From Microbacterium sp. EST19A (GTDB lineage: Bacteria > Actinomycetota > Actinomycetes > Actinomycetales > Microbacteriaceae): a DNA stretch of 64,000 bases. Below, piece by piece: positions 1 through 64,000 of this stretch. Location of the stretch: assembly GCF_019969685.1 (NCBI RefSeq), contig NZ_JAHXYZ010000004.1:186001-250000 (forward strand), read 5' to 3'. Within the stretch, counting starts at the first letter, position 1; every line of letters starts with the position of its first letter. Position numbers and translations under genes: made by a program. The notes under the pieces were generated by a model that was not told where the DNA came from, did no database searches, and saw only the letters and a list, made by a program, of their open reading frames with translations.

Positions 1-2949
1 GAGCCGCTGACGCTCCGATCGTGGACCGCACCCGGCGAGCCCGTCCCTTTCGACGAAGCCGTGGGGCAGTCCTTCGCCCCCTTCGAGGTCGGCACGCCCT
101 GGGGTCGTGCGTGGAGCACGATGTGGCTGCACGTGACCGGGGTCGTCCCGGAGGTCGAGGCAGGGCAGCGCGCCGAGCTGGTCTTCGATCTCGGATTCAA
201 CACGGCCGAGCCCGGCTTCCAGGCCGAGGGAACGGTCTACCGCCCGGACGGATCGATCGTGAAGGCGGTCGAGCCGCGGAACGCGTACGTCCCGCTGGAC
301 GGCGCTGCGGGGGAGCCGATCGATCTCTATCTGGAGGCGGCGGCGAACCCGGATGTCGCGGAGGGGTGGACGTTCGCGCCGACCCCGCTCGGCGAGTGGG
401 ACTCGGCGGGTGACGACCCGCGCTACGTGCTCCGCCAGGCCGATGTCGGCATCCTCGACGTCACCGTCTGGGAGCTGATCCAGGACGTCGCCGCGCTGCG
501 GGGGCTCATGGGGGCGCTCTCGACCGATTCGCCGCGACGCGCGGAGATCCTCCGCGCCCTCGAGCGCATGGTCGACGCGACCGACCCGGACGACGTCGCC
601 GGCACTGCCGCCGACGCCCGGGCCGAGCTCGCCGGTGTGCTCTCGCGGCCGGCATCCGCCTCCGCGCACGTCCTGCACGCGGTCGGGCACGCGCATATCG
701 ACTCGGCGTGGCTGTGGCCCGTCCGTGAGACGCAGCGCAAGGTCGCGAGGACGTTCTCGAACGTGCTGGCCCTGCAGCGGGAGGACCCCGACTTCGCCTT
801 CGCCGCCTCCTCGGCGCAGCAGTACGCCTGGATGAAGCAGTTCCAGCCGGAGCTGTTCGAGCGGATGCGCGGGGCCGTCGCGGAAGGGCGCTTCGTGCCG
901 GCCGGAGGCATGTGGGTCGAGTCCGACACCAACATGCCCGGCGGCGAGGCGCTGGCGAGACAGTTCGTGAGGGGCAAGAGGTTCTTCCTCGAGGAGTTCG
1001 GAGTGGAACCCCTGGACGTCTGGCTGCCGGATTCCTTCGGCTACTCCGCGGCGCTGCCGCAGATCGCGCGCGCGGCCGGATCGCGGTGGATGCTGACGCA
1101 GAAGATGTCGTGGAACGAAACGAACGTCATGCCGCACCACACCTTCCTCTGGGAGGGCATCGACGGCACCCGGATCTTCACGCACTTCCCGCCGGTCGAC
1201 ACGTACAACGCGCAGCTCACCGGTGACGAGCTGGCCAGGGCGGAGCGGCAGTACGCCGAGAAGGGCGCCGCGAACACCTCGCTCGTGCCGTTCGGCTACG
1301 GCGACGGCGGCGGCGGGCCCACCAGGGAGATGATCGCCGCGGCGGCGCGGGTGCGGTCGCTCGAGGGCTCGCCGACCGTGACGCTGTCGACGCCGCAGAG
1401 CTTCTTCGAAGCGGCCGAAGCGGAGTATCCGGTGCCCCCGGTGTGGGCGGGCGAGATGTACCTCGAGTTCCACCGCGGGACCTACACGTCGCAGTCCCGC
1501 ACGAAACGGGGCAACCGGCGCAGCGAGCACGCCCTGCGCGAAGCGGAGTTCTGGGCGACGGCCGCCGCTCTGCGCGGTGCGCCCTACCCGTACGCAGAGC
1601 TGGACGCCGCATGGGAGACCGTGCTGCTGCAGCAGTTCCACGACATCCTTCCGGGAAGCTCCATCGCGTGGGTGCACCGGGAGGCGGAAAGACGCTACGC
1701 CGAGGTGCTCGCCTCGACGGAGCACATGATCGCGGGGGCGCTGGCCGTCGTGGCGGGTTCGGGAGACACCGAACTGGTCGCCGACGCCGGGCCCTACGCC
1801 AGAGAGGGAACGGCGGCGATGGGGATCGCCGTCGTGCAGGGTTCGGGGTCCCCTGCGTCGGTCGCGCGGACGACGAACGGCTTCGTGTTGGAGAACGAGC
1901 ACCTCACGGTCTCGATCGACGACGCAGGTCTGGTGACGTCACTCGTCACCCGCGCGACCGGGAGGAACGCGATCGCGGCGGGGGAGCGGGGGAACCTGCT
2001 CCAGCTGCACCGCGACACGCCCAGCCGATGGGATGCCTGGGACATCGACGAGCACTACCGCCGTCACGTCGTCGACGTGACGGACGTGGTGTCGATCGAC
2101 ATCGTCCCGCATCCCTCGGCGGCAATCGTCTGCGTGGTCCGTGCGCTGGGGGGTTCACGGATCACGCAGGCTCTCACGCTCGCGCCCGACGGGCGCGCGC
2201 TCGACATCGAGACGATGGTCGACTGGCACGAGCGGCAGAAGCTCCTGAAGCTCGCCTTCCCTCTCGACGTGCACACCGATCGTGCGACGTCGGAGATCCA
2301 GTTCGGTCACGTGCATCGTCCGACGCATGTGAACACATCGTGGGATGCCGCACGATTCGAGACCGTGGCGCATCGCTGGGTGCACGTGGGCGAACCCGGC
2401 TTCGGCGTCGCCGTCGCGAACGACGCGACCTACGGCCACGACATCACGCGCTCTCCGAGTGCCGGCGGAGGAACGGCGACGACCGTGCGGCTCTCTCTGC
2501 TCCGTGCGCCGCTGTTCCCCGATCCGGAAGCGGACCAGGGCGAGCACACGTTCACGGTGAGCGTTCGGCCGGATGCGACCATCGCGGATGCCGTCCGCGA
2601 GGGCTACCGGCTGAATCTGCCGGTGCGCGCGCTCTCGGGAGCGGGACCGGTGGAGCCGCTGCTCTCCGTCTCCTCCGACGCCGTGGTCGTCGAAGCGGTC
2701 AAACTCGCCGAGGATCGCAGCGGAGACGTGATCGTGCGACTGTACGAGGCGCACGGCGGCAGGGCGACGGCGCACCTCGCGACCGCCTTCGACTTCGACA
2801 CGGTCGTCGAGACGGATCTCCTCGAGCGGCAGATCCATGCGTCGGTCGTCCGGGCTGTCGAGGGCAGGGACGTCGACCTCGAGCTTCGAGCCTTCCAGCT
2901 CGTGACACTCCGGTTCCGCAGCCCCGCGTCGATCCCCGCCGCAGGGTAG
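1..2949 (+). CDS. Alpha-mannosidase, glycoside hydrolase family 38 (5' end missing)
   Basis: The frame is open from the first base of the window and ends at TAG 2947-2949, so the true start lies upstream. About 980 residues are visible, close to the roughly 1000 of bacterial GH38 enzymes. The N-terminal jelly-roll-like part is followed by the catalytic domain, with the zinc-binding HAHIDSAW motif near nt 690 and WLPDSFGYS at nt 1021-1047, whose Asp is the family nucleophile. The C-terminal half matches the usual GH38 beta domains. There is no visible signal peptide, but the N terminus is absent. The enzyme should release mannose from alpha-mannosides in the cytoplasm. It faces the carboxylase genes tail to tail across a short hairpin. 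Confidence 0.9.
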   Translation, partial: EPLTLRSWTAPGEPVPFDEAVGQSFAPFEVGTPWGRAWSTMWLHVTGVVPEVEAGQRAELVFDLGFNTAEPGFQAEGTVYRPDGSIVKAVEPRNAYVPLDGAAGEPIDLYLEAAANPDVAEGWTFAPTPLGEWDSAGDDPRYVLRQADVGILDVTVWELIQDVAALRGLMGALSTDSPRRAEILRALERMVDATDPDDVAGTAADARAELAGVLSRPASASAHVLHAVGHAHIDSAWLWPVRETQRKVARTFSNVLALQREDPDFAFAASSAQQYAWMKQFQPELFERMRGAVAEGRFVPAGGMWVESDTNMPGGEALARQFVRGKRFFLEEFGVEPLDVWLPDSFGYSAALPQIARAAGSRWMLTQKMSWNETNVMPHHTFLWEGIDGTRIFTHFPPVDTYNAQLTGDELARAERQYAEKGAANTSLVPFGYGDGGGGPTREMIAAAARVRSLEGSPTVTLSTPQSFFEAAEAEYPVPPVWAGEMYLEFHRGTYTSQSRTKRGNRRSEHALREAEFWATAAALRGAPYPYAELDAAWETVLLQQFHDILPGSSIAWVHREAERRYAEVLASTEHMIAGALAVVAGSGDTELVADAGPYAREGTAAMGIAVVQGSGSPASVARTTNGFVLENEHLTVSIDDAGLVTSLVTRATGRNAIAAGERGNLLQLHRDTPSRWDAWDIDEHYRRHVVDVTDVVSIDIVPHPSAAIVCVVRALGGSRITQALTLAPDGRALDIETMVDWHERQKLLKLAFPLDVHTDRATSEIQFGHVHRPTHVNTSWDAARFETVAHRWVHVGEPGFGVAVANDATYGHDITRSPSAGGGTATTVRLSLLRAPLFPDPEADQGEHTFTVSVRPDATIADAVREGYRLNLPVRALSGAGPVEPLLSVSSDAVVVEAVKLAEDRSGDVIVRLYEAHGGRATAHLATAFDFDTVVETDLLERQIHASVVRAVEGRDVDLELRAFQLVTLRFRSPASIPAAG

Positions 2950-2969
2950 GGAAGCGCCGCGCGCTTCCC
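2949..2969. terminator. Hairpin between convergent genes
   Basis: GGGAAGCG and CGCTTCCC form a perfect 8-bp stem around a 5-nt loop. It starts at the last base of the mannosidase stop codon and ends two bases before the stop of the convergent gene. There is no T run, so it is a plausible bidirectional terminator rather than a proven one. Confidence 0.55.
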
Positions 2970-2971
2970 GC

Positions 2972-3214
2972 TCAGCCGGAGAAGCGTCCCCAGGGGATGT
3001 CGCGTCGGAGCGGTCTGCGCAGCGGGCGCTGTGTCTGCGTCCACGCCGACACGACCGGGTCGTCGGCCACGGCATCGGCCGATTCCGTCGCATACGCGTC
3101 GGTGATCACGGCGATGAGCGCAGCCAGCTCTTCTTCGTTCGCCGTACCGCGCGTGATCTCGAGGGTCAGCGGCAATTCATCCGGTGACGCGGGGGAAGCG
3201 GTCGGATCGGTCAC
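2972..3214 (-). CDS. Acyl-CoA carboxylase epsilon subunit
   Basis: An 80-residue protein. The middle (about residues 15-45) reads [20 protein letters not shown], the typical pattern of the small actinobacterial AccE/PccE family, and a basic C terminus ends in WGRF. The epsilon subunit binds the carboxyltransferase beta subunit and stabilises the acyl-CoA carboxylase holoenzyme. The GTG start at 3214 overlaps the TGA of the upstream beta-subunit gene (GTGA), so the two are translationally coupled. A longer upstream reading frame exists but lies entirely inside the beta-subunit gene and is not credible. Confidence 0.8.
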
Positions 3215-4800
3215 AGCGGGATGTTCCCGTGCTTCTTCGGGGGCAGCTCCGCCCGCTTGCCGCGCAGGGAGCGCAGCGCCTTGGCGATCGACACGCGGGT
3301 GTTCGCCGGCTCGATGATGCCGTCGAGCTCGCCGCGCTCCGCCGCGAGGAAAGGCGAGGCCACGTCGTACGTGTACTCGTTGGCGAGGCGCGTGCGAACG
3401 GCCGCGACGTCTTCGCCGGCCTCTTCCGCCTTCTTGATCTCGCCGCGGTACAGGATGTTGACCGCGCCCTGGCCGCCCATGACGGCGATCTCGGCCGTGG
3501 GCCAGGCGAGGTTGATGTCGGCGCCGAGCTGCTTCGAGCCCATCACGATGTAGGCGCCGCCGTAGGCCTTGCGGAGGATGACGGTGACGAGGGGAACGGT
3601 GGCCTCGGCATAGGCGTAGAGCAGCTTTGCGCCGCGGCGGATGACGCCCTCCCACTCCTGGTCGGTGCCCGGGAGGTAGCCGGGCACGTCGACCAGGGTG
3701 ACGATCGGGATCGAGAACGCGTCGCAGAAGCGCACGAACCGGCTCGCCTTCTCTCCGGCCTGGATGTTCAGCGTGCCGGCCATCTGCGACGGCTGGTTCG
3801 CGATGATGCCGACCGAGCGCCCCTCGATCCGGCCGAAGCCGATCACGATGTTCGGTGCGAACAGCGGCTGCACCTCGAGGAAGTCGCCCTGATCGACGAC
3901 GTGCTCGATGACCGTCTTGATGTCATAGGGCTGGTTGGCGGAATCGGGGACGATCGTGTTCAGCGTGCGGTCGGCATCCGTCGTCTCGAACTCGAAAGCG
4001 CTTTCGTACGTCGGCTGCTCCGCCATGTTGTTGTCGGGAAGGAAGCCGAGCAGGGTGCGCGCGTAGTCGATCGCGTCGTCCTCGTCCTCGGCCAGGTAGT
4101 GCGCCACTCCGGAGCGGGTGTTGTGGGTGTACGCCCCGCCGAGCTCCTCCATGCCGACGTCCTCGCCGGTGACGGTCTTGATCACGTCGGGGCCGGTGAC
4201 GAACATCTGGCTGGTCTTGTCGACCATGATGACGAAGTCGGTGAGCGCGGGGGAGTACACGGCGCCGCCGGCGGCCGGGCCCATGATGATGGAGATCTGC
4301 GGGATCACACCGGAGGCCCGGGTGTTCAGGCGGAAGATCTCGCCGTACTTGCCGAGGGCGACGACGCCCTCCTGGATGCGCGCGCCGCCGGAGTCGAGGA
4401 TGCCGATGCACGGCATGCCGCCGGCGAGGGCGAACTCCATGACCTTGATGATCTTCTCGCCGGCGACCTCGCCGAGCGAGCCGCCGAACGTGGAGAAGTC
4501 CTGCGAGTAGACGGCGACCGTGCGGCCGTGGATCGTGCCGACACCCGTGACGACCGAGTCGCCGTAGGGGCGCGAGCGGTCCATGCCGAAGGCGGTCGTG
4601 CGGTGACGCACGTACTCGTCGAACTCGACGAAACTCCCCGGGTCGACGAGGAGTTCGATGCGCTCGCGGGCGGTCATCTTGCCCTTGGCGTGCTGCTTCT
4701 CCTTCGCCTTGACCTCGGCGTCGACGACGGCCTCGGTGTAGCGAGCGCGCAGATCCGCGATCTTGCCGGCGGTGGTATAGAGGTCGGGCTTGTCCGTCAC
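3211..4800 (-). CDS. Acyl-CoA (propionyl/acetyl-CoA) carboxylase beta subunit
   Basis: A 529-residue biotin-dependent carboxyltransferase, normal length for PccB/AccD5. It opens with [12 protein letters not shown] and contains the acyl-CoA pocket segments GGARIQEG and [13 protein letters not shown] in the N half and the carboxybiotin segment with [12 protein letters not shown] in the C half. It would transfer CO2 from biotin on a separate alpha chain (not in this window) to propionyl- or acetyl-CoA. GTG 4800 is preferred because a -10 TAGGGT (4808-4813, minus strand) sits 7 nt upstream, which would give a leaderless mRNA. An upstream in-frame ATG (MPDARVES) lies inside that promoter. Substrate preference (acetyl, propionyl or longer) cannot be read by eye. 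Confidence 0.92.
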
Positions 4801-4899
4801 GGATTCCACCCTAGCGTCGGGCATGACCGATCCGTTGGATGCTCGGCACAACGGGGCGGCTGATCCTTTGGCGGTCTCCTGAGTGCCGTGGGGCGACGG

Positions 4900-5904
4900 T
4901 CAGCTCTTCGGCGCGTCGGACGGCGGGGCGATGCCGGAGAGGTCGTGCCCGCCCGACAGGTGGTCGTCACCGTCGCCTTCGGTGAGTTCCGCGGGGTCGC
5001 TGTGGCTGCGCCGCGTGGTCACCTCGCCGACCTTTCGCCCGGCCCAGCCGACTCCCCGCGCGGCCGTGCCGGCGGCTCCCGCGACGGCGCTCCCGGCGAA
5101 CCGCGCGCCGCGCAGCATCCGCAGCTCCAGCTTCTCCGCACCCTCGACGGGCTCGAGTTCGAGCGGCAGGTGCACCGGCGCGGCACCGAAGGCCTTGTGC
5201 GATGTCGTCAGCACGCGTCGTCCGAGGATGTGGTTGCCGGCCCCGCCGACCGCCGCTCCGATGCCGAACGGAAGCGCCTTCCCGATGACCGACGCACCGC
5301 CCTTCGCCGCGAACTGCTTGACGAACATGCTCTTGAGCCGGTCGACCAGGGGGCCGACGGCCGCACGGGGGAGCGACTTGGTCACGAGCTCGCCCCAATA
5401 GGAGGATCGGCTTCCGCCGCGCCCGGCGACCTGACCGGCGAGCTGCCCGACCAGGTCGACGCCCTCCTTGCCCAGCATCAGGGTCATCACCAGGGCACGT
5501 GCGCGATCGGGGTTGGCGATCGCGATGCCGTGGACCTCGGCGACGGACTGCGCGAACAGAGCCGTCGATTCCACGAAGCCGACGGTCTCGACGCCCGACA
5601 GCGCGAGCGTGATGCCCGTACCGATCCCGGGGACGACGGCGGTCGCGCCGACGGCCGCACCGCCCGTCGTCACGGCCGCGAGGTAGCGCCGCTCGAGGAT
5701 GCGGATGATCTCCGCGGGAGTCGCGTGCGGATTGCGAAGCCGGATGCTGCGGATGTGGGCGAGCACGAGCGGTCGCTGGATGGACAGCACGCGGTCGAGT
5801 CCGCGCACCATCATCGGATGCTCCGGCGACCCCGTCGGGGGAACGCCCTTGTCCCAGGGGGAGTCGTCCGGGAGGGAGTGGATCTTGTGCACCTTGGGGG
5901 CCAT
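4900..5904 (-). CDS. EcsC-like protein of unknown function
   Basis: 334 residues. The centre (about 70-240) has Gly/Ala-rich hydrophobic stretches such as GGAAVGATAVVPGIGTG and a GGASVIGKALPFGIGAAVGG segment, the pattern of EcsC-family membrane-associated proteins. The family has no established biochemical role. The C-terminal 80 residues are polar and probably disordered. A -10 TAGGAT (5911-5916, minus strand) lies exactly 6 nt before the ATG, so the mRNA is probably leaderless. Family assignment rests on overall pattern only. Confidence 0.6.
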   Translation of the reverse strand: MAPKVHKIHSLPDDSPWDKGVPPTGSPEHPMMVRGLDRVLSIQRPLVLAHIRSIRLRNPHATPAEIIRILERRYLAAVTTGGAAVGATAVVPGIGTGITLALSGVETVGFVESTALFAQSVAEVHGIAIANPDRARALVMTLMLGKEGVDLVGQLAGQVAGRGGSRSSYWGELVTKSLPRAAVGPLVDRLKSMFVKQFAAKGGASVIGKALPFGIGAAVGGAGNHILGRRVLTTSHKAFGAAPVHLPLELEPVEGAEKLELRMLRGARFAGSAVAGAAGTAARGVGWAGRKVGEVTTRRSHSDPAELTEGDGDDHLSGGHDLSGIAPPSDAPKS

Positions 5905-5939
5905 GGCCTGATCCTACGAAGTCCGTCCGCGAAAACGCC

Positions 5940-5973
5940 GAAAGCCCGGCACCCTTGACGGGGCCGGGCTTTC
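5940..5973 (-). terminator. Intrinsic terminator after the nucleotidyltransferase gene
   Basis: A perfect 11-bp inverted repeat (GAAAGCCCGGC and its complement) with a 12-nt loop. On the minus strand it is followed by a T-rich tract, placing it as the terminator of the gene at 5985-6677. The promoter of the next minus-strand gene lies just beyond it. Confidence 0.8.
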
Positions 5974-5984
5974 GTGGGAGAGGA

Positions 5985-6677
5985 TCAGACGAACAGGTTC
6001 GCCCGCTCGAGGTCTTCCGCGAAGTCGACCTCGACCGCGTACAGGTCGGACACGTCCATCGGCTCGAGCAGCAGGCCGTCTTCGGCGATCGCGAGCTCGA
6101 GGCCGCGCTCGAAGTAGTCCTGGTCCTCGACGCGCTGCAGCTGACGCATGAACGCCTTCTTGTTCGACGAGGAGATGTAGTTGATGCCGACAGCCTCGCC
6201 GAGCCCGCCCTTGACGGTCTTGGACAGCTCGTCGATGAAGCCTTCGGCGGTGACCGTGTACTTCACTTCTTCGTCGCTCACCTTGGAGGTGTTGACGGTG
6301 ACGAAGGACTGGTCGCGCTCGATGTACGCGGCCGCGCGGCCGAGGATCATCGGGTCGAAGACGACGTCGCCGTTCATCCACAGCACGCCGTTCTTGCCGG
6401 TGGCGGCGAGGGCGCGGAGCAGGCTCTTCGAGGTGTTGGTCTCGTCGTAGCGCTCGTTGTGGACGTAGTTGACGGTGGGGAACGCCTCGATGATGGTCTC
6501 GGCGCGGTAGCCCACCACCGTGGTGATGCGCGCGTCGGAACCGAAGGCGGCCCGGATGTTGTCGTGCTGCTGGCGCATGATCGTGCGGCCGTCGCTCAGC
6601 TCGGTCAGCGGCTTCGGCAGCGCGCGGCCCAGGCGTGAGCCCATACCTGCTGCGAGAATGACGGTTTGAAGAGTCAC
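5985..6677 (-). CDS. NTP-transferase (sugar-phosphate/choline-phosphate nucleotidyltransferase type)
   Basis: 230 residues beginning with the nucleotide-binding signature AAGMGSRLGRALPKPL, which has the Gly-rich loop and catalytic Lys of nucleotidyltransferases. MNGDVVFD carries the metal-binding Asp, and there is a late VEVDFAEDLERA motif seen in MobA-like and phosphocholine cytidylyltransferase-like enzymes. It should activate a phosphorylated sugar or alcohol to an NDP form for cell-surface glycan synthesis; the substrate is unknown. The start is GTG with TAGGAG 7 nt upstream. It stands alone, with no glycan genes next to it. Confidence 0.75.
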   Translation of the reverse strand: MTLQTVILAAGMGSRLGRALPKPLTELSDGRTIMRQQHDNIRAAFGSDARITTVVGYRAETIIEAFPTVNYVHNERYDETNTSKSLLRALAATGKNGVLWMNGDVVFDPMILGRAAAYIERDQSFVTVNTSKVSDEEVKYTVTAEGFIDELSKTVKGGLGEAVGINYISSSNKKAFMRQLQRVEDQDYFERGLELAIAEDGLLLEPMDVSDLYAVEVDFAEDLERANLFV

Positions 6678-6928
6678 GAGTGCTCCTAAGGGGAAGTTGT
6701 GTTCACGGCCGGTTCACCGGCCAGACACCTCATCGTGCCGCGTTCATGGTATCGATTCCGCCTGGGAAGGCCCGGGGATCGATGGCCCCGTTGTCATTTC
6801 GTGACCGAGTACACACTGAATACTCAGGGTAGAGGATCGGGCGGGATGTGCGCGGAATCTTCGAGATCCGCGCGCAGATTGTTTCGCCACGCCCTTGGCT
6901 GGGGGCAACCCATTGATACCGTAGGACG
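6678..6928. promoter_or_regulatory. Divergent intergenic region with palindrome
   Basis: 251 bp between two divergent genes. A perfect palindrome, GGCCGG-TTCA-CCGGCC (6707-6722), lies in the leader of the nucleotidyltransferase gene and could be an operator or mRNA hairpin. At the right end TACCGT (6917-6922) lies 6 nt before the GTG of the ABC gene and is its probable -10. Nothing else is recognisable. Confidence 0.45.
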
Positions 6929-8659
6929 GTGACTCCTTCCCCTGACGACCGCACCGACCAGGTGGACGATTCCCAGACCCCGCCCCAGAAGGCGACTTCG
7001 GCGCGCACGCCCGCGCCGAAGCAGAGCTCGACGGGCCGCCCCGCTGCCAGGAAAGCTCCGGCGAAGCGCACCCCGGCGGCGAAGAAGACCACCGCGCGCA
7101 CGCCGGCGAAGGCTTCCGCCGATACCGCGGCACCGACCGGAGAGGTCGTGATCGAGCCGACCGTGAAGATGGTGATCGACGCGCCGACCGGCTCCGGCTC
7201 CACCGCCCGGACGGCCGCGGCAGCGCGGACCGCGGCAGCGAAGAACGCCGCCTCCCGCGCGGCGGCCGCGAAGTCGACGAAGCCCGCGACGGCTGCGGCG
7301 CGGGCGGCTTCGGCGAAGACCACGGCCGCGAAGACCTCGGCCTCGAAGCCCGTCGCCGGGAAGGCCGCAGCATCAAAGACCGCCGCGGCGAAGTCTGCGG
7401 CGGCGAAGTCAGCAGCCGCGAAGACGACGGCGCGCACCGCGTCGGCGCGCTCGACCTCCGCGAAGGCCGCGGCAGCGCGGGCCGCCGCGGCGAAGACGGC
7501 TGCGGCGAAGGCCGCTGCCGCCGAGAAGGCTGCTGAAGAGAAGGCCGCCGCGGAGGCCGCCGCTCTGCAGGAGCCCGTCCTCTCTCCGCCGACGGCTGCC
7601 GAGGACGTGGCCGTCCAGGAGCCCCTCCTCACGGAGCCCGCCACCCCCGAGACCGCGATGGAGGAGCCTGCAGTCGACGAGCCCGTCGTGGAGGAGCCTG
7701 TCGTCGAGGAGCCCGTCGTCGAGGAGCCCGTCGTCGAGGAGCCCGTCGTGGAGGAAGCATCCGTGGAGGAGCCCGCTTCCGAGGAGGCGGCGCAGGACGA
7801 GGCGGTCATCGATGCGCCCGATGTCGTCGTGCCCGGACCGGACTCGGCATCCGACGGCTCCGCATCCGCGCCCGCGCCCGAGGTCGGCGGTGTCGCGGCG
7901 ACCGAGGCCATCAGCATCCGCGGTCTCGTCAAGCAGTTCGGCGACAACCGTGCCGTCGACCGGATCAACCTCACCGTGCCCGCCGGCTCCTTCTACGGGA
8001 TCGTCGGTCCGAACGGTGCCGGCAAGACCACCACCCTCTCGATCGTCGCGGGGCTCCTGCGTCCCGACGAGGGCAGCGTGGTGATCTGCGGCATCGACCA
8101 GGCGAAGCAGCCTCTCGCGGCGAAGCGGGTGATGGGAGTGCTGCCCGACCGGCTCCGCACCTTCGACCGGCTCACCGGACGACAACTCCTCTACTACTAC
8201 GGTCTGCTGCGCGGGCTGGCCGCTGACGTCATCGAGAAGCGGGCCGCCGACCTCGCCCGCGCGTTCGACCTCGGCGATGCCCTGAGCCGCGTGGTCTCCG
8301 ACTACTCGGCCGGTATGACGAAGAAGATCATGCTCGCGGGAGCGATGATCCACTCTCCGCGGGTCCTGGTGCTCGACGAGCCGTTCGAGTCCGTCGACCC
8401 GGTGTCGTCCGCGGTCATCCTCGACATCCTCCGCGCGTACGTCTCGCACGGCGGCACCGTGATCCTCTCGAGCCACGGCATGGATCTCGTCGAGCGGGTC
8501 TGCTCCCGGGTCGCGATCATCGTCGGCGGTGAGGTGCTCGCCGAGGGCACGATCGACGACGTGCGCGCGGGTCAGACCCTCGAGGCGCGATTCGTCGAGC
8601 TCGCAGGATCCAGCGGTGAGGTGGAGGGGCTCGAGTGGCTGCACACGTTCTCCGACTGA
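6929..8659 (+). CDS. ABC transporter ATPase with long histone-H1-like N-terminal tail
   Basis: 576 residues in three parts. Residues 1-215 are Lys/Ala/Pro-rich with repeated AAK and ARTA units like the basic tails of actinobacterial HupB and topoisomerase I. Residues 216-320 are acidic and include a tandem 15-bp DNA repeat encoding VEEPV. From about 326 there is a complete ABC domain: Walker A GPNGAGKTT near residue 360, degenerate signature YSAGMTKK and Walker B VLVLDEPFESVD. The ATPase alone would be normal length at about 240 residues. Its partner permease follows and overlaps by 25 bp. The GTG start fits a leaderless promoter (TACCGT, 6 nt). The substrate is unknown. The tail is encoded without any stop and in the same codon style, so it appears genuine. 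Confidence 0.85.
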   Translation: MTPSPDDRTDQVDDSQTPPQKATSARTPAPKQSSTGRPAARKAPAKRTPAAKKTTARTPAKASADTAAPTGEVVIEPTVKMVIDAPTGSGSTARTAAAARTAAAKNAASRAAAAKSTKPATAAARAASAKTTAAKTSASKPVAGKAAASKTAAAKSAAAKSAAAKTTARTASARSTSAKAAAARAAAAKTAAAKAAAAEKAAEEKAAAEAAALQEPVLSPPTAAEDVAVQEPLLTEPATPETAMEEPAVDEPVVEEPVVEEPVVEEPVVEEPVVEEASVEEPASEEAAQDEAVIDAPDVVVPGPDSASDGSASAPAPEVGGVAATEAISIRGLVKQFGDNRAVDRINLTVPAGSFYGIVGPNGAGKTTTLSIVAGLLRPDEGSVVICGIDQAKQPLAAKRVMGVLPDRLRTFDRLTGRQLLYYYGLLRGLAADVIEKRAADLARAFDLGDALSRVVSDYSAGMTKKIMLAGAMIHSPRVLVLDEPFESVDPVSSAVILDILRAYVSHGGTVILSSHGMDLVERVCSRVAIIVGGEVLAEGTIDDVRAGQTLEARFVELAGSSGEVEGLEWLHTFSD

Positions 8660-10200
8660 GGCTCGCGCTGCTGATCGGGTCCCTGCGCGGCGAACGTCGG
8701 GTACGGTCGATCGTCACGTTCCTGGCCGTCGTCGCCGTCACCGTCGTCGTCTGCCTCGCCGTCTTCAGCCTCGCCGGCGCTCCGGTGCCGGTCGCCCGCG
8801 CGGTCACCGTCCTGGGCGGTGCGGCGCTGCTCCTCGGATTCCTCGTCGGGCCGATCCTCGTCGGCGCCGTCGACCAGCTCGATCCGCGGCGGTTCGCCGT
8901 GTTCGGCGTCGACGAGCGGCAGATGCCCTGGGTGCTCATCCTGGCCGCGTTCGTCAGCGTTCCGAGCCTCGCCCTTCTCGCGGTCTACATCAGCGTCTGC
9001 ATCGTGGCCATCCAGCTCGGAGCGCCGTGGCCACTGGCCGTGCTCATGACGATCATCGGCGTGCTGACGACCGTGCTCATGGCGCGCGTCGGCATGGCCG
9101 TCAACGCTCTCCTCCTGCCGGAGCGCCGTTCTCGGGAGCTGACGGCTCTGTTCGCCCTGGCCATCCTCGTGATCGCCTTCCCCGTGGCCGTGTTCTTCGC
9201 CTCCCTGCGCTGGGACGGACATGTCCCCGCGTCGCTGGCCTCGCTGACCTCGGCGTTCGGCTTCACGCCGCTCGCCGCGGCACCGGGGTTCCTCTTCTCG
9301 ATCGCCGCGGATGAGACCACGATGGCGTGGATCAGCGGCATCGTCGCGGTCGGCACGGCCGTACTGCTGGGAGCCCTGTGGGCCTGGCTCGTGCGCCGTC
9401 TGCTCACGACCACGGAGCGTCCGGTCGCCGCACGGGAGCGGACCGGCCTAGGCTGGTTCGGACTGCTGCCGTCGAACGCCTTCGGAGCGATCGCCTCGCG
9501 GAGCCTCGTCTACTGGCTGCGCGACCGCCGCTACATCATGAACATCATCGTGGTGCCGGTGGCAGGTGTGCTGACGGTGCTGCCGCTCATCGTGGCCGGA
9601 GTGCCGCTCGAGATCGCCGCACTCGTTCCCGTGCCGGTCATGGCGCTGTTCTTCGGCTGGTTGCCGCACAACGACGTCGCCTACGACTCGACGGCGCTGT
9701 GGACGCACGTGGCGAGCGGCATCCGGGGTCTTCCCGATCGCCTCGGCCGACTCGTGCCGGTGCTGCTGGTGGCGATCCCGGTGCTCGCGATCGCCGTGCC
9801 GCTCACGCTCCTGCTGATCGGCGACTGGCGACTGCTGCTGCCGCTGACGGGCCTCGCCGCGAGCCTGCTGTTCTCGGCACTCGGCATCTCGAGCATCGTC
9901 TCGGTCGTCGCGCCGTATGCGGTGTCGCGCCCCGGGGACAGTCCTTTCCAGCAGCCGCAGCGCCCGACGTCGCGGGGCACCTACGGTCCGGCCGCCGCTC
10001 TGCTCGGAGCGATCGTGCTGAGCCTGCCGGCGGGCTGGCTGTTCGCTGCCACGATCATCGGCGGTCCCTCGTACGCACCCGCCGCATTCTGGGTCGGGCT
10101 CCTGTCGGGACTCGTGGTGCTCTGGCTCGGCGCGGTCATCGGCGGACGCATCTTCGAACGCAGCGGAGAACGGCTGATGGAGTTCGTCGAGACCGCGTGA
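8635..10200 (+). CDS. ABC transporter permease
   Basis: 521 residues with about ten to twelve hydrophobic segments spread over the whole length, beginning around residue 25 (IVTFLAVVAVTVVVCLAVF). No known signature motif was seen, as is usual for this exporter-type permease class. It starts at GTG inside the end of the ATPase gene with GGAGGGG 6 nt upstream, so the two are translationally coupled and form one transporter. Direction and substrate are not evident; no binding protein is present, which favours export. Confidence 0.8.
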   Translation: MAAHVLRLRLALLIGSLRGERRVRSIVTFLAVVAVTVVVCLAVFSLAGAPVPVARAVTVLGGAALLLGFLVGPILVGAVDQLDPRRFAVFGVDERQMPWVLILAAFVSVPSLALLAVYISVCIVAIQLGAPWPLAVLMTIIGVLTTVLMARVGMAVNALLLPERRSRELTALFALAILVIAFPVAVFFASLRWDGHVPASLASLTSAFGFTPLAAAPGFLFSIAADETTMAWISGIVAVGTAVLLGALWAWLVRRLLTTTERPVAARERTGLGWFGLLPSNAFGAIASRSLVYWLRDRRYIMNIIVVPVAGVLTVLPLIVAGVPLEIAALVPVPVMALFFGWLPHNDVAYDSTALWTHVASGIRGLPDRLGRLVPVLLVAIPVLAIAVPLTLLLIGDWRLLLPLTGLAASLLFSALGISSIVSVVAPYAVSRPGDSPFQQPQRPTSRGTYGPAAALLGAIVLSLPAGWLFAATIIGGPSYAPAAFWVGLLSGLVVLWLGAVIGGRIFERSGERLMEFVETA

Positions 10201-10240
10201 CGACCGCCCGCCAGCGCACCGACGAGGCTAGACTCACGGG

Positions 10241-10507
10241 ATGAGTACTCCGCTGGACAGCCCCGATCAGGGCGGCGTGGCAACGCTTGATCGCGAACTG
10301 GAAGAGCTCCTCCGCGAGGAGAATCTCGAACCGGGCGACCATGAGCGCTTCTCGCATTATGTGAAGAAGGACAAGATCCTCGAGTCGGCGATCACCGGGA
10401 AGCCGGTGCGCGCCCTGTGCGGCAAGAAGTGGACGCCGGGTCGCGACCCGGAGAAGTTCCCCATCTGCCCCACGTGCAAGGAGATCTACGAGTCGATGGT
10501 CGGCTGA
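10241..10507 (+). CDS. DUF3039 protein
   Basis: 88 residues. The C-terminal half has ALCGKKWTPGRDPEKFPICP-type spacing, with two CxxC-like cysteine positions (ALCGK and CPTC) typical of the small actinobacterial DUF3039 family. It could bind a metal, but its function is unknown. A -10 TAGACT at 10229-10234 lies 6 nt before the ATG, so the transcript is probably leaderless. It is convergent with pncB, with only 6 bp between stops. Confidence 0.85.
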   Translation: MSTPLDSPDQGGVATLDRELEELLREENLEPGDHERFSHYVKKDKILESAITGKPVRALCGKKWTPGRDPEKFPICPTCKEIYESMVG

Positions 10508-10513
10508 CCGACC

Positions 10514-11839
10514 TCAGTCCGCTTCGACGTAGACCGTCGGGATCGCCGGGTCCGACTTGCTGAGCGCGAGCGCCCGCACCGGCAGCTCCTCGCGCACGCG
10601 AAGGTGATGCGCGCGAGCGGATGCCGTTCCCGCCGACCCTTCGTGCGCCGTGTCGATCTCGCCGGCCTCGACGAAGGTGACCTGGAGCGGACGTCCGTCC
10701 GGGTGCTCCGAAGGAGTGTCGAGCTCTTCGAATCCGTCGGAGACGACGACCGTCTCGGCGGAGGCGACGCCGTCGGTGAGCGTGCGGAAGGCGGCCTTGC
10801 GTCCGCCGTACGACGCCTTGTCGGCCGAGGCCTTCGCGACCCCGATCCACGCACCGCTGTCGTCCTGTCTGGCGACGAGCTTGTAGACCATGCTCGCGGT
10901 CGGATAGCCCGACCCCGTCACGACGGAGGTCCCGACGCCGTAGGCGTCGACGGGGGAGGCCGCGAGGGCGGCGATCGCGTACTCGTCGAGGTCGCTGGTC
11001 ACCGTGATGCGGGTGCCGGTGGCGCCGAGCTCGTCGAGCTGCGCGCGCACCTCTCCGGCCACGATGGGCAGGTCGCCCGAGTCGATGCGCACCCCGCCCA
11101 GCTCCGTGCCGGCGATGCGGATCGCCGTCTCGACACCGGTGCGGATGTCGTACGTGTCGACGAGGAGCGTCGTGCCGGTGCCCATGCTCTCGACCTGGGC
11201 GCGGAAGGCATCCTCCTCGGAATCGTGCAGGAGCGTCCAGGAGTGCGCGGCCGTACCCATCGTGGGGATGCCCCAGCTGCGCCCGGCCTCCAGGTTGCTC
11301 GTCGCGCCGAAGCCGGCGATGTACGCCGCGCGTGCCGCGGCGACGGCGGAGCGCTCGGCGGCGCGACGTGAGCCCATCTCGGCCAGGGGACGCTCACCGG
11401 CGGCGATGCTCATCCGCGCGGCGGCCGTCGCGACAGCGGAGTCGTGGTTGAGGACGCTGAGGGCGAGCGTCTCGAGGATCACGGCGTCGGCGAACGTGCC
11501 CTCGACGGTCAGGATCGGCGAGCCGGGGAAGTAGAGCTCGCCTTCGCGGTACCCGCTGATCGATCCGGTGAAACGGTAGGCCTCGAGGTATTTCAGCGTG
11601 TCGGCATCCACGATGTCGCCGTCGCGCAGGAACCGCAGCTCCTCGTCACCGAAGCGGAATTCGCGCAGCAGTCCGAGCAGGCGCCCGGTGCCGGCCACCA
11701 CGCCGAACCGGCGGCCGCCGGACAGGCGTCGGGAGAACAGCTCGAAGACGCTCGGCCGGAAGGCCGTCCCGTCTCGGAGCGAAGCCGCGAGCATCGTGAG
11801 CTCATAACGATCGGTGAGCAGCGCCGTCGACGTGGTCAT
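10514..11839 (-). CDS. pncB: Nicotinate phosphoribosyltransferase
   Basis: 441 residues, the expected size. The N terminus TDRYELTMLAASL and the segment GTAAHSW (site of the autophosphorylated His) identify the family, with RIDSGDL in the phosphoribosyl-binding part. It makes NaMN from nicotinate and PRPP with ATP in the Preiss-Handler route to NAD. ATG 11839 is chosen because a -10 TATGCT (11846-11851, minus strand) lies 6 nt upstream. A longer frame would run into murI. It is divergent from murI. Confidence 0.93.
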   Translation of the reverse strand: MTTSTALLTDRYELTMLAASLRDGTAFRPSVFELFSRRLSGGRRFGVVAGTGRLLGLLREFRFGDEELRFLRDGDIVDADTLKYLEAYRFTGSISGYREGELYFPGSPILTVEGTFADAVILETLALSVLNHDSAVATAAARMSIAAGERPLAEMGSRRAAERSAVAAARAAYIAGFGATSNLEAGRSWGIPTMGTAAHSWTLLHDSEEDAFRAQVESMGTGTTLLVDTYDIRTGVETAIRIAGTELGGVRIDSGDLPIVAGEVRAQLDELGATGTRITVTSDLDEYAIAALAASPVDAYGVGTSVVTGSGYPTASMVYKLVARQDDSGAWIGVAKASADKASYGGRKAAFRTLTDGVASAETVVVSDGFEELDTPSEHPDGRPLQVTFVEAGEIDTAHEGSAGTASARAHHLRVREELPVRALALSKSDPAIPTVYVEAD

Positions 11840-11845
11840 GCGCTC

Positions 11846-11868
11846 AGCATAGTGAGGCCCGGTAGGCT
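11846..11868. promoter_or_regulatory. Back-to-back leaderless promoters of pncB and murI
   Basis: TATGCT on the minus strand (11846-11851) lies 6 nt before pncB, and TAGGCT on the plus strand (11863-11868) lies 8 nt before murI. Only 37 bp separate the two start codons, so the -35 regions must overlap the opposite gene. Confidence 0.7.
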
Positions 11869-11876
11869 GGGGAGTC

Positions 11877-12713
11877 ATGAACGACGCGCCGATCGGAATC
11901 TTCGACTCCGGTGTCGGCGGGCTCACGGTGGCCAGGGCCATCCGCGCCCAGCTGCCCCGTGAATCGTTCGTGTACATCGGCGACACGGCGCACTCGCCGT
12001 ACGGCCCGAAGCCCATCGCGGATGTGCGCCGCTACGCGCTCGAGGTGCTCGACACGCTCGTCGATCAGGGCGTGAAGATGCTCGTGATCGCCTGCAACAC
12101 GGCATCAGCGGCCATGCTCCGGGACGCGCGCGAGCGCTACGACATCCCCGTCGTCGAGGTGATCGGCCCGGCTGTGCGCCGTGCCGTGTCGACGACGCGC
12201 AACGGCCGCGTGGGCGTGATCGGCACCGTCGGTACGATCGGCTCCCGCGCCTACCAGGACATGCTCGAGGTGAACGAGCGCCTCCAGGTCTTCACGGCGG
12301 CCTGCCCGCGTTTCGTCGAGTTCGTCGAGGCCGGGATCACCGGCACGCCCGAGGTGCTCGCCGTGGCCGAGGAGTATCTCGCTCCGCTGCGGGATGCCGA
12401 TGTCGACACCCTCGTGCTGGGCTGCACGCACTATCCGTTCCTGCGTGGCGCGATCAGCTACGTCATGGGCGAGGGCGTCACGCTCGTCTCCAGCGACGAC
12501 GAGACGGCCGGCGATGTCTACCGCCAGCTGGTCCGCGATGATCTGCTGGCCTCGGCGGACGCGGCTTCGACCTACGTCTACGAGGCGACGGGTGCGTCCG
12601 CCGACGACTTCACCGCACTGGCGAACCGGCTGATGGGCCGCGAGGTCCGTGATGTGCAGCTGGTGCAGACCGGCGTGATCACTCTTCCCGAGTCCGTCTC
12701 CGAGTCGCACTGA
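11877..12713 (+). CDS. murI: Glutamate racemase
   Basis: 278 residues. It begins [17 protein letters not shown], contains the first catalytic Cys in ACNTASA and the second in GCTHYPFL, and has [11 protein letters not shown], all diagnostic. It converts L- to D-glutamate for peptidoglycan in the cytoplasm. It is the first gene of a probable murI-rph-rdgB operon. TAGGCT 8 nt before the ATG suggests a leaderless mRNA. Confidence 0.96.
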
Positions 12714-12746
12714 GCCGATTCGATCACCCCCACCCGAAAGAAGCAC

Positions 12747-13493
12747 ATGACCGATATCGTCCGGGCCGACGGCCGCTCCACCGACCAGCTGCGCGAGATC
12801 ACGATCGAGCGCGGCTGGAGTGCGCACGCCGAGGGTTCCGCCTTGATCAGCTTCGGCGGCACGAAGGTGCTGTGCACCGCATCCTTCACCAACGGCGTCC
12901 CGCGGTGGCTCACCGGTAAGGGCAAGGGATGGGTCACGGCGGAATACTCGATGCTGCCGCGGGCCACGAACAGCCGCAACGATCGCGAGAGCGTGAAGGG
13001 CCGCATCGGCGGACGCACGCACGAGATCTCCCGACTCATCGGCCGTGCCCTGCGCGCGGTCGTCGACACCAAGGCGCTCGGCGAGAACACGATCGTCATC
13101 GACTGCGACGTGCTGCAGGCCGACGGCGGCACCCGCACGGCCGCGATCACGGGTGCCTACGTCGCCCTCGCGGATGCGATCGAGTGGGGGCGCGACAAGA
13201 AGTTCATCGGCAAGAACTCCACGCCGCTGGTCGATTCCGTCGCCGCCGTGTCCGTCGGCATCATCGACGGCGAGCCCATGCTCGATCTGGCATATGTCGA
13301 GGATGTCCGCGCGGAGACCGACATGAACGTCGTCGTGACCGGCCGCGGACTGTTCGTCGAGGTGCAGGGCACCGCGGAGGGCGCACCCTTCGACAAGCGC
13401 GAACTCGATGCTCTTCTCGAGCTCGGTCTCTCCGGCTGCGCCGATCTGAAGGGCCACCAGCTCGCGGCCCTCGCCGCTGCCTCGGACGCATGA
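12747..13493 (+). CDS. rph: Ribonuclease PH
   Basis: 248 residues, typical length. It has RPDGRS-like [13 protein letters not shown] near the N terminus, the conserved RGGRTHEI-type segment [17 protein letters not shown], and [14 protein letters not shown] in the phosphate-binding core. It trims tRNA 3' ends by phosphorolysis. It follows murI by 33 bp with a GAAAGAAG ribosome-binding site and overlaps rdgB by 4 bp (ATGA). Confidence 0.96.
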
Positions 13494-14089
13494 CGATGAA
13501 GGTCGTCCTCGCGACGCACAACCCGCACAAGGTCTCGGAGTTCCAGCAGATCGTCGCCGAGACGCGCCCCGATCTCGAGATCGTCGGCTACGACGGTCCG
13601 GAACCGGTCGAAGACGGCGTCACCTTCACCGAGAACGCGCTCATCAAGGCGCGGGCGGCGGCAGCGCACACGGGGCTCGCGGCGCTGGCCGATGACTCGG
13701 GCATCTGCGTCGACGTGCTGGGCGGATCGCCGGGCGTCTTCTCGGCGTACTGGGCGGGCCAGAAGAAGGATGCCACGGCGAATCTGGAACTGCTGCTCGA
13801 TCAGCTGCGCGACGTCGCCGACCCGCACCGCTCCGCGCACTTCACATCGACGATCGCACTGGTCACGCCGGACGGTCGCGAGGAGGTGGTGGAAGGTCTG
13901 TGGCCGGGACGGCTCGCACACGCCGCGTCCGGTGGAGGAGGCTTCGGCTACGACCCGATCTTCGTCCCCGACGGTCAGCCCGAAGGGCAGGAACGGACGG
14001 TGGGCGACTTCACCGCGGCGGAGAAGCAGTCGCAGTCCCATCGCGCGCGCGCGTTCGCCGAACTGGTGCCGCTGCTCGCACAGCTCTGA
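13490..14089 (+). CDS. rdgB: XTP/dITP diphosphatase (non-canonical purine NTPase)
   Basis: 199 residues. It begins [17 protein letters not shown] with the family's T/SxNxxK motif, followed by [13 protein letters not shown] and [27 protein letters not shown] is near the C terminus. It removes deaminated purine nucleotides (ITP, XTP) from the pool. ATG 13490 overlaps the rph stop; an in-frame ATG two codons later is an alternative start. Confidence 0.95.
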
Positions 14090-14107
14090 GCGGGACGGCT
14101 GCACTGC

Positions 14108-14127
14108 TGAGACTGGTTCTCGTTACC
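14108..14127 (+). promoter_or_regulatory. Possible Zur/Fur-type box before the zinc exporter
   Basis: The segment starting TGAGACTGGTTCTCG resembles the TGAnAnTGnTTnTCnTTA pattern of zinc and iron Fur-family operators. It lies about 60 bp before the cation-exporter start. It is a visual match only. Confidence 0.3.
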
Positions 14128-14184
14128 CTTCCCGACTAGGAGAATCCGCCCTTCGTGCCCTCACACCCGGTCTAGCCTGGGGGC

Positions 14185-15105
14185 ATGCACGATCACGCAC
14201 CCGCCGCCGGCGGCATCCGCTCGGCGAGCAGCAGACGCCTCCTCGCGATCTCGCTGTCGCTGACGGCGACGGTGATGATCGTTCAAGTGGTCGGAGCGAT
14301 CCTCACCGGCTCCCTCGCGCTGCTCGCCGACGCTGCCCATATGTTCACCGACGCCTCGGCATTGGTGATCGCGCTCATCGCGGCATCCGTCGCGGCACGC
14401 CCGGCCGATGACCGGCGCACGTTCGGCTACCAGCGGGCCGAGGTCTTCGGTGCGCTGATCAACGCCGTGATCCTGATCGCCCTGGCCGCGTGGGTCGCCG
14501 TCGAGGGCATCGGGCGCCTGCTGAACCCCGGCGATGTCGAGGTGGCGGGCGGACTCATGCTCGTCGTCGCCGTCGTGGGTCTGATCGCGAACGCGATCTC
14601 GATGTGGCTGCTGAGCCGTGCGCAGCGCACCAGCATCAACGTACGCGGCGCGTACCTCGAGGTCATGGGCGACCTGATCGGTTCGGCCGCGGTCATCGTG
14701 GCTGCCGTGATCATCCTGACCACCGGATGGATGCCGGCGGATGCCCTAGCCTCGCTGCTGATCGCGGCGATGATCATACCGCGGGCGATCTCCCTGCTGC
14801 GCGAGGTCTTCTCGGTGCTCGCCGAGTCCGCGCCGAAGGGCACCGCGGTCAGCGAGATCCGCACCCACCTGCTCGCCTACGAAGGCGTCACTGGGGTACA
14901 CGATGTGCATGTCTGGCAGCTCACCCGCGGTGCCCCGGTGTTCTCGGCCCACGTCAGCGTCGATCCGGTGCTGCTCGCCGACGGACGTTCCGCGGCGCTG
15001 CTCTCCGAGATGCAGGCGTGCCTCGCGGATCACTTCGACGTCGAGCACTCGACGTTCCAGATCGAGCCGGCCGAGCAGTCCGACTGCGAACCGCATCACG
15101 CCTGA
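14185..15105 (+). CDS. Cation diffusion facilitator (zinc/cadmium exporter)
   Basis: 306 residues with six hydrophobic segments. HMFTDASAL in the second segment and the matching GDLIGSA in the fifth supply the paired metal-binding residues of the CzcD/ZitB family. The cytoplasmic C-terminal domain has VTGVHDVHVWQL. A His-rich start (MHDH) is typical. It should export Zn2+ (perhaps Cd2+ or Co2+) by proton antiport. TAGCCT at 14173-14178 is 6 nt before the ATG. A possible zinc-regulator box lies upstream. It converges on ligD with 3 bp between stops. Confidence 0.92.
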   Translation: MHDHAPAAGGIRSASSRRLLAISLSLTATVMIVQVVGAILTGSLALLADAAHMFTDASALVIALIAASVAARPADDRRTFGYQRAEVFGALINAVILIALAAWVAVEGIGRLLNPGDVEVAGGLMLVVAVVGLIANAISMWLLSRAQRTSINVRGAYLEVMGDLIGSAAVIVAAVIILTTGWMPADALASLLIAAMIIPRAISLLREVFSVLAESAPKGTAVSEIRTHLLAYEGVTGVHDVHVWQLTRGAPVFSAHVSVDPVLLADGRSAALLSEMQACLADHFDVEHSTFQIEPAEQSDCEPHHA

Positions 15106-15108
15106 CCG

Positions 15109-17082
15109 TCAGGGTTCGACGACGATCTCGTCGGGCGTCTTGTCGGGGCGGAGCCCGCGCCAGCGCGCATGACGGAGCACTCCGTCGGGCGTCCAGTTCG
15201 CGAACTCGACCTCTCCGACCAGCTCCGGACGCACCCACAGCGCGTCCGACGCGTCGAGCGCGGGCACGCCGTCCAGGGGAGCCGTCTTCACCCGGAGCGG
15301 CTCGAGCCGCGTGAGCAGGTCGCGCAGGATGCGGTCGGTGAACCCCGTGCCGACCCGGCCGACGTAGCGCAGCTCCCGCGCGGTCCCCTCGGACGGCACG
15401 GCGAGCAGCAGCGAGCCCAGCGTGCTCTCCCGGTCGCCCTTCCCCGGACGGATGCCGACGATCACGGCCTCCTGCATGCGGGTGTGCTTGAGCTTGAGCC
15501 ACGCAGGTGAGCGCAGTCCCGGGCGGTAGCGGGAGCCGGGATCCTTGGCGACGACGCCCTCGAGACCGAACTGCTCGCTGGCGGCGAGAGCCGCGTCGAG
15601 ATCGTCGAAGACAGGCGGCACCTGCACCGGGGCATCGAGGTCGGCGACGAGGTCGTCCAGGAGCGTCCTCCGCTGCTGGAGGGGCATCGAGGTGAGATCG
15701 TGCCCGTCGAGGCGCAGCAGGTCGAACAGCATGTACACGATCGGCGTGCGCACCACTTCGCGTTCGATCTCCCGCGGCCGGGTCAGGTGCATCCGATTCT
15801 GCAGCAGCGAGAAGCTCGGCCGGCCGTGGGCGTCGAAGGCGACGATCTCGCCGTCGACCACGGCGTCCGCTGCGGGGAGGAACGGAGCGCCGTCTGCCGT
15901 GAGCTCGGGGTAGCGGGCGGTGATGTCGGTTCCGCGGCGTGCGTGCAGCAGCATCCGTCCGTCCGCCCATGTTCCCATGGCGCGGATGCCGTCCCACTTG
16001 ACCTCGACCCACGACGGGTCGCTGAGCGCGCGAGCAAGGGCGGGGGTGCCGTTCTCGGCGAGCATGGGGGCGAGCGTCGGGGCGGTCGCTCCGGATGCCG
16101 GAGGTGTGGTGTTCCGCGGGTATCGCGAGGACCGCCGCGGAGAAGATGTGGGACCAGCCGGCGTGACCGGTGCGGGAGCGGAGGAAGCGGCGGACTCCGG
16201 GCGCAGCGAAGCCAGGGGATCGACGCCCTCGGCCGCGCGGGCGAGCACCTCGTCGATGTCGAGCTGAGCGAGGTCGGGGTCATCGAGCTCGTCCCAGGTG
16301 CGCGGGGCGGCGACCCACGGCTGCGCACGACCGCGCAGCGAGTACGGCGAGATGGTCGTCTTCTTGCCGTTGTTCTGACTCCAGTCGAGGAACACCTTGC
16401 CGCCGCGCACCGCCTTCGACATGACGCTCGTCGCGAGGTCAGGGTGGTCGTTCTCGATGAGCCGGGCGAGCTCTTTCACGACGGCGGAGATCTCCTGGCT
16501 GGTCTGCTCGCCGGGAAGCGCCGCGTACAGGTGGATGCCTTTGCTGCCGCTGGTGACAGGCAGGGGATCGAGGCCCATGTCGGAGAGGATGCGGCGGGCG
16601 ATGCGCGCGACCTCGGCGCACTGCGCGAGACCCACGCCGGGCCCCGGGTCGAGGTCGAGCACCAGCCGGTCCGGACGGCCGGGCAGCCCGTCGGGGGCGA
16701 AGCGCCACTGCGGCACGTGCAGCTCGATCGCCGCGACCTGGGCGAGCCAGACGAGGGTCGGCACGTTCTCGACGAGCGGGTACTCCTTCGGGCCGTCGGA
16801 GTGCTGGATCGCCTGGCGCGGAATCCAGTCCGGCGCTCCGGGTTCGAGCTGCTTGGTGAAGAACGCGTCAGCCGGAGCATCGGCGGTTCCGACGCCCTCC
16901 ACCCACCGCTTGCGAGTGACGGGGCGGCCGTCGAGGAGGGGGAGCAGGAGGGGAGCGATCGCCGAGTAGTACGCGATGACCTCGCCCTTGGTGGTACCCG
17001 TCTCGGGGTAGACGACCTTGTCGAGGTTGGTGATCCGCAGACGGCGGCCGTCGACCTGCACGACCTGCGCTTCTCGGACCAT
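15109..17082 (-). CDS. ligD: LigD-type ATP-dependent DNA ligase with polymerase domain
   Basis: 657 residues in two domains. The N-terminal polymerase/primase domain (1-300) has the metal-binding DLDPG motif, SGSKGIHLY and FLDWSQN. A Pro/Ala-rich linker (about 310-345) follows. The C-terminal ligase domain has motif I EVKWDGIRAM with the adenylated Lys, LFDLLRLDG, EGVVAKDP and WLKLKH. The phosphoesterase domain found between or beside these in many LigD proteins is absent. It seals DNA double-strand breaks by non-homologous end joining with Ku, whose gene is divergent. A -10 TACGCT (17089-17094, minus strand) lies 6 nt before ATG 17082, which sets this start over a longer frame. Confidence 0.92.
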   Translation of the reverse strand: MVREAQVVQVDGRRLRITNLDKVVYPETGTTKGEVIAYYSAIAPLLLPLLDGRPVTRKRWVEGVGTADAPADAFFTKQLEPGAPDWIPRQAIQHSDGPKEYPLVENVPTLVWLAQVAAIELHVPQWRFAPDGLPGRPDRLVLDLDPGPGVGLAQCAEVARIARRILSDMGLDPLPVTSGSKGIHLYAALPGEQTSQEISAVVKELARLIENDHPDLATSVMSKAVRGGKVFLDWSQNNGKKTTISPYSLRGRAQPWVAAPRTWDELDDPDLAQLDIDEVLARAAEGVDPLASLRPESAASSAPAPVTPAGPTSSPRRSSRYPRNTTPPASGATAPTLAPMLAENGTPALARALSDPSWVEVKWDGIRAMGTWADGRMLLHARRGTDITARYPELTADGAPFLPAADAVVDGEIVAFDAHGRPSFSLLQNRMHLTRPREIEREVVRTPIVYMLFDLLRLDGHDLTSMPLQQRRTLLDDLVADLDAPVQVPPVFDDLDAALAASEQFGLEGVVAKDPGSRYRPGLRSPAWLKLKHTRMQEAVIVGIRPGKGDRESTLGSLLLAVPSEGTARELRYVGRVGTGFTDRILRDLLTRLEPLRVKTAPLDGVPALDASDALWVRPELVGEVEFANWTPDGVLRHARWRGLRPDKTPDEIVVEP

Positions 17083-17152
17083 GGAGCAAGCGTAGTCAGC
17101 CGTCGCCGTCAAGGGCTGGCCGTGACGGGTGTGGCTGGTGTTCACTGGGGGA

Positions 17153-17995
17153 ATGAGGACGATCTGGAAGGGCGCGCTGACGTTCGGGCTCGTGAACGTG
17201 CCGGTCAAGGTGTATTCGGCGACCGAGGACCACGACGTGCCGCTGCATCAGGTGCATGAGAAGGACGGCGGACGCATCCGCTATCAGCGCACCTGCGAGG
17301 TGTGCGGCGAGACGGTCGCCTATGCCGACATCGACAAGGCCTACGTCGAGGAGGGGCAGACGGTCGTGCTCACCAAGGACGACCTCGCCGCACTGCCGGC
17401 GGAGAAGAGCCGCGAGATCGACGTCGTCGAGTTCGTGCCCTCCGATCAGGTCGATCTGCTGACGCTCGACAAGCCGTACTACCTGGAGCCGGACTCGAAG
17501 TCGGCGAAGGCGTACGTGCTGCTGCGCAGGACGCTCGAGCAGACCGACCGCACCGCGATCGTGCGGTTCACGCTGCGCCAGAAGACGCGGCTCGCGGCTC
17601 TTCGCGTGCGCGGCAAGGTGCTGGTCCTCCAGACGCTGCTCTGGGCCGACGAGGTCCGCGAGGCCGAGTTCCCGGCACTCGACGAAGACGTGCGCATCTC
17701 GAAGAAGGAGCTCGAGATGTCGGCCGCCCTGGTCGACAGCTATTCGGCCGACTTCGATCCCGAAGCGTTCGTCGACGAGTACCAGAAGGAGCTCCGCACC
17801 CTCATCGACGCGAAGATCGAAGCGGGCGAGAGCTTCGAGATCGCCGACACGTTCGGCGAAGCGGAAGCCGAGGGCAAGGGCGGAGAGGTCATCGACCTCA
17901 TGGAGGCGCTCCGCGAGAGCGTCGCGCGGTCGAAGGAGAAGCGGGCGAGCGAGAAGCCCACGAAGGCCAAGAAGCCGGCGAAGAAGACCGGCTGA
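17153..17995 (+). CDS. ku: Ku protein (non-homologous end joining)
   Basis: 280 residues. It begins RTIWKGALTFGLVNVPVKVY, the bacterial Ku signature, with the Ku core to about residue 230 and a Lys/Ala-rich basic tail (residues 255-280) known in this family to bind DNA. Ku encircles DNA ends and recruits LigD. It is divergent from ligD with 70 bp between starts. ATG 17153 is chosen because the signature begins there. TTCACT 6 nt upstream is a weak -10 candidate. Confidence 0.95.
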   Translation: MRTIWKGALTFGLVNVPVKVYSATEDHDVPLHQVHEKDGGRIRYQRTCEVCGETVAYADIDKAYVEEGQTVVLTKDDLAALPAEKSREIDVVEFVPSDQVDLLTLDKPYYLEPDSKSAKAYVLLRRTLEQTDRTAIVRFTLRQKTRLAALRVRGKVLVLQTLLWADEVREAEFPALDEDVRISKKELEMSAALVDSYSADFDPEAFVDEYQKELRTLIDAKIEAGESFEIADTFGEAEAEGKGGEVIDLMEALRESVARSKEKRASEKPTKAKKPAKKTG

Positions 17996-18013
17996 TCCGC
18001 CCGGCGGCGAGGC

Positions 18014-18805
18014 TCAGTGCTTGCCGTCTCCGTCGAGATCGGGAGCCCGCTCGAACACCTCGGGGTCGAGGGTGAGCTCCTCCGCCTCGACGGCGTCCGT
18101 CGTGACGTCTTCGCCGGCAGCGGCCGCTTTCTTGGCCTTGTGGCGCTCCGAGAAGTAGTGGTAGATCGTGACGAGTGCCGTTCCGCCGACGGCGGCCAGC
18201 AGGATCAGGTCGATGTAGCTCTCCACGAATTCCGCCACCGGGGGGATGAAGCCGATCAGGTAGCCGAACATCGTCAGACCGAAGCCCCAGAGGATCGCGC
18301 CGATCAGGTTGTAGAGCGTGTACTTGCGCCACGGCATGTGACCGACACCGGCGGCGACCGGTGCGAACGTGCGCACGATCGGAACGAAGCGGGCGAGGAT
18401 CACGGTGATGCCGCCGAAGCGCTCGAAGAACGCGTTCGTCCGTTCGACGTTCTTCCTGCTGAAGAGTCCTGATTCCTTGCGCTCGAAGATCGCGGGCCCG
18501 CCCTTGTGGCCGATGACGTATCCGACCTCACCGCCGATGAACGCCGAGAGGCCGATCAGCAGGGCCACCCACCAGACGTTGATGCCGAAGACTCCGTGCT
18601 CCGAACCGGCGAGCGGATGCGAGAGCAGACCCGAGATGACGAGCAGCGTGTCACCCGGCAGCAGGAAGCCCACCAGCAGACCCGTCTCGGCGAAGACGAT
18701 GAAGCAGACGACCAGCAGCGCCCAGGGCCCGGCCGTGCCGATGATCGTCGCGGGGTCGAGCCAGGGGATGAGAGCGGTGGGTGCGTGCAGCATGGTTTCG
18801 AGCAC
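18014..18805 (-). CDS. DedA family membrane protein
   Basis: 263 residues with about five membrane segments. FAETGLLVGFLLPGDTLL and LARFVPIVRTFAPVAAGVG are the two conserved DedA motifs with the paired re-entrant loops and essential Asp/Arg. The family acts in membrane lipid (undecaprenyl phosphate or phospholipid) transport and envelope homeostasis. The C-terminal 40 residues are acidic and cytoplasmic. The start is uncertain: GTG 18805, or ATG 18793 four codons in; neither has a strong ribosome-binding site. It lies just downstream of tRNA-Leu on the same strand. Confidence 0.88.
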   Translation of the reverse strand: MLETMLHAPTALIPWLDPATIIGTAGPWALLVVCFIVFAETGLLVGFLLPGDTLLVISGLLSHPLAGSEHGVFGINVWWVALLIGLSAFIGGEVGYVIGHKGGPAIFERKESGLFSRKNVERTNAFFERFGGITVILARFVPIVRTFAPVAAGVGHMPWRKYTLYNLIGAILWGFGLTMFGYLIGFIPPVAEFVESYIDLILLAAVGGTALVTIYHYFSERHKAKKAAAAGEDVTTDAVEAEELTLDPEVFERAPDLDGDGKH

Positions 18806-18868
18806 AGGGAGTCCCGTCGGTCGTTATTGGTCGGCGGTGTAGCGGTGAGGATGCCGAAGCAGCTCTCG

Positions 18869-18950
18869 TGCGGAAGGTGGGACTTGAACCCACACGCCCT
18901 AGGGCACAGGAACCTAAATCCTGCGTGTCTGCCAATTTCACCACTCCCGC
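18869..18950 (-). tRNA. tRNA-Leu (anticodon UAG)
   Basis: On the minus strand the acceptor GCGGGAG pairs with CTTCCGC (one G-T). The anticodon stem is CAGGA/TCCTG with loop TTTAGGT, giving anticodon TAG. There is a long type II variable arm (CCCTAGGG) and a T arm GTGGG-TTCAAGT-CCCAC. The 82-nt span includes the discriminator A. CCA is not encoded. It reads CUA codons, which are rare in this GC-rich genome. Confidence 0.95.
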
Positions 18951-19043
18951 GCGGTGGAATCAGTCTACTGATCGGAGAAACACAGAATCTGGGGATCAGC
19001 CCGCAGTTCTGCGGTCGAGATCCTGCGCCCGGGCGCGCAGAAA

Positions 19044-19077
19044 AGACCGCCTTCCGCGGCGGTGCGGAAGACGGTCT
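19044..19077 (-). terminator. Intrinsic terminator
   Basis: AGACCGCCTTCCGC pairs with its near-perfect complement (one mismatch) around a 6-nt loop. On the minus strand it is followed by TTTT. It ends the transcript of the Pro-rich small protein gene, 12 bp from its stop. Confidence 0.85.
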
Positions 19078-19089
19078 CAGAACGGCGGA

Positions 19090-19368
19090 TCAGGCGAGTG
19101 GACCGGAGCCCGGGATGAGCGGCTCGTCCGGGTTCGGGGCGAGCGGCTCCTCAGGGTTCGGGGCCAGCGGCTCCTGCGGGGTGGGGGCCAGCGGCTCGTT
19201 CGGGTGCGTCGGAGACGGCTCGTCGGGGAAGGCGGGCGACGGCTGCGACGGAGACGGCACGGCGGGCCCGGGAGGGGTCTGTCCGGGATCCGTCGGCTCG
19301 GGTCCTGTGGGCTGTTCGCCCGGGACGGAGGGGACGGGCGGGCCCGGGATGGGGGAAGAGTCGGTCAT
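19090..19368 (-). CDS. Small Pro/Glu-rich repetitive protein, function unknown
   Basis: 92 residues with no hydrophobic segment or signal peptide. Over a quarter are proline. The second half is a degenerate repeat of EPLAPNPEEPLAPNPDEP type (about 8 residues per unit), and the first half is PGPPVPSVPG-like. It is probably disordered. AAAGGA lies 6 nt before the ATG and a good terminator follows the stop, so the gene appears to be expressed as a single unit. No function can be assigned. Confidence 0.7.
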   Translation of the reverse strand: MTDSSPIPGPPVPSVPGEQPTGPEPTDPGQTPPGPAVPSPSQPSPAFPDEPSPTHPNEPLAPTPQEPLAPNPEEPLAPNPDEPLIPGSGPLA

Positions 19369-19456
19369 GAGAGTCCTTTCACTGAGTGATGCTCACGTGC
19401 CGTCAGTCCATCACCGCGGGGCGCTGCGGTCTGCACCCTTGCGCTTCGGATCGGCC

Positions 19457-19504
19457 TGTGGATAACTTCCGCGGGGCGGTCGTGGTTCTTGCGAGGATGC
19501 CGGG
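19457..19504 (+). promoter_or_regulatory. Tad promoter 1 with DnaA box
   Basis: TGTGGATAA (19457-19465), the complement of the consensus DnaA box TTATCCACA, is followed after 21 nt from the end of GTGGATAACT by TTGCGAGGATGC (19489-19500). The -10-like GAGGAT ends 6 nt before the GTG of tadA. The same arrangement and spacing recur before the flp part of the locus. Confidence 0.6.
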
Positions 19505-20647
19505 GTGAGTCATCCGTCCGCCCTCGTCGCCGAACGCGTGCGTTCGCGGCTGCGGGCCGAGGGAATCGATCCGTCGCTCGATCCCGAGACAGCTCGTCGT
19601 ATCGCGCAGTCCGAGGTGCGGCGTCACGACGATCGGGCGCTGGCGCGTGGGGAAGCGCTCATCGACGACGAGATCGCGTGCGTGCGCGACGTGCTCGCCG
19701 CCGTCAGCGGGCTCGGCGCTCTGCAGCCGTTCCTGGACGACACCGAGATCGAGGAGATCTGGGTGAACGGCGACGGGCACGTGCACGTCGCCCGCGGCGG
19801 GATCGGGGAGCGGGTCGGTCTGCACCTTGCCGAATCCACCGTGCGCGACCTGGTCGAGCGGATGCTGCAGCCCACCGGTCGTCGGGTCGACATCAGCCAG
19901 CCTTTCGTCGATGCCTCCCTGCCCGACGGCTCGCGGCTGCACGTCGCGATCGCCGACGTCGTGCGCGGTTCGTGGGCCGTGAACATCCGCAAGTTCTTGC
20001 CGCGCTATCGCACGCTCGAAGCGCTGACCGCGCAGGGGGCGATGCCCGTGGAGATCGCACGAATGCTCCGCGATGCGATGCTCAACGGACGGAGCGTGAT
20101 CGTGTCGGGGGCGACTCACGCGGGCAAGACCACGCTGCTCGGAGCACTGCTCTCCTCCTGTGCGGACTCGCAGCGCATCATCACGGTCGAGGAGACCTTC
20201 GAGCTCGCTGTCGACGGGCCTGATCTGGTGGCCCTGCAGGGAAGGCAGGCCGGGCTCGAAGGAACGGGCGAGATCACCCTGCGGCGGCTGGTGAAGGAGG
20301 CGCTCCGCATGCGTCCCGACCGCCTGGTCGTCGGCGAAGTGCGCGACGCCGAAGCCCTCGACCTCGTGCTCGCGCTCAACACCGGAGTGCCCGGCGCCGG
20401 AACCGTGCATGCGAACTCTGCGACAGAGGCGCTGGAGAAGCTCACGATCCTGCCCCTGCTCGCGGGACGGAACATCGATCGGGCCTTCATCGCCCCTGCG
20501 CTCGCCGCCGCGATCGATCTCGTCGTGCACTGTGTGCGGGACGCATCCGGAGCACGGCGCGTGCAGGAGGTCGTCGCGCCGACGGGCGCCGTGGTCGACG
20601 GACGCATCATCACCCGTGCCGTCTACCGCAGCGGAGTCGAGTCGTGA
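19505..20647 (+). CDS. tadA: TadA/CpaF-type secretion ATPase
   Basis: 380 residues. An N-terminal helical domain leads to the RecA-like ATPase with Walker A GATHAGKTT near residue 205, an Asp box with catalytic Glu (ITVEETFEL), Walker B-like RPDRLVVGEVR and a His box (GTVHANSA). It powers assembly of Flp/Tad pili at the inner face of the membrane. The GTG start lies 6 nt after GAGGAT and overlaps tadB by GTGA. It is the first gene of tadA-tadB-tadC. No CpaE/TadZ-like gene precedes it here. Confidence 0.92.
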   Translation: MSHPSALVAERVRSRLRAEGIDPSLDPETARRIAQSEVRRHDDRALARGEALIDDEIACVRDVLAAVSGLGALQPFLDDTEIEEIWVNGDGHVHVARGGIGERVGLHLAESTVRDLVERMLQPTGRRVDISQPFVDASLPDGSRLHVAIADVVRGSWAVNIRKFLPRYRTLEALTAQGAMPVEIARMLRDAMLNGRSVIVSGATHAGKTTLLGALLSSCADSQRIITVEETFELAVDGPDLVALQGRQAGLEGTGEITLRRLVKEALRMRPDRLVVGEVRDAEALDLVLALNTGVPGAGTVHANSATEALEKLTILPLLAGRNIDRAFIAPALAAAIDLVVHCVRDASGARRVQEVVAPTGAVVDGRIITRAVYRSGVES

Positions 20648-21501
20648 CCGTCCTGGTCGGCGCGCTGCTGGCCGCAGGTCTGCTGCTGTGTCTGTCGCCA
20701 TGGATGTGGCCGCAGACCGACGGCGAGACGCCGACATCCCGTCAGAGTCGGATGGGGCTCCTCCTCGAAGAGGCAGGCATGGACGCCGTCGCGCCGCGGG
20801 CTGTGATCACCGTCATGGCGGCAGCGGCCCTGATCGTCGCGTCGGTCGTCTGGCTGCTGACCGGCATCCCCGTGCTGTCGATGCTCGCTGCCATCGCCGC
20901 CGCGGTCGCCCCCGTGATATGGCTGCGCGGGCGTCGGATGAGGCTGCGTCGCCTTCGTCGTCAGCTGTGGCCGGATGTGTGCGACCTGCTGATCGCCGCG
21001 ATCCGCGTCGGACTCTCACTGCCTGACGCCGTGGCGAGCCTCGCCGAATCGTCACCGGCGATGCTGCGGCCTGCCTTCCTCGTGTTCGCGCGCGACCTGC
21101 GCGCCACGGGCAGGTTCGAGACGAGTCTCGACCGCCTGAAGACGTCGCTCGCGGATCCGATCGGAGATCGGATCGTGGAGACCCTGCGCATGGCGCGTCA
21201 AGTCGGCGGGACCGAACTGATCTCCGTGCTGCGCGCCCTGTCGTCGTCGGTGCGCGCGGACGCCGCTCTGCGAGGCGAAGTGGAGGCACGCCAGTCGTGG
21301 ATCCGCGGTGCGGCCCTACTCGGAGCGATCGCGCCCTGGGTCGTGCTCGGGCTGCTGGTCATGCGACCGGAGGGCGCGTCAGCGTACGGCACACCGGAGG
21401 GTGTGGTGGTGATCTGCGTCGGTGCCGCCGTCTCGGTGACGGCCTTCCGCATCATGGTCCGCATCGGCAGGCTTCCGGAGCCTCGGAGGTGGTTCGGGTG
21501 A
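20644..21501 (+). CDS. tadB: TadB-like pilus assembly membrane protein
   Basis: 285 residues. Two membrane segments near the N terminus are followed by the cytoplasmic T2SSF/GspF domain (RRLRRQLWPDVCDLLIAAIRVGLSLPDA, residues about 100-240) and C-terminal membrane segments. It is an inner-membrane platform subunit working with TadC and TadA. The GTG start overlaps the tadA stop and the TGA overlaps the tadC GTG. Confidence 0.88.
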   Translation: MTVLVGALLAAGLLLCLSPWMWPQTDGETPTSRQSRMGLLLEEAGMDAVAPRAVITVMAAAALIVASVVWLLTGIPVLSMLAAIAAAVAPVIWLRGRRMRLRRLRRQLWPDVCDLLIAAIRVGLSLPDAVASLAESSPAMLRPAFLVFARDLRATGRFETSLDRLKTSLADPIGDRIVETLRMARQVGGTELISVLRALSSSVRADAALRGEVEARQSWIRGAALLGAIAPWVVLGLLVMRPEGASAYGTPEGVVVICVGAAVSVTAFRIMVRIGRLPEPRRWFG

Positions 21502-22436
21502 ACGGCCTCTCGGCGCTCGCGAGCGCGGTGCTGATCGGCGGGACCCTCGCCGCCGGGCTGCTCTGCATCCTGGCGGCGCTGCCGCGGTGGCGGGCGGCCT
21601 CACTGACCGTTCGCATCGCCCCCTATGTACGCGACGTCGTCGCCGATGCGGACATGCCCCGCGGTCTCCTGCCCGCGACCGGCATGCTGCCCGCGAGCGG
21701 CCGGAGCCTCTGGCAGCGCGCGCAGCAGGCGTTCGAGCGGATGCTGGGCGGTGGCGAAGCCCTGCGGCAGCGCCTCGGTCAGGCAGGGGTGCGCACGGAT
21801 CCGGTCACGTTCCGAGGACGTCAGCTCGGCTGGATGCTCGGGGGAATCGGTGCGGGTGCGCTCGCCGTGATCGCCTTGGCGGTTGCGGGCAGGATGTCGG
21901 TGCCTGTCACGATCATTCCCCTCCTGACCGGAGCCCTGACTGCCGTCGGGTACGACATGCAGCTCTCCGCGCGGTCGAAGTCTCGTCGCGCGCGACTCAC
22001 GGACGAGCTTCCGACGACGCTGGAGTTCCTCGCGCTGTGCCTGTCGGCGGGTGAGGGCTTCCTCGATTCGTTGCGACGCGTGGCCGCGGTCGGCTCGGGT
22101 GAGCTCACCGCCGAGCTGCGTCAGGTGGTGCTCGCCGCCGGGACGGGCTCTCCGCTGGCGGATGCTCTGGGGGAGATGTCCAGCCGACTGCAGCTTCCCG
22201 GACTCTCTCGGGCTGTCGACCAGGTCATCGCCGCACTCGAACACGGCGCACCTCTGGCCGGAGTGCTGCATGCGCAGGCCGGAGACGCCCGGGAAGACGC
22301 GAAGCGCACCCTCATCGAGCAGGCCGGGCGCAAGGAGATCCTCATGCTCCTCCCACTGGTGTTCCTCATCCTTCCGCTGTCCGTGGTCTTCGCGATCTAC
22401 CCCGGACTCTTCATCCTCCGACTCGGCATCGGCTGA
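21498..22436 (+). CDS. tadC: TadC-like pilus assembly membrane protein
   Basis: 312 residues, with an N-terminal membrane segment, a charged region containing RQRLGQAGVR, two central membrane segments, the T2SSF domain (ELPTTLEFLALCLSAGEGFLDSL) and a final hydrophobic segment ending LFILRLGIG. It is the second platform subunit of the Tad machine. GTG 21498 overlaps the tadB stop. A copy of its last 25 nt appears upstream of flp at 24718-24741 (see findings). Confidence 0.88.
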   Translation: MNGLSALASAVLIGGTLAAGLLCILAALPRWRAASLTVRIAPYVRDVVADADMPRGLLPATGMLPASGRSLWQRAQQAFERMLGGGEALRQRLGQAGVRTDPVTFRGRQLGWMLGGIGAGALAVIALAVAGRMSVPVTIIPLLTGALTAVGYDMQLSARSKSRRARLTDELPTTLEFLALCLSAGEGFLDSLRRVAAVGSGELTAELRQVVLAAGTGSPLADALGEMSSRLQLPGLSRAVDQVIAALEHGAPLAGVLHAQAGDAREDAKRTLIEQAGRKEILMLLPLVFLILPLSVVFAIYPGLFILRLGIG

Positions 22437-22440
22437 CCAA

Positions 22441-22860
22441 CCAGGAAAGGGCGCGCATCACGGCGCACAGGCAGAACCTCCGGGGCCACCGCCTCCCGCG
22501 TTGGTGGCGTGACACGAGAGCATGGCGCGGCTCTCCGCGCCTCTGCTACCGTGCACTCGAGCCCGCCCAAGGTGCATCTACCCGGTAAGGGTGCATCCAA
22601 CCCGCAGTCTGTCGAGGGTGGTCGCCTGTTCGAGCCAGGCCGGGTCCGGGAGACGCACGGCACTGCGGGTGCTGTCGGCGTTTCCGCCTCTGGTCGAGTT
22701 CACCCTGCCGGGAGCGTTCCTCCAAGACGAGCGGGGAGACGCTTTCAGCTGGGCGCTGGTCCCGCTGACGACGGCGGGGCTCGTCGTCCCGATCTGGCCG
22801 TCGCAGGGTCCGGCGCTCACGCCCTCTTCGAGGCGGTTGCCGACTCGTACGTGGCGGACG
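22441..22860 (+). pseudogene. Degenerate flp pilin copy
   Basis: This 505-bp gap (22437-22941) holds a decayed copy of the flp gene at 24766-24993. Block A, 22441 to about 22540, matches 24750 to about 24850, including the ribosome-binding site, but the start codon ATG is ATC here. Block B, 22728 to about 22855, is roughly 80% identical by eye to the last 125 nt of flp and encodes DERGD...TAGLVV, but carries single-base deletions and an insertion that break the frame. About 185 bp of unrelated sequence separates the blocks. It lies 4 bp after tadC, exactly where flp stands in an ordinary tad operon. Confidence 0.7.
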
Positions 22861-22941
22861 CTGGGCGACGCAGACCCGCCATGCGCTGATCGCGCGTGGC
22901 GGGTCTGTGGTGCGGACGGGGGCCGGCCGGGCTGTCGCCGA

Positions 22942-24438
22942 TCAGGCCGAGCGGCGTCGAGCGAGCATGGTCATCGCACCCCCGACGAGCAGCAGCCCGC
23001 CGAGGGCGGCGAACCCGATGAGCTGGGCGGTATCGATTCCGGTGTTGGCGAGCGAGCCGTTGCCCGTTCCGCCGCCATTGCCCGGACCGGCCGGTGTCGA
23101 GACGACGGCGACCGAGAAGGAGACCGGCGCGGAGGATGCCGAGGTACTCGCGGGCACGATGCCGCTCGCGCTGGCTGCACGAGTCGCTGTTGCGGTGACG
23201 GTGAAGTCACCGTTCGCGAGTTCGACGGGAAGGGTGAACGTACCGTCCGGCTGCACGATGGTCGTCAGCGTGGCAGGAGTCTCGATGGCCGCCGCGGCAA
23301 ATGCGGGGCCCTCGTCGTCCGGTGCTGCTTCCGCTGCCGCGGGCTCGATGACGATGGTGATCGTCTCGCCGGCGTCACCCGTGCCGCCAATGATCGTCGT
23401 CGTCGAAGTGACGGTCGAGCCTTCGGTCGGCGCGGTGATCGTGGGGACGTTGGCGACGCAGTCCAGCGTGACGGTCTTGGCATCGAGGACGACGGTGTTT
23501 CCGTCGACGTCCTCCGTCACGACCTGTACGACGGTCTCGACGTCTTCCACGAGCGACACGGAGCGGATGCGAGTGTCGCCCTCAGCGACCGTGCCGCTCT
23601 CGATCACGGTCTCGCCGTCGAGGAAGGCGTAGGGGGCGTCGGAGGTGCCGAGCGAATTGTCGAAGGTGTACTCGACACCGGCGATGGTCGGAACAAGGAT
23701 GCCACCGGTCGGGATCTCGCACGAGGCGTCCGTGACGGCGCCGGTGGGAGCCGGGCCCGGTTCGCAGTCGAGGTCGAAGGCGCCCGTCGCGAGTGTGACG
23801 GGATTACCGGTCGCATCGACGGATCGAATCGCGGAGGTGCCGCTTTCATTCGGCGTGAGCGACGCTGCATAGGACCGCGTCTCGCCCGCCGCGAGAGTGC
23901 CGCTCTCGATGACGGTGCCGTTCTTCACGAACTCGTAATCAGCTGCCCCGATTCCCGCCGTGTTGTCAAAGGTCCAAAGGAATCCGGGCGACGGCGGGAT
24001 GATGCCACCGGTCGGAAGCAGACAGCTGGCCTCGCCGATGGCGGCGACCGCAGCCGGGCTCAAGTTCGGGGTGCAGTTCGCCGTCTGCACGGAGCCGGAG
24101 ATGACGCCGCCTTGCGTGTCGATGACCTGGAAGGTCGTCGACACGTCCTCGAGGACCGGGAGAACGTAGTCGTCGCTCTCGCCGGCGGCGAGGGTGACGT
24201 TATCGAAGAGCACGGTTCCCAGGTCCTGCACGATCTTGTAGGTCAGGTCTGTGGCGTCGTCTGCGGCATTGTCGACCGTGATGCTCACGGTGGCAGCTGA
24301 GGGGACGGTGCAGTCGGGTGCTGCGATCGTGGCGGAGGATGGAAGGGCCTGAGCGGGCAGCGCGGTCAGGATGACGCCCGCGACGCTGAGCGTGACGACG
24401 CCCATCGCTGCGAGTGTTCGTGTGAGCATGGACGACAT
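22942..24438 (-). CDS. LAxTG-anchored surface protein with three repeat modules
   Basis: 498 residues. There is a signal peptide (LTRTLAAMGVVTLSVAGV, cleavage about ALPAQA|LPSS). Three tandem modules of about 90 residues each begin with a Cys (DCTVPS, SCLLPTGG, SCEIPTGG), contain T.DN...Y and G.LA.GE segments, and close with another Cys. They are followed by an Ig-like APTEGSTVTS domain, a Gly/Asn linker, and the sorting signal LANTG (residue 463), a hydrophobic helix and RRRSA. LAxTG is the motif of class E sortases of high-GC actinobacteria. It is likely a cell-wall adhesin or stalk. It lies antisense between the two halves of the Tad locus. AAGGAG is 11 nt before ATG 24438. Confidence 0.8.
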   Translation of the reverse strand: MSSMLTRTLAAMGVVTLSVAGVILTALPAQALPSSATIAAPDCTVPSAATVSITVDNAADDATDLTYKIVQDLGTVLFDNVTLAAGESDDYVLPVLEDVSTTFQVIDTQGGVISGSVQTANCTPNLSPAAVAAIGEASCLLPTGGIIPPSPGFLWTFDNTAGIGAADYEFVKNGTVIESGTLAAGETRSYAASLTPNESGTSAIRSVDATGNPVTLATGAFDLDCEPGPAPTGAVTDASCEIPTGGILVPTIAGVEYTFDNSLGTSDAPYAFLDGETVIESGTVAEGDTRIRSVSLVEDVETVVQVVTEDVDGNTVVLDAKTVTLDCVANVPTITAPTEGSTVTSTTTIIGGTGDAGETITIVIEPAAAEAAPDDEGPAFAAAAIETPATLTTIVQPDGTFTLPVELANGDFTVTATATRAASASGIVPASTSASSAPVSFSVAVVSTPAGPGNGGGTGNGSLANTGIDTAQLIGFAALGGLLLVGGAMTMLARRRSA

Positions 24439-24630
24439 TGTTCTGAGTGCTCCTTCATTGGATGCGTGAGATTTCGCAGTGGCGGCACCGAGCGGGATTC
24501 TGCGAGACGGGGAGCGCGCTCTGCGCGACGCCCGCGTCGTCACACGCTGCCTCTCTACATTCGGAACCATCGGTATATCGGATTGAGTTTCGTGTGAGAT
24601 TCACGGGCTTCCCGCCGTGGGTTCGCGACC
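24439..24630. other. Intergenic region, surface protein to flp
   Basis: About 190 bp between the surface-protein start and the second Tad promoter. It is a little richer in A+T than its surroundings near 24555-24605 (ATCGGTATATCGG), which probably holds the minus-strand promoter of the surface protein. No gene was seen. Confidence 0.4.
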
Positions 24631-24678
24631 TGTGGATAACTCCGGCGTCATTCACGAGGAGTTTGCGAGGATGCTCAG
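24631..24678 (+). promoter_or_regulatory. Tad promoter 2 with DnaA box
   Basis: GTGGATAACT (24632-24641), 21 nt, then TTGCGAGGATGC (24663-24674), and 6 nt from GAGGAT to a GTG at 24679. Motifs and spacing match promoter 1 upstream of tadA. TGTGGATAA at 24631-24639 is a consensus DnaA box on the minus strand. It should drive flp-tadE-tadE-tadG. Confidence 0.6.
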
Positions 24679-24765
24679 GTGCATCATCTCTCCCGCATCG
24701 ACGCCCCCGACATCGCTCCTCATGCTCCGACTCGGCAGCGGCCGATCGGCCAAGAAAGCCCGACC

Positions 24766-24993
24766 ATGACGGCGCTTCTGCAGAAGATCCCGGGCGCCGG
24801 CCGGCTTGTGCGCGGATGGCACGACGCGAGGGGGTGGGCTCGATCGCTCGCAGCGGACGAGCGCGGAGACGTGCCCGGCTGGGTGCTGGTGACGCTGATG
24901 ACGGCAGGGCTCGTCGTCCTGATCTGGGCCGTCGCGGGTCCGGCGCTCACCTCGCTCTTCGAGCAGGCGATCGAGCGGGTGTCCGGTCTCTGA
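24766..24993 (+). CDS. Flp-type pilin (DUF4244-like small prepilin)
   Basis: 75 residues: a basic N terminus, then DERGDVPGWVLVTLMTAGLVVLIW, i.e. a charged Gly-Asp site followed by one hydrophobic helix, and a short amphipathic end. This is the architecture of small Tad pilins in actinobacteria, which are cleaved before the helix by a prepilin peptidase (not in this window). ATG 24766 is preferred because its AGAAAG ribosome-binding site is conserved in the decayed copy at 22441. An in-frame GTG at 24679, 6 nt after the -10, is the alternative and would add 29 residues. The stop is 1 bp before the next gene. Confidence 0.75.
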   Translation: MTALLQKIPGAGRLVRGWHDARGWARSLAADERGDVPGWVLVTLMTAGLVVLIWAVAGPALTSLFEQAIERVSGL

Positions 24994-24994
24994 G

Positions 24995-25396
24995 ATGCGG
25001 TTCCCTGGCGTGCTGCGCGAGGAGCGGGGTTCGAGTCCGGTCGAGTTCGTGTTGGTCGGCACGCTCCTCACTGTGCTCACTCTGGCTGTGCTGCAACTCG
25101 CGCTCGCCGTGTATGTGCGGAACGTCGTCCATGATGCGGCGGTGGAGGGCGCGTACCACGCGGCCCTTGCGGACACGACTCTGGACGAGGGTGCGGAGCG
25201 CACCCGCATGGTCATCACCCAGGCGATCGGCGCGGCCTATGCCGAAGAAATCACGGTGGGTACCTCGGAGACGCTCGGACACGAGACCGTCGACGTGCGG
25301 ATCCGCGCGCCTCTTCCCGTGATCGGGCTCGTCGGCGTTCCCAACGCACTGGAGGTGGAGGCGCATGCACCGGTTGAGAGCCTGGGCGACGAATGA
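24995..25396 (+). CDS. TadE-like pseudopilin
   Basis: 133 residues. EERGSSPVEFVLVGTLLTVLTLAVLQLALAVY has the (G/S)-S-x-x-E-F pattern preceding one membrane helix that defines TadE-like proteins, followed by NVVHDAAVEGAYHAA and an extracytoplasmic domain. It is predicted to be a minor pilin of the Tad apparatus. It starts 1 bp after the pilin stop and overlaps the next gene by 32 bp. Confidence 0.8.
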   Translation: MRFPGVLREERGSSPVEFVLVGTLLTVLTLAVLQLALAVYVRNVVHDAAVEGAYHAALADTTLDEGAERTRMVITQAIGAAYAEEITVGTSETLGHETVDVRIRAPLPVIGLVGVPNALEVEAHAPVESLGDE

Positions 25397-25820
25397 GGAC
25401 GGATCTGCGGCGCTGGAGTTCATCACGGTCGGGGTCATCCTGCTGGTTCCGCTCGTGTACCTGGTGATCGCCCTCGGCGCGATCCAGGAGCAGACGCTCG
25501 GAGCCGAGGCCGCGGCGCGTCACACGGCTCGTGCGATCGCCATGGCGCCGGATGCAGCCGCAGCCACCGCCGACGGAGAGGCAGTGCTCGCGGGGATCAT
25601 CGAGGAGTACGGCCTCGATCCCGACGCCGTCGACGTGTCCTTGTCGTGCTCTCCGGCAGGGGTCGACTGCCCATCCGCCGGAGCCACGCTCATCGTCACC
25701 GTCGCCGCGCGGGTGCACCTGCCCCTGGTGCCACCGGTGTTCGGTCTCGAACGCGCGACCTCCATCGCCGTGCAGGCGGAAGCCGCGCAGAAGGTCTCGC
25801 GTCTCTGGGGGTCCGAGTGA
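25365..25820 (+). CDS. Second TadE-like pseudopilin
   Basis: 151 residues. NEDGSAALEFITVGVILLVPLVYLVIALGAIQEQ again gives Gly-Ser-x-x-Leu-Glu-Phe and a single helix, then AEAAARHTARAIA and a secreted domain with two Cys (SCSPAGVDCP). It is a paralogue of the preceding gene in layout. ATG 25365 has GGTGGAGG 3-10 nt upstream inside the previous gene. Its stop overlaps the next GTG. Confidence 0.8.
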   Translation: MHRLRAWATNEDGSAALEFITVGVILLVPLVYLVIALGAIQEQTLGAEAAARHTARAIAMAPDAAAATADGEAVLAGIIEEYGLDPDAVDVSLSCSPAGVDCPSAGATLIVTVAARVHLPLVPPVFGLERATSIAVQAEAAQKVSRLWGSE

Positions 25821-26236
25821 GCGACGATTCCCGCGCGGGGGAGGAGGGGAGCGTGCTGCTCCTGACGCTCGGGTACGTGCTGCTGGCGATCGCCGTCGTC
25901 TTCGTCTGCGTGTGCGCGACAGACCTGTACATCGCGCAGAAGCGGCTCGATGCCCTGGCCGATTCAACCGCGCTCGCCGGAGCCGACGGCTTCACGCTGC
26001 AGGTCGAGGGTGACGCGGTGAGGGCGGAACTGACCGATGCCGGCGTCGAAGAGCAGGCGTCGGCACTGGTGGAGGCGCTGCCCGGCGACGCCGAACTCGT
26101 CGACGCCGCGACGCCGGACGGGGTCTCTGCCCGGGTCACGGTCGCGGCGACGTGGCGTCCGCCGCTGTTCTCGCCCTTCGTCCCTGACGGGGTGGCGCTG
26201 GAGTCGACGGCGACGAGCCGCACCGCGCTGCGGTGA
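25817..26236 (+). CDS. TadG-like pilus-associated protein
   Basis: 139 residues. EEGSVLLLTLGYVLLAIAVVFVCVCATDLYIAQKRLDALADSTALAGADG is the Tad_N pattern (Gly-Ser, one helix, then a helix rich in Ala with a conserved Asp-Ser-x-Ala-Leu-Ala). The rest is a short secreted domain. It is the last gene of the pilin cluster. GTG 25817 overlaps the preceding stop by 4 bp (GTGA). A longer frame lies inside the preceding gene and is rejected. Confidence 0.75.
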   Translation: MSDDSRAGEEGSVLLLTLGYVLLAIAVVFVCVCATDLYIAQKRLDALADSTALAGADGFTLQVEGDAVRAELTDAGVEEQASALVEALPGDAELVDAATPDGVSARVTVAATWRPPLFSPFVPDGVALESTATSRTALR

Positions 26237-26244
26237 GGCGCGTA

Positions 26245-26805
26245 CTAGCGCTGCGAACGCAGGCGATCCCGCAACCCTGTCAGTCGCGGCTCGAGCTGCA
26301 TCGGCACCTCGGCCGGAAGCGCGTCCACCGGCCACCACCGCACATCTTCGGACTCGTCACTCACGGTCAACGTGATCGTCGGGTCGACGATCACGGCGAT
26401 CCCGATGTCGAGGTGCGAGGCGCAGCGCCCGAAGCGGGACGACAACCCGTGGTGGTCCAGGTCGTAGACCAGGGGAGTGGTCGGGGTCGCGGACACGATG
26501 CCGGTCTCCTCGCGCAGCTCGCGCAGCGCCGCATCCACGATCGACTCGTCGCCCTCCTCGGCGTGACCACCGGGCTGCACCCAGAACCGGCCCTTGCCGT
26601 GGAACACGAGCAGCGTCTGCGTGAGCGTCTCGTCGAACACGACGCACGAGGCCGTGGCGTGATCGGGGCCGGAGTCCCGCGACACCGGCCCGGATTCGTC
26701 GGCGAAGAACGCGGCGAAGTCGGCCTGAGCCGCACGCTCCCGCTCCGACCTCGGCACGAGATCAGCGACGAGCCGATGGACATCAGCGGACAGCAGCCGA
26801 CTCAT
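26245..26805 (-). CDS. NUDIX hydrolase
   Basis: 186 residues. The NUDIX box begins GGHAEEGDES and continues to RELREETG (residues about 95-117), matching GX5EX7REUXEEXGU. GRFWVQPGG precedes it. It hydrolyses a nucleoside diphosphate linked to some moiety; the substrate is unknown, though HGKGRFWVQPGG resembles 8-oxo-dGTPase/isopentenyl-type members. ATG 26805 overlaps the stop of the upstream MFS gene (ATGA), so the two form one operon. Confidence 0.85.
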   Translation of the reverse strand: MSRLLSADVHRLVADLVPRSERERAAQADFAAFFADESGPVSRDSGPDHATASCVVFDETLTQTLLVFHGKGRFWVQPGGHAEEGDESIVDAALRELREETGIVSATPTTPLVYDLDHHGLSSRFGRCASHLDIGIAVIVDPTITLTVSDESEDVRWWPVDALPAEVPMQLEPRLTGLRDRLRSQR

Positions 26806-28082
26806 TCGTCCTCCACCTCGTCTTCCGGTTCCGGCCTCGTGCGCGGAACGAACTTCGGGATCCACCGGATGAACCCGGCGGCACCGAGCAGGCTGATCAC
26901 GCCCATCGCCGCCGCCGCGAACGGCAGCGCAGCGACCGCGGTGATCGCTGCGACGAGCAGCGGGGCGACGGCGCCACCGGCATCCGTCAGCGTGCGCCAC
27001 GATCCGAGGAACGCCGCCGGTTCGCGCTTCGGCGCGACGTCGGCACCGAGCGTCAGCAGGATGCCGCTCGACAGGCCGTTGCCGACGCCGAGCACGCCGG
27101 CGAACATGCCGAACCACAGCACCGACGCGTCGAGGTCATGCGTGAACGACATCGCGAGGAACCCGGCACCCATCAGCACCATCGCGGGCATCGCCGCCCA
27201 CAGCCGGCCGAATCGGTCCATCACCTGGCCGCTCGCGTAGAAGAGGGCGAAGTCGATCGCTCCCGAGACGCCCACGACCAACGCGATCGTGGATGCGTCG
27301 AGCCCCAGAGAGAGACCCCACAGCGGCAGGATCACCTGCCGCGCCGAGCGCACCGCCGACAGAGATGCCGCCGCCAGGCCGAGACGGCCGAGCACCGCGC
27401 GCTGCTGCCACATCGTGCGGAAGATGCCGGCGCGCTCGATCGTCGGGATCGACCCGCTCACCGGCTCCCCGGAATCCTCGGCGTACCGCACATGCGTGAT
27501 CGCGGGGATCGTCTTCTCCGGATCAGGACCGAAGAGCACGAGCGCGACCATCACGACCAGACACCCGAGGAAGAACCAGATCGCCGCGGCTTCGGTGCCG
27601 AAGAGCTGCAGGAGACCCGCGGCGACGAAGGGGCCGATGAAGATGCCGAGCCGGAAGCTGCCGCCCAGCAGCGACAGGGAGCGCGCGCGGAACTCGACGG
27701 GCACGCGCGTCGTCATGAACGCGTGCCGAGCGAGACCGAAGGCCGCCGCGCACATGCCGAGCAGGAAGACGGATGCCGCGAGCACGGCGAGCGAGGGTGC
27801 GAGCACCATTCCGACCGCGGCGAGGATGGCGATCACGCCCGCGATCACCATCGTGTAGCGCTCACCGATGCGACCGACGGCCCAGCCGGCGGGAAGATTT
27901 CCGCAGAGCTGACCGACGACGAGACCGGACGTGACGAGTGCGGCGAAGGCCACATCCGCGCCCATGGAGGACGCGATCACAGGGATGAGCGGGATGACGG
28001 CGCCCTCGCCCAGAGCGAAGAGGATCGTCGGCAGGTACACCATCGGTCCGAACTGCCGGAGGACCGAGGACGCACTGCTCAC
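26802..28082 (-). CDS. MFS transporter
   Basis: 426 residues with twelve hydrophobic segments and a central charged loop (about residues 195-225). LPAGWAVGRIGERYTMVIAG between segments 2 and 3 is the GxxxDR/GR-type MFS motif A. It is probably a drug or metabolite efflux pump; the substrate is unknown. The C terminus is acidic. The GTG start at 28082 lies 6 nt after TAGCGT (28089-28094, minus strand), a leaderless arrangement. It is divergent from prfB and coupled to the NUDIX gene. Confidence 0.88.
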   Translation of the reverse strand: MSSASSVLRQFGPMVYLPTILFALGEGAVIPLIPVIASSMGADVAFAALVTSGLVVGQLCGNLPAGWAVGRIGERYTMVIAGVIAILAAVGMVLAPSLAVLAASVFLLGMCAAAFGLARHAFMTTRVPVEFRARSLSLLGGSFRLGIFIGPFVAAGLLQLFGTEAAAIWFFLGCLVVMVALVLFGPDPEKTIPAITHVRYAEDSGEPVSGSIPTIERAGIFRTMWQQRAVLGRLGLAAASLSAVRSARQVILPLWGLSLGLDASTIALVVGVSGAIDFALFYASGQVMDRFGRLWAAMPAMVLMGAGFLAMSFTHDLDASVLWFGMFAGVLGVGNGLSSGILLTLGADVAPKREPAAFLGSWRTLTDAGGAVAPLLVAAITAVAALPFAAAAMGVISLLGAAGFIRWIPKFVPRTRPEPEDEVEDE

Positions 28083-28164
28083 GCTCTCACGCTACTCCGG
28101 TCGTCGTCGTGCTCCGGACACGAGCGTCCCCGCGCGAGCAGGCGGCACGTTAGGCTGAGGTGTC

Positions 28165-29274
28165 ATGCTCGAACTAGATCTCTCCGCCGAAATCCAGGCG
28201 CTCAGGCACACCTTCGGCGACATCAGCGAGGTCGTCGATGTCTCCCACCTCCGCGACGAGATCGCGAGGCTCAGCGAGGAGGCCGGCGCCCCCGACCTCT
28301 GGGACGACACCGAGCGCGCGCAGAAGGTGACGAGTGCGCTCAGCCACCGTCAGTCCGAGCTCGCCCGGATCACCGGCATCGCCTCGCGCCTCGACGACCT
28401 CGAAGTGCTCATCGGCCTCGCCAACGAGATGGGCGACGAGGAGTCCGCGCAGGAGGCCCGCACCGAGCTCGCGGCACTCACCGACGTCATCAACCAGCTC
28501 GAGGTGCAGACGCTCCTCGACGGCGAATACGACGAGCGCTCCGCGATCATCACCATCCGCTCCGGCGCCGGCGGCGACGACGCCACCGACTTCGCCGAGA
28601 TGCTCATGCGCATGTACCTGCGCTGGGCCGAGCGGCACAAGTACCCCGTCAAGGTCATGGACACGTCTTACGCCGAGGGTGCAGGCATCAAGTCCGCGAC
28701 CTTCGAGATCGACGCGCCCTACGCCTTCGGCACCGTCTCGGTCGAGGCCGGCACGCACCGCCTCGCCCGCATCAGCCCGTTCGGCTCCGCCGACAAGCGC
28801 CAGACGTCGTTCGCCGCCGTCGAGGTCATCCCGCTGATGGAAGAGGCGACCGAGGTCGAGATCCCCGAGAACGACATCCGCGTCGACGTCTTCCGCTCAT
28901 CCGGCCCCGGTGGGCAGTCCGTCAACACGACCGACTCGGCCGTGCGCCTCACGCACCTCCCGACCGGCATCGTCGTGTCGATGCAGAACGAGAAGTCGCA
29001 GATCCAGAACCGCGCAGCGGCCATGCGCGTGCTGCAGACCCGTCTGCTGCTGCAGCAGAAGGAGCAGGAAGCGGCGAAGAAGAAGGAGCTGGCGGGAAAC
29101 ATCACCGCGAGCTGGGGCGACCAGATGCGCTCGTACTTCCTCTACGGCCAGCAGCTCGTCAAGGATCTGCGCACCGGGCAGGAATCCGGAAACCCGGCCG
29201 CTGTGTTCGACGGCGACCTCGACGACTTCATCTCGGCCGGCATCCGCTGGCGCAAGCGCAAGATCGAGGACTGA
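28165..29274 (+). CDS. prfB: Peptide chain release factor 2
   Basis: 369 residues. RISPFGSADKRQTSF holds the SPF tripeptide that reads UGA/UAA, and SSGPGGQSVNTTDSA holds the GGQ motif that triggers peptidyl-tRNA hydrolysis. The frame is continuous, so the autoregulatory +1 frameshift of many prfB genes is absent. TAGGCT at 28151-28156 is 8 nt before the ATG. A strong terminator follows. In many bacteria prfB is next to ftsEX; here the two are 2.7 kb apart, separated by two DUF2510 genes. Confidence 0.97.
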   Translation: MLELDLSAEIQALRHTFGDISEVVDVSHLRDEIARLSEEAGAPDLWDDTERAQKVTSALSHRQSELARITGIASRLDDLEVLIGLANEMGDEESAQEARTELAALTDVINQLEVQTLLDGEYDERSAIITIRSGAGGDDATDFAEMLMRMYLRWAERHKYPVKVMDTSYAEGAGIKSATFEIDAPYAFGTVSVEAGTHRLARISPFGSADKRQTSFAAVEVIPLMEEATEVEIPENDIRVDVFRSSGPGGQSVNTTDSAVRLTHLPTGIVVSMQNEKSQIQNRAAAMRVLQTRLLLQQKEQEAAKKKELAGNITASWGDQMRSYFLYGQQLVKDLRTGQESGNPAAVFDGDLDDFISAGIRWRKRKIED

Positions 29275-29280
29275 GTCCAC

Positions 29281-29314
29281 GAAGAAGGCCCCGGATCATT
29301 CCGGGGCCTTCTTT
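29281..29314 (+). terminator. Intrinsic terminator of prfB
   Basis: A 13-bp near-perfect stem (AAGAAGGCCCCGG and complement) with a 6-nt loop ATCATT and T residues at the end. It begins 7 bp after the prfB stop and, being symmetric, can also serve the convergent gene. Confidence 0.9.
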
Positions 29315-29327
29315 CGTGTGCGAAGGC

Positions 29328-30410
29328 TCAGCGCGCGGCGCCCTGCAGGGAACCGGTGACCTCGTCATAGCTGAACACGATGCAGTGGACGGTGCGGTCG
29401 TTCCACCGGTTCCACGATCCCTGCGTCGGCGAGTACGGGTAGATGTCGAGTTCGGATGCGTCGTACGACAGCCCGACGAATCCCTCGAACTGGTCGCGGC
29501 AGCCTTCCCAGGCGAGTTCGTAGATCGCGTCATCGCCCGGGTATTCGCCGTCGGGAAGGTCGTACTTGTAGAAGACCTCGTCGGTGTGCGGCAGATCGCA
29601 CGGCACCACCGGCACCTCGAAGACCTCGGTCTCTTCCTCGTCGTATTCCACGAGCGGGATGCAGTCGCCGACGGCGAGCTCATCGAACGACACCATCTCG
29701 GCGCCCTCGATCTCCGAAGGATCCTCTGCTCCCTGCGCCGAGTCGTCGGTCGACGGCCGCGCGCTCGGGGAGCCGACCGGCCCGGGGCCGGCTTCGACGC
29801 TCGAGTCGAGTCCGACGGCGATGAGGGAAACGGCGAGGGCCAGGATCGTGCCGAACACCGTGACGCCCATGCCCGTGATCCCCGGCCACTTCGTGCCGCG
29901 GAGGAACAGCGAGACGAGGGAGACGACGAAGGCGATGCCGAGAACGACCCAGCCGATCACCGCGATCGGCGGCACGCACGCGAGCACGACGCCGACCACG
30001 GCCGCGCCGAGCCCGATGAGTCCCAGCACCGAGATCTTGCGCGCGGGCGCCGGCGTCGGCATCCCGGGTGCGGCCGCATATCCCTGAGCGGCGCCGGGAT
30101 ACGCCGCGACCGACGGATATGACGGAGCTTCTGCTGCACCGGGATACCCCGCGGCCTGAGGCTGCAGGGAGTATGGCGGTGCGAATGGCTCGGGATCGGC
30201 GGCGCCGGTGAGCGAGACCTCCGACGGCAGCGCCGCAGCAGGCTCGACCGCCGGTTGCGCGGCCGGATCGGCGGCGGGTTCTACGGCCGTCTCCGTCGGG
30301 CCCTCCGGGCTGGGGTGCGGGACGGCGCGAACATGCGCCGTCCACTGCTGCCCGTCCCACCACCGCAGGTTTCCGGATCCGTCGTCGTACCAGCCGGCAG
30401 GTGTCGTCAT
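29328..30410 (-). CDS. DUF2510 membrane protein with Septum_form-type domain
   Basis: 360 residues. The DUF2510 domain (residues 1-24, PAGWYDDGSGNLRWWDGQQW) is followed by a Pro/Ala/Glu-rich linker with SYPSVAAYPG-like repeats, two membrane segments around 145-225 (IAVIGWVVLGIAFVVSLVSLF), then an outer domain with VGDCIPL...VPCDLPHTDEVF...YPGDDAI...GCRDQF...DRTVHCIVF. Its Cys spacing matches the actinobacterial septum-formation domain. It may be an envelope protein linked to division, but this is inferred from the family name. AGGAAAG precedes the ATG. It is paralogous to the next gene. Confidence 0.75.
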   Translation of the reverse strand: MTTPAGWYDDGSGNLRWWDGQQWTAHVRAVPHPSPEGPTETAVEPAADPAAQPAVEPAAALPSEVSLTGAADPEPFAPPYSLQPQAAGYPGAAEAPSYPSVAAYPGAAQGYAAAPGMPTPAPARKISVLGLIGLGAAVVGVVLACVPPIAVIGWVVLGIAFVVSLVSLFLRGTKWPGITGMGVTVFGTILALAVSLIAVGLDSSVEAGPGPVGSPSARPSTDDSAQGAEDPSEIEGAEMVSFDELAVGDCIPLVEYDEEETEVFEVPVVPCDLPHTDEVFYKYDLPDGEYPGDDAIYELAWEGCRDQFEGFVGLSYDASELDIYPYSPTQGSWNRWNDRTVHCIVFSYDEVTGSLQGAAR

Positions 30411-30444
30411 CGATCTTTCCTGTTGTCTGTGCTTCTGTCGGCGC

Positions 30445-31830
30445 TCAGCCGGCCGAAGGCTCCACCGTCACTCGGGCGACCTCCTGGAAGAGCTCATCCG
30501 TGATGATGATGACATACGAGCCGCTCTGCGCGACGTCGAACGACACGCTGCCCTGCGTGGACTGCCCTGCCGGCAGCTCGCTGCCCTCGAGAGTGGCATC
30601 GCCGAAGATGTCGTAGTCCCCGGCGGTACCCTCTGCCGTCTCGACCGAGAAGTAGAGCGGGTTGACGTAGGTGGTGCCGTCGAGGGTCTCCCACGTCAGG
30701 TCGATGAGCAGGTAGCCGCCGTTGGTGGGGTCGAAGCCGGAGTCGTTCGTCGCACTCCACGAGGCCGAGGTCACGGTGACCTCGGCGGTGCCGGAGAGCT
30801 GCTTCACGGTCACGGGCTCGCCCATCGACCCTTCTGCGACATCGGTGGGCGTCGTGCCGTCGTCGGTGCCCTCATCCGTGCCGTCGTCGGTGCCGGAGTC
30901 GAAGGTCGGCATCGGATCGGGGATCGAGTCGTCGATCTGGCTCGCGAGAGCGAAGAGGAAGACGAATCCCATGATGACGGCGACGATCGCGCCGAGCACG
31001 GAGACTCCGAGTCCGGTGATGCCCGGCCACTTCTTGCCCTTCAGGAAGAGCGAGATGAGCGACACGATGAAGCCGGCTGCGAGCAGGACCCACGCGAACG
31101 GCAGGGTGAAGGGGATGAAGGAGAGGATCAGGCCGAGGGCTGCGAGGCCGAGCCCGACGAGTCCGAGCACCGAGATCTTCTTCGGCCCGGTCGGTGCGCC
31201 CGCTGCATAGGGTGCGGATGCCGGGTAGCCGCCAGCTGCGTACGCGCCGGGAGCCGCGTATGCCGGCTGAGAGGCGTAGGCGCCGCTTGCGGGCGGATAG
31301 GTACCGGTGGCAGCGGGGTACGCGGGGGCTGCCGCGCCGGGGTACCCAGGAGCGCCGCCCGGGGGGACGGGCAGCGGGGGCACCGGCGGGACGGTCGCGG
31401 CGGCACCCGGGTAGAGGGAGCCGTCGAGGGGCGTCGTCGGCGCGGTGGCGCCAGGAGCGGCGAACGCGGCCGTCTGCGACGCGTCGTCGGGGGCGGGGGC
31501 TGCCCAGTCGCGCGGGGCTTCGGGAGCGATGACCGTCTCCTCGACCGGCGCCTCCACGGATGCTTCCGCAGCGATCGGGGTCTCGTCGGCGGCCGGAGCC
31601 TGCTCGACGGGCGTCTCGGGAACGGCGGGAATCTCGGGAGCGGCGGGAACCTCGGGTTCGGCAGGGATCTCGGGTTCGGCAGGGATCTCGGCCACAGCCG
31701 GCACCTCGGCCGCAGCAGCGGTCTCGGGCGCCGCGGGGGCCTCCGGAGCGAAGTGCTCGGTCCACTGCTGGCCGTCCCACCAGCGCTGGCGTCCGGATCC
31801 GTCGTCGTACCAACCGGCAGGTGTCGTCAT
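30445..31830 (-). CDS. DUF2510 membrane protein with DUF4352-like domain
   Basis: 461 residues. The first 24 residues are almost identical to those of the preceding gene (PAGWYDDGSGRQRWWDGQQW). Next come about 200 residues of EIPAEPEIPAEPEVP and Tyr/Pro/Ala repeats, two to three membrane segments (VLLAAGFIVSLISLF and a VLGAIVAVIMGFVFLFAL segment), and an immunoglobulin-like outer domain of about 125 residues with TVTSASWSATNDSGF...GGYLLIDLTWE typical of DUF4352. Function unknown. ATG 31830 has GGGGGA upstream. A TATACAT box near 31885 (minus strand) may be its -10. Confidence 0.72.
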   Translation of the reverse strand: MTTPAGWYDDGSGRQRWWDGQQWTEHFAPEAPAAPETAAAAEVPAVAEIPAEPEIPAEPEVPAAPEIPAVPETPVEQAPAADETPIAAEASVEAPVEETVIAPEAPRDWAAPAPDDASQTAAFAAPGATAPTTPLDGSLYPGAAATVPPVPPLPVPPGGAPGYPGAAAPAYPAATGTYPPASGAYASQPAYAAPGAYAAGGYPASAPYAAGAPTGPKKISVLGLVGLGLAALGLILSFIPFTLPFAWVLLAAGFIVSLISLFLKGKKWPGITGLGVSVLGAIVAVIMGFVFLFALASQIDDSIPDPMPTFDSGTDDGTDEGTDDGTTPTDVAEGSMGEPVTVKQLSGTAEVTVTSASWSATNDSGFDPTNGGYLLIDLTWETLDGTTYVNPLYFSVETAEGTAGDYDIFGDATLEGSELPAGQSTQGSVSFDVAQSGSYVIIITDELFQEVARVTVEPSAG

Positions 31831-32008
31831 GGTGTCCCCCTCGAAGTCGTCGGCGCGCGCGGAATCGCGTGAACCGCCACTCCATGTATAGCAGTGGGAG
31901 ACGACGTCGATCGGGCCTATCCCCTGGGGAGGAATCCCCATTGCGCCCTCGGCCGCGCGGGGTGTCGCTCGCGGCCAGGCGAGAGGCCGCGCTTAGGCTC
32001 GTAGCGCC

Positions 32009-33079
32009 ATGATTCGGTTCGAGAACGTCACGAAACGTTACCGCGGGACGTCCAAGCCCGCCCTGTCCGGTGTCGACTTCGAGGTGCAGCGCGGAGAGTT
32101 CGTCTTCCTCGTCGGCGCCTCGGGTTCCGGCAAGTCCTCCTGTCTGCGGTTGATCCTGCGCGAGGACGTGCCCACCTCGGGCCGCGTCGCCGTGCTCGGG
32201 CGCGACCTGCGCTCGCTCGCGAACCGCAAGGTGCCGTACTTCCGGCGCCACATCGGTTCGGTGTTCCAGGACTTCCGCCTCCTCCCGTCGAAGACGGTGT
32301 ACCAGAACGTGGCGTTCACGCTGCAGGTCACGGGGTCGTCGCGCGGGTTCATCCAGCAGGCCGTTCCCGAGGCGCTCGCCCTCGTCGGCCTCGACGGCAA
32401 GCAGAAGCGCATGCCGCACGAGCTCTCCGGAGGCGAGCAGCAGCGCGTCGCGATCGCCCGTGCGCTGGTGAACCGCCCACAGGTGCTGCTGGCCGACGAG
32501 CCGACCGGAAACCTCGATCCCGCGACCTCGGTCGACATCATGCAGCTCCTCGCGCGGATCAACGCCGGAGGCACCACGGTGCTGATGGCCACGCACGAGG
32601 CCGGCTTCGTCGATGCGATGCAGCGCCGAGTGATCGAGCTCAGCGATGGCGAGATGGTGCGCGACGAGGTGCACGGCGGCTACGGCGACACCTCGAACAT
32701 CCCGCGCCTCGTGCCCGAGGAGGTGCGCGGAGCCGCAGCGGCCGCCGCGTTGACCGCCGTGCAGGAGGTGCAGCGCCAGACCGCGGATCTCTCCGTGGTC
32801 CGGGCCGCTCTCGCCGAGGAGCTCAGCGCGCAGCGCAAGGCCGCGGCCTCCGCTCCCGCTCCGGCGCCCGCGCCCGCGCCCGTCGCCGAGCCCCAGCCCC
32901 GATCGGCGCCTGAGCCGACCGCGGTCGAAGCGGTCGAGACCGTCGAGGAGACTCCGGCCTCCGTGGGTCCTCGCACCCATCCCATCGTGCTGCCGCAGGT
33001 CGACGTCGCAGAGCTCGGGGTCGCCGACCGACTCGGTCTGTCCGACGACGAGGCCGAGGAAGTGGGCCCGACCTCATGA
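32009..33079 (+). CDS. ftsE: Cell division ATP-binding protein FtsE with extended C terminus
   Basis: 356 residues. Residues 1-225 are a complete FtsE: Walker [10 protein letters not shown], signature LSGGEQQR, Walker [14 protein letters not shown]. The other 130 residues, absent from the usual 229-residue FtsE, comprise a helical stretch and an [14 protein letters not shown]-like Pro/Ala-rich tail ending in an acidic segment. FtsEX regulates peptidoglycan hydrolases at the septum. TAGGCT (31994-31999) is 9 nt before the ATG. The gene overlaps ftsX by 4 bp. Confidence 0.93.
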
Positions 33080-33990
33080 GAATCGGCCTGATCCTGACCG
33101 AGGCCCTGGGCGGCCTCCGGCGCAACATCTCGATGGTGATCTCCGTCGTGCTCGTCACCTTCGTGTCTCTGACCTTCGTGGGCGCGGCGATCCTGATGCA
33201 GTCTCAGATCGGCGTCATGCGCGGCTACTGGGCGGAGCGCGCCCAGGTCGCGGTGTACATGTGCTCGGAAGTCTCGGAGGCGGAGACCTGCGTCGACGGC
33301 GCGGCCAGCGAGGAGCAGGTCGAAGCCGTCCGCGCACAGCTCGAGGGCGACGCGCTCTCGCCGCTCATCAGTTCGATGACCTTCGACACCAAGGAGGAGA
33401 CCTACGAGAAGCTCGTCGAGCAGCTCGGTGCGGAGCAGGCGAGCGTGCTGACGCCCGACCAGGCGTTCGAGGTCTTCTTCGTCACGATGAAGGATCCGGG
33501 GCAGTCGCAGGTGCTCGCCGAGGCCTTCAGCGGACAGGCGGGAGTGGAGCAGGTCCAGGATCAGCTCCAGTACCTCGAACCGCTGTTCTCGGCACTGACC
33601 GTCGCGACCTACATCGCCGTCGGCATAGCGGTCCTGATGCTCATCGCGGCCACGCTGCTGATCGGTACGACCATCCGATTGTCGGCGTACGCGCGGCGCA
33701 AGGAGATCGGCATCATGCGCCTCGTCGGCGCCTCGAACCGCTTCATCCAGACGCCGTTCGTGCTGGAGGGTGTCTTCGCCGCCTTCCTGGGGTCGGCGCT
33801 GGCCAGCGCGGCCGTCGTCGCCGGTGTGCATTTCGGCGTGAACGGCTACCTCCGAGGACGAGTCCCCTTCATCACGACGTGGATCACGATGGGGGATGCC
33901 GCGCTCGTGGTGCCGGTCCTGATCGGCATCGGCGTGATCCTGGCGGCTCTCTCTGCCGGCTTCGCCATCCGACGCTGGCTGCGCACCTGA
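33076..33990 (+). CDS. ftsX: Cell division protein FtsX
   Basis: 304 residues with four membrane segments: one near residue 20-45, a large extracytoplasmic domain (about 50-175) with a Cys pair ([11 protein letters not shown]), then three segments from about 175. [15 protein letters not shown] is the conserved FtsX-family cytoplasmic loop. It is the membrane partner of FtsE, transmitting ATP hydrolysis to extracellular hydrolases such as RipC-type proteins. Its ATG overlaps the ftsE stop (ATGA). Confidence 0.95.
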
Positions 33991-34048
33991 GGCAGCCCCG
34001 CGCCTGATGTAGGCTGGTGGGCTGGCCACAACAGAGAGCAGGAGCACC

Positions 34049-34525
34049 ATGCCCAGGGAACGCGGGGAGAAGGTCGTCGCGACCAATCGTCGCGCCCGTC
34101 ACGACTACAACATCGAGAAGTCGTACGAGGCGGGAATGGTGCTCACCGGCACCGAGGTCAAGTCGTTGCGTCAGGGTCGTGCGAACCTCAGCGACGGCTA
34201 CGCGTTCGTCAAGGGCAACGAGGTGTTCCTCGACTCCGTGCATATCCCGGAGTACTCCCAGGGGCACTGGACCAACCATTCGGCGAAGCGCATCCGCAAG
34301 CTGCTGCTGCATCGCGCGGAGATCGAGAAGATCGCGCATGCGGTCTCGGCCGGCGGATACACGCTGATCCCGCTCAAGCTCTACTTCTCCGACGGCCGCG
34401 CCAAGGTCGAGATCGCCCTGGCGAAGGGCAAGCGCGAGTACGACAAGCGTCAGACGCTGCGTGAGCGCCAGGACACCCGCGAGGCGGACCGCGCCATGCG
34501 GTTGCGCAACCGCGTCGGGGAGTAG
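34049..34525 (+). CDS. smpB: SsrA-binding protein SmpB
   Basis: 158 residues. It has [34 protein letters not shown] and a basic C-terminal tail ([17 protein letters not shown]). It binds tmRNA and brings it to stalled ribosomes. AGGAG precedes the ATG. A -10 TAGGCT near 34012 gives a short leader. No ssrA (tmRNA) gene follows; the next gene is convergent after 8 bp. Confidence 0.96.
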
Positions 34526-34533
34526 TCCCGCGT

Positions 34534-36402
34534 TCAGGGACTCGGCGTGAAGCCGAACACCCGTCCGAGGAACGCCAGTTCGCGTTCGAGGGCGTTCACG
34601 ATCGTCGTGCCGCTGCGGAACCCGTGCCCCTCTCCCGGGTAGACGACGTACTCGTGGTCGATGCCGCTCGCGGCCAGGGCATCACGGATCGCCTCGGACT
34701 GCGACGGCGGCACGACGCGATCGTCGGCGCCCTGCATCAGCAGCACCGGGACGTCGATGCGGTCGGCGTGGGACAGCGGCGAGCGTTCGATGTAGAGGGC
34801 CTCGGCCTCCGGGAGAGGACCGACGAGACCCGTGATGTAGTGCTCCTCGAAGCCGTGCGAGTGCTCTGCCAGCATCCGGAGATCCGCGACGCCGTAGCGG
34901 CTGATCCCGGCGGCGAACGTGCCGCCGCGGACCAGGGCCGACAGCACGGTCCACCCGCCGGCGGAGCTGCCCCGGATCGCGATGCGAGCGGGGTCGGCGA
35001 GGCCGGCATCCGCGAGGCCTCGGGCGGCGGCGATGACGTCGTCGACGTCGACGACTCCCCACTGTCCGTGCAGACGACCGCGGTAGGCGCGCCCGTAGCC
35101 GGTCGAGCCGCCGTAGTTCACGTCGAGAACGCCGATGCCCCGGCTCGTGTAGAACGCGATGGCTGCGGACGACGCTCCCGTGACATGCGCGGTGGGCCCG
35201 CCGTGCACGAAGACGACGTAGGGCGGCAGCTCTCCGTGCGGCGCCTCGACCTCGGGGTTCGCGGGCGCGTAGGCGAAGGCGTGGACGGAACCGTGCGCAC
35301 CGTCGACCAGGATCGGCGCCGCGGGAGGCATCCAGTCTGTGTCGACGGGTTCGCCGCCCGTCACGGTGACGACCTCACCCGAGTCGAGGTCGACGCTCCA
35401 GACCCCGGGGGTCGTGGTGGAGCTGTTGCCGGAGAGCAGGACGCGCGAACCCGCGACGTCGTCGACGCTCACGTGCCCGTCACCGGGCACGTCGAGCGCA
35501 CGCGTGCTGCCGTCGACCGCGATCTCGATGATCTCGTCGCGACCGTTGGTGCGGACGGCGACGATCCGACCGTCGGCGACCGGCTGGTACCAGCGGTTGC
35601 CGAGCACCCACAGACCGTAGCCGGTGTCGGCATCCGTCGAGGTGATCTCCTCGGCCTCACCCCGGAGCGTCTCGGCATCGAGCCGAAGGCGCTGCAGCTG
35701 CCAGCGCCCGTTCGGGTCGTCGGCGTACAGCAGTTCGGTGTCGCTCACCCATTCGGGCTGCAAGGCGGCACGCGTGGGGATCAGAGCCCCGGCGTCGCCG
35801 GCGTCGACAGAGTCGATGAGCAGAGACGCGCTGTCCCACGGCATCTCCGTGCCGCTCCATTCGACCCAGGCGATCCGCGTGCCGGCGGGGGAGAGCGCGG
35901 GGTGCGCGAAGAACGTGGCACCCTCTGCGAAGACGCGGATGGCGGAGCGGTCGTCCGCAGCCGACCCGTCGACGGGGATCTCGATGATGGCGCGGAGCGC
36001 GGGTTCGAGGGCGAGGTCCTCCCGGACCGCCAGCAGACGCCCGTGCTGAACCCGCAGACTTCCGTGAGCGGGGCCGGCGGGAGTCAGCGGCACCGGCTGG
36101 CTGCCCGGAGCGAGCCGGTACACGCGCTGGTCGCCGGCGTCGACGAAGAACAGCGTCCCCTCGGCATCCGTCGTCCAGGCTCCGCCGCCGTACTCGTGCA
36201 CGCGCGACCGCGCACTCCACGGCCCGGGCAGGATCTCGGCTCCGCTCGAGCTGCGGACCGTCACCCGTCCACCCTCCGCAGGCACCGACTCGCCCCACCA
36301 GATCTCCTCACCGACGAACCGCGCGCCGTCGATGCGGGGAGCGGATGCCGCGACGGACGCGGCGGAGAAAGGGGAGGGCCAGGAACCGTACGTGGACGAC
36401 AT
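34534..36402 (-). CDS. S9 family (prolyl oligopeptidase-like) peptidase
   Basis: 622 residues. A beta-propeller-like N-terminal part (1-360) is followed by an alpha/beta hydrolase domain with the nucleophile in RGSSAGGW, Asp in GADDRVVPP and His in GEGHGF. It belongs to the acylaminoacyl-peptidase/dipeptidyl-peptidase group and cleaves short peptides; there is no signal peptide, so it is cytoplasmic. TAGGCT (36409-36414, minus strand) is exactly 6 nt before the ATG. Confidence 0.92.
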   Translation of the reverse strand: MSSTYGSWPSPFSAASVAASAPRIDGARFVGEEIWWGESVPAEGGRVTVRSSSGAEILPGPWSARSRVHEYGGGAWTTDAEGTLFFVDAGDQRVYRLAPGSQPVPLTPAGPAHGSLRVQHGRLLAVREDLALEPALRAIIEIPVDGSAADDRSAIRVFAEGATFFAHPALSPAGTRIAWVEWSGTEMPWDSASLLIDSVDAGDAGALIPTRAALQPEWVSDTELLYADDPNGRWQLQRLRLDAETLRGEAEEITSTDADTGYGLWVLGNRWYQPVADGRIVAVRTNGRDEIIEIAVDGSTRALDVPGDGHVSVDDVAGSRVLLSGNSSTTTPGVWSVDLDSGEVVTVTGGEPVDTDWMPPAAPILVDGAHGSVHAFAYAPANPEVEAPHGELPPYVVFVHGGPTAHVTGASSAAIAFYTSRGIGVLDVNYGGSTGYGRAYRGRLHGQWGVVDVDDVIAAARGLADAGLADPARIAIRGSSAGGWTVLSALVRGGTFAAGISRYGVADLRMLAEHSHGFEEHYITGLVGPLPEAEALYIERSPLSHADRIDVPVLLMQGADDRVVPPSQSEAIRDALAASGIDHEYVVYPGEGHGFRSGTTIVNALERELAFLGRVFGFTPSP

Positions 36403-36501
36403 GGTTCGAGCCTAGGCGCGAGTCGACAGGCGGCGTCACCGGGTGCGGGCCGCCGTCACGTTCGCGCGTGCGAGAGGCGGATGGATGCCGGAGCGACGCG
36501 G

Positions 36502-37188
36502 TCAGACGGCGCGGAGCACGGCCACGACTTTGCCCAGCACGGTGGCCTCGTCGCCCAGGATCGGCTCGAACGCCGAGTTGCGGGGGAGGAGCCAGGTGTG
36601 CCCGTCGCGGCGGCGGAACGTCTTGACGGTCGCCTCGTCGTCGAGCATCGCGGCGACGATCTCGCCGTTCTCTGCGCTGTTCTGTGAGCGGATGACCACC
36701 CAGTCGCCGTCGCAGATCGCCGCGTCGATCATCGACTCGCCCTGGACCTTGAGCATGAAGAGGTCGCCCTTGCCGACGAGCTGACGCGGCAGGGGGAAGA
36801 TCTCCTCGACCTGCTGCTCGGCAGTGATCGGGACTCCCGCAGCGATCCGTCCGACCAGCGGCACGAGTGCGGCATCGCCGACCGGCGTCGCCACGTCTGC
36901 CGGGTTCTCGCCGCTCGTACCGGGGAGGTCGATGAGGACCTCCATCGCGCGGGTCTTGCCGGGATCGCGACGCAGGTATCCGCTGAGCTCGAGCTGGCCG
37001 AGCTGGTGGGTGACGCTGGACAGGGACTTGAGCCCCACGGCGTCGCCGATCTCGCGCATGCTCGGCGGGTAGCCGTGGTGCGCGATGGAGGTCTGGATGA
37101 CCTCGAGGATCGCCATCTGCTTCGGGCTGAGGCTCTTCCGACGGCGCGTCCGAGGGGCCTCCTGCTCCGGGGCTGAGTTCTCGCTCAT
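36502..37188 (-). CDS. lexA: LexA repressor
   Basis: 228 residues. The winged-helix DNA-binding domain includes [20 protein letters not shown] (43-62). The cleavage site is Ala117-Gly118 in GRIAAGVP. The catalytic Ser152 is in GESMIDAA and Lys189 in DEATVK. It represses the SOS regulon until RecA stimulates self-cleavage. AAGGAG is 4 nt before the ATG. It is divergent from a LysM gene, the same arrangement as Bacillus lexA-yneA and Mycobacterium lexA-Rv2719c. Confidence 0.97.
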
Positions 37189-37476
37189 GGTGCTCCTTCA
37201 GTACGCGATCCGGCGTTCCTCTTCGAATGTCGGAGGTCCGTGGTGGGGTGTTCTTATCGAAACCGTATCCGAGAAACGGCCCGATCTGGAAGATCTGTTC
37301 GAGCGTGTCGGCAGATTCGCGGATCCGATTTCGAAGAACAGTTGACAGATGTTCGAACTCGAAGATATCTTCGGAACGTAGCTTCGCATTCACGGCTCCC
37401 GGCCGAGACGCGAATGCGAACGCTACGCCAACTTCACCGCCGGCTCCCGCCGACGGGACAGGGTAAGGAGCCCGAC
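37189..37476. promoter_or_regulatory. lexA/LysM divergent control region
   Basis: 288 bp, noticeably more A+T-rich than the surrounding sequence. It contains several TTCGAA half-sites (37231, 37330, 37352). On the plus strand TTGACA (37342-37347), 18 nt, then TATCTT (37366-37371) form a good housekeeping promoter for the LysM gene. The palindrome CGAAGATATCTTCG (37360-37373) covers that -10 and is preceded directly by GTTCGAAC. These resemble, but do not fully match, the actinobacterial SOS box TCGAAC-N4-GTTCGA. Confidence 0.65.
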
Positions 37477-37851
37477 ATGAGCAGCATCAGCTTCAGCACC
37501 GCAACGGTCATCCCGGCACGTCCGGCGACGCGGTCGCGGTTGCGACTGACCGCTCGCGGTCGGGGCGTGCTGCTGGCGGTCGCCTCTGTGCCGCTGGCTT
37601 TCGGCATCGCGTTCGCCGCGATCAGCGGGGGCAGCGCTCTCGCCTCCGGCGCCGACGAGGCGGCGACGACGGCCGTCTTCCAGACGGTGACCGTCATGCC
37701 CGGAGACACGCTGTGGTCGATCGCCAGCACGGTCGCGCCGACCGCCGACCCGCGCGAGGTCATCGGCGAGATCAGCCGCCTCAACATGCTCCGCGGCGGC
37801 GAGCTGCAGATCGGCCAGGAGCTCGCTATCCCGGCGCAGTACACGGACTGA
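37477..37851 (+). CDS. LysM-domain membrane protein, probable SOS division inhibitor
   Basis: 124 residues: a basic N terminus, one membrane segment (about 30-53, GVLLAVASVPLAFGIAFAAI), a short linker and one LysM domain (VTVMPGDTLWSIAS...LQIGQELAIPA) binding peptidoglycan outside the cell. Location and layout match YneA/DivS/Rv2719c, the SOS-induced division suppressors divergent from lexA. AAGGAG is 6 nt before ATG 37477. The upstream promoter is covered by a palindrome that may be a LexA operator. The role in division arrest is inferred from context. Confidence 0.75.
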   Translation: MSSISFSTATVIPARPATRSRLRLTARGRGVLLAVASVPLAFGIAFAAISGGSALASGADEAATTAVFQTVTVMPGDTLWSIASTVAPTADPREVIGEISRLNMLRGGELQIGQELAIPAQYTD

Positions 37852-37922
37852 TCCCTTCGGCAGGCCCAGCGGCCGCAGGGAGGGGCGCGTCACCTGTCGG
37901 CCACGCGGCCTAGCATGGAAGG

Positions 37923-39008
37923 GTGACTTCTTCACTCGATGCCCTCCCGCTCCGCGACGACCTGCGCGGGCTCGTTCCCTACGGCGCACCGCAGGCGCCG
38001 CTGCCCATCGCGTTGAACGTGAACGAGAACACGCATCCTGTTCCGGATGCCGTGGCGAGCGACATCCTCGACGACATCGCCGTGGCGCTCCGCGACGTGA
38101 ACCGGTATCCCGATCGTGAGTTCACGACGCTGCGGGAAGGGTTCGCCGACTATCTCGGTCACGGTCTCACCCCAGACCAGATCTGGGCGGGCAACGGCTC
38201 GAACGAGGTCCTGCAGCACATCCTGCAGGCGTTCGGCGGCCCCGGACGCACGGCATTCGGCTTCGCCCCGACCTACTCGATGTACCCGCTGATCGCGCAG
38301 GGGACGGGCGCTCGGTGGATCGCCGGCACCCGGGAGCCCGACTACACGATCACGCCGGAAGAGGCGGTCGAGCAGGTTCGCGCGATCGACCCCGACGTGA
38401 TCCTCCTCTGCTCGCCGAACAACCCCACGGGCACGCCGCTCGGGCTCGACGTCATCGAGGCGGTGTACGAGGCCGCCCGTGGCATCGTCGTGGTGGACGA
38501 GGCGTATCAGGAGTTCGCGCCGCGCGACGCGGCATCCGCTCTGTCGCTCCTCGAAGGTCGTCCGCGTCTCGCGGTGTCCCGCACGATGAGCAAGGCGTTC
38601 GCCTTCGCCGGCGCGCGTGTGGGCTACCTCGCCGCCGACCCTGCATTCATCGACGCGCTGCGTCTCGTGCGCCTGCCGTATCACCTCAGTGCCCTGACCC
38701 AGGCGGCGGCCGTCGCGGCGCTGCGCAACTCCGACGTCATGCTGGGCATGGTCGAGGAGATCGTCGAGCAGCGCGACCGCATCTCGGCGACGCTCGAGGC
38801 GCTCGGCTACACGCCGCACGAATCGTGGTCGAACTTCGTCCTCTTCGGCGGCGTGGCCGACCCGCGCGCGACCTGGCAGAAGCTGTACGACCGCGGCGTG
38901 CTGATCCGCGACGTCGGCATCCCCGGTCACCTGCGGGTGACGGCGGGAACCGAGGCCGAGAGCACGGCGTTCCTCGATGCCCTGGCCTCGATAGGATCGG
39001 CTTCATGA
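37923..39008 (+). CDS. hisC: Histidinol-phosphate aminotransferase
   Basis: 361 residues. It begins with a Pro/Leu-rich opening and [12 protein letters not shown], then [29 protein letters not shown] and [17 protein letters not shown], where the Lys binds PLP. It converts imidazole-acetol phosphate and glutamate to histidinol phosphate. GTG 37923 is set by TAGCAT (37911-37916) 6 nt upstream. It heads hisC-hisB-hisH, overlapping hisB by 4 bp. Confidence 0.95.
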
Positions 39009-39622
39009 GCACCCTCGCCCAGAACCCGCGCACCGCGAGCCGTGTGCGCAGCACGTCGGAGTCGACCGTCGAACTCGAGCTGAACCTCGACGGCACCGGT
39101 GCGTCGCGCATCGACACCTCCGTGCCGTTCTTCGACCACATGCTCACCGCCTTCGCGAAACACTCGCTGACCGATCTCACGGTCCGCGCCTCGGGCGACA
39201 CCAACATCGACGCACACCACACCGTCGAAGACGTGTCGATCGTGCTCGGACAGGCGATCCTGCAGGCGCTGGGCGACAAGTCCGGTATCTCTCGTTACGG
39301 CGACGCTCTGGTTCCGCTCGACGAGGCGCTCGCGCAGGCCGTCGTCGACATCTCGGGGCGTCCGTACCTCGTGCACGAGGGAGAGCCCGCAGGCTTCGAG
39401 CACCACCTCATCGGCGGACACTTCACCGGGTCGCTGGTGCGGCACGTGTTCGAGGCGATCGCCTTCAACGCGGCTCTGACGGTGCACGTGCGCGTGCTCG
39501 GCGGACGCGACCCCCACCACATCGCCGAGGCCGAGTTCAAGGCCTTCGCGCGCGCGTTCCGTCAGGCCAAGGCCCTCGACCCGCTGGTCGACGGCGTGCC
39601 GTCCACCAAGGGCGCGCTGTGA
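39005..39622 (+). CDS. hisB: Imidazoleglycerol-phosphate dehydratase
   Basis: 205 residues, the monofunctional form. Metal-binding motifs are present: [32 protein letters not shown] and [12 protein letters not shown]. It removes water from IGP in histidine synthesis. Its ATG overlaps the hisC stop. TAGGAT 7 nt upstream, inside the end of hisC, could give an extra internal leaderless promoter. Confidence 0.96.
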
Positions 39623-40254
39623 GTCGAGCACCCAGGGTCGCCGTCTTCGACTACGAGTCAGGCAATGTGCACTCGGCCGTCAAGGCGCTCGTCGCCGCGG
39701 GCGCAGATGCGGTCCTGACGCGCGATCGCAAGGAAGCGCTCGAAGCCGACGGACTCCTCGTCCCGGGCGTCGGCGCGTTCCAGGCCGTCAGAGACGCCCT
39801 GCATGCGCACGGCGGGGACGAGATCATCGACCGACGTCTCGCCGGCGGACGCCCCGTGCTCGGCATCTGCGTCGGCATGCAGGTGCTGTTCACCCACGGT
39901 GTCGAACGCGGGCACGACACCGAGGGGCTCGGCGAGTGGCCGGGCGCGGTCACCGAGCTCAATGCTCCGGTACTCCCGCACATGGGCTGGAACACGGTCG
40001 AGCCCGGCGCCGACAGCGTGCTCTTCCGGGGAATCGAGCAGGAGCGCTTCTACTTCGTGCACTCCTACGCGGCGCAGTCCTGGGAGCTCGACGTCATCCC
40101 GCCGTTCCCGCAGCCGGTGCTCACCTGGACGAGGTATGGCGACCCGTTCCTCGCCGCCGTCGAGAACGGCCCGCTGTCGGCGACGCAGTTCCACCCGGAG
40201 AAGTCCGGGGAAGCCGGCATCCAGCTGCTCCGCAACTGGGTCGAAAGCCTCTGA
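39619..40254 (+). CDS. hisH: Imidazole glycerol phosphate synthase, glutaminase subunit
   Basis: 211 residues. Class I glutamine amidotransferase: the nucleophile Cys is in [10 protein letters not shown] and the His/Glu pair in [10 protein letters not shown]. It feeds ammonia to HisF, whose gene is not in the window. GTG 39619 overlaps the hisB stop by 4 bp. A hairpin lies after its stop. Confidence 0.96.
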
Positions 40255-40275
40255 CGCGCGAGTTCAGAACGGAAG

Positions 40276-40294
40276 CGCGGGTTCAGAACCCGCG
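40276..40294. terminator. Hairpin covering the stop of the ParA-like gene
   Basis: CGCGGGTT-CAG-AACCCGCG is a perfect 8-bp stem with a 3-nt loop between hisH and the convergent ParA-like gene, containing the latter's stop codon (40283-40285). It is a probable two-way terminator, though it lacks a T run. Confidence 0.5.
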
Positions 40295-41881
40295 AGCGAC
40301 GGATGCCGCGGCGGCCAGCCACGCGCGCTGCGTCCGCTTCGCGAGCGCTCCGTAGCGCAGGTGACCGTCGACCATCTCGTGGTCGAACGGGACGCTGACG
40401 ACATCGCGCGCCAGCGCACGGTAGCCGCTCACGACGTTCTCGATCTCGGTGGGCGTCGCCTTCGGGTCGGCTTGCGACACCACGACGACGGACTGCTGCG
40501 CAAGACGCGCGGAGCGCTCGTCGCGATCCTCGAGGGCTTCGAGCAGGAGCGCACCGGCCTCGGCGTGATCGGCACGCGTCGTCGTCGCGACGACCAGCTG
40601 ATCCGCATGGTCGATCATCCGCAGCCACATGGGATCGGATTCGTCGTTGCCCGAGTCGATGATGATCAGCCGGTAGAACTTGGCCGCGACCGCGTGGATC
40701 GCGTCGACGTCGGCCGGGCTGAGGCGGTTCTCATGCGCGAGTCGGATCGGCTTCGAGCGCAGCACGTCGTACTTCTCCCGAGGCTGGTGGTGCATGTACT
40801 GCGCCAGGTCGGCGGACTGCGCGCCGGTTCCGAGCAGACGTCCGACCTCGGGGAGCAGCTCCAGCAGGGTGCGGTCGTGCGGCCCGGCGTCGGTGCGCCA
40901 GCCCAGGGTGCCGCGGGTCTGATTGTTGTCCCAGGCCAGCACGCCCGCACCGCCGTAGCGAGCGAACACGGCGGAGAGCAGGATCGTGGTCGGGGTCTTG
41001 CCGGCGCCGCCCTTGCCGTTCACGACGGCGATCGTACGGGGGCCGGGCCAGTGCTGACTCACCGCGAGCTCGTCGTCGCGCGAGGACTGCTCCTGCGACG
41101 ACGGGCGCACCCGGAAGCCGAGACGGTTCAGCACACCGCGGGTGCCTTCGCGCGCCGGTTCCTCCGGACGCTCCTGCTGCAGGAAGGAGCTCCGTTCCCG
41201 GAGCGCGCGACGCGATGCAGGCTCGATCACGGGCGGCGTGGCCGGCGCAGAGGAGAAGGCCGGAGCACCGGCGGGCGGGGGCGACGTGAACGCGGGCGCG
41301 ACGGGGGAGGGCAGCGGTGGTGCCGACGCGGGCGGTGCCGATGCGGGCGGTGCCGATGCGGGTGGTGCCGACGAGAACGGGCCGGACGCGAGAGTGGCGG
41401 AGGTGATCGGCGCCGACGGCACGGGCGTCGGCGAATCGGACGGCCGCGAGACGGGCGCAGGTGAACCCGGAGCCGGCGAGACCGGTGCCGGCGAGACCGG
41501 TGCGGGCGAGGCCGGGGGAGGCGAGACCTGCACGGGCGAGGCCGGCGCCGGAGTGCTCGGAGCAGAGGAAACGACTCCCGAAGGCGGTGACGCGACCGGG
41601 GAAGGCGAGGGTGCCGCACGAGATGGCGCGGGTGCCGCCGAGGTAGGCGCGGGTGCGGCCGGCCTCGGGACGGTGTCCTCCGGGAAGTCGTCGTCGCGGT
41701 CCTCTGCCAGGCGCTCCTCCCGGGCCGCCGCGCGCGTCCGGCGATACGGCGGCTGCGCGGGCAGCGGCGGTACCGGGGGGACGTCGGCGGGGAAGAGGGG
41801 GACCGAGTCGACGAGCGGCGGCGTGTCGCCGGCCGCGGGCGTGGCCTCGGCGGGAGTGGAGTCTTCGTGCGGTCCGGACAT
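40283..41881 (-). CDS. ParA/MinD-like ATPase with long Pro/Ala/Ser-rich N terminus
   Basis: 532 residues. The first 250 are low-complexity with PPASAPPAS and SPAPVSPAPVS repeats and an RRTRAAAREERLAEDR motif near residue 50. From about 280 there is a ParA-type ATPase: deviant Walker A VNGKGGAGKTPTT, VLAWDNNQTRGTLGWR, LIIIDSGNDESDP (Walker B region) and SQADPKATPTE. Family members position or segregate cellular cargo (chromosome, septum, secretion systems, pili). No ParB or pilus gene is adjacent. It sits inside the split his cluster. TAGGCT (41890-41895, minus strand) is 8 nt before the ATG. Confidence 0.8.
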   Translation of the reverse strand: MSGPHEDSTPAEATPAAGDTPPLVDSVPLFPADVPPVPPLPAQPPYRRTRAAAREERLAEDRDDDFPEDTVPRPAAPAPTSAAPAPSRAAPSPSPVASPPSGVVSSAPSTPAPASPVQVSPPPASPAPVSPAPVSPAPGSPAPVSRPSDSPTPVPSAPITSATLASGPFSSAPPASAPPASAPPASAPPLPSPVAPAFTSPPPAGAPAFSSAPATPPVIEPASRRALRERSSFLQQERPEEPAREGTRGVLNRLGFRVRPSSQEQSSRDDELAVSQHWPGPRTIAVVNGKGGAGKTPTTILLSAVFARYGGAGVLAWDNNQTRGTLGWRTDAGPHDRTLLELLPEVGRLLGTGAQSADLAQYMHHQPREKYDVLRSKPIRLAHENRLSPADVDAIHAVAAKFYRLIIIDSGNDESDPMWLRMIDHADQLVVATTTRADHAEAGALLLEALEDRDERSARLAQQSVVVVSQADPKATPTEIENVVSGYRALARDVVSVPFDHEMVDGHLRYGALAKRTQRAWLAAAASVARGF

Positions 41882-42021
41882 GATCCTTCAGCCTAGCTCC
41901 TGCGTTTCGGGGCGCATTTCGCTGCATTTGGAGGCCGCCCTCGCGCGCGGTACCCTCAGTTCTCGTGCGTCCGAGACGGGTGTGCCGGACCACGGATCTG
42001 AACTTCCGAGCTTAGGAACCC

Positions 42022-42768
42022 ATGAACGACTTCGCGCAGTCCCCCTCGCTCACCCTTCTTCCCGCGGTCGATGTCGCCGGCGGCAAGGCGGTGCGGCTGA
42101 CGCAGGGCGAGGCAGGAACCGAGACGAGCTACGGCGACCCGCTGGATGCCGCAGGGGAGTGGGTGTCGCAGGGCGCGCAGTGGATCCACCTCGTCGATCT
42201 CGACGCGGCCTTCGGTCGCGGCAGCAACGCGCCGATCCTGCGCAAGGTCATCAAGCAGTTCAAGCACGTCAATGTCGAGCTGTCGGGCGGTATCCGCGAC
42301 GACGCGACGCTGGAGGCGGCGCTGGAGAGCGGTGCGACCCGCATCAACCTCGGCACCGCCGCACTCGAGAACCCGGAGTGGGCCGCCGACGTGATCGGAC
42401 GTTACGGCGAGGCGATCGCCGTCGGCCTCGACGTGCGCGGCACGACGCTGGCTGCACGCGGCTGGACCAAGGAGGGCGGGGACCTCTGGGAGGTGCTCGA
42501 CCGTCTGGAAGACGCCGGTTGCAGCCGCTACGTCGTCACCGACGTCACGAAGGACGGCACCCTGCGCGGCCCGAACCTCGAGCTGCTCCGTGAGGTCGCC
42601 TCGCGCACGCCGAAGCCGGTCGTCGCGTCGGGTGGCATCTCGAACCTCGACGACATCGCCGCGCTCCGCGAGCTCGTGCCGCTGGGCGTCGAGGGAGCGA
42701 TCGTCGGCAAGGCGCTGTATGCCGGGGCGTTCACGCTGGCTGAGGCTCTGGATGTCGCAGGGGACTGA
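42022..42768 (+). CDS. hisA: Phosphoribosyl isomerase (HisA/PriA)
   Basis: 248 residues, a TIM barrel. [15 protein letters not shown] has the first catalytic Asp, [10 protein letters not shown] the first phosphate-binding loop, [14 protein letters not shown] the second Asp and [12 protein letters not shown] the second phosphate loop. It isomerises ProFAR in histidine synthesis. In actinobacteria lacking trpF this enzyme (PriA) also serves tryptophan synthesis; that cannot be decided from the window. TAGGA lies just before the ATG. TACCCT at about 41950 may be the -10, giving a leader of about 65 nt. Confidence 0.95.
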
Positions 42769-43564
42769 CGACGGTCACGGCGACCACGGGCACGGCGCTG
42801 CCGGCTCGGGGAACCACGCCGACTCGGCGGGCGTCCCCTGGGAGGGCCGCAGCTTCGAGTCGAACCCGCACACCGGCGACGACGGATCGGCGGACCCGAC
42901 GCTGCTCGACGCCCTGCTGCGCTTCCGTGCCGGCGACGGATCACAGGCCGAGGTCGTCGACGCCTTCCGTTCCGCGCGCGTGCTGATCCCCCTCGTCGCC
43001 GAGAAGGGCGAGGAAGGTGTCGCCCCGAGCGGACTGGCGGTCGACAAGACGCAGGAGCTCTCGATCGTCACGGTCGCCGCCCCGGACGGTCGCCGTGTGC
43101 AGCCCGTGTTCTCCTCGGTGGAGTCCATGCAGAAGTGGGATGCCGCAGCGCGGCCGATCCCGGTGGACGCGACGAGGGCCGCTCTCGCGGCATCGGCCGA
43201 TGACACCGACCTCATCGTGCTCGATCCGACGTCCGACACGGAGTTCGTCATCCGCCGGCCTGCGGTGTGGGCGGTCGCGCAAGGGCATGCCTGGGAGCCG
43301 AGCTTCCTGTCGCCCGAGGTCTTCGGCGCACTGCAGGAGAGCGTCGCGCACGAGCTCGCCGTGATCGATGTCGCGGTCGCGGCCGGAGATCCGGATGCCC
43401 GCCTGCGGGGTCCCGAGCTGATCGTCATCCTCGAGCTGATCGACGGCCTGGAACGCGAGGTGCTCGACGCCGTGCTGTCGCGCCTCGCGCAGCGCTGGGC
43501 CGCCGACGACCGCATCGCCGTGCTCGCCGACTCGCTCACCGTGAAGCTCCGCCGCAGCGCCTGA
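42752..43564 (+). CDS. SseB family protein
   Basis: 270 residues. The His/Gly-rich N terminus ([10 protein letters not shown]) could bind metal. The core has [43 protein letters not shown] and [22 protein letters not shown], the pattern of the SseB N-terminal domain in actinobacterial proteins that follow hisA. Function is unknown. The start overlaps the hisA end by 17 bp with GAGG upstream, so the genes are coupled. Confidence 0.75.
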
Positions 43565-43586
43565 CCGGCTTCGGTAGGGTGGCCGC

Positions 43587-43994
43587 ATGCGCAGAGCGGC
43601 CGCCGTGATCCTGACCGGGCTGCTCCTGCTCGGCCTGACGGGCTGCATCTCCCCATTCCAGAACGCCTGTCCGGCGATCGGATGGCTGAACGCGGTGACG
43701 GTCGACACGAGCGCGATCCCGGGTGTGTCCGCCGTGCAGTTCTGCGTCAAGGGGGAGTGTTCGCCGGCACCCGGAAGCGAGACCGACGACGACGGCTCGC
43801 TCTTCTGGGTGAACGCCGAAGAGGGTGGCTGGGTCCTCTCGCTGGACATGTCCGCACCGGAGGTGATCACGCTTCGCCTCTTCGACGCGAACAACGTACT
43901 CATCCGAGAGTCTGAGGAGTCCATCTCCTGGACACACTCCGACGACCCCTGCGGCGGCCCGTCCACCGCCGAGCCTCTCATCCTCGAACCCTGA
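43587..43994 (+). CDS. Putative small lipoprotein
   Basis: 135 residues. The signal peptide AAAVILTGLLLLGLTGC ends in a lipobox LTGC at residue 19. The mature part has five Cys in all and a small beta-rich domain (AVQFCVKGECSP, GGWVLSLDMSAPEVITLRLFD). It is exported and lipid-anchored; function unknown. TAGGGT (43575-43580) lies 6 nt before the ATG. Confidence 0.75.
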   Translation: MRRAAAVILTGLLLLGLTGCISPFQNACPAIGWLNAVTVDTSAIPGVSAVQFCVKGECSPAPGSETDDDGSLFWVNAEEGGWVLSLDMSAPEVITLRLFDANNVLIRESEESISWTHSDDPCGGPSTAEPLILEP

Positions 43995-44058
43995 CCCGAA
44001 GCACAACCTCGTATCTCCCGCCCGCATTCAACGGCGCGTCACGGTTCCGGAAACCTGA

Positions 44059-44151
44059 GGGCGCAGCGCTCCCGCTGGGAGCGAGCATCGGGAGGGGCCC
44101 GCGCAGCGGGAGGGAACCCGCTCTGCGAGCGAAGGCGGGAGCGCTGCGCCC
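44059..44151. repeat. Large multi-armed palindrome between convergent genes
   Basis: GGGCGCAGCGCTCCCGC (44059-44075) is repeated inverted and perfectly at 44135-44151. Inside are further hairpins, e.g. CGCTCCC-GCT-GGGAGCG directly at the left arm and GCAGCGGG...CCCGCT near 44103-44122. The gap between the lipoprotein and DUF1844 stops (43995-44184) holds nothing else. It may act as a bidirectional terminator or be a REP-like element. Confidence 0.75.
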
Positions 44152-44184
44152 GCCCCCATGAGACCTACCCGAAAACGAGAGACC

Positions 44185-44583
44185 CTAGTTGACCGGCCCC
44201 GTCCACTTCTCCCCGGGCCCCTTGCCGATCGGGTCGGGGATGGGGGAGGCTTCGCGGAAGGCGAGCTGGAGGGAGCGGAGCCCGTCGCGCAGGGAGCGCG
44301 CGTGCATGTCGCTGATCTCGGGGGCGCCGGCGGTGATGAGTCCGGCCAGGGCGTTGATGAGCTTGCGTGCTTCGTCGAGGTCGAGCTGAGCTGCGGCATC
44401 CGGGTCGTCAGCGAGCCCGAGCTTCACGGCGGCCGCGCTCATCAGGTGGACGGCGGCGGTGGTGATCACCTCGACGGCGGGGACGTCGGCGATGTCCCGG
44501 GTGGCCGATGACGCTGCTTCCTCCTGTCGGGCCCAGCGCTCTTCGCGCTCGCGTACAGCATCGTCCGGTGCCTGGTTCGTCAC
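44185..44583 (-). CDS. DUF1844 protein
   Basis: 132 residues. [24 protein letters not shown] and [20 protein letters not shown] are the DUF1844 core, followed by a short C-terminal helix region with [12 protein letters not shown]. It is a small soluble protein of unknown function often found beside infC in actinobacteria. The GTG start has AAGG upstream. It is divergent from the infC operon. Confidence 0.85.
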
Positions 44584-44600
44584 TTCGCCTTGCCTTCTGT

Positions 44601-44835
44601 TAGACTTCAGCGGGCTCCGGAGCATCATGCTCCGGAACGAAAGAGGATTCACTTCCCACCCGCGCTTGCCGTTCAAGGCTACCGGGTCCAGCACTCCGCC
44701 GGTTCTGATCGAGAGATCGAGACGGTAGCAGGGTGCGAGCCGGTGTCTGAATGCCGGCGGGTGGGGACGATTCCGAATTCGGCTGTGACGCAGAGGGCGT
44801 CGCGGTGGCTGAATCACATCGTCTAAGGAGCACCT
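44601..44835 (+). promoter_or_regulatory. Promoter and long leader of infC-rpmI-rplT
   Basis: TAGACT (44601-44606) is a probable -10. Shortly after it comes a perfect hairpin CCGGAGCA-TCA-TGCTCCGG (44617-44635), then about 200 nt of GC-rich leader with further inverted repeats (GATCGAGAGATC at about 44697) before AAGGAG at 44825-44830. Leaders at infC-rplT are sites of L20 or IF3 feedback in other bacteria; the exact structure here was not resolved. Confidence 0.55.
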
Positions 44836-45462
<627 letters not shown>

Positions 45463-45534
45463 CTCCCGCCCCAGAACTCCCGCACCGCGGGTTGACACCG
45501 TCGCCTGAGAAGGCGCCATACGAAGGAAGAGAAG

Positions 45535-45729
45535 ATGCCGAAGCAGAAGACCCACTCGGGTGCTAAGAAGCGCTTCAAGATCACCGGCAGCGGCAAGCTG
45601 AAGAAGCAGCAGGCCGGGATGCGCCACAACCTCGAGCACAAGTCGAGCCGCCGCACCCGTCGTCTGAACCAGGACCAGGTGCTCTCGAAGGCTGACACCA
45701 AGGTCGCGAAGAAGCTTCTCGGCCGCTGA
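45535..45729 (+). CDS. rpmI: 50S ribosomal protein L35
   Basis: 64 residues, very basic. [20 protein letters not shown] is the universal L35 start, followed by [14 protein letters not shown]. It follows infC by 72 bp with GAAGGAAGAG before the ATG and is part of the infC operon. Confidence 0.98.
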
Positions 45730-45763
45730 TCGCGCCCGAACGCACGAATAGGAACACAGGAAA

Positions 45764-46150
45764 ATGGCAAGAGTCAAGCGGGCAGTAAACGCCCACAAGA
45801 AGCGCCGGGTCATCCTCGAGCGCGCAAAGGGTTACCGCGGTCAGCGTTCGCGCCTCTACCGCAAGGCCAAAGAGCAGGTCATCCACTCCCTGGTCTACTC
45901 GTACCGTGACCGTCGCAAGCGCAAGGGTGACTTCCGTCGTCTCTGGATCCAGCGCATCAACGCTGCGGCACGCCAGAACGGCATCACCTACAACCGCTTC
46001 ATCCAGGGCCTCGGCCTCGCGGGTGTCACGGTCGACCGTCGCATGCTCGCCGACCTCGCGGTCAACGACGCAGCGACGTTCACGACGCTCGTCGAGACGG
46101 CGAAGAAGGCTCTGCCTTCCGACGTCAACGCACCGAAGTCGGCTGCGTAA
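45764..46150 (+). CDS. rplT: 50S ribosomal protein L20
   Basis: 128 residues. [14 protein letters not shown] and [22 protein letters not shown] are typical. It binds 23S rRNA early in 50S assembly and, in some bacteria, represses this operon through the leader mRNA. CAGGA precedes the ATG. A terminator follows within 15 bp. Confidence 0.98.
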
Positions 46151-46158
46151 GCATCTCT

Positions 46159-46611
46159 TCAGACAGGGCGCTCTCCTTCGGGAGGGCGCCCTGCGGCGTT
46201 TCCGGAGGCGGTGCCGACGAAGACTCGGGTGACGGCGATGTCGACGACGGATGCCGCGGCGACGGCCGCGGCGTAGACGACGATGTCCCGGGGGTCGAAG
46301 CCGGAACCGAGGACGATTTCGATCGGCGGGAAGACCGCCGCCCACTCTCGCGGCAGCGCGGTGAGCTGCAGCAGCTCGACGCCGGTGCACACCGCGAACG
46401 CGATCACGGCGACCACCGGTCGAGGCGCCCCGGGTGCGACCAGCACCACCAGCAGATAGATGAGCACGGCGTACAGGGCGTCGCCGGCGATGTCGCCGAT
46501 CGTGCCGCCGACGCTGCGATGGAAGAGCAATCCGAGACCGACGGTCACCGCGGCGAGCACGGCGACGGCGACCCGTCGGCGGAGGAAGGACGCCGGGGGA
46601 TCGTTCGTCAT
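46159..46611 (-). CDS. DUF2809-like membrane protein
   Basis: 150 residues with about four membrane segments (VAVAVLAAVTVGLGLLF, GDALYAVLIYLLVVLVA, VVAVIAFAVCTGVELLQL, IVVYAAAVAAASVVDIAV). HRSVGGTIGDIAGDALYAVL and ELLQLTALP match the DUF2809 pattern. Function unknown. TATGGT (46618-46623, minus strand) is 6 nt before the ATG, so it is probably leaderless. Its last codons lie within the rplT terminator hairpin. Confidence 0.7.
   Translation of the reverse strand: MTNDPPASFLRRRVAVAVLAAVTVGLGLLFHRSVGGTIGDIAGDALYAVLIYLLVVLVAPGAPRPVVAVIAFAVCTGVELLQLTALPREWAAVFPPIEIVLGSGFDPRDIVVYAAAVAAASVVDIAVTRVFVGTASGNAAGRPPEGERPV
46164..46193 (+). terminator. Terminator of infC-rpmI-rplT
   Basis: CAGGGCGCTCTCC-TTCG-GGAGGGCGCCCTG forms a 13-bp stem (one wobble) with a stable TTCG loop, 13 bp after the rplT stop. 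There is no T run. It doubles as coding sequence for the end of the convergent gene. Confidence 0.75.
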
Positions 46612-46668
46612 GAACGCACCATATCCCGATGGTGCGAGAAGCAGCCGTGCGCCTCCTAGACTGTGATC

Positions 46669-47481
46669 GTGCTGGAGAACCCCCGCTCCCCCCGAGTCCG
46701 TGCCGTCGCGAAGCTGACCAAACGCAGTGCTCGAACCGAGACAGGCCTGTTCCTTCTCGAAGGTCCGCAGGCGGTCCGTGAAGCGCTGACCTACCGTCCC
46801 GAGGCGATCGTCGAGCTCTTCGCGACGCCGAACGGCTGGGAGAAGCATCCCGACATCCGTGCGAAGGCCGCCGAGGCCGAGGTCGACGTCGAGTACGTCA
46901 CCGAATATGTCCTCAACGCGATGGCCGACACGGTCACGCCGCAGGGACTGGTGGCGGTCGTCCAGCAGACGCCCACGTCGGTGCGCGACATCTTCGCCGC
47001 GTCGCCTCGTCTCGTCGCGATCTGCGAAGAGGTGCGCGATCCCGGCAACCTCGGCACGATCATCCGCGCCGCCGACGCCGCGGGTGCGGACGCCGTCGTG
47101 CTGACCGGACGCACCGTCGATCCCTACAACCCGAAGGTCGTCCGCGCCACGACCGGATCGCTCTTCCACCTTCCGGTCTCGGTGGCCGGCGACCTCGCCG
47201 ATGTCGTGGAGCGCGCGCATGACGCGGGCCTGCGCATCCTTGCCGCGGATGTGAAGGGCGACGACCTGCTCGAGGCGCGTGCGGAGGGACTCCTCGCCGA
47301 ACCCACGGGCTGGCTGTTCGGCAACGAGGCCCGCGGTCTCGAGGAAGACGCCCTCGCCCTCGCCGACAAGGTGCTCAAGCTGCCGATCTTCGGCAAGGCC
47401 GAATCACTGAACCTCGCGACCGCCGCCAGCGTCTGCCTCTACGAGAGCGCCTTCGCCCAGCGGGCGGCGTCGCCGGGCTGA
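46669..47481 (+). CDS. TrmH/SpoU family RNA 2'-O-methyltransferase
   Basis: 270 residues. The substrate-binding N domain (LFLLEGPQAVREAL) is followed by a SpoU knot with CEEVRDPGNLGTIIRAADAAG (motif 1), GNEARGLEEDALAL (motif 2) and LPIFGKAESLNLATAASV (motif 3), which bind AdoMet. It methylates a ribose in rRNA or tRNA; the position is unknown. Two GTGs compete: 46669 lies exactly 6 nt after TAGACT (46657-46662) and is preferred, while 46663 directly abuts the box. Confidence 0.9.
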   Translation: MLENPRSPRVRAVAKLTKRSARTETGLFLLEGPQAVREALTYRPEAIVELFATPNGWEKHPDIRAKAAEAEVDVEYVTEYVLNAMADTVTPQGLVAVVQQTPTSVRDIFAASPRLVAICEEVRDPGNLGTIIRAADAAGADAVVLTGRTVDPYNPKVVRATTGSLFHLPVSVAGDLADVVERAHDAGLRILAADVKGDDLLEARAEGLLAEPTGWLFGNEARGLEEDALALADKVLKLPIFGKAESLNLATAASVCLYESAFAQRAASPG

Positions 47482-47519
47482 CACGGCGGGTCGATGCGCG
47501 ATCGCGGGGAGCAGAGTCG

Positions 47520-48191
47520 ATGCGGATTCTGATCGTGGAGGACGACGAGCGGGTGGCTGCCGCGCTCGAGGCGTTCCTCGCGCGCTCCGGCTACGCCACG
47601 GTGCGCGCGGCCGACGGCGCCTCGGCGCTCGAGCTGTTGGGCGTCGACACCGAGGTGGTCCTGCTGGACCTCGGGCTGCCGGATGTCGACGGGATCGACC
47701 TGTGCCGGCGCATCCGCGGCCGCTCCGACGTGCCGATCGTGATCGTGACGGCGCGCAACCAGGTCACCGAGCGCATCCTGGGGCTCCGCGCGGGAGCCGA
47801 CGACTTCGTCGTGAAGCCGTACGACGTGCACGAGCTGCTCGCACGGATCGAAGCCGTGACGCGCCGTTCTCGGCCGACGCGCACCGAATCCGAGGCGCGC
47901 GTGCTGCTCGACGGCGGCGAGGTGCAGATCGATCTCGTGGGCCGCCAGGTGCTCGTCGAGGGCGGAGTCATCGACCTCACCCGCAAGGAGTTCGACATCG
48001 TGGCCGTGCTCGCGCGGTATCCCGGCGTCGCCGTGCCCAAGGAGCGCCTGATCCGCGAGGTGTGGAACACCGACTGGCGCGGCTTCGGGCACTCTCTCGA
48101 AGTGCACGTCGGCGCGATCCGCAAGAAGACCGGGGACCGCCGTCTCATCGAGACGGTGCGCGGCGTCGGCTATCGGCTCGCGGGGTCCTGA
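47520..48191 (+). CDS. Response regulator, OmpR family
   Basis: 223 residues. The receiver domain (ILIVEDDE acidic pair; phosphoacceptor Asp in LLDLGLPDVDG; Thr in IVTARN; Lys in VVKPYD) is followed by a winged-helix output domain with VIDLTRKEFDIVAVLARYPG and SLEVHVGAIRKKTG. It is a transcription factor paired with the next gene. Its targets are unknown; repeats at 50546-50564 may be a binding site. Confidence 0.93.
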   Translation: MRILIVEDDERVAAALEAFLARSGYATVRAADGASALELLGVDTEVVLLDLGLPDVDGIDLCRRIRGRSDVPIVIVTARNQVTERILGLRAGADDFVVKPYDVHELLARIEAVTRRSRPTRTESEARVLLDGGEVQIDLVGRQVLVEGGVIDLTRKEFDIVAVLARYPGVAVPKERLIREVWNTDWRGFGHSLEVHVGAIRKKTGDRRLIETVRGVGYRLAGS

Positions 48192-48194
48192 GCG

Positions 48195-49571
48195 ATGCGT
48201 CGCCGCCTCATCATCGTCTTCCTCGTGCCGCTCGTCGCGATCCTGCTGTCGCTCGGAGGCGCCGCCGGGTGGGGCGCCGCGCGCAGCGTCCAGCAGGCGT
48301 TCTACGCCGAGCAGCTCGGCGACCTCGGGTACTTCGTCACGAGTGCCCGGCAGTCGCTGAGGTCGGGGAGTTCCGCGGTCGTCGACGCGGAGGCTCTGCG
48401 GTTCCAGGAGGTCTACGGCATCGATGTGACCGTGTTCGATCTCGCCGGCAGCGTCTGGGCGACGGGTGCGCAGGACACCGCCGTGCTCTCGGACGACGAC
48501 GCCGAGCGCGTGCGGCTGGCGCTGTCCGGTCGCCGCGCGGAACCGCCGGGGGCGGTGTTCCCGTGGATCTTCACGGATGCGGCACTCGTCGAGCCGGTGT
48601 TCGACGACGGCGACGTCATCGGCGCGGTGCGGGTGTCGGCGGATGTCGCTGCGCCGCGTGCGGCGATCCTCCAGCAGATCCTCGTGCTGTCGGCGATCGC
48701 GGCGGCGCTGATCGCACTCGGTGTGCTCCTCGTGTTCCGGCTGGCGCGGTGGGTGCTGTCGCCGGTGCGGCGACTCGACGAGGCGATGGTCGCGATCGAG
48801 CGCGGCGAGATGGACACCCGTGTCGCGGAGGACACCGGGCCGCCGGAGCTGCGACGCATGACGCGGGTCTTCAACGGCATGGCCGACGAGATCGAACGCG
48901 TGATGACGCGGCAGCAGGAGTTCGCCCTGAACGCCTCGCACGAGCTGCGCAACCCGCTCAACGCCCTGCTGCTGCGCGTGGAGCATCTCGCCACCGGTCT
49001 CGGCAGCGAGTGGCGCGGCGATGTCGAGGAGACCCGTGAGGAGGGGCGCCGCATGGCGCGCATCCTCGAGACCCTGTTGGGGCTCGCCCGCGGCGGCCGC
49101 AGCGACTCGACGATCTCGGCCGTCGACCTCGCGACCCTGGCCGCCCGACGCACGGAGGCCTGGCGGGAGGTCGCGAGCCAGCGCGGGATCGCTCTGCGCC
49201 GAGTCGGGGATGCGTCGGTGATGAGCGTCACCGACCGCACGATCGTGGAGAGCGCGTTGGACGCGGTGATCGACAACGCGATGAAGTTCTCGCCCGCCGG
49301 TACCGCGGTCGAGGTGGGCGCGTGGCGTGACGGCGAGGTGTGCCTGATCTCGGTGCGCGACCAGGGCCCCGGGCTGACGGACGAGCAGGCGGCGTCGGCG
49401 ACCGACCGGTTCTGGCGCAGTGAAGACACCAGGAGCATCCCGGGCTCGGGGCTGGGGCTCGCGATCGCCACCGATCTGCTGGCCTCCGTCGGCGGCGAGC
49501 TGACCGTGTCGTCCGCGGAAGGCGACGGTCTGACCGTCTCGCTGCTCATCGGCGACGGAGCGACCACGTGA
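48195..49571 (+). CDS. Sensor histidine kinase
   Basis: 458 residues. First membrane segment 6-27, extracytoplasmic sensor about 28-155, second segment about 160-185, HAMP (RWVLSPVRRLDEAMVAIERG), H box NASHELRNPLNALLLR with the phosphorylated His, N box DAVIDNAMKFSP, and G boxes SVRDQGPGL and GLGLAIA. It is the partner of the preceding regulator (3 bp between genes). It overlaps the TAXI binding-protein gene by 4 bp, which suggests that protein presents a ligand to the sensor domain. Confidence 0.93.
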   Translation: MRRRLIIVFLVPLVAILLSLGGAAGWGAARSVQQAFYAEQLGDLGYFVTSARQSLRSGSSAVVDAEALRFQEVYGIDVTVFDLAGSVWATGAQDTAVLSDDDAERVRLALSGRRAEPPGAVFPWIFTDAALVEPVFDDGDVIGAVRVSADVAAPRAAILQQILVLSAIAAALIALGVLLVFRLARWVLSPVRRLDEAMVAIERGEMDTRVAEDTGPPELRRMTRVFNGMADEIERVMTRQQEFALNASHELRNPLNALLLRVEHLATGLGSEWRGDVEETREEGRRMARILETLLGLARGGRSDSTISAVDLATLAARRTEAWREVASQRGIALRRVGDASVMSVTDRTIVESALDAVIDNAMKFSPAGTAVEVGAWRDGEVCLISVRDQGPGLTDEQAASATDRFWRSEDTRSIPGSGLGLAIATDLLASVGGELTVSSAEGDGLTVSLLIGDGATT

Positions 49572-50530
49572 TCCGGTCGCGACGGCGCGTCTTCGCCGGA
49601 CTCGTCGCGCTCACGCTGCTCGCCGCGCTGGCGGCCTGCACGCCGCGCGCGAGCGAGTGGACGGGGCAGGAGTACACGATCGCCGGCGGAGGGCCGACGG
49701 GCGTCTACTTCGACTACGGCACCCACCTCGCGGACGAGCTCTCGCAGTCGCTCGACATCCGCATGACGGTCGACGAGACGGCCGGATCCGTCGACAACCT
49801 CCTGCGCGTGGACTCCGGCGAGGCGCTGATCGGCTTCGCGCAGGGCGATGCCGCAGCGGATGCCGTCGCCGGGGCGGGGGCTTTCCCCGAGCCGCTCGAG
49901 ATCCAGGCGATCGCGCGACTGTACGACGAGTACGTGCACGTCGTCGTGCGCGGAGACTCCGAGATCGACGGCGTGGCCGACCTCGCGGGGAGAGACGTCT
50001 CGCTCGGGGCCGAGAACTCCGGAGTGAACGTCATCGCGAGACGTGTCCTCGACGCTGCGGGTGTCGACGCGGCATCCGTGCGCAACCCGCAGCTCGACCT
50101 CAGCGGGTCGATCGAGGCGATGGAGAGCGGCGAGATCGACGGCTTCTTCTGGGTGGGCGGGCTGCCGACCCCGGGGATCGCGGAGCTCGCCGAGCGGATG
50201 CCGGTGCGCCTGCTCCCGATCGAGCAGGACTGGGTGATCCAGGTGAACGAACAGTATTCGCATGCGTACCGCCCGGCGGACGTGCCCGAGGGCATGTACG
50301 GCCTGGAGGAATCAGCATCCACGATGGCGGTGCCGAACTACCTGGTCACCTCGACATCCACTCCGCCCGGCGTCGTGCGCGACGTGCTGGCCGGCCTCTT
50401 CGATGCCCGGCCGCGCATCGCGGAAGAGGTCCCGGCGGCGGCGCTGCTGGATCGTCGTCAGGCGATCTTCACCGGTCCCGTCTCGCTGCATCCCGGTGCC
50501 ATCGCGTACTACCGGGACCTGCGCGACTGA
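49568..50530 (+). CDS. TAXI-type TRAP solute-binding lipoprotein
   Basis: 320 residues. The lipoprotein signal peptide ends at LAALAAC (residue about 22). YTIAGGGPTGVYFDYGTHLADEL and IGFAQGDAAADAV are the TAXI-TRAP binding-protein pattern; LAGRDVSLGAENSGVNVIARRVL follows. No TRAP permease (DctQM/fused) gene is near. Co-operonic with a two-component system, it is more likely a ligand-presenting partner of the kinase than a transport component. GTG 49568 overlaps the kinase stop (GTGA). Confidence 0.85.
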   Translation: MIRSRRRVFAGLVALTLLAALAACTPRASEWTGQEYTIAGGGPTGVYFDYGTHLADELSQSLDIRMTVDETAGSVDNLLRVDSGEALIGFAQGDAAADAVAGAGAFPEPLEIQAIARLYDEYVHVVVRGDSEIDGVADLAGRDVSLGAENSGVNVIARRVLDAAGVDAASVRNPQLDLSGSIEAMESGEIDGFFWVGGLPTPGIAELAERMPVRLLPIEQDWVIQVNEQYSHAYRPADVPEGMYGLEESASTMAVPNYLVTSTSTPPGVVRDVLAGLFDARPRIAEEVPAAALLDRRQAIFTGPVSLHPGAIAYYRDLRD

Positions 50531-50800
50531 GCCCTCGATCCCGTTCTCAAGAAATCCTCAAGAACTCTGACACCGCGTCGGCGCTCTGACACTCTGAGGT
50601 CGATCGTGCACGATCAACGGTCCCGCTGCTCGCAGTCGTCGGGGGTGAAGCGCAGCGGCAGGACCAGATCCACGGCCCGCGGGGGCGGGCCGTGGATCGC
50701 CCGTGCAGAGACGCCCGGGTGAGCACGGTCCCGTGTCACGAACATGTAAATCTCGGCGCCGTTCCTGGAGCCGCGCGTACGACCTGGCTAGTTTGGAGAA
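50531..50800. promoter_or_regulatory. Intergenic region before the amino-acid ABC operon
   Basis: 270 bp. It contains two direct repeats CTCAAGAA 11 bp apart (50546 and 50557), two CTCTGACAC 19 bp apart (50565 and 50584), a strong hairpin (50667-50698) and TAGTTT (50789-50794) 6 nt before the next ATG. Head-to-tail repeats with 11-bp spacing are typical of OmpR-family regulators. Confidence 0.45.
50667..50698 (+). terminator. Hairpin after the two-component operon
   Basis: GATCCACGGCCCGC pairs perfectly over 14 bp with its complement around a GGGG loop. There is no T tract, but it is long and stable enough to be a terminator. It lies 137 bp after the TAXI stop. Confidence 0.6.
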
Positions 50801-51550
50801 ATGATGACCTCTGGTACGCCCCTCGTCGTGGTCGACAACGTTCAGAAGCACTACGGCGACTTCCAGGCGCTGACCGACATCGACCTGACCGTCGACTCCG
50901 GCGAGGTCGTGGTCGTGATCGGTCCGTCCGGGTCCGGGAAGTCGACGCTGTGCCGCACGATCAACCGGCTGGAGACGATCACCAGCGGCAGCATCAGCAT
51001 CGACGGCAAGCCCCTCCCGGCCGAGGGCAAGGGGCTCGCGAACCTCCGCGCCGACGTGGGCATGGTGTTCCAGTCGTTCAACCTCTTCGCCCACCTCACG
51101 ATCCTCGAGAACATCACCCTCGGACCCATCAAGGTGCGTGGCCTCAAGAAGGCAGATGCCGAGAAGGAGGCCATGGTCCTGCTCGAGCGCGTCGGCGTCG
51201 CGCAGCAGGCCTCGAAGCTCCCGGCGCAACTCTCCGGCGGGCAGCAGCAGCGCGTCGCGATCGCTCGCGCCCTCGCGATGAAGCCCAAGGTCATGCTCTT
51301 CGATGAGCCGACCAGCGCGCTCGACCCCGAGATGATCAACGAGGTCCTCGACGTCATGGTGGGCCTCGCCCAGGAGGGCATGACGATGATCGTCGTCACG
51401 CACGAGATGGGATTCGCGCGCAAGGCCGCCGACCGCGTCGTCTTCATGGCCGACGGCCGGATCGTGGAGGAGGCGACTCCCGAGGAGTTCTTCACGAACC
51501 CTAAGAGCGATCGTGCCAAGGACTTCCTGTCGAAGCTCCTCACGCACTGA
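50801..51550 (+). CDS. Amino-acid ABC importer ATPase (GluA/GlnQ type)
   Basis: 249 residues. Walker [14 protein letters not shown] loop [11 protein letters not shown], signature [16 protein letters not shown], Walker [16 protein letters not shown], switch His in [16 protein letters not shown]. These are typical of the polar amino-acid uptake family. It works with the binding protein and two permeases that follow. ATG 50801 lies 6 nt after TAGTTT; a second ATG is adjacent. Confidence 0.95.
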
Positions 51551-51608
51551 GCCTCTGCACCCGAAGCTCACACAGACCCTGCACACACAGCAACTGAAGG
51601 AGACGCAC

Positions 51609-52520
51609 ATGCGACGCACACGGACACTGGCAGGCATCGGAATCGCGGCGGTGGCCCTGCTGGCGCTCACGGCCTGCAACAGCGGCAGCCCGTCCGACCC
51701 CGGTGCCGGCACCGGCGGCGGCGACGAGGGCGGCGAGGAGTCGACCTGGTTCGAGGTCGCCACCGACGTCGACCTCGAGGGAAGCCCCACGTTCGACAAG
51801 ATGAAGGAAGACGACAAGGTCGTCATCGGCGTCAAGGAGGACCAGCCCGGTCTCGGCTACCTCGACGTGACGACGAACGAGCGCACCGGCTTCGACATCG
51901 ACATCGCCCGCTGGATCGCCGCCTCGCTCGGCTTCGACGAGGACAAGATCGAGTTCAAGCCGATCGCCTCCGCGAACCGCGAGCAGGCCATCGTGAACGG
52001 CGACGTGGACTACTACGTCGGCACCTACTCGATCAACGACAAGCGCAAGGAGCAGATCGCCTTCGCCGGTCCGTATTTCATCACCGGTCAGGGCCTGCTG
52101 GTCGCGGCCGACAATGAAGACATCAAGAGCGAGGCGGACCTGTCCGCCGACACCACCGTCTGCTCGGCGACCGGCTCGACGCCCATCCAGAACATCCGGA
52201 CCAACTTCCCGGAGGTTCCCACGAAGGAATTCGACCTGTACTCGGCTTGTGTCGAGGCGCTGCTCTCCGGTGAGGTCCAGGCGGTCACGACCGACCAGGC
52301 CATCCTCATCGGCTACGCCGCGCAGGATCCCGACAACCTGAAGGTCGTCGGCGAGCCCTTCACCGAGGAGCGCTACGGTGTCGGCCTCGCGAAGGACGAC
52401 GCCGCGCTGCAGGAGTTCATCAACAAGATGTTCACCGACGGCGGCGACATCTGGCAGGCGATCTTCGACAAGAACCTCGGTTCGTCGGGCATCGAAGTCT
52501 CCCAGCCCACCGTCGACTGA
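51609..52520 (+). CDS. Glutamate-type ABC solute-binding lipoprotein
   Basis: 303 residues. The lipobox LTAC is at residues 20-23, followed by a Gly/Ser/Glu-rich linker. The SBP family 3 domain has VIGVKEDQPGLGYLD, TGFDIDIARWIAASLG, YVGTYSINDKRKEQI and a Cys pair (CSATGS, YSACVEAL), as in GluB-type glutamate receptors. AAGGAG is 6 nt before ATG 51609. A very strong hairpin follows its stop and should set expression above that of the permeases. Confidence 0.92.
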   Translation: MRRTRTLAGIGIAAVALLALTACNSGSPSDPGAGTGGGDEGGEESTWFEVATDVDLEGSPTFDKMKEDDKVVIGVKEDQPGLGYLDVTTNERTGFDIDIARWIAASLGFDEDKIEFKPIASANREQAIVNGDVDYYVGTYSINDKRKEQIAFAGPYFITGQGLLVAADNEDIKSEADLSADTTVCSATGSTPIQNIRTNFPEVPTKEFDLYSACVEALLSGEVQAVTTDQAILIGYAAQDPDNLKVVGEPFTEERYGVGLAKDDAALQEFINKMFTDGGDIWQAIFDKNLGSSGIEVSQPTVD

Positions 52521-52527
52521 TCGGCTC

Positions 52528-52557
52528 GAGGGGGCGGTCGTCCGTGGCCGCCCCCTC
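52528..52557 (+). terminator. Intercistronic hairpin between binding protein and permeases
   Basis: GAGGGGGCGG pairs perfectly with CCGCCCCCTC over 10 bp around a 10-nt loop. It starts 8 bp after the binding-protein stop and ends 26 bp before the first permease. There is no T run. It probably works as a partial terminator or mRNA-stabilising 3' end. Confidence 0.65.
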
Positions 52558-52583
52558 CTCAGAACCCGGAAGGGGAGGGCGGC

Positions 52584-53231
52584 GTGGACGTCATCTTCGG
52601 AAACCTCGATCTGTGGGGGACAGCGCTGCGCAACACGCTGCTGATCTTCCTCGGCGGCGGTGTGCTCGCGCTCATCCTCGGCATCATCGTCGGCGCCGCC
52701 CGCGTCGCCCCGGTACCGATCGCGCGCGCTGTCGGCACGGTGTACGTGAACCTGATCCGCAACACCCCTCTCACGCTCGTCTTCTTCTTCTTCATCTTCG
52801 GATACCCGCAGCTCGGACTCCCGAAGCTCAGCACCACGGTGCTCGGCATCCTCGCGATCGGCATCTACACCGCGACCTACGTCGCCGAAGTGATCCGCGC
52901 AGGAATCAACACCGTCCCCGTCGGGCAGGCGGAGGCCGCCCGCGCCATCGGACTCCCGTTCGGCCAGGTGATGTCGCTCGTGATCCTGCCGCAGGCCTTC
53001 CGGTCCGTCGTCCCGCCGATGATGAGCGTGTTCATCGCTCTGCTGAAGAACACCACGGTCGCCGCCGGCTTCTCCGTGGTCGAGCTCGGCGCCATCCGCT
53101 CCTACATGAGTGAGCGCGGCGAGAACGCCCTCGTCGTGCTGCTCTGGGTCGCGGTCATCTTCGTCGCCCTCGTCATGCTGCTCAGCTGGCTCCAGCGCTA
53201 TCTCGAGAACAAGTGGAGGATCGCGCGATGA
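52584..53231 (+). CDS. Amino-acid ABC permease (GluC type)
   Basis: 215 residues with about five membrane segments. NLIRNTPLTLVFFFF (the HisM-family opening) and AEAARAIGLPFGQVMSLVILPQA (EAA loop contacting the ATPase) identify it. GTG start with GGGGAGGG upstream. It overlaps the second permease by 4 bp. Confidence 0.93.
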   Translation: MDVIFGNLDLWGTALRNTLLIFLGGGVLALILGIIVGAARVAPVPIARAVGTVYVNLIRNTPLTLVFFFFIFGYPQLGLPKLSTTVLGILAIGIYTATYVAEVIRAGINTVPVGQAEAARAIGLPFGQVMSLVILPQAFRSVVPPMMSVFIALLKNTTVAAGFSVVELGAIRSYMSERGENALVVLLWVAVIFVALVMLLSWLQRYLENKWRIAR

Positions 53232-54172
53232 CTTCCGTCCTGTACGACGTACCCGGCCCCAGGGCGATCCTGCGAAACCGCCTGATCGGCGTCATCACGG
53301 TCGTAATCGTTCTCGCTCTGCTCGGCTTCATCGGCTACCGCTTCTACGAGAGCGGCCAGTTCGACCCGTCTCGGTGGTACGTCTTCACCTTCAGCGCCGT
53401 GTGGACGCAGATCTTCGGGGCTCTGGGCCGCACTCTCGCCGCCTTCGCACTCGCCGGAATCCTCGCCATCGCGCTCGGCTTCATCCTCGCCATCGGTCGA
53501 CTCTCCGATCACGCCTGGATCCGCGTTCCGGTGACCGTCGTCACCGAGTTCTTCCGCGCGGTGCCGGTGCTCGTCTTCATGATGCTGCTCTACTACGGTC
53601 TGCCCGTGCTCGGCGTCAAGATGGAGCCGTACTGGGCCGTCGTGCTGGCGCTCATGGTCTACAACGGGTCGGTGCTCGCCGAGGTGCTCCGCGCCGGCGT
53701 CGAATCGCTGCCCCGTGGGCAGGGCGAGGCGGGCTACGCGATCGGTCTCCGCAAGAGCGGCGTCATGCGCCTCATCCTCATGCCGCAGGCCATCCGAGCG
53801 ATGCTGCCGGTCATCGTCGCTCAGCTCGTCGTGACGCTCAAGGACACCGCACTCGGGTTCATCATCACCTATCCCGAACTCCTGTACTTCGCCAAGCAGT
53901 TGACGTCGCAGCAGGGCCGACCGGTCCTGCAGTCGGCCTTCGTCATCGGCGGTATCTACATCATCATGTGCCTGATCCTCTCGGGTGTCGCACGTTGGCT
54001 CGAGATCCGCACCCGCCGTTCGCCGAAGCTGCAGGGCGGCACTCCGGTCGGTGGCGGGGACGACCCGCGTCTCCACGGTGGAGGTACCGACACCGAGCTG
54101 ATCGCGATGCAGCGCGGGGCAGGCAAGTTCGACGGCACGAGTACCGGCGCAGGCGGGGTCGGCGCCGCGTAG
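53228..54172 (+). CDS. Amino-acid ABC permease (GluD type)
   Basis: 314 residues. A longer N terminus precedes the first membrane segment (LIGVITVVIVLALLGFIGYRF). Core motifs are TEFFRAVPVLVFMM and GEAGYAIGLRKSGVMRLILMPQA. A polar C-terminal tail of about 50 residues is rich in Gly, as in coryneform GluD. ATG 53228 overlaps the preceding stop (ATGA). It is the last gene of the importer operon. Confidence 0.92.
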   Translation: MTSVLYDVPGPRAILRNRLIGVITVVIVLALLGFIGYRFYESGQFDPSRWYVFTFSAVWTQIFGALGRTLAAFALAGILAIALGFILAIGRLSDHAWIRVPVTVVTEFFRAVPVLVFMMLLYYGLPVLGVKMEPYWAVVLALMVYNGSVLAEVLRAGVESLPRGQGEAGYAIGLRKSGVMRLILMPQAIRAMLPVIVAQLVVTLKDTALGFIITYPELLYFAKQLTSQQGRPVLQSAFVIGGIYIIMCLILSGVARWLEIRTRRSPKLQGGTPVGGGDDPRLHGGGTDTELIAMQRGAGKFDGTSTGAGGVGAA

Positions 54173-54223
54173 GCGCCGTCACCCGCGCAGTCGGACTGCC
54201 TCGCGCCGGTAGACTCGTCTCTC

Positions 54224-55264
54224 GTGTCTGAGTCTCCTGAAATCACCCCGGAAGCGGTCGAAGCTGCCGTCGCGGCGGCGCTGTCGGCGATCGCCGCAGC
54301 CGCCGACACCGCCGAGCTGAAGGCCGCCCGCGCCGCCCACGTCGCCGAGGGATCGCCGCTCGCGGTGCTGAACGCGTCGATGCGCCAGGTCGCCCCCGAG
54401 AACAAGGCCGCGTTCGGCAAGCTCGTGGGCCAGGGACGCGGTCAGGTGACGCAGGCCCTCGCCGCGAAGGAGACCGAGCTCGCGGCCGCCGAGGTCACCG
54501 CGCGACTCGAGGCCGAGCGCGTCGACATCACCGCCGTTCCCTCGCGCACGCGCGTCGGCGCCCGGCATCCGCTCACGCTCCTCCAGGACCAGGTGTCCGA
54601 CATCTTCGTCGGCATGGGCTGGGAGATCGCGGAGGGGCCGGAGCTCGAGCACGAGTGGTTCAACTTCGACGCCCTGAACTTCGACGTCGACCACCCTGCC
54701 CGCCAGGAGCAGGACACGTTCTACGTCGACCCGACGTCGCGTCACCTCGTCATGCGCACGCACACGAGCCCCGTGCAGGTGCGCTCGATGCTCGACCGCG
54801 AGGTGCCGATCTACGTGCTGTGCCCGGGCCGCGTCTACCGGACCGATGAGTTCGACGCGACGCACCTCCCTGTCTTCACGCAGTTCGAAGGTCTCGTGAT
54901 CGACAAGGGCATCACGATGGCGCACCTCAAGGGCACGCTGGACCACTTCGCGAAGCAGCTGTTCGGGCCCGAGGCCAAGATGCGCTTCCGCACCAACTAC
55001 TTCCCCTTCACCGAGCCCTCCGCCGAACTCGACCTGTGGCACCCGACCTTCAAGGGCGGCGCGCGATGGATCGAGTGGGGCGGATGCGGCATGGTCAACC
55101 CGAACGTGCTTCGCGCGGCCGGGATCGACCCCGAGGTGTACAGCGGCTTCGCGTTCGGCATGGGCATCGAGCGGGGCCTGATGTTCCGCAGCGATGTGCA
55201 GGACATGCGCGACATGGCCGAGGGTGATGTCCGTTTCAGCGAGCAGTACGGGATGGTGGTGTGA
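54224..55264 (+). CDS. pheS: Phenylalanyl-tRNA synthetase alpha subunit
   Basis: 346 residues. An N-terminal coiled coil (1-90) is followed by class II motif 2 (LRTHTSPVQ-like VMRTHTSPVQVR) and motif 3 (YSGFAFGMGIERGLM). RTDEFDATHLPVFTQFEGLVID is typical. It charges tRNA-Phe with PheT as alpha2beta2. GTG 54224 lies 8 nt after TAGACT (54210-54215). No attenuator peptide was seen upstream. Confidence 0.97.
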   Translation: MSESPEITPEAVEAAVAAALSAIAAAADTAELKAARAAHVAEGSPLAVLNASMRQVAPENKAAFGKLVGQGRGQVTQALAAKETELAAAEVTARLEAERVDITAVPSRTRVGARHPLTLLQDQVSDIFVGMGWEIAEGPELEHEWFNFDALNFDVDHPARQEQDTFYVDPTSRHLVMRTHTSPVQVRSMLDREVPIYVLCPGRVYRTDEFDATHLPVFTQFEGLVIDKGITMAHLKGTLDHFAKQLFGPEAKMRFRTNYFPFTEPSAELDLWHPTFKGGARWIEWGGCGMVNPNVLRAAGIDPEVYSGFAFGMGIERGLMFRSDVQDMRDMAEGDVRFSEQYGMVV

Positions 55265-57768
55265 TGCGCGTCCCGCTTTCGTGGCTGCGTGAGTACGTCG
55301 ATCTGGCAGCGGATGCGACGCCGGAGCAGGTTCTCGAGGCGCTGGTGACCGTCGGCTTCGAAGAGGAGGACGTGCACCGCTTCGAGATCGCAGGCCCCGT
55401 CGTCGTCGGACAGGTCGTCTCGCTCGAGGCCGAGCCGCAGTCGAACGGCAAGACGATCAACTGGTGCCAGGTCGACGTCGGCGAGGCGAACGGCGGCGTC
55501 CGCGGGATCGTCTGCGGTGCGCACAACTTCGTCGCCGGTGACAAGGTCGTCGTGACGCTTCCCGGTGCCGTGCTGCCCGGTCCGTTCCCGATCGCGGCGC
55601 GCAAGACCTACGGGCATGTGTCCGACGGGATGATCGCGTCGGCGCGCGAGCTGGGCCTCGGCGACGAGCACAACGGCATCGTGGTGCTCTCCGACCTCGG
55701 CATCGACGCGCCCGTCGGCACCGATGCGATCGCGCTGCTCGGTCTCGACGACGTCGCCGTCGAGATCAATGTGACGCCCGACCGCGGCTACGCGTTCTCG
55801 CTGCGCGGTGTGGCCCGCGAGTACTCGCATGCGACCGGCGCGGACTTCCGCGACCCGGCCGAGCGCGACTTCGCCGAACTGCAGCCCGGCAGCGGGCACA
55901 CGGCGATCGTCGACGACCAGGCTCCGGTCCGCGGACGCGTCGGTGCGAGCGAGTTCGTCACGCGCGTCGTGCGCGACGTCGACCCCTCGCGCCCCACCCC
56001 GCCGTGGATGATCGCGCGTCTCTCGCTGGCAGGCATGCGCTCGCTCGGCGTGCTGATCGACATCACCAACTACGTGATGCTCGAACTCGGCCAGCCGCTG
56101 CACGGCTACGACCTCGACAAGCTCGCCGGAGGCATCACGGTCCGCCGCGCGACGCCGGGGGAGAAGATGAAGACCCTCGACGGCGTCGAGCGCGCCCTGC
56201 ATGTCGAGGACCTGCTCATCACCGACGAATCCGGCCCGATCGGCCTCGCGGGTGTCATGGGCGGCGGCACGACCGAGATGAGCGAGACCACGCGCAACGT
56301 GCTCATCGAGGCCGCGATCTTCGACCCGACGACCATCGCCCGCTCGGCCCGTCGGCACAAGCTGCCCAGTGAGGCGTCCAAACGCTTCGAGCGCGGCGTC
56401 GACCCGCTCATCCCGTTCGTGGCCGCCCGTCGCGTCGCCGACCTCATGGTCGAGCTCGCCGGCGGCACGCTCACGGAAGAGGGCGGCGCGCTGTTCACCG
56501 AGGTCTTCGTGTCGGACATCGAACTCCCCGCCGGATTCGTGCAGGGTCTGATCGGCGTCGACTACACGGATGCCGAGATCACCGGCGCCCTCACGACGAT
56601 CGGCGCGGAGGTCGCGGCCTCCGAAGCGGGCTGGACCGTCATCCCGCCGACCTGGCGCCCCGACCTCACCGACAAGTGGACGCTCGCCGAGGAGGTCGCC
56701 CGTATCCACGGTCTCGACCGCATCCCCTCCGTGCTCCCGACCCCGCCGTCGGGCCGCGGGCTCACCGCACATCAGCAGGGGCGTCGTCGTGTCGCCGACG
56801 CGCTGGCTGCCGCGGGCCTGGTGGAGACCCCCGCCTTCCCCTTCACGACCGAGGCGCAGAACGACCTGCACGGTTCGGCGTCCGGCGAACACCTGCCCAG
56901 CATCCGCCTGGCGAACCCGCTCGACGGGCAGGCGCCGTACCTGCGCCGGTCGTTGATCCCCGGGCTGCTGCAGACCGCGCACCGCAACATCGCGCGCGGC
57001 CTGACCGACATCTCGATCTTCGAGACGGGTGTCGTGTTCCTCCCGGAGCCGGGCGTCGAGTACGGCACGGACGACGTGCCGCCGCTCGGGGAGCGTCCGT
57101 CCGACGAGAAGCTCGCGGAGCTGAACGCGTCGATCCCGCCGCAGCATCGTCACGTGGCGGTGCTCTTGACGGGCAACGTCACGCCGCGTCAGCCCGGGCG
57201 TCCCGCCGAGGCCGCCGGACTCGCGGAAGCGCTGGATGCTGTGCGCGTGATCGCCGCCGCCGCCGGTGTGGAGATCGATGTCGTCCAGGCCGAGCGCGCC
57301 GCGCTCCACCCCGGACGCACCGGTGCACTCCGCGTCGGCGATGAAGAGGTCGGCTATGTGGGCGAGCTGCACCCGGTCGTGGCGGACGACGCCGACCTGC
57401 CGGGCCGCGCGACCGTGTTGGAGCTCGACCTCGACCGGATCCTCTCGCTCGCGGGTGGCCGTATCGTCGCGGCGTCGCTGTCGACCTTCACCGCTGCGAC
57501 GCAGGACGTCTCGCTCACTGTCCCCGCGGATGTTCCCGCAGGTGAGGTGCGGGCAGCCCTGGCCGAGGGTGCGGGCGCGCTGCTCGAGTCGGTGCGTCTC
57601 GTGGACGACTACCGCGGCGAGGGAGTGCTGGACGGGTCGAAGAGCCTGACGTTCGCGCTCCGCTTCCGTGCGGACGACCGTACTCTCACCGCAGCGGAGG
57701 CCACCGAGGCCAAGCTCGCCGGTGTCGCGGTCGCCGCCGAGCGGTTCGGTGCGGCGCTGCGCGACTGA
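55264..57768 (+). CDS. pheT: Phenylalanyl-tRNA synthetase beta subunit
   Basis: 834 residues. It begins MRVPLSWLREYVDL, then the tRNA-binding EMAP-like domain (about 40-150), the B3/B4 editing region, the B5 DNA-binding-like part (LPSEASKRFERGVDP) and a C-terminal FDX-ACB domain (about 740-834, LSTFTAATQDVSLTV). ATG 55264 shares its first base with the pheS stop; a GTG one codon earlier is the alternative start. Confidence 0.97.
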   Translation: MRVPLSWLREYVDLAADATPEQVLEALVTVGFEEEDVHRFEIAGPVVVGQVVSLEAEPQSNGKTINWCQVDVGEANGGVRGIVCGAHNFVAGDKVVVTLPGAVLPGPFPIAARKTYGHVSDGMIASARELGLGDEHNGIVVLSDLGIDAPVGTDAIALLGLDDVAVEINVTPDRGYAFSLRGVAREYSHATGADFRDPAERDFAELQPGSGHTAIVDDQAPVRGRVGASEFVTRVVRDVDPSRPTPPWMIARLSLAGMRSLGVLIDITNYVMLELGQPLHGYDLDKLAGGITVRRATPGEKMKTLDGVERALHVEDLLITDESGPIGLAGVMGGGTTEMSETTRNVLIEAAIFDPTTIARSARRHKLPSEASKRFERGVDPLIPFVAARRVADLMVELAGGTLTEEGGALFTEVFVSDIELPAGFVQGLIGVDYTDAEITGALTTIGAEVAASEAGWTVIPPTWRPDLTDKWTLAEEVARIHGLDRIPSVLPTPPSGRGLTAHQQGRRRVADALAAAGLVETPAFPFTTEAQNDLHGSASGEHLPSIRLANPLDGQAPYLRRSLIPGLLQTAHRNIARGLTDISIFETGVVFLPEPGVEYGTDDVPPLGERPSDEKLAELNASIPPQHRHVAVLLTGNVTPRQPGRPAEAAGLAEALDAVRVIAAAAGVEIDVVQAERAALHPGRTGALRVGDEEVGYVGELHPVVADDADLPGRATVLELDLDRILSLAGGRIVAASLSTFTAATQDVSLTVPADVPAGEVRAALAEGAGALLESVRLVDDYRGEGVLDGSKSLTFALRFRADDRTLTAAEATEAKLAGVAVAAERFGAALRD

Positions 57769-57831
57769 GCGCGGCCGATCCCCACGGCGACGTTCCGTCG
57801 AACGGTGACGGCGCCGGAGTAGCGTGGCGGG

Positions 57832-58551
57832 ATGAGCATCCTCCCCCAGGGCACTCCGGCAGCCGTCCCCGACGGCGCGCGACCGCTCGGCGAAGGGCCC
57901 TTCCTTCCGCCGGGTGCGCAGATCGACTGGCATTACCGCAAGCCCGGGTGGCAGCCGGGGGAACCGTCGACGATCTCGCCGATGCGCGTGGTGCGCGACG
58001 ACGAGCACGGGCTGGTCGCCTGGCTCGCCCCGGGAACGCTGCAGGAGTCGCAGGGAGCCCCGGACGGGCAGCGGGTGCGCACCGTTCCGCTCGCGCGACG
58101 CTGGCTGGAGGAGCGCACCCGCATCGTCGAGGAGTGGTGGGGCAACGGCGTGCTGCGCATCGCTCCGGCCGGGCTCCCGTGGTCGGTGTGGCTGTTCTGG
58201 TCCGACGTGTCCGGCCCGGAATGGACCTTCGCGGGCTGGTACGTGAACCTCGAGAACGCCCATCTGCGCACCGACCATGACACCTACTCCTCGGACCACA
58301 TCCTCGACGTCGAGATCTCGCCCGACGGGACCGTGCACCTGAAGGACGAGGACGAGCTCGCCGCCGCGATCGACCAGGGCCGCCTGAGTCCCGAGCAGGC
58401 CGCGCAGATCGAGCGCCACGCCGACGCGGCGATCGCGACGTTCGAAGCGGGGGACTGGCCCTTCGACGACGAGTGGCGCGACTGGCGCCCGGACCCGACG
58501 TGGACCGTGCCTGAGCTGGCGGGACTCGACGAGCTGCGAGCAGAGGGCTGA
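57832..58551 (+). CDS. DUF402 protein
   Basis: 239 residues. WFAGWYVNLENAHLRT-like (FAGWYVNLENAHLRTDHDTY) and DHILDVEISPDG...KDEDEL are the core of DUF402 (FomD-like hydrolases acting on phosphoryl groups). A C-terminal helix follows with GRLSPEQAAQIERHADAAI. The substrate is unknown. TAGCGT (57820-57825) is 6 nt before the ATG. Confidence 0.82.
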   Translation: MSILPQGTPAAVPDGARPLGEGPFLPPGAQIDWHYRKPGWQPGEPSTISPMRVVRDDEHGLVAWLAPGTLQESQGAPDGQRVRTVPLARRWLEERTRIVEEWWGNGVLRIAPAGLPWSVWLFWSDVSGPEWTFAGWYVNLENAHLRTDHDTYSSDHILDVEISPDGTVHLKDEDELAAAIDQGRLSPEQAAQIERHADAAIATFEAGDWPFDDEWRDWRPDPTWTVPELAGLDELRAEG

Positions 58552-58610
58552 CCTCCCTGCTCTGAGCGGAAGACCTTCCTTCCGGTGTCGGATGCTGGTG
58601 ACATGGACTC

Positions 58611-59579
58611 ATGACAGACGTGCTGATCCTCGGGGGGACGGGCTGGCTCTCGGGGCGGATCGCCCGGCGATGGCTGGATGCCGGTGCGTCGGTGACCTGC
58701 CTCGCCCGGGGGGAGCGTGCCGCCCCTGACGGCGCGAAGCTCGTTCGCGGCGATCGCGACGATCGCGAGGTCTACGCGTCTCTGGTCACGCGCGACTGGG
58801 ATCAGGTGGTCGACATCTCCTCGCAGGCGGCGCACGTCGCGGGTGCCGTCGATGCGCTCGGCGATCGCGCCGGTCGGTGGACGTACGTGTCGTCGATGTC
58901 GGTGTACTCCGATGACGAGACGGTCGGCGCGGACGAGTCCGCGCCCCGCCATCCGCCCGCCCGACCCGGGGACGAATACGAGTACGGCGCGCAGAAGGCT
59001 GCCGCGGAGGATGCCGTCGCGCGCCTTGCCGACCGAGCCCTGATCGTGCGGCCAGGGCTCATCGTGGGTACCGGAGACCCGAGCGACCGGTTCGGCTACT
59101 GGGCGGCGGCGTTCACGAGGGCCGGTGATCAGCCCGTGCTGCTCCCGCCCGTCGACGGCCGCACCACGCAGGTGATCGACGTCGACGACCTCGCCGCCTA
59201 CGTGGTCTCGGCGTCGACGAGCGGCGCGGTCAACACGATCGGCGACGTGCATCCGCTGGCCGACGTGCTGGACGCGGTGCGTGCCGCGTCGGGGCATACG
59301 GGCGAGACGGTCGTCGCGACCGAGGAGTGGCTTCTCGCGCAGGGCGTCGAGTACTGGATGGGGGCGCGTTCGCTCCCGCTCTGGCTGCCCGCGGACATGA
59401 CCGGCTTCATGAGTCGCTCCAACACGCTGTTCCACAGGACCGGCGGCACGCTCAGGCCACTCGCCGAGACCGTCGCGGAGGTCGTCGCCGACGAGCGTGC
59501 CCGCGGAGTGGATCGCGACCGCCGAGCAGGACTCACCGGAGCGGAGGAGCGGGCTCTGCTGGCCGAACTCGGTCGCTAG
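58611..59579 (+). CDS. NAD-dependent epimerase/dehydratase family protein
   Basis: 322 residues. A Rossmann fold starts [18 protein letters not shown] (GxxGxxG-like), the catalytic pair YGAQK is at about residue 126, and [17 protein letters not shown] follows in the substrate domain. It is probably an extended-SDR reductase; the substrate is unknown. The stop codon TAG at 59577-59579 forms part of TAGACT, the likely -10 of the following TPP riboswitch. TGACAT 6 nt before its own ATG is a weak -10. Confidence 0.82.
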
Positions 59580-59582
59580 ACT
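59577..59582 (+). promoter_or_regulatory. -10 element of the thiamin operon
   Basis: TAGACT overlaps the stop codon of the epimerase gene and lies 7 nt before the TPP aptamer, fixing a transcription start near 59589. Confidence 0.55.
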
Positions 59583-59588
59583 TCGAGC

Positions 59589-59667
59589 AGTGACACGGGG
59601 TGCCGCATCCGCGGCTGAGAACAGACCCGTCGAACCTGATCTAGTTCGTACTAGCGAAGGGATGTCG
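59589..59667 (+). ncRNA. TPP riboswitch (THI element)
   Basis: The conserved blocks occur in order: ACACGGGGTGCC, GCGGCTGAGA (the CUGAGA pyrimidine-sensing loop), ACCCGTCGAACCTGATCTAG and the 3' GCGAAGGGATG. The last block contains the purine-rich GAAGGGA that would also be the ribosome-binding site of thiM, so TPP binding should block translation initiation directly. thiM starts 3 nt after the element. Confidence 0.95.
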
Positions 59668-59670
59668 CCC

Positions 59671-60519
59671 ATGAGCGATCGTCTGCGTCCGGAATCCGTC
59701 ATCGACCTCGCCGATTCGGCCGGGACACTGCTGGAGGTGCTGCGCGACGCCCCGCCGTTGACGCACTGCATCACCAACGCCGTCGTCACGGGCTTCACGG
59801 CGAACGTCCTGCTCGCCGTCGGCGCGGCGCCCGCCATGGTCGACATCGTCGACGAGGCGGGGATGTTCGCCGGAGTCGCCTCGGGGCTGCTGATCAACCT
59901 GGGCACTCCGACGCCCGAGCAGCGGACGGCGAGCCTCGAAGCGGTCGCCGGGGCCACGGCATCCGGGACGCCGTGGGTGCTCGATCCCGTGGCGATCGGC
60001 GCCCTCCCGATCCGCACTGCCCTCGCGCACGAGCTCGTCGCGCAGCGTCCGACGGCGGTGCGGGGGAACGCCTCCGAGATCCTCGCCCTCGCCGGCCTCA
60101 GCGCGGGTGGGCGCGGCGTGGATGCCACCGACAGCACGGATGCCGCAGCCGAGGGCGCGGCATCCCTCGCTCGACGGTTCGGCAGCGTCGTCGCCGTCTC
60201 CGGTCCGATCGACCTGATCACGGACGGCGACCGAGTGCTGCGCCTGGCGAACGGTCACGAGCTGCTCACCCGGGTCACCGGGGGCGGCTGCGCTCTGGGG
60301 GCCGTGATGGCCGCGTTCCTCGGAGCGGCGAGGTCCACGGGGATCGACGCGCTCACCGCCGTGGCATCGGCGAGCCTGGTCTACACGATCGCGGCGGAGC
60401 AGGCGGCGCGGTCGTCGTCCGGCCCCGGCAGCTTCGCCGTCGCACTGCTGGACGCGCTCGCCGCCGTGAGTCCCGACGATCTCGTCACCGCGGCCCGCGT
60501 CGAGGGCGGCACGCTGTGA
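59671..60519 (+). CDS. thiM: Hydroxyethylthiazole kinase
   Basis: 282 residues. [20 protein letters not shown] is the thiazole-binding N terminus, [11 protein letters not shown] and RGNASEI follow, and [11 protein letters not shown] holds the catalytic Cys. It phosphorylates salvaged thiazole alcohol. ATG 59671 is immediately downstream of the TPP aptamer; ATG 59662 lies within it. The gene overlaps the next by 4 bp (GTGA). Confidence 0.95.
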
Positions 60520-62666
60520 TCGCGGACCTCTCGCTCTACCTCGTCACCGATCCGGGCCTGTGCGGGGAACGCGGCGTCGTCGAGACCGTGCGTCAGGCCG
60601 TCGACGGGGGAGTGCGCATCGTGCAGCTGCGCGACAAGTCCGCGACCGACGCCGAGATCGTCGATCAGCTCCTCGAGCTCTCGCGGGCGATCGACGGCCG
60701 CGCCCTCCTCGTCGTCAACGATCGCCTGGATGCCGCCGTCACCGCCCGTGAACGCGGGGCACGCGTGGACGGCGTGCATCTGGGGCAGGGGGATGCCTCG
60801 GTACTCCGGGCCCGCGCGGTGCTCGGACCCGACGCGCTCATCGGACTGACGGCGAACAGTCCAGCGCACCTGGAGGCGGTGCTGGCGCTCCCACCCGGCA
60901 CCGTCGACCACCTCGGGGTCGGCGTGATCCGTCCCACGAGCACGAAGCCCGACCATCCGCCGGCGCTGGGGATCGAGGGCTTCCGTGCGTTCGCCGCCGC
61001 GAGCCCGCTGCCGTGCGTGGCGATCGGAGGAGTCGGCATCGACGACAACGAAGCGCTCCGAGAGGCGGGGGCGGCGGGACTCGCGGTCGTGTCAGCGCTG
61101 TGCGCGGCCGAGGATCCGCGCGGGGTCGCGGCCGATTTCCGTCGGCGCTGGCACGCCGGTGCGGCACCGCGCGTGCTCAGCATCGCGGGCAGCGATCCCT
61201 CGGGAGGCGCGGGGATCCAGGCCGATCTCAAGTCGATCGCCGCGAACGGCGGTTACGGCATGGCCGCGATCACGGCGCTGACCGTGCAGAACACGCAGGG
61301 CGTTCGCGGTGTGCACGTGCCGCCGGCGGAATTCCTGAGGGCTCAGCTGGAGGCGCTGTCGGACGACATCGTCATCGACGCCGTCAAGATCGGGATGCTG
61401 GCCGACGCCGAGGTCATCCGTGTCGTGGGGGCATGGCTCGACGCCGTCCGACCTCCGATCGTCGTGCTCGACCCGGTCATGGTCGCGACCTCGGGTGACC
61501 GGCTGCTCGATCCTGAGGCCGAGGGCGCGCTGCGCCGCCTCCTCCGCCGCGCGCACCTGATCACTCCGAACCTCGCCGAACTCGCCGTGCTCACAGGCCG
61601 CCACCTCGACGATTGGCCGGATGCGCTCGCCGCCGCCGAAGAACTGTCCGCGGAGATCGGGGCTGCGGTGCTCGTGAAGGGAGGGCACCTGCACGGTGAC
61701 GACGCGCCGGACGCCCTGATCGACGCACGACGCGGGTGGCGGCAGGAGTTCGCCGGCACCCGCATCGACACGCGGAACACGCACGGCACCGGCTGCTCGC
61801 TGTCGTCGGCCCTCGCCACTCGACTCGCGAGGGGGGAAGATGCTCCGACGGCCGTGCGCACGGCTCGTGCCTGGCTGCGGGAGTCGCTGCGGAACGGCGA
61901 GTCGCTGCGCGTCGGACGCGGTCACGGCCCGGTCAGCCACTTCTCCGGTCTCTGGTCGCGCGGCGGTGTCGACACACGCCCGGCGGCCGCCGAGATCGAG
62001 GCGGAGTGGTGGCAGCACATCGCCGGCATCCGTCGCGCGATCGATGACCTGCCCTTCATCCGCGCGCTCGCCGACGGGACCCTCGATCGCGAGCCCTTCG
62101 TGTTCTACCTGGCGCAGGATGCCCTGTACCTGCGCGACTACGCACGCGTGCTGGCCGAGGCGGCGCGGCTCGCGCCGTCCTCGGCGGAGCAGGCGTTCTG
62201 GGCGAACTCGGCGCACGGCGCCATCGTCGGCGAGCTCGAACTGCACGCGTCATGGTTGAGCCCGTCACAGGGCGTCGGTGCCGAGACCTTCGCGTCGGAG
62301 CCGTCATCCACCACCACGGCGTATCTCGACCACCTGCGCTCCGTCGCGTTCGGCGGCGACCACCGTGTACTCGTCGCTGCACTGCTGCCCTGCTTCTGGC
62401 TCTACACCGACCTCGGGCGGCGGCTGCACGCGGGGGAGTTCGGAGACCATGCTCGCGATCCGCGGCATCCGTACGCGTCCTGGCTCGAGACCTACGCCGA
62501 TCCGGTCTTCGCGGAGGCGACCCGGCAGGCGATCGATATCGTCACGGCCGCCGCCTCGTCGGCAGACCACGAGACCAGGGAGCGGATGCGGCGAGCGTTC
62601 GAGGTGTCGAGCGCCCATGAACTCGCCTTCTTCGCGGCGCCGCTGGAGGTCCGTCCGGTCGTGTGA
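60516..62666 (+). CDS. Trifunctional ThiE-ThiD-TenA thiamin salvage protein
   Basis: 716 residues, three enzymes in one chain. ThiE (1-210): [45 protein letters not shown]; joins HMP-PP and thiazole phosphate. ThiD (about 217-480): [29 protein letters not shown], and [13 protein letters not shown] with catalytic Cys427; phosphorylates HMP and HMP-P. TenA (about 486-716): [22 protein letters not shown], nucleophile Cys626 in ALLPCFWLY and acid Glu702 in SSAHELAFF; hydrolyses thiamin breakdown products to HMP. All key residues are present. It starts with GTG inside the thiM stop. No ThiC or ThiG is present, so the operon is a salvage module. Confidence 0.93.
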
Positions 62667-62712
62667 CGGCGCGGATTTGCGGATGCCGCTCCGCCCGCGC
62701 TACTGTCGCGAC

Positions 62713-62796
62713 ATGCCTTCGGCCGTCTCCGCTTCGATCACGCTCGTTCCGAGCGTCATCGTCGTGCGCCGACGCCGCGGCGGCCGCCGACTCTAG
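62713..62796 (+). CDS. Arg-rich leader peptide upstream of argC
   Basis: A 27-codon frame starts at ATG 62713, exactly 6 nt after TACTGT (62701-62706), so it looks like a leaderless message. The peptide ends VVRRRRGGRRL, with six Arg codons among the last nine (CGC, CGA). It stops 110 bp before argC, the first arginine-synthesis gene. Such a run of control codons just before inverted repeats is the layout of transcription-attenuation leaders: slow reading at low Arg-tRNA would shift the RNA fold. It is too short for routine gene finders. Control by Ile/Val codons (SASITLVPSVIVV) is a weaker alternative. Confidence 0.65.
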   Translation: MPSAVSASITLVPSVIVVRRRRGGRRL

Positions 62797-62906
62797 GCGA
62801 CCCCGCATTCCTGCCTGCGCACGCGCGGCGGTCGAGTGCCGGTGTCGCCGCTCCGGCCCCGCCCATGGCCCCGATTCCTCGGGGGCCCGACCGTTAAGGT
62901 AGAAGC
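62797..62906 (+). promoter_or_regulatory. Attenuator-like region and promoter of argC
   Basis: GCGGCG (62825-62830) can pair with CGCCGC (62846-62851), and also with the Arg-codon stretch upstream. GGCCCCG...CGGGGGCC (62867-62888) is a terminator-like hairpin without a T run. TAAGGT (62895-62900) is 6 nt before the argC ATG and is a second, leaderless start for argC. Confidence 0.5.
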
Positions 62907-63971
62907 ATGACGTATACCGTCGCCGTCTCCGGCGCATCCGGCTACGCAGGCGGCGAGATTCTGCGCCTCCTGGCCGATCATCCCGACATCGAGATCCGCA
63001 CCGTGACGGCCCACTCGAACGCCGGCCAGCCGCTCGTCGACCACCAGCCGCACCTCCGTTCGCTCGCCCACCTCACCCTGCAGGACACGACGCCGCAGAT
63101 CCTCGACGGACACGACATCGTGTTCCTGGCGCTGCCGCACGGGCAGTCCGGGCAGTACACGGACGCGCTCGGCGATGCACCGCTCGTGATCGATGCGGGT
63201 GCCGATCACCGTCTCACGTCGCAGTCCGCGTGGGATGCGTTCTACGGCGGGGACTTCCACGAGGCGTGGACCTACGGTGTACCGGAGCTGCTCGTCGACG
63301 GTGTGAAGCAGCGCGAGCACCTGCGCGGTGCGACCCGCATCGCCGCCCCCGGCTGCAACGCGTCCACCGTGAGCCTCAGCCTCGCGCCCGGCATCGCGGC
63401 GGGAGTCATCGACCCGTCCGACATCGTCGCCGTGCTCGCTGTCGGTCCATCGGGCGCCGGCAAGAGCCTCAAGACGAATCTGCTCGCCGGAGAGATCCTC
63501 GGCAGCGCCAACCCGTACGCGGTCGGCGGCACGCACCGTCACATCCCCGAGATCCGTCAGGCGCTCGCCGCGGCCATCCCGTCTGGTCTGCCCCGAGGAG
63601 CGGACGACATCCGCATCTCGTTCACGCCGGTGATCGTGCCGATGTCGCGCGGCATCCTCGCGACCTCGACGGCGCCGATCGCCGACGGCGCGACCGACGC
63701 CCAGATCCGCGACGCGTGGGAGAGCGCCTACGGCGACGAGACGTTCGTGCAGCTCCTTCCGGAGGGGCACTTCCCGCGCACCGCGGACGTGCTCGGCGCG
63801 AACACCGCGCTGATCGGCCTCGCCATCGACCGCGCCGCCAACCGGGTGACCGTCGTCACCGCGGTCGACAACCTCGTCAAGGGCACGGCCGGCGCGGCCG
63901 TCCAATCCATGAACATCGCGCTCGGTCTGCCCGAGAACCGCGCCCTCTCAGTCAACGGAGTCGCACCATGA
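62907..63971 (+). CDS. argC: N-acetyl-gamma-glutamyl-phosphate reductase
   Basis: 354 residues. [22 protein letters not shown] is the NADP-binding start, APGCNAST has the catalytic Cys, and GVTPHL-type HRHIPEIRQ and [10 protein letters not shown] follow. It makes N-acetylglutamate semialdehyde, the third step to arginine. TAAGGT 6 nt before the ATG gives a leaderless start. It overlaps argJ by 4 bp. Confidence 0.97.
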
Positions 63972-64000
63972 GTGTCACCGCCCCCGCAGGATTCGAGGCA
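63968..64000 (+). CDS. argJ: Glutamate N-acetyltransferase / amino-acid acetyltransferase (first 11 codons)
   Basis: ATG 63968 overlaps the argC stop (ATGA) and reads [11 protein letters not shown] to the end of the window. Position after argC and the TAPAGFEA opening are typical of argJ in actinobacteria. Only the start is visible, so the call rests mainly on context. Confidence 0.7.

Follow-up and report, generated by a model that had tools for sequence, protein, structure and literature searches.

The integrase of Listeria phage A118 is a large serine recombinase with its attB site in comK. Prophages and other mobile genetic elements are reported to disrupt competence genes, among them comYC, which encodes the competence pilin, as well as comFA, comM and comK (PMC4774983). 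Natural transformation of M. luteus depends on its Flp pili (PMC4322843).

Layout of the Tad locus in Microbacterium sp. EST19A

The window analyzed here is a stretch of 64,000 nucleotides from Microbacterium sp. EST19A. It contains, in order, genes for a TadA ATPase, two T2SSF proteins and TadE/TadG-like proteins, which together define a Tad (Flp) pilus locus. The features are as follows:

19456-19504, + strand: tadA leader, with the box CTGTGGATAAC at 19456-19466 and the GTG start at 49 nt, counted from the box's first base
19505-20647, + strand: tadA (ATPase, T2SSE); Pfam T2SSE, 3.8e-39
20644-21501, + strand: tadB (T2SSF); Pfam T2SSF, 6.8e-08
21498-22436, + strand: tadC (T2SSF), complete; Pfam T2SSF, 2.4e-16; 94% identity to G211, 312 aa
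22457-22540, + strand: N-terminal part of flp copy 1, with ATC as start, from the junction alignment to G211
22541-22690, + strand: dispersed, conserved element of about 150 bp inside flp copy 1, from genome matches
22726-22832, + strand: decayed core of flp copy 1 with frameshifts, from the alignment to intact flp
22942-24570, - strand: orphan surface-protein gene, 542 aa
24630-24705, + strand: copy of the tadA 5′ end, comprising the box at 24630-24640, a stretch resembling a promoter, and roughly 9 codons from GTG 24679
24679-24993, + strand: intact flp, 104 aa from the predicted leaderless start GTG 24679, in frame across the tadC-end copy
24716-24765, + strand: copy of the last 8-10 or so tadC codons plus the tadC-flp spacer, from alignment
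24995-25396, + strand: tadE-like gene; Pfam TadE, 1.7e-09
25365-25820, + strand: second tadE-like gene; Pfam TadE, E 0.0074, under the curated cut-off, assigned also by position and relatives
25817-26236, + strand: tadG-like gene; Pfam Tad (TadE/G-like), 1.1e-04

The intact flp matched no Pfam family, and it was recognized as a small prepilin gene by its core, GDVPGW...TAG, which is located between tadC and the first tadE in relatives with a contiguous locus. The ATG at 24766 is the counterpart of the flp start in these relatives. The surface-protein gene, which is antisense to the tad genes, separates the tadABC half from the flp-tadE-tadE-tadG half. By eye, the C-terminus of its product shows an LANTG-like motif, a hydrophobic stretch and a basic tail, and no full-length relative was found among 365 other genomes of the genus. 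The orphan character of this gene, the dispersed element, the probable role of the leader copy and the integration hotspot described below were not part of a previous, sequence-only reading of this locus.

The nine genomes with the TadC most similar to that of the window all keep one contiguous tad locus, which marks a single operon as ancestral among near relatives and the split as derived. Such a locus was present in 71 of the best 90 TadC matches, these nine included. The synteny that the sequence-only reading proposed to compare is in line with its view of a formerly contiguous operon.

Two copies of flp and of the tadC end

The stretch downstream from tadC was aligned with the intact flp and with the corresponding region of the nearest relative, G211. 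The alignment of 22726-22832 with the intact flp core at 24856-24963 had a local score of 127, which was not reached by any of 500 dinucleotide shuffles (mean 21.8, maximum 40). The region from 22457 to 22540 corresponds to the N-terminal part of a flp, and the surrounding junction (22383-22490) was identical at 97 of 108 positions to the contiguous tadC-flp junction of G211, a comparison too short to order the duplication relative to the split from G211. This copy has ATC in place of a start codon, and its 12 differences in 70 nt are spread over all three phases. Two separate flp remnants were considered and dropped, since there is no overlap between the N-terminal part and the core, and the stretch 22457-22832 is best read as one flp with an inserted element. 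Hence, the decayed flp with an ATC start and frameshifts, which had been noticed from the sequence, is indeed a flp copy, although the dispersed element that splits it had been overlooked. The core of copy 1 scored highest against the flp of its own genome (92/106), followed by that of G211 (80/94), and its arrival together with the dispersed element from an L180-like donor was therefore rejected.

The end of tadC is also present twice, as 22407-22486 and 24716-24795 were identical at 60 of 80 positions with a score reached by none of 500 shuffles. This bears out the near copy of the tadC end that had been reported before the intact flp. As a negative control, a stretch inside tadA showed no excess, its score being reached by 342 of 500 shuffles. 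The divergence between the copies (13-25%) is lower than that from G211 at fourfold sites (31.5%), which fits a duplication within this lineage, the species being sampled by one strain. The distance of tadE-tadG to G211 matches that of tadABC, which indicates that the right half is native, and its import from elsewhere was dropped for this reason.

These data show two homologous copies of the flanking segments, as a tandem duplication would leave. On the other hand, what remains of coding sequence in copy 2 is short (tadA, about 27 nt; tadC, about 25 nt), and no sequence from about codon 10 of tadA to codon 302 of tadC was found there.

The leader of flp is of the tadA type

The box CTGTGGATAAC occurs 10 times in the genome, compared with 0 occurrences of the reversed control, and four genes have it exactly 49 nt 5′ of their start codon, namely tadA, flp with its GTG at 24679, one gene for a SAF-domain protein and one for a lipoprotein-like product. 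An in-frame start was found 48-50 nt from the box in 60 of 61 box-bearing tadA genes, drawn from the named loci and the window. The score of the flp leader against the tadA leader was reached by none of 500 shuffles. Without gaps the two 49-nt leaders were identical at 33 positions, a value reached by only 2 of the 127,904 49-mers on both strands of the window, one of which is the flp leader itself. The similarity continues for 27 nt past the start (19/27 identical, reached by 6 of 127,948 27-mers, with that of flp included). The resemblance of the flp promoter and first 27 nt to those of tadA, as proposed from the sequence, is confirmed by these data, and all three pairwise alignments suggested at that time exceeded shuffled sequence. 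In four other loci with the box before flp, the identity to tadA was 19-29/49 in the leader, as compared with 33/49 here, and 6-13/27 past the start. The leader of the window is thus just moderately closer to tadA than those of the other loci, and it is the similarity beyond the start codon that sets this locus apart.

The best-matching tadA leaders scored 32-41 against the flp leader of the window (L025, 41; G211, 36), while the best of 14 flp-type leaders scored 27, which places it among leaders of the tadA type; the tadA leader of its own genome was outside the top 12. The alignment of copy 2 with the tadA leader begins at 24626 and does not extend further upstream. Of 15 split loci, 11 (the window among them) carry the box in the interval from tadC to flp, compared with 4 of 147 loci in which tadC and the flp core are no more than 330 bp apart; these are counts of partly overlapping loci rather than independent genomes (e.g., L007/L223), with L197, where an element cuts flp, among the 15, and a few loci with flp cut further on among the 147 (e.g., L013, L164, L220). 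The presence of the box before tadA, flp and two more genes suggests that the flp half is probably still co-regulated with tadABC through a second leaderless tad promoter, from which the intact flp would be translated starting at GTG 24679.

The tadC-flp junction is repeatedly interrupted in relatives

The stretch from the tadC 3′ end to flp was interrupted in 19 of the best 90 TadC matches, the window included; these 90 come from 325 genomes with a match and under-represent genomes with truncated tadC, which have lower TadC scores. The analysis covered 21 interrupted genomes, chosen rather than sampled, and ten ORFs picked for their recombinase-like appearance. At least five large serine recombinases, divergent from one another, were located in the 3′ end of tadC or the core of flp, with some 200 bp between the places that are hit. 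Their genes lie beside att borders within the conserved gene, and the proteins contain Resolvase and Recombinase or zinc-ribbon domains. The matches of a G303 ORF to tadE regions were left out of this count as antisense artefacts, because this ORF runs into tadE. Two representative recombinases had no match of 60% identity or more among phage records, and in G238, G371 and some others no recombinase match was found in the sequence examined. The small inserts at the junction could reflect ordinary gene insertion instead of recombinase activity. Genes outside the junction are also affected, as the dispersed element in L121 (G056) separates the two parts, themselves overlapping, of a tadA, and in L069 tadA is in two overlapping pieces.

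The dispersed element was detected with E < 1e-15 in 10 of 366 genomes, its own included, with the best-scoring match in L180. In L180, L200 and L020 a cut flp is followed by the same element and by a further flp copy, and the cut site resembles the recombinase borders of relatives. The element was not assigned to a known RNA, as Rfam gave no match, be it at the gathering threshold or with E values as high as 5; shuffled sequences fold as well as the copy in the window (z -0.27), although eight sequences showed two-sided changes at 5 of 48 predicted pairs. Phages and plasmids were also rejected as its carriers, with no phage match and one partial plasmid match.

No report of integration into flp or tadC was found in the open-access literature searched. 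We give an even chance to the proposal that in Microbacteriaceae the tadC 3′ end and the flp core are a shared attachment region of several unrelated large serine recombinase elements and prophages, as an actinobacterial parallel to the comYC prophages, and that the lost link of flp to tadABC is repaired when a tad box (CTGTGGATAAC, with the leaderless start 49 nt further on) comes to stand in front of flp, in which case the window would be such a locus, repaired through the copied tadA 5′ end.

Origin of the divided locus

Our preferred explanation, held with moderate confidence, is that a contiguous Tad locus was split by local duplication in this Microbacterium lineage, and that the copied tadA leader is a second tad promoter. 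The left unit would have retained tadABC with its promoter, while its flp decayed and acquired the dispersed element. In the right unit, flp-tadE-tadE-tadG would have been retained, preceded by a fusion of the copied tadA 5′ end with the end of tadC, and the surface-protein gene now lies antisense between the units. The second promoter would consist of the box, a -10-like element and the leaderless start; this architecture is defined by comparison, while its activity, the leaderless start and the co-regulation of the halves are predicted. The likeliest route is that tadABC-flp was duplicated in tandem and that copy 2 then suffered an internal deletion, although no surviving tadABC interior proves a full second copy. 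The duplicated unit with reciprocal loss, as envisaged in the sequence-only reading, is therefore supported as regards flp, the tadC end, the tadA-type leader and the contiguous locus of the nearest relatives, but not as regards a whole second tadABC.

The presence of tadA and tadC as short pieces only could alternatively mean that a second tadABC was never complete, and that a break between tadC and flp was mended by end joining or after DNA uptake, with short fragments of the tadA leader and of tadC-flp picked up on the way, together with the gene for the surface protein. The genes for Ku and LigD at 15109-17995, about 1.5-4.4 kb 5′ of tadA, are consistent with this, as are the L068 insert flanked by a 140-bp repeat of the tadC end (97%) and the several repeated tadC ends in L077. 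As a general integration hotspot, the junction also provides further ways in which a patchwork of this kind could arise. On the two sides of the surface-protein gene, 22820-22960 and 24560-24640 share no word of 7 nt or longer, which neither favors nor argues against end joining. We consider this origin rather unlikely, as it requires host-derived fragments to be captured in operon order and orientation.

It is still less probable that a serine-recombinase element integrated in flp or the tadC end, brought a flp 5′ part with a promoter and then lost its recombinase. The recombinases at this junction in relatives, and the arrangement in L180, L200 and L020, would agree with such a scar, but the window has no recombinase-like ORF between tadC and flp, att half-sites were sought there by eye, tadC is complete with a native junction, and integration alone would not duplicate 80-110 bp of host sequence. 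That there was no duplication, the flp leader being an independently evolved promoter and the tadC- and flp-like stretches the product of chance or constraint, is very improbable given the shuffle and k-mer tests and the homology through non-coding spacer and decayed sequence, even though four contiguous loci have the box before flp without any tadABC copy and the tadA similarity of the four other box-before-flp loci stops at the start.

Comparison with known systems

In the window a pilus operon is cut in two, yet both halves are predicted to be under one type of switch. In relatives, unrelated recombinases repeatedly strike the kind of pilus through which a different actinobacterium takes up DNA. 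The conflict between mobile elements and transformation would thereby become testable in a group where the searched literature did not show it, and the relatives supply several new pairs of recombinase and attachment site.

The elements in relatives resemble the comYC prophages in that a pilin or pilus gene is the common target of unrelated integrases, here with flp or the tadC end broken. They differ in that they hit the Flp/Tad pilus, in Microbacterium and its near relatives, and that the enzymes are large serine recombinases, while the window itself holds no such element. The A118 integrase and the recombinases of relatives share Resolvase and Recombinase/zinc-ribbon domains and element borders inside a conserved gene, in contrast to the window, which is without a large serine recombinase. 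The tad locus of M. luteus has the same gene order and families as that of the window, while in the latter the genes are split after tadC, one flp copy is dead and a second leader is present.

Split tad locus and its duplicated segments

The genome that carries the window (G000; 4.45 Mb in 14 contigs) encodes a TadA that matched that of Microbacterium sp. TPD7012 at 89%, the closest named matches being Microbacterium. The gene content proposed in the sequence-only reading (tadA, tadB, tadC, flp, two tadE-like genes and a tadG-like gene) agreed with the ORFs and with Pfam; Flp, which had no Pfam match, was identified via the GDVPGW...TAG core seen in relatives. A surface-protein gene lies antisense between tadC and flp, and it had no full-length relative among 365 further genomes of this genus, with weak matches only in 29 of them, mostly to the C-terminal part.

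Features of the tad region of the window
15109-17995, genes for the end-joining proteins LigD and Ku, shortly before the tad locus
19090-19368, opposite strand upstream of tadA, 92-aa proline-rich protein with EEPLAPNP-like repeats, present in some close relatives
22541-22690, dispersed element of about 150 bp inside the flp copy behind tadC
22726-22832, core piece of this flp copy
24679, predicted GTG start; the ORF from it continues in frame across the tadC-end copy to the intact flp

A tandem duplication of a tadABC-flp unit with reciprocal gene loss had been proposed from three similarities, each of which was compared with 500 dinucleotide shuffles. The data showed that no shuffle reached the score of any of the three, and that 342 of 500 reached the score of a control stretch of tadA. 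The end of tadC and its junction are copied before the intact flp (60/80 identical), the flp leader resembles the tadA leader (33/49 identical), and the first 27 nt past the start resemble those of tadA (19/27), a number of identities with 24679-24705 reached by 6 of the 127,948 27-mers of the window (both strands, itself counted). The decayed sequence after tadC is a real flp copy, its core being identical to the intact flp at 92 of 106 positions, but it is one copy in two pieces, in the order N-terminal piece (about 84 nt), dispersed element, core. Behind tadC the N-terminal piece is placed as in G211, the nearest relative, whose locus is contiguous (97/108 identical over the junction).

Interruptions of the tadC-flp junction in relatives

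Among the 90 best TadC matches, tadE1 was within 290 bp of tadC in 71 and was not in 19, the window among them. Of the 79 named loci with usable tadC, 23 had tadE1 at a distance above 400 bp or yielded no tadE1; two of these 23 extend past the contig end, and L047 (499 bp) may just have a long spacer. The tadA-tadC span was normal in 79/79 and the tadE1-tadG span in 64/64, with exceptions outside this set, and tadE1 was present in all 21 interrupted genomes chosen for this purpose. In nine genomes (G322, G100, G192, G238, G017, G303, G263, G262 and G162) tadC and tadE1 are on one contig, 7.8 to 37.9 kb apart. At the left borders flp ends behind GDVPGW or slightly further on, by a few codons, or the similarity to tadC stops at residue 286-299. 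The right borders carry the remainder of flp, or else the tadC end with an entire flp behind it (L244, L248, L261).

Ten recombinase ORFs analysed in ten genomes all have a Resolvase domain plus a Recombinase or zinc-ribbon domain, and they form at least five groups, with identity of at most 48% over long alignments.

Recombinase groups and the borders of their elements
G017, G303 and G366: after GDVPGW of flp
G162 and G109: a few codons past GDVPGW
G322, G192 and one of G175: further 3'
G100 and the other of G175: at the tadC end
G263: at the tadC end
G262

Two elements seem to stand in tandem in G175 and G262. Small inserts without a recombinase were also observed, with one gene in L013, which we take to be DUF1254-like, and an oxidoreductase-like and a regulator-like gene (assigned by eye) in L222 and L223. 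The tadC-flp junction is an apparent hotspot struck repeatedly by mobile elements, to which the split in the window belongs. For several of the large serine recombinases (L266, L267, L279 and others) the element borders can be made out, and these enzymes are possible genome-engineering tools. In a Rhodoglobus locus (L077, 12918-15900) several tadC 3' ends are repeated with small ORFs in between, and no tadE1 was found within 8 kb after tadC.

The dispersed element

The dispersed element matched at E ≤ 0.001 in 24 of the 366 genomes of the genus searched, with E < 1e-15 in 10 of these, its own genome counted, the rest being short or weak. One or two copies are present per genome (L114, L115, L116, L117, L118, L119, L120, L121 and the window). 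In G050, G243 and G297 (L180, L200 and L020) it also lies between tadC and the intact flp, where it adjoins a further, truncated flp. Ahead of its single intact flp, L020 (8021-9856) has two flp 5' parts that break at about the same codon, together with a 196-aa ORF and two copies of the element. In G056 (L121, 2-3104) the element is between two overlapping tadA parts, beside an ORF of another kind. For the copies in L116, L117, L119 and L120, a search of 1.5 kb on either side found no tad gene. The element has a promoter-like start and may be structured as an RNA, with two-sided changes at five pairs among eight sequences; it had no Rfam match, and the window copy folded no better than its shuffles. 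A partial relative is present on a Tsukamurella plasmid (77% over 54%).

The tad box and the copied leader

The motif CTGTGGATAAC, which presumably contains a DnaA box, occurs ten times in G000 (the reversed pattern, 0 times), and at four sites a start codon follows at exactly 49 nt.

Genes with the box 49 nt before the start in G000
tadA
flp (GTG 24679)
SAF-domain protein, presumably CpaB/RcpC-like (L290, C7:513746)
lipoprotein-like protein, no Pfam match (L291, C8:106839)

The latter two genes hint at a tad regulon. Of the remaining six boxes, three are within 1.75 kb of each other, from which we infer an origin-like region, one precedes a dnaK-like gene, and the last two are without a clear gene. 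An in-frame start was 48-50 nt from the box in 60 of 61 box-bearing tadA genes (named loci and window). Among 15 split loci, 11 (that of the window included) have a box between tadC and flp, versus only 4 of the 147 in which the flp core is no more than 330 bp from tadC; some of the loci counted overlap. In 13 of 14 other box-bearing flp leaders inspected the start was 49 or 50 nt away. These results suggest a leaderless tad promoter, which flp would need once it is not read from the tadA promoter. Since the similarity to tadA crosses the start codon in the window (19/27, versus 6-13/27 in four other loci tested), the flp promoter here is most likely a copy of one from a tadA.

Origin of the split

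The split is a derived state, the locus being contiguous in each of the nine genomes that rank next to the window in TadC similarity. The window differs from G211 at 287 of 911 fourfold sites (31.5%) and from the next relative at 46%, while its two copies differ by 13% (flp core) to 25% (junction), which fits a duplication within the window's lineage, even though 108 bp is too short to order the events. The tadE-tadG half is as close to G211 as tadABC, which marks this right half as native. The sequence-only reading was right in what it observed, and no other single route explains the locus better than its tandem duplication, with a putative full second tadABC; the capture of short fragments instead is a live rival. 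The tad locus of the window exemplifies an operon that was split and whose promoter was duplicated, which is moderately interesting alone; the parts most worth following are the repeatedly struck junction and the 49-nt tad box.

Comparison with known systems

No report of element integration into flp or tadC was found in the literature searched. Serine integrases are reported for Microbacterium cluster EH phages (PMC8758107) and Arthrobacter cluster AZ phages (PMC9030533). Another pilin gene, the competence gene comYC, is reported to be disrupted by prophages, and in comFA the same study reports two sites at which divergent integrases converge (PMC4774983).
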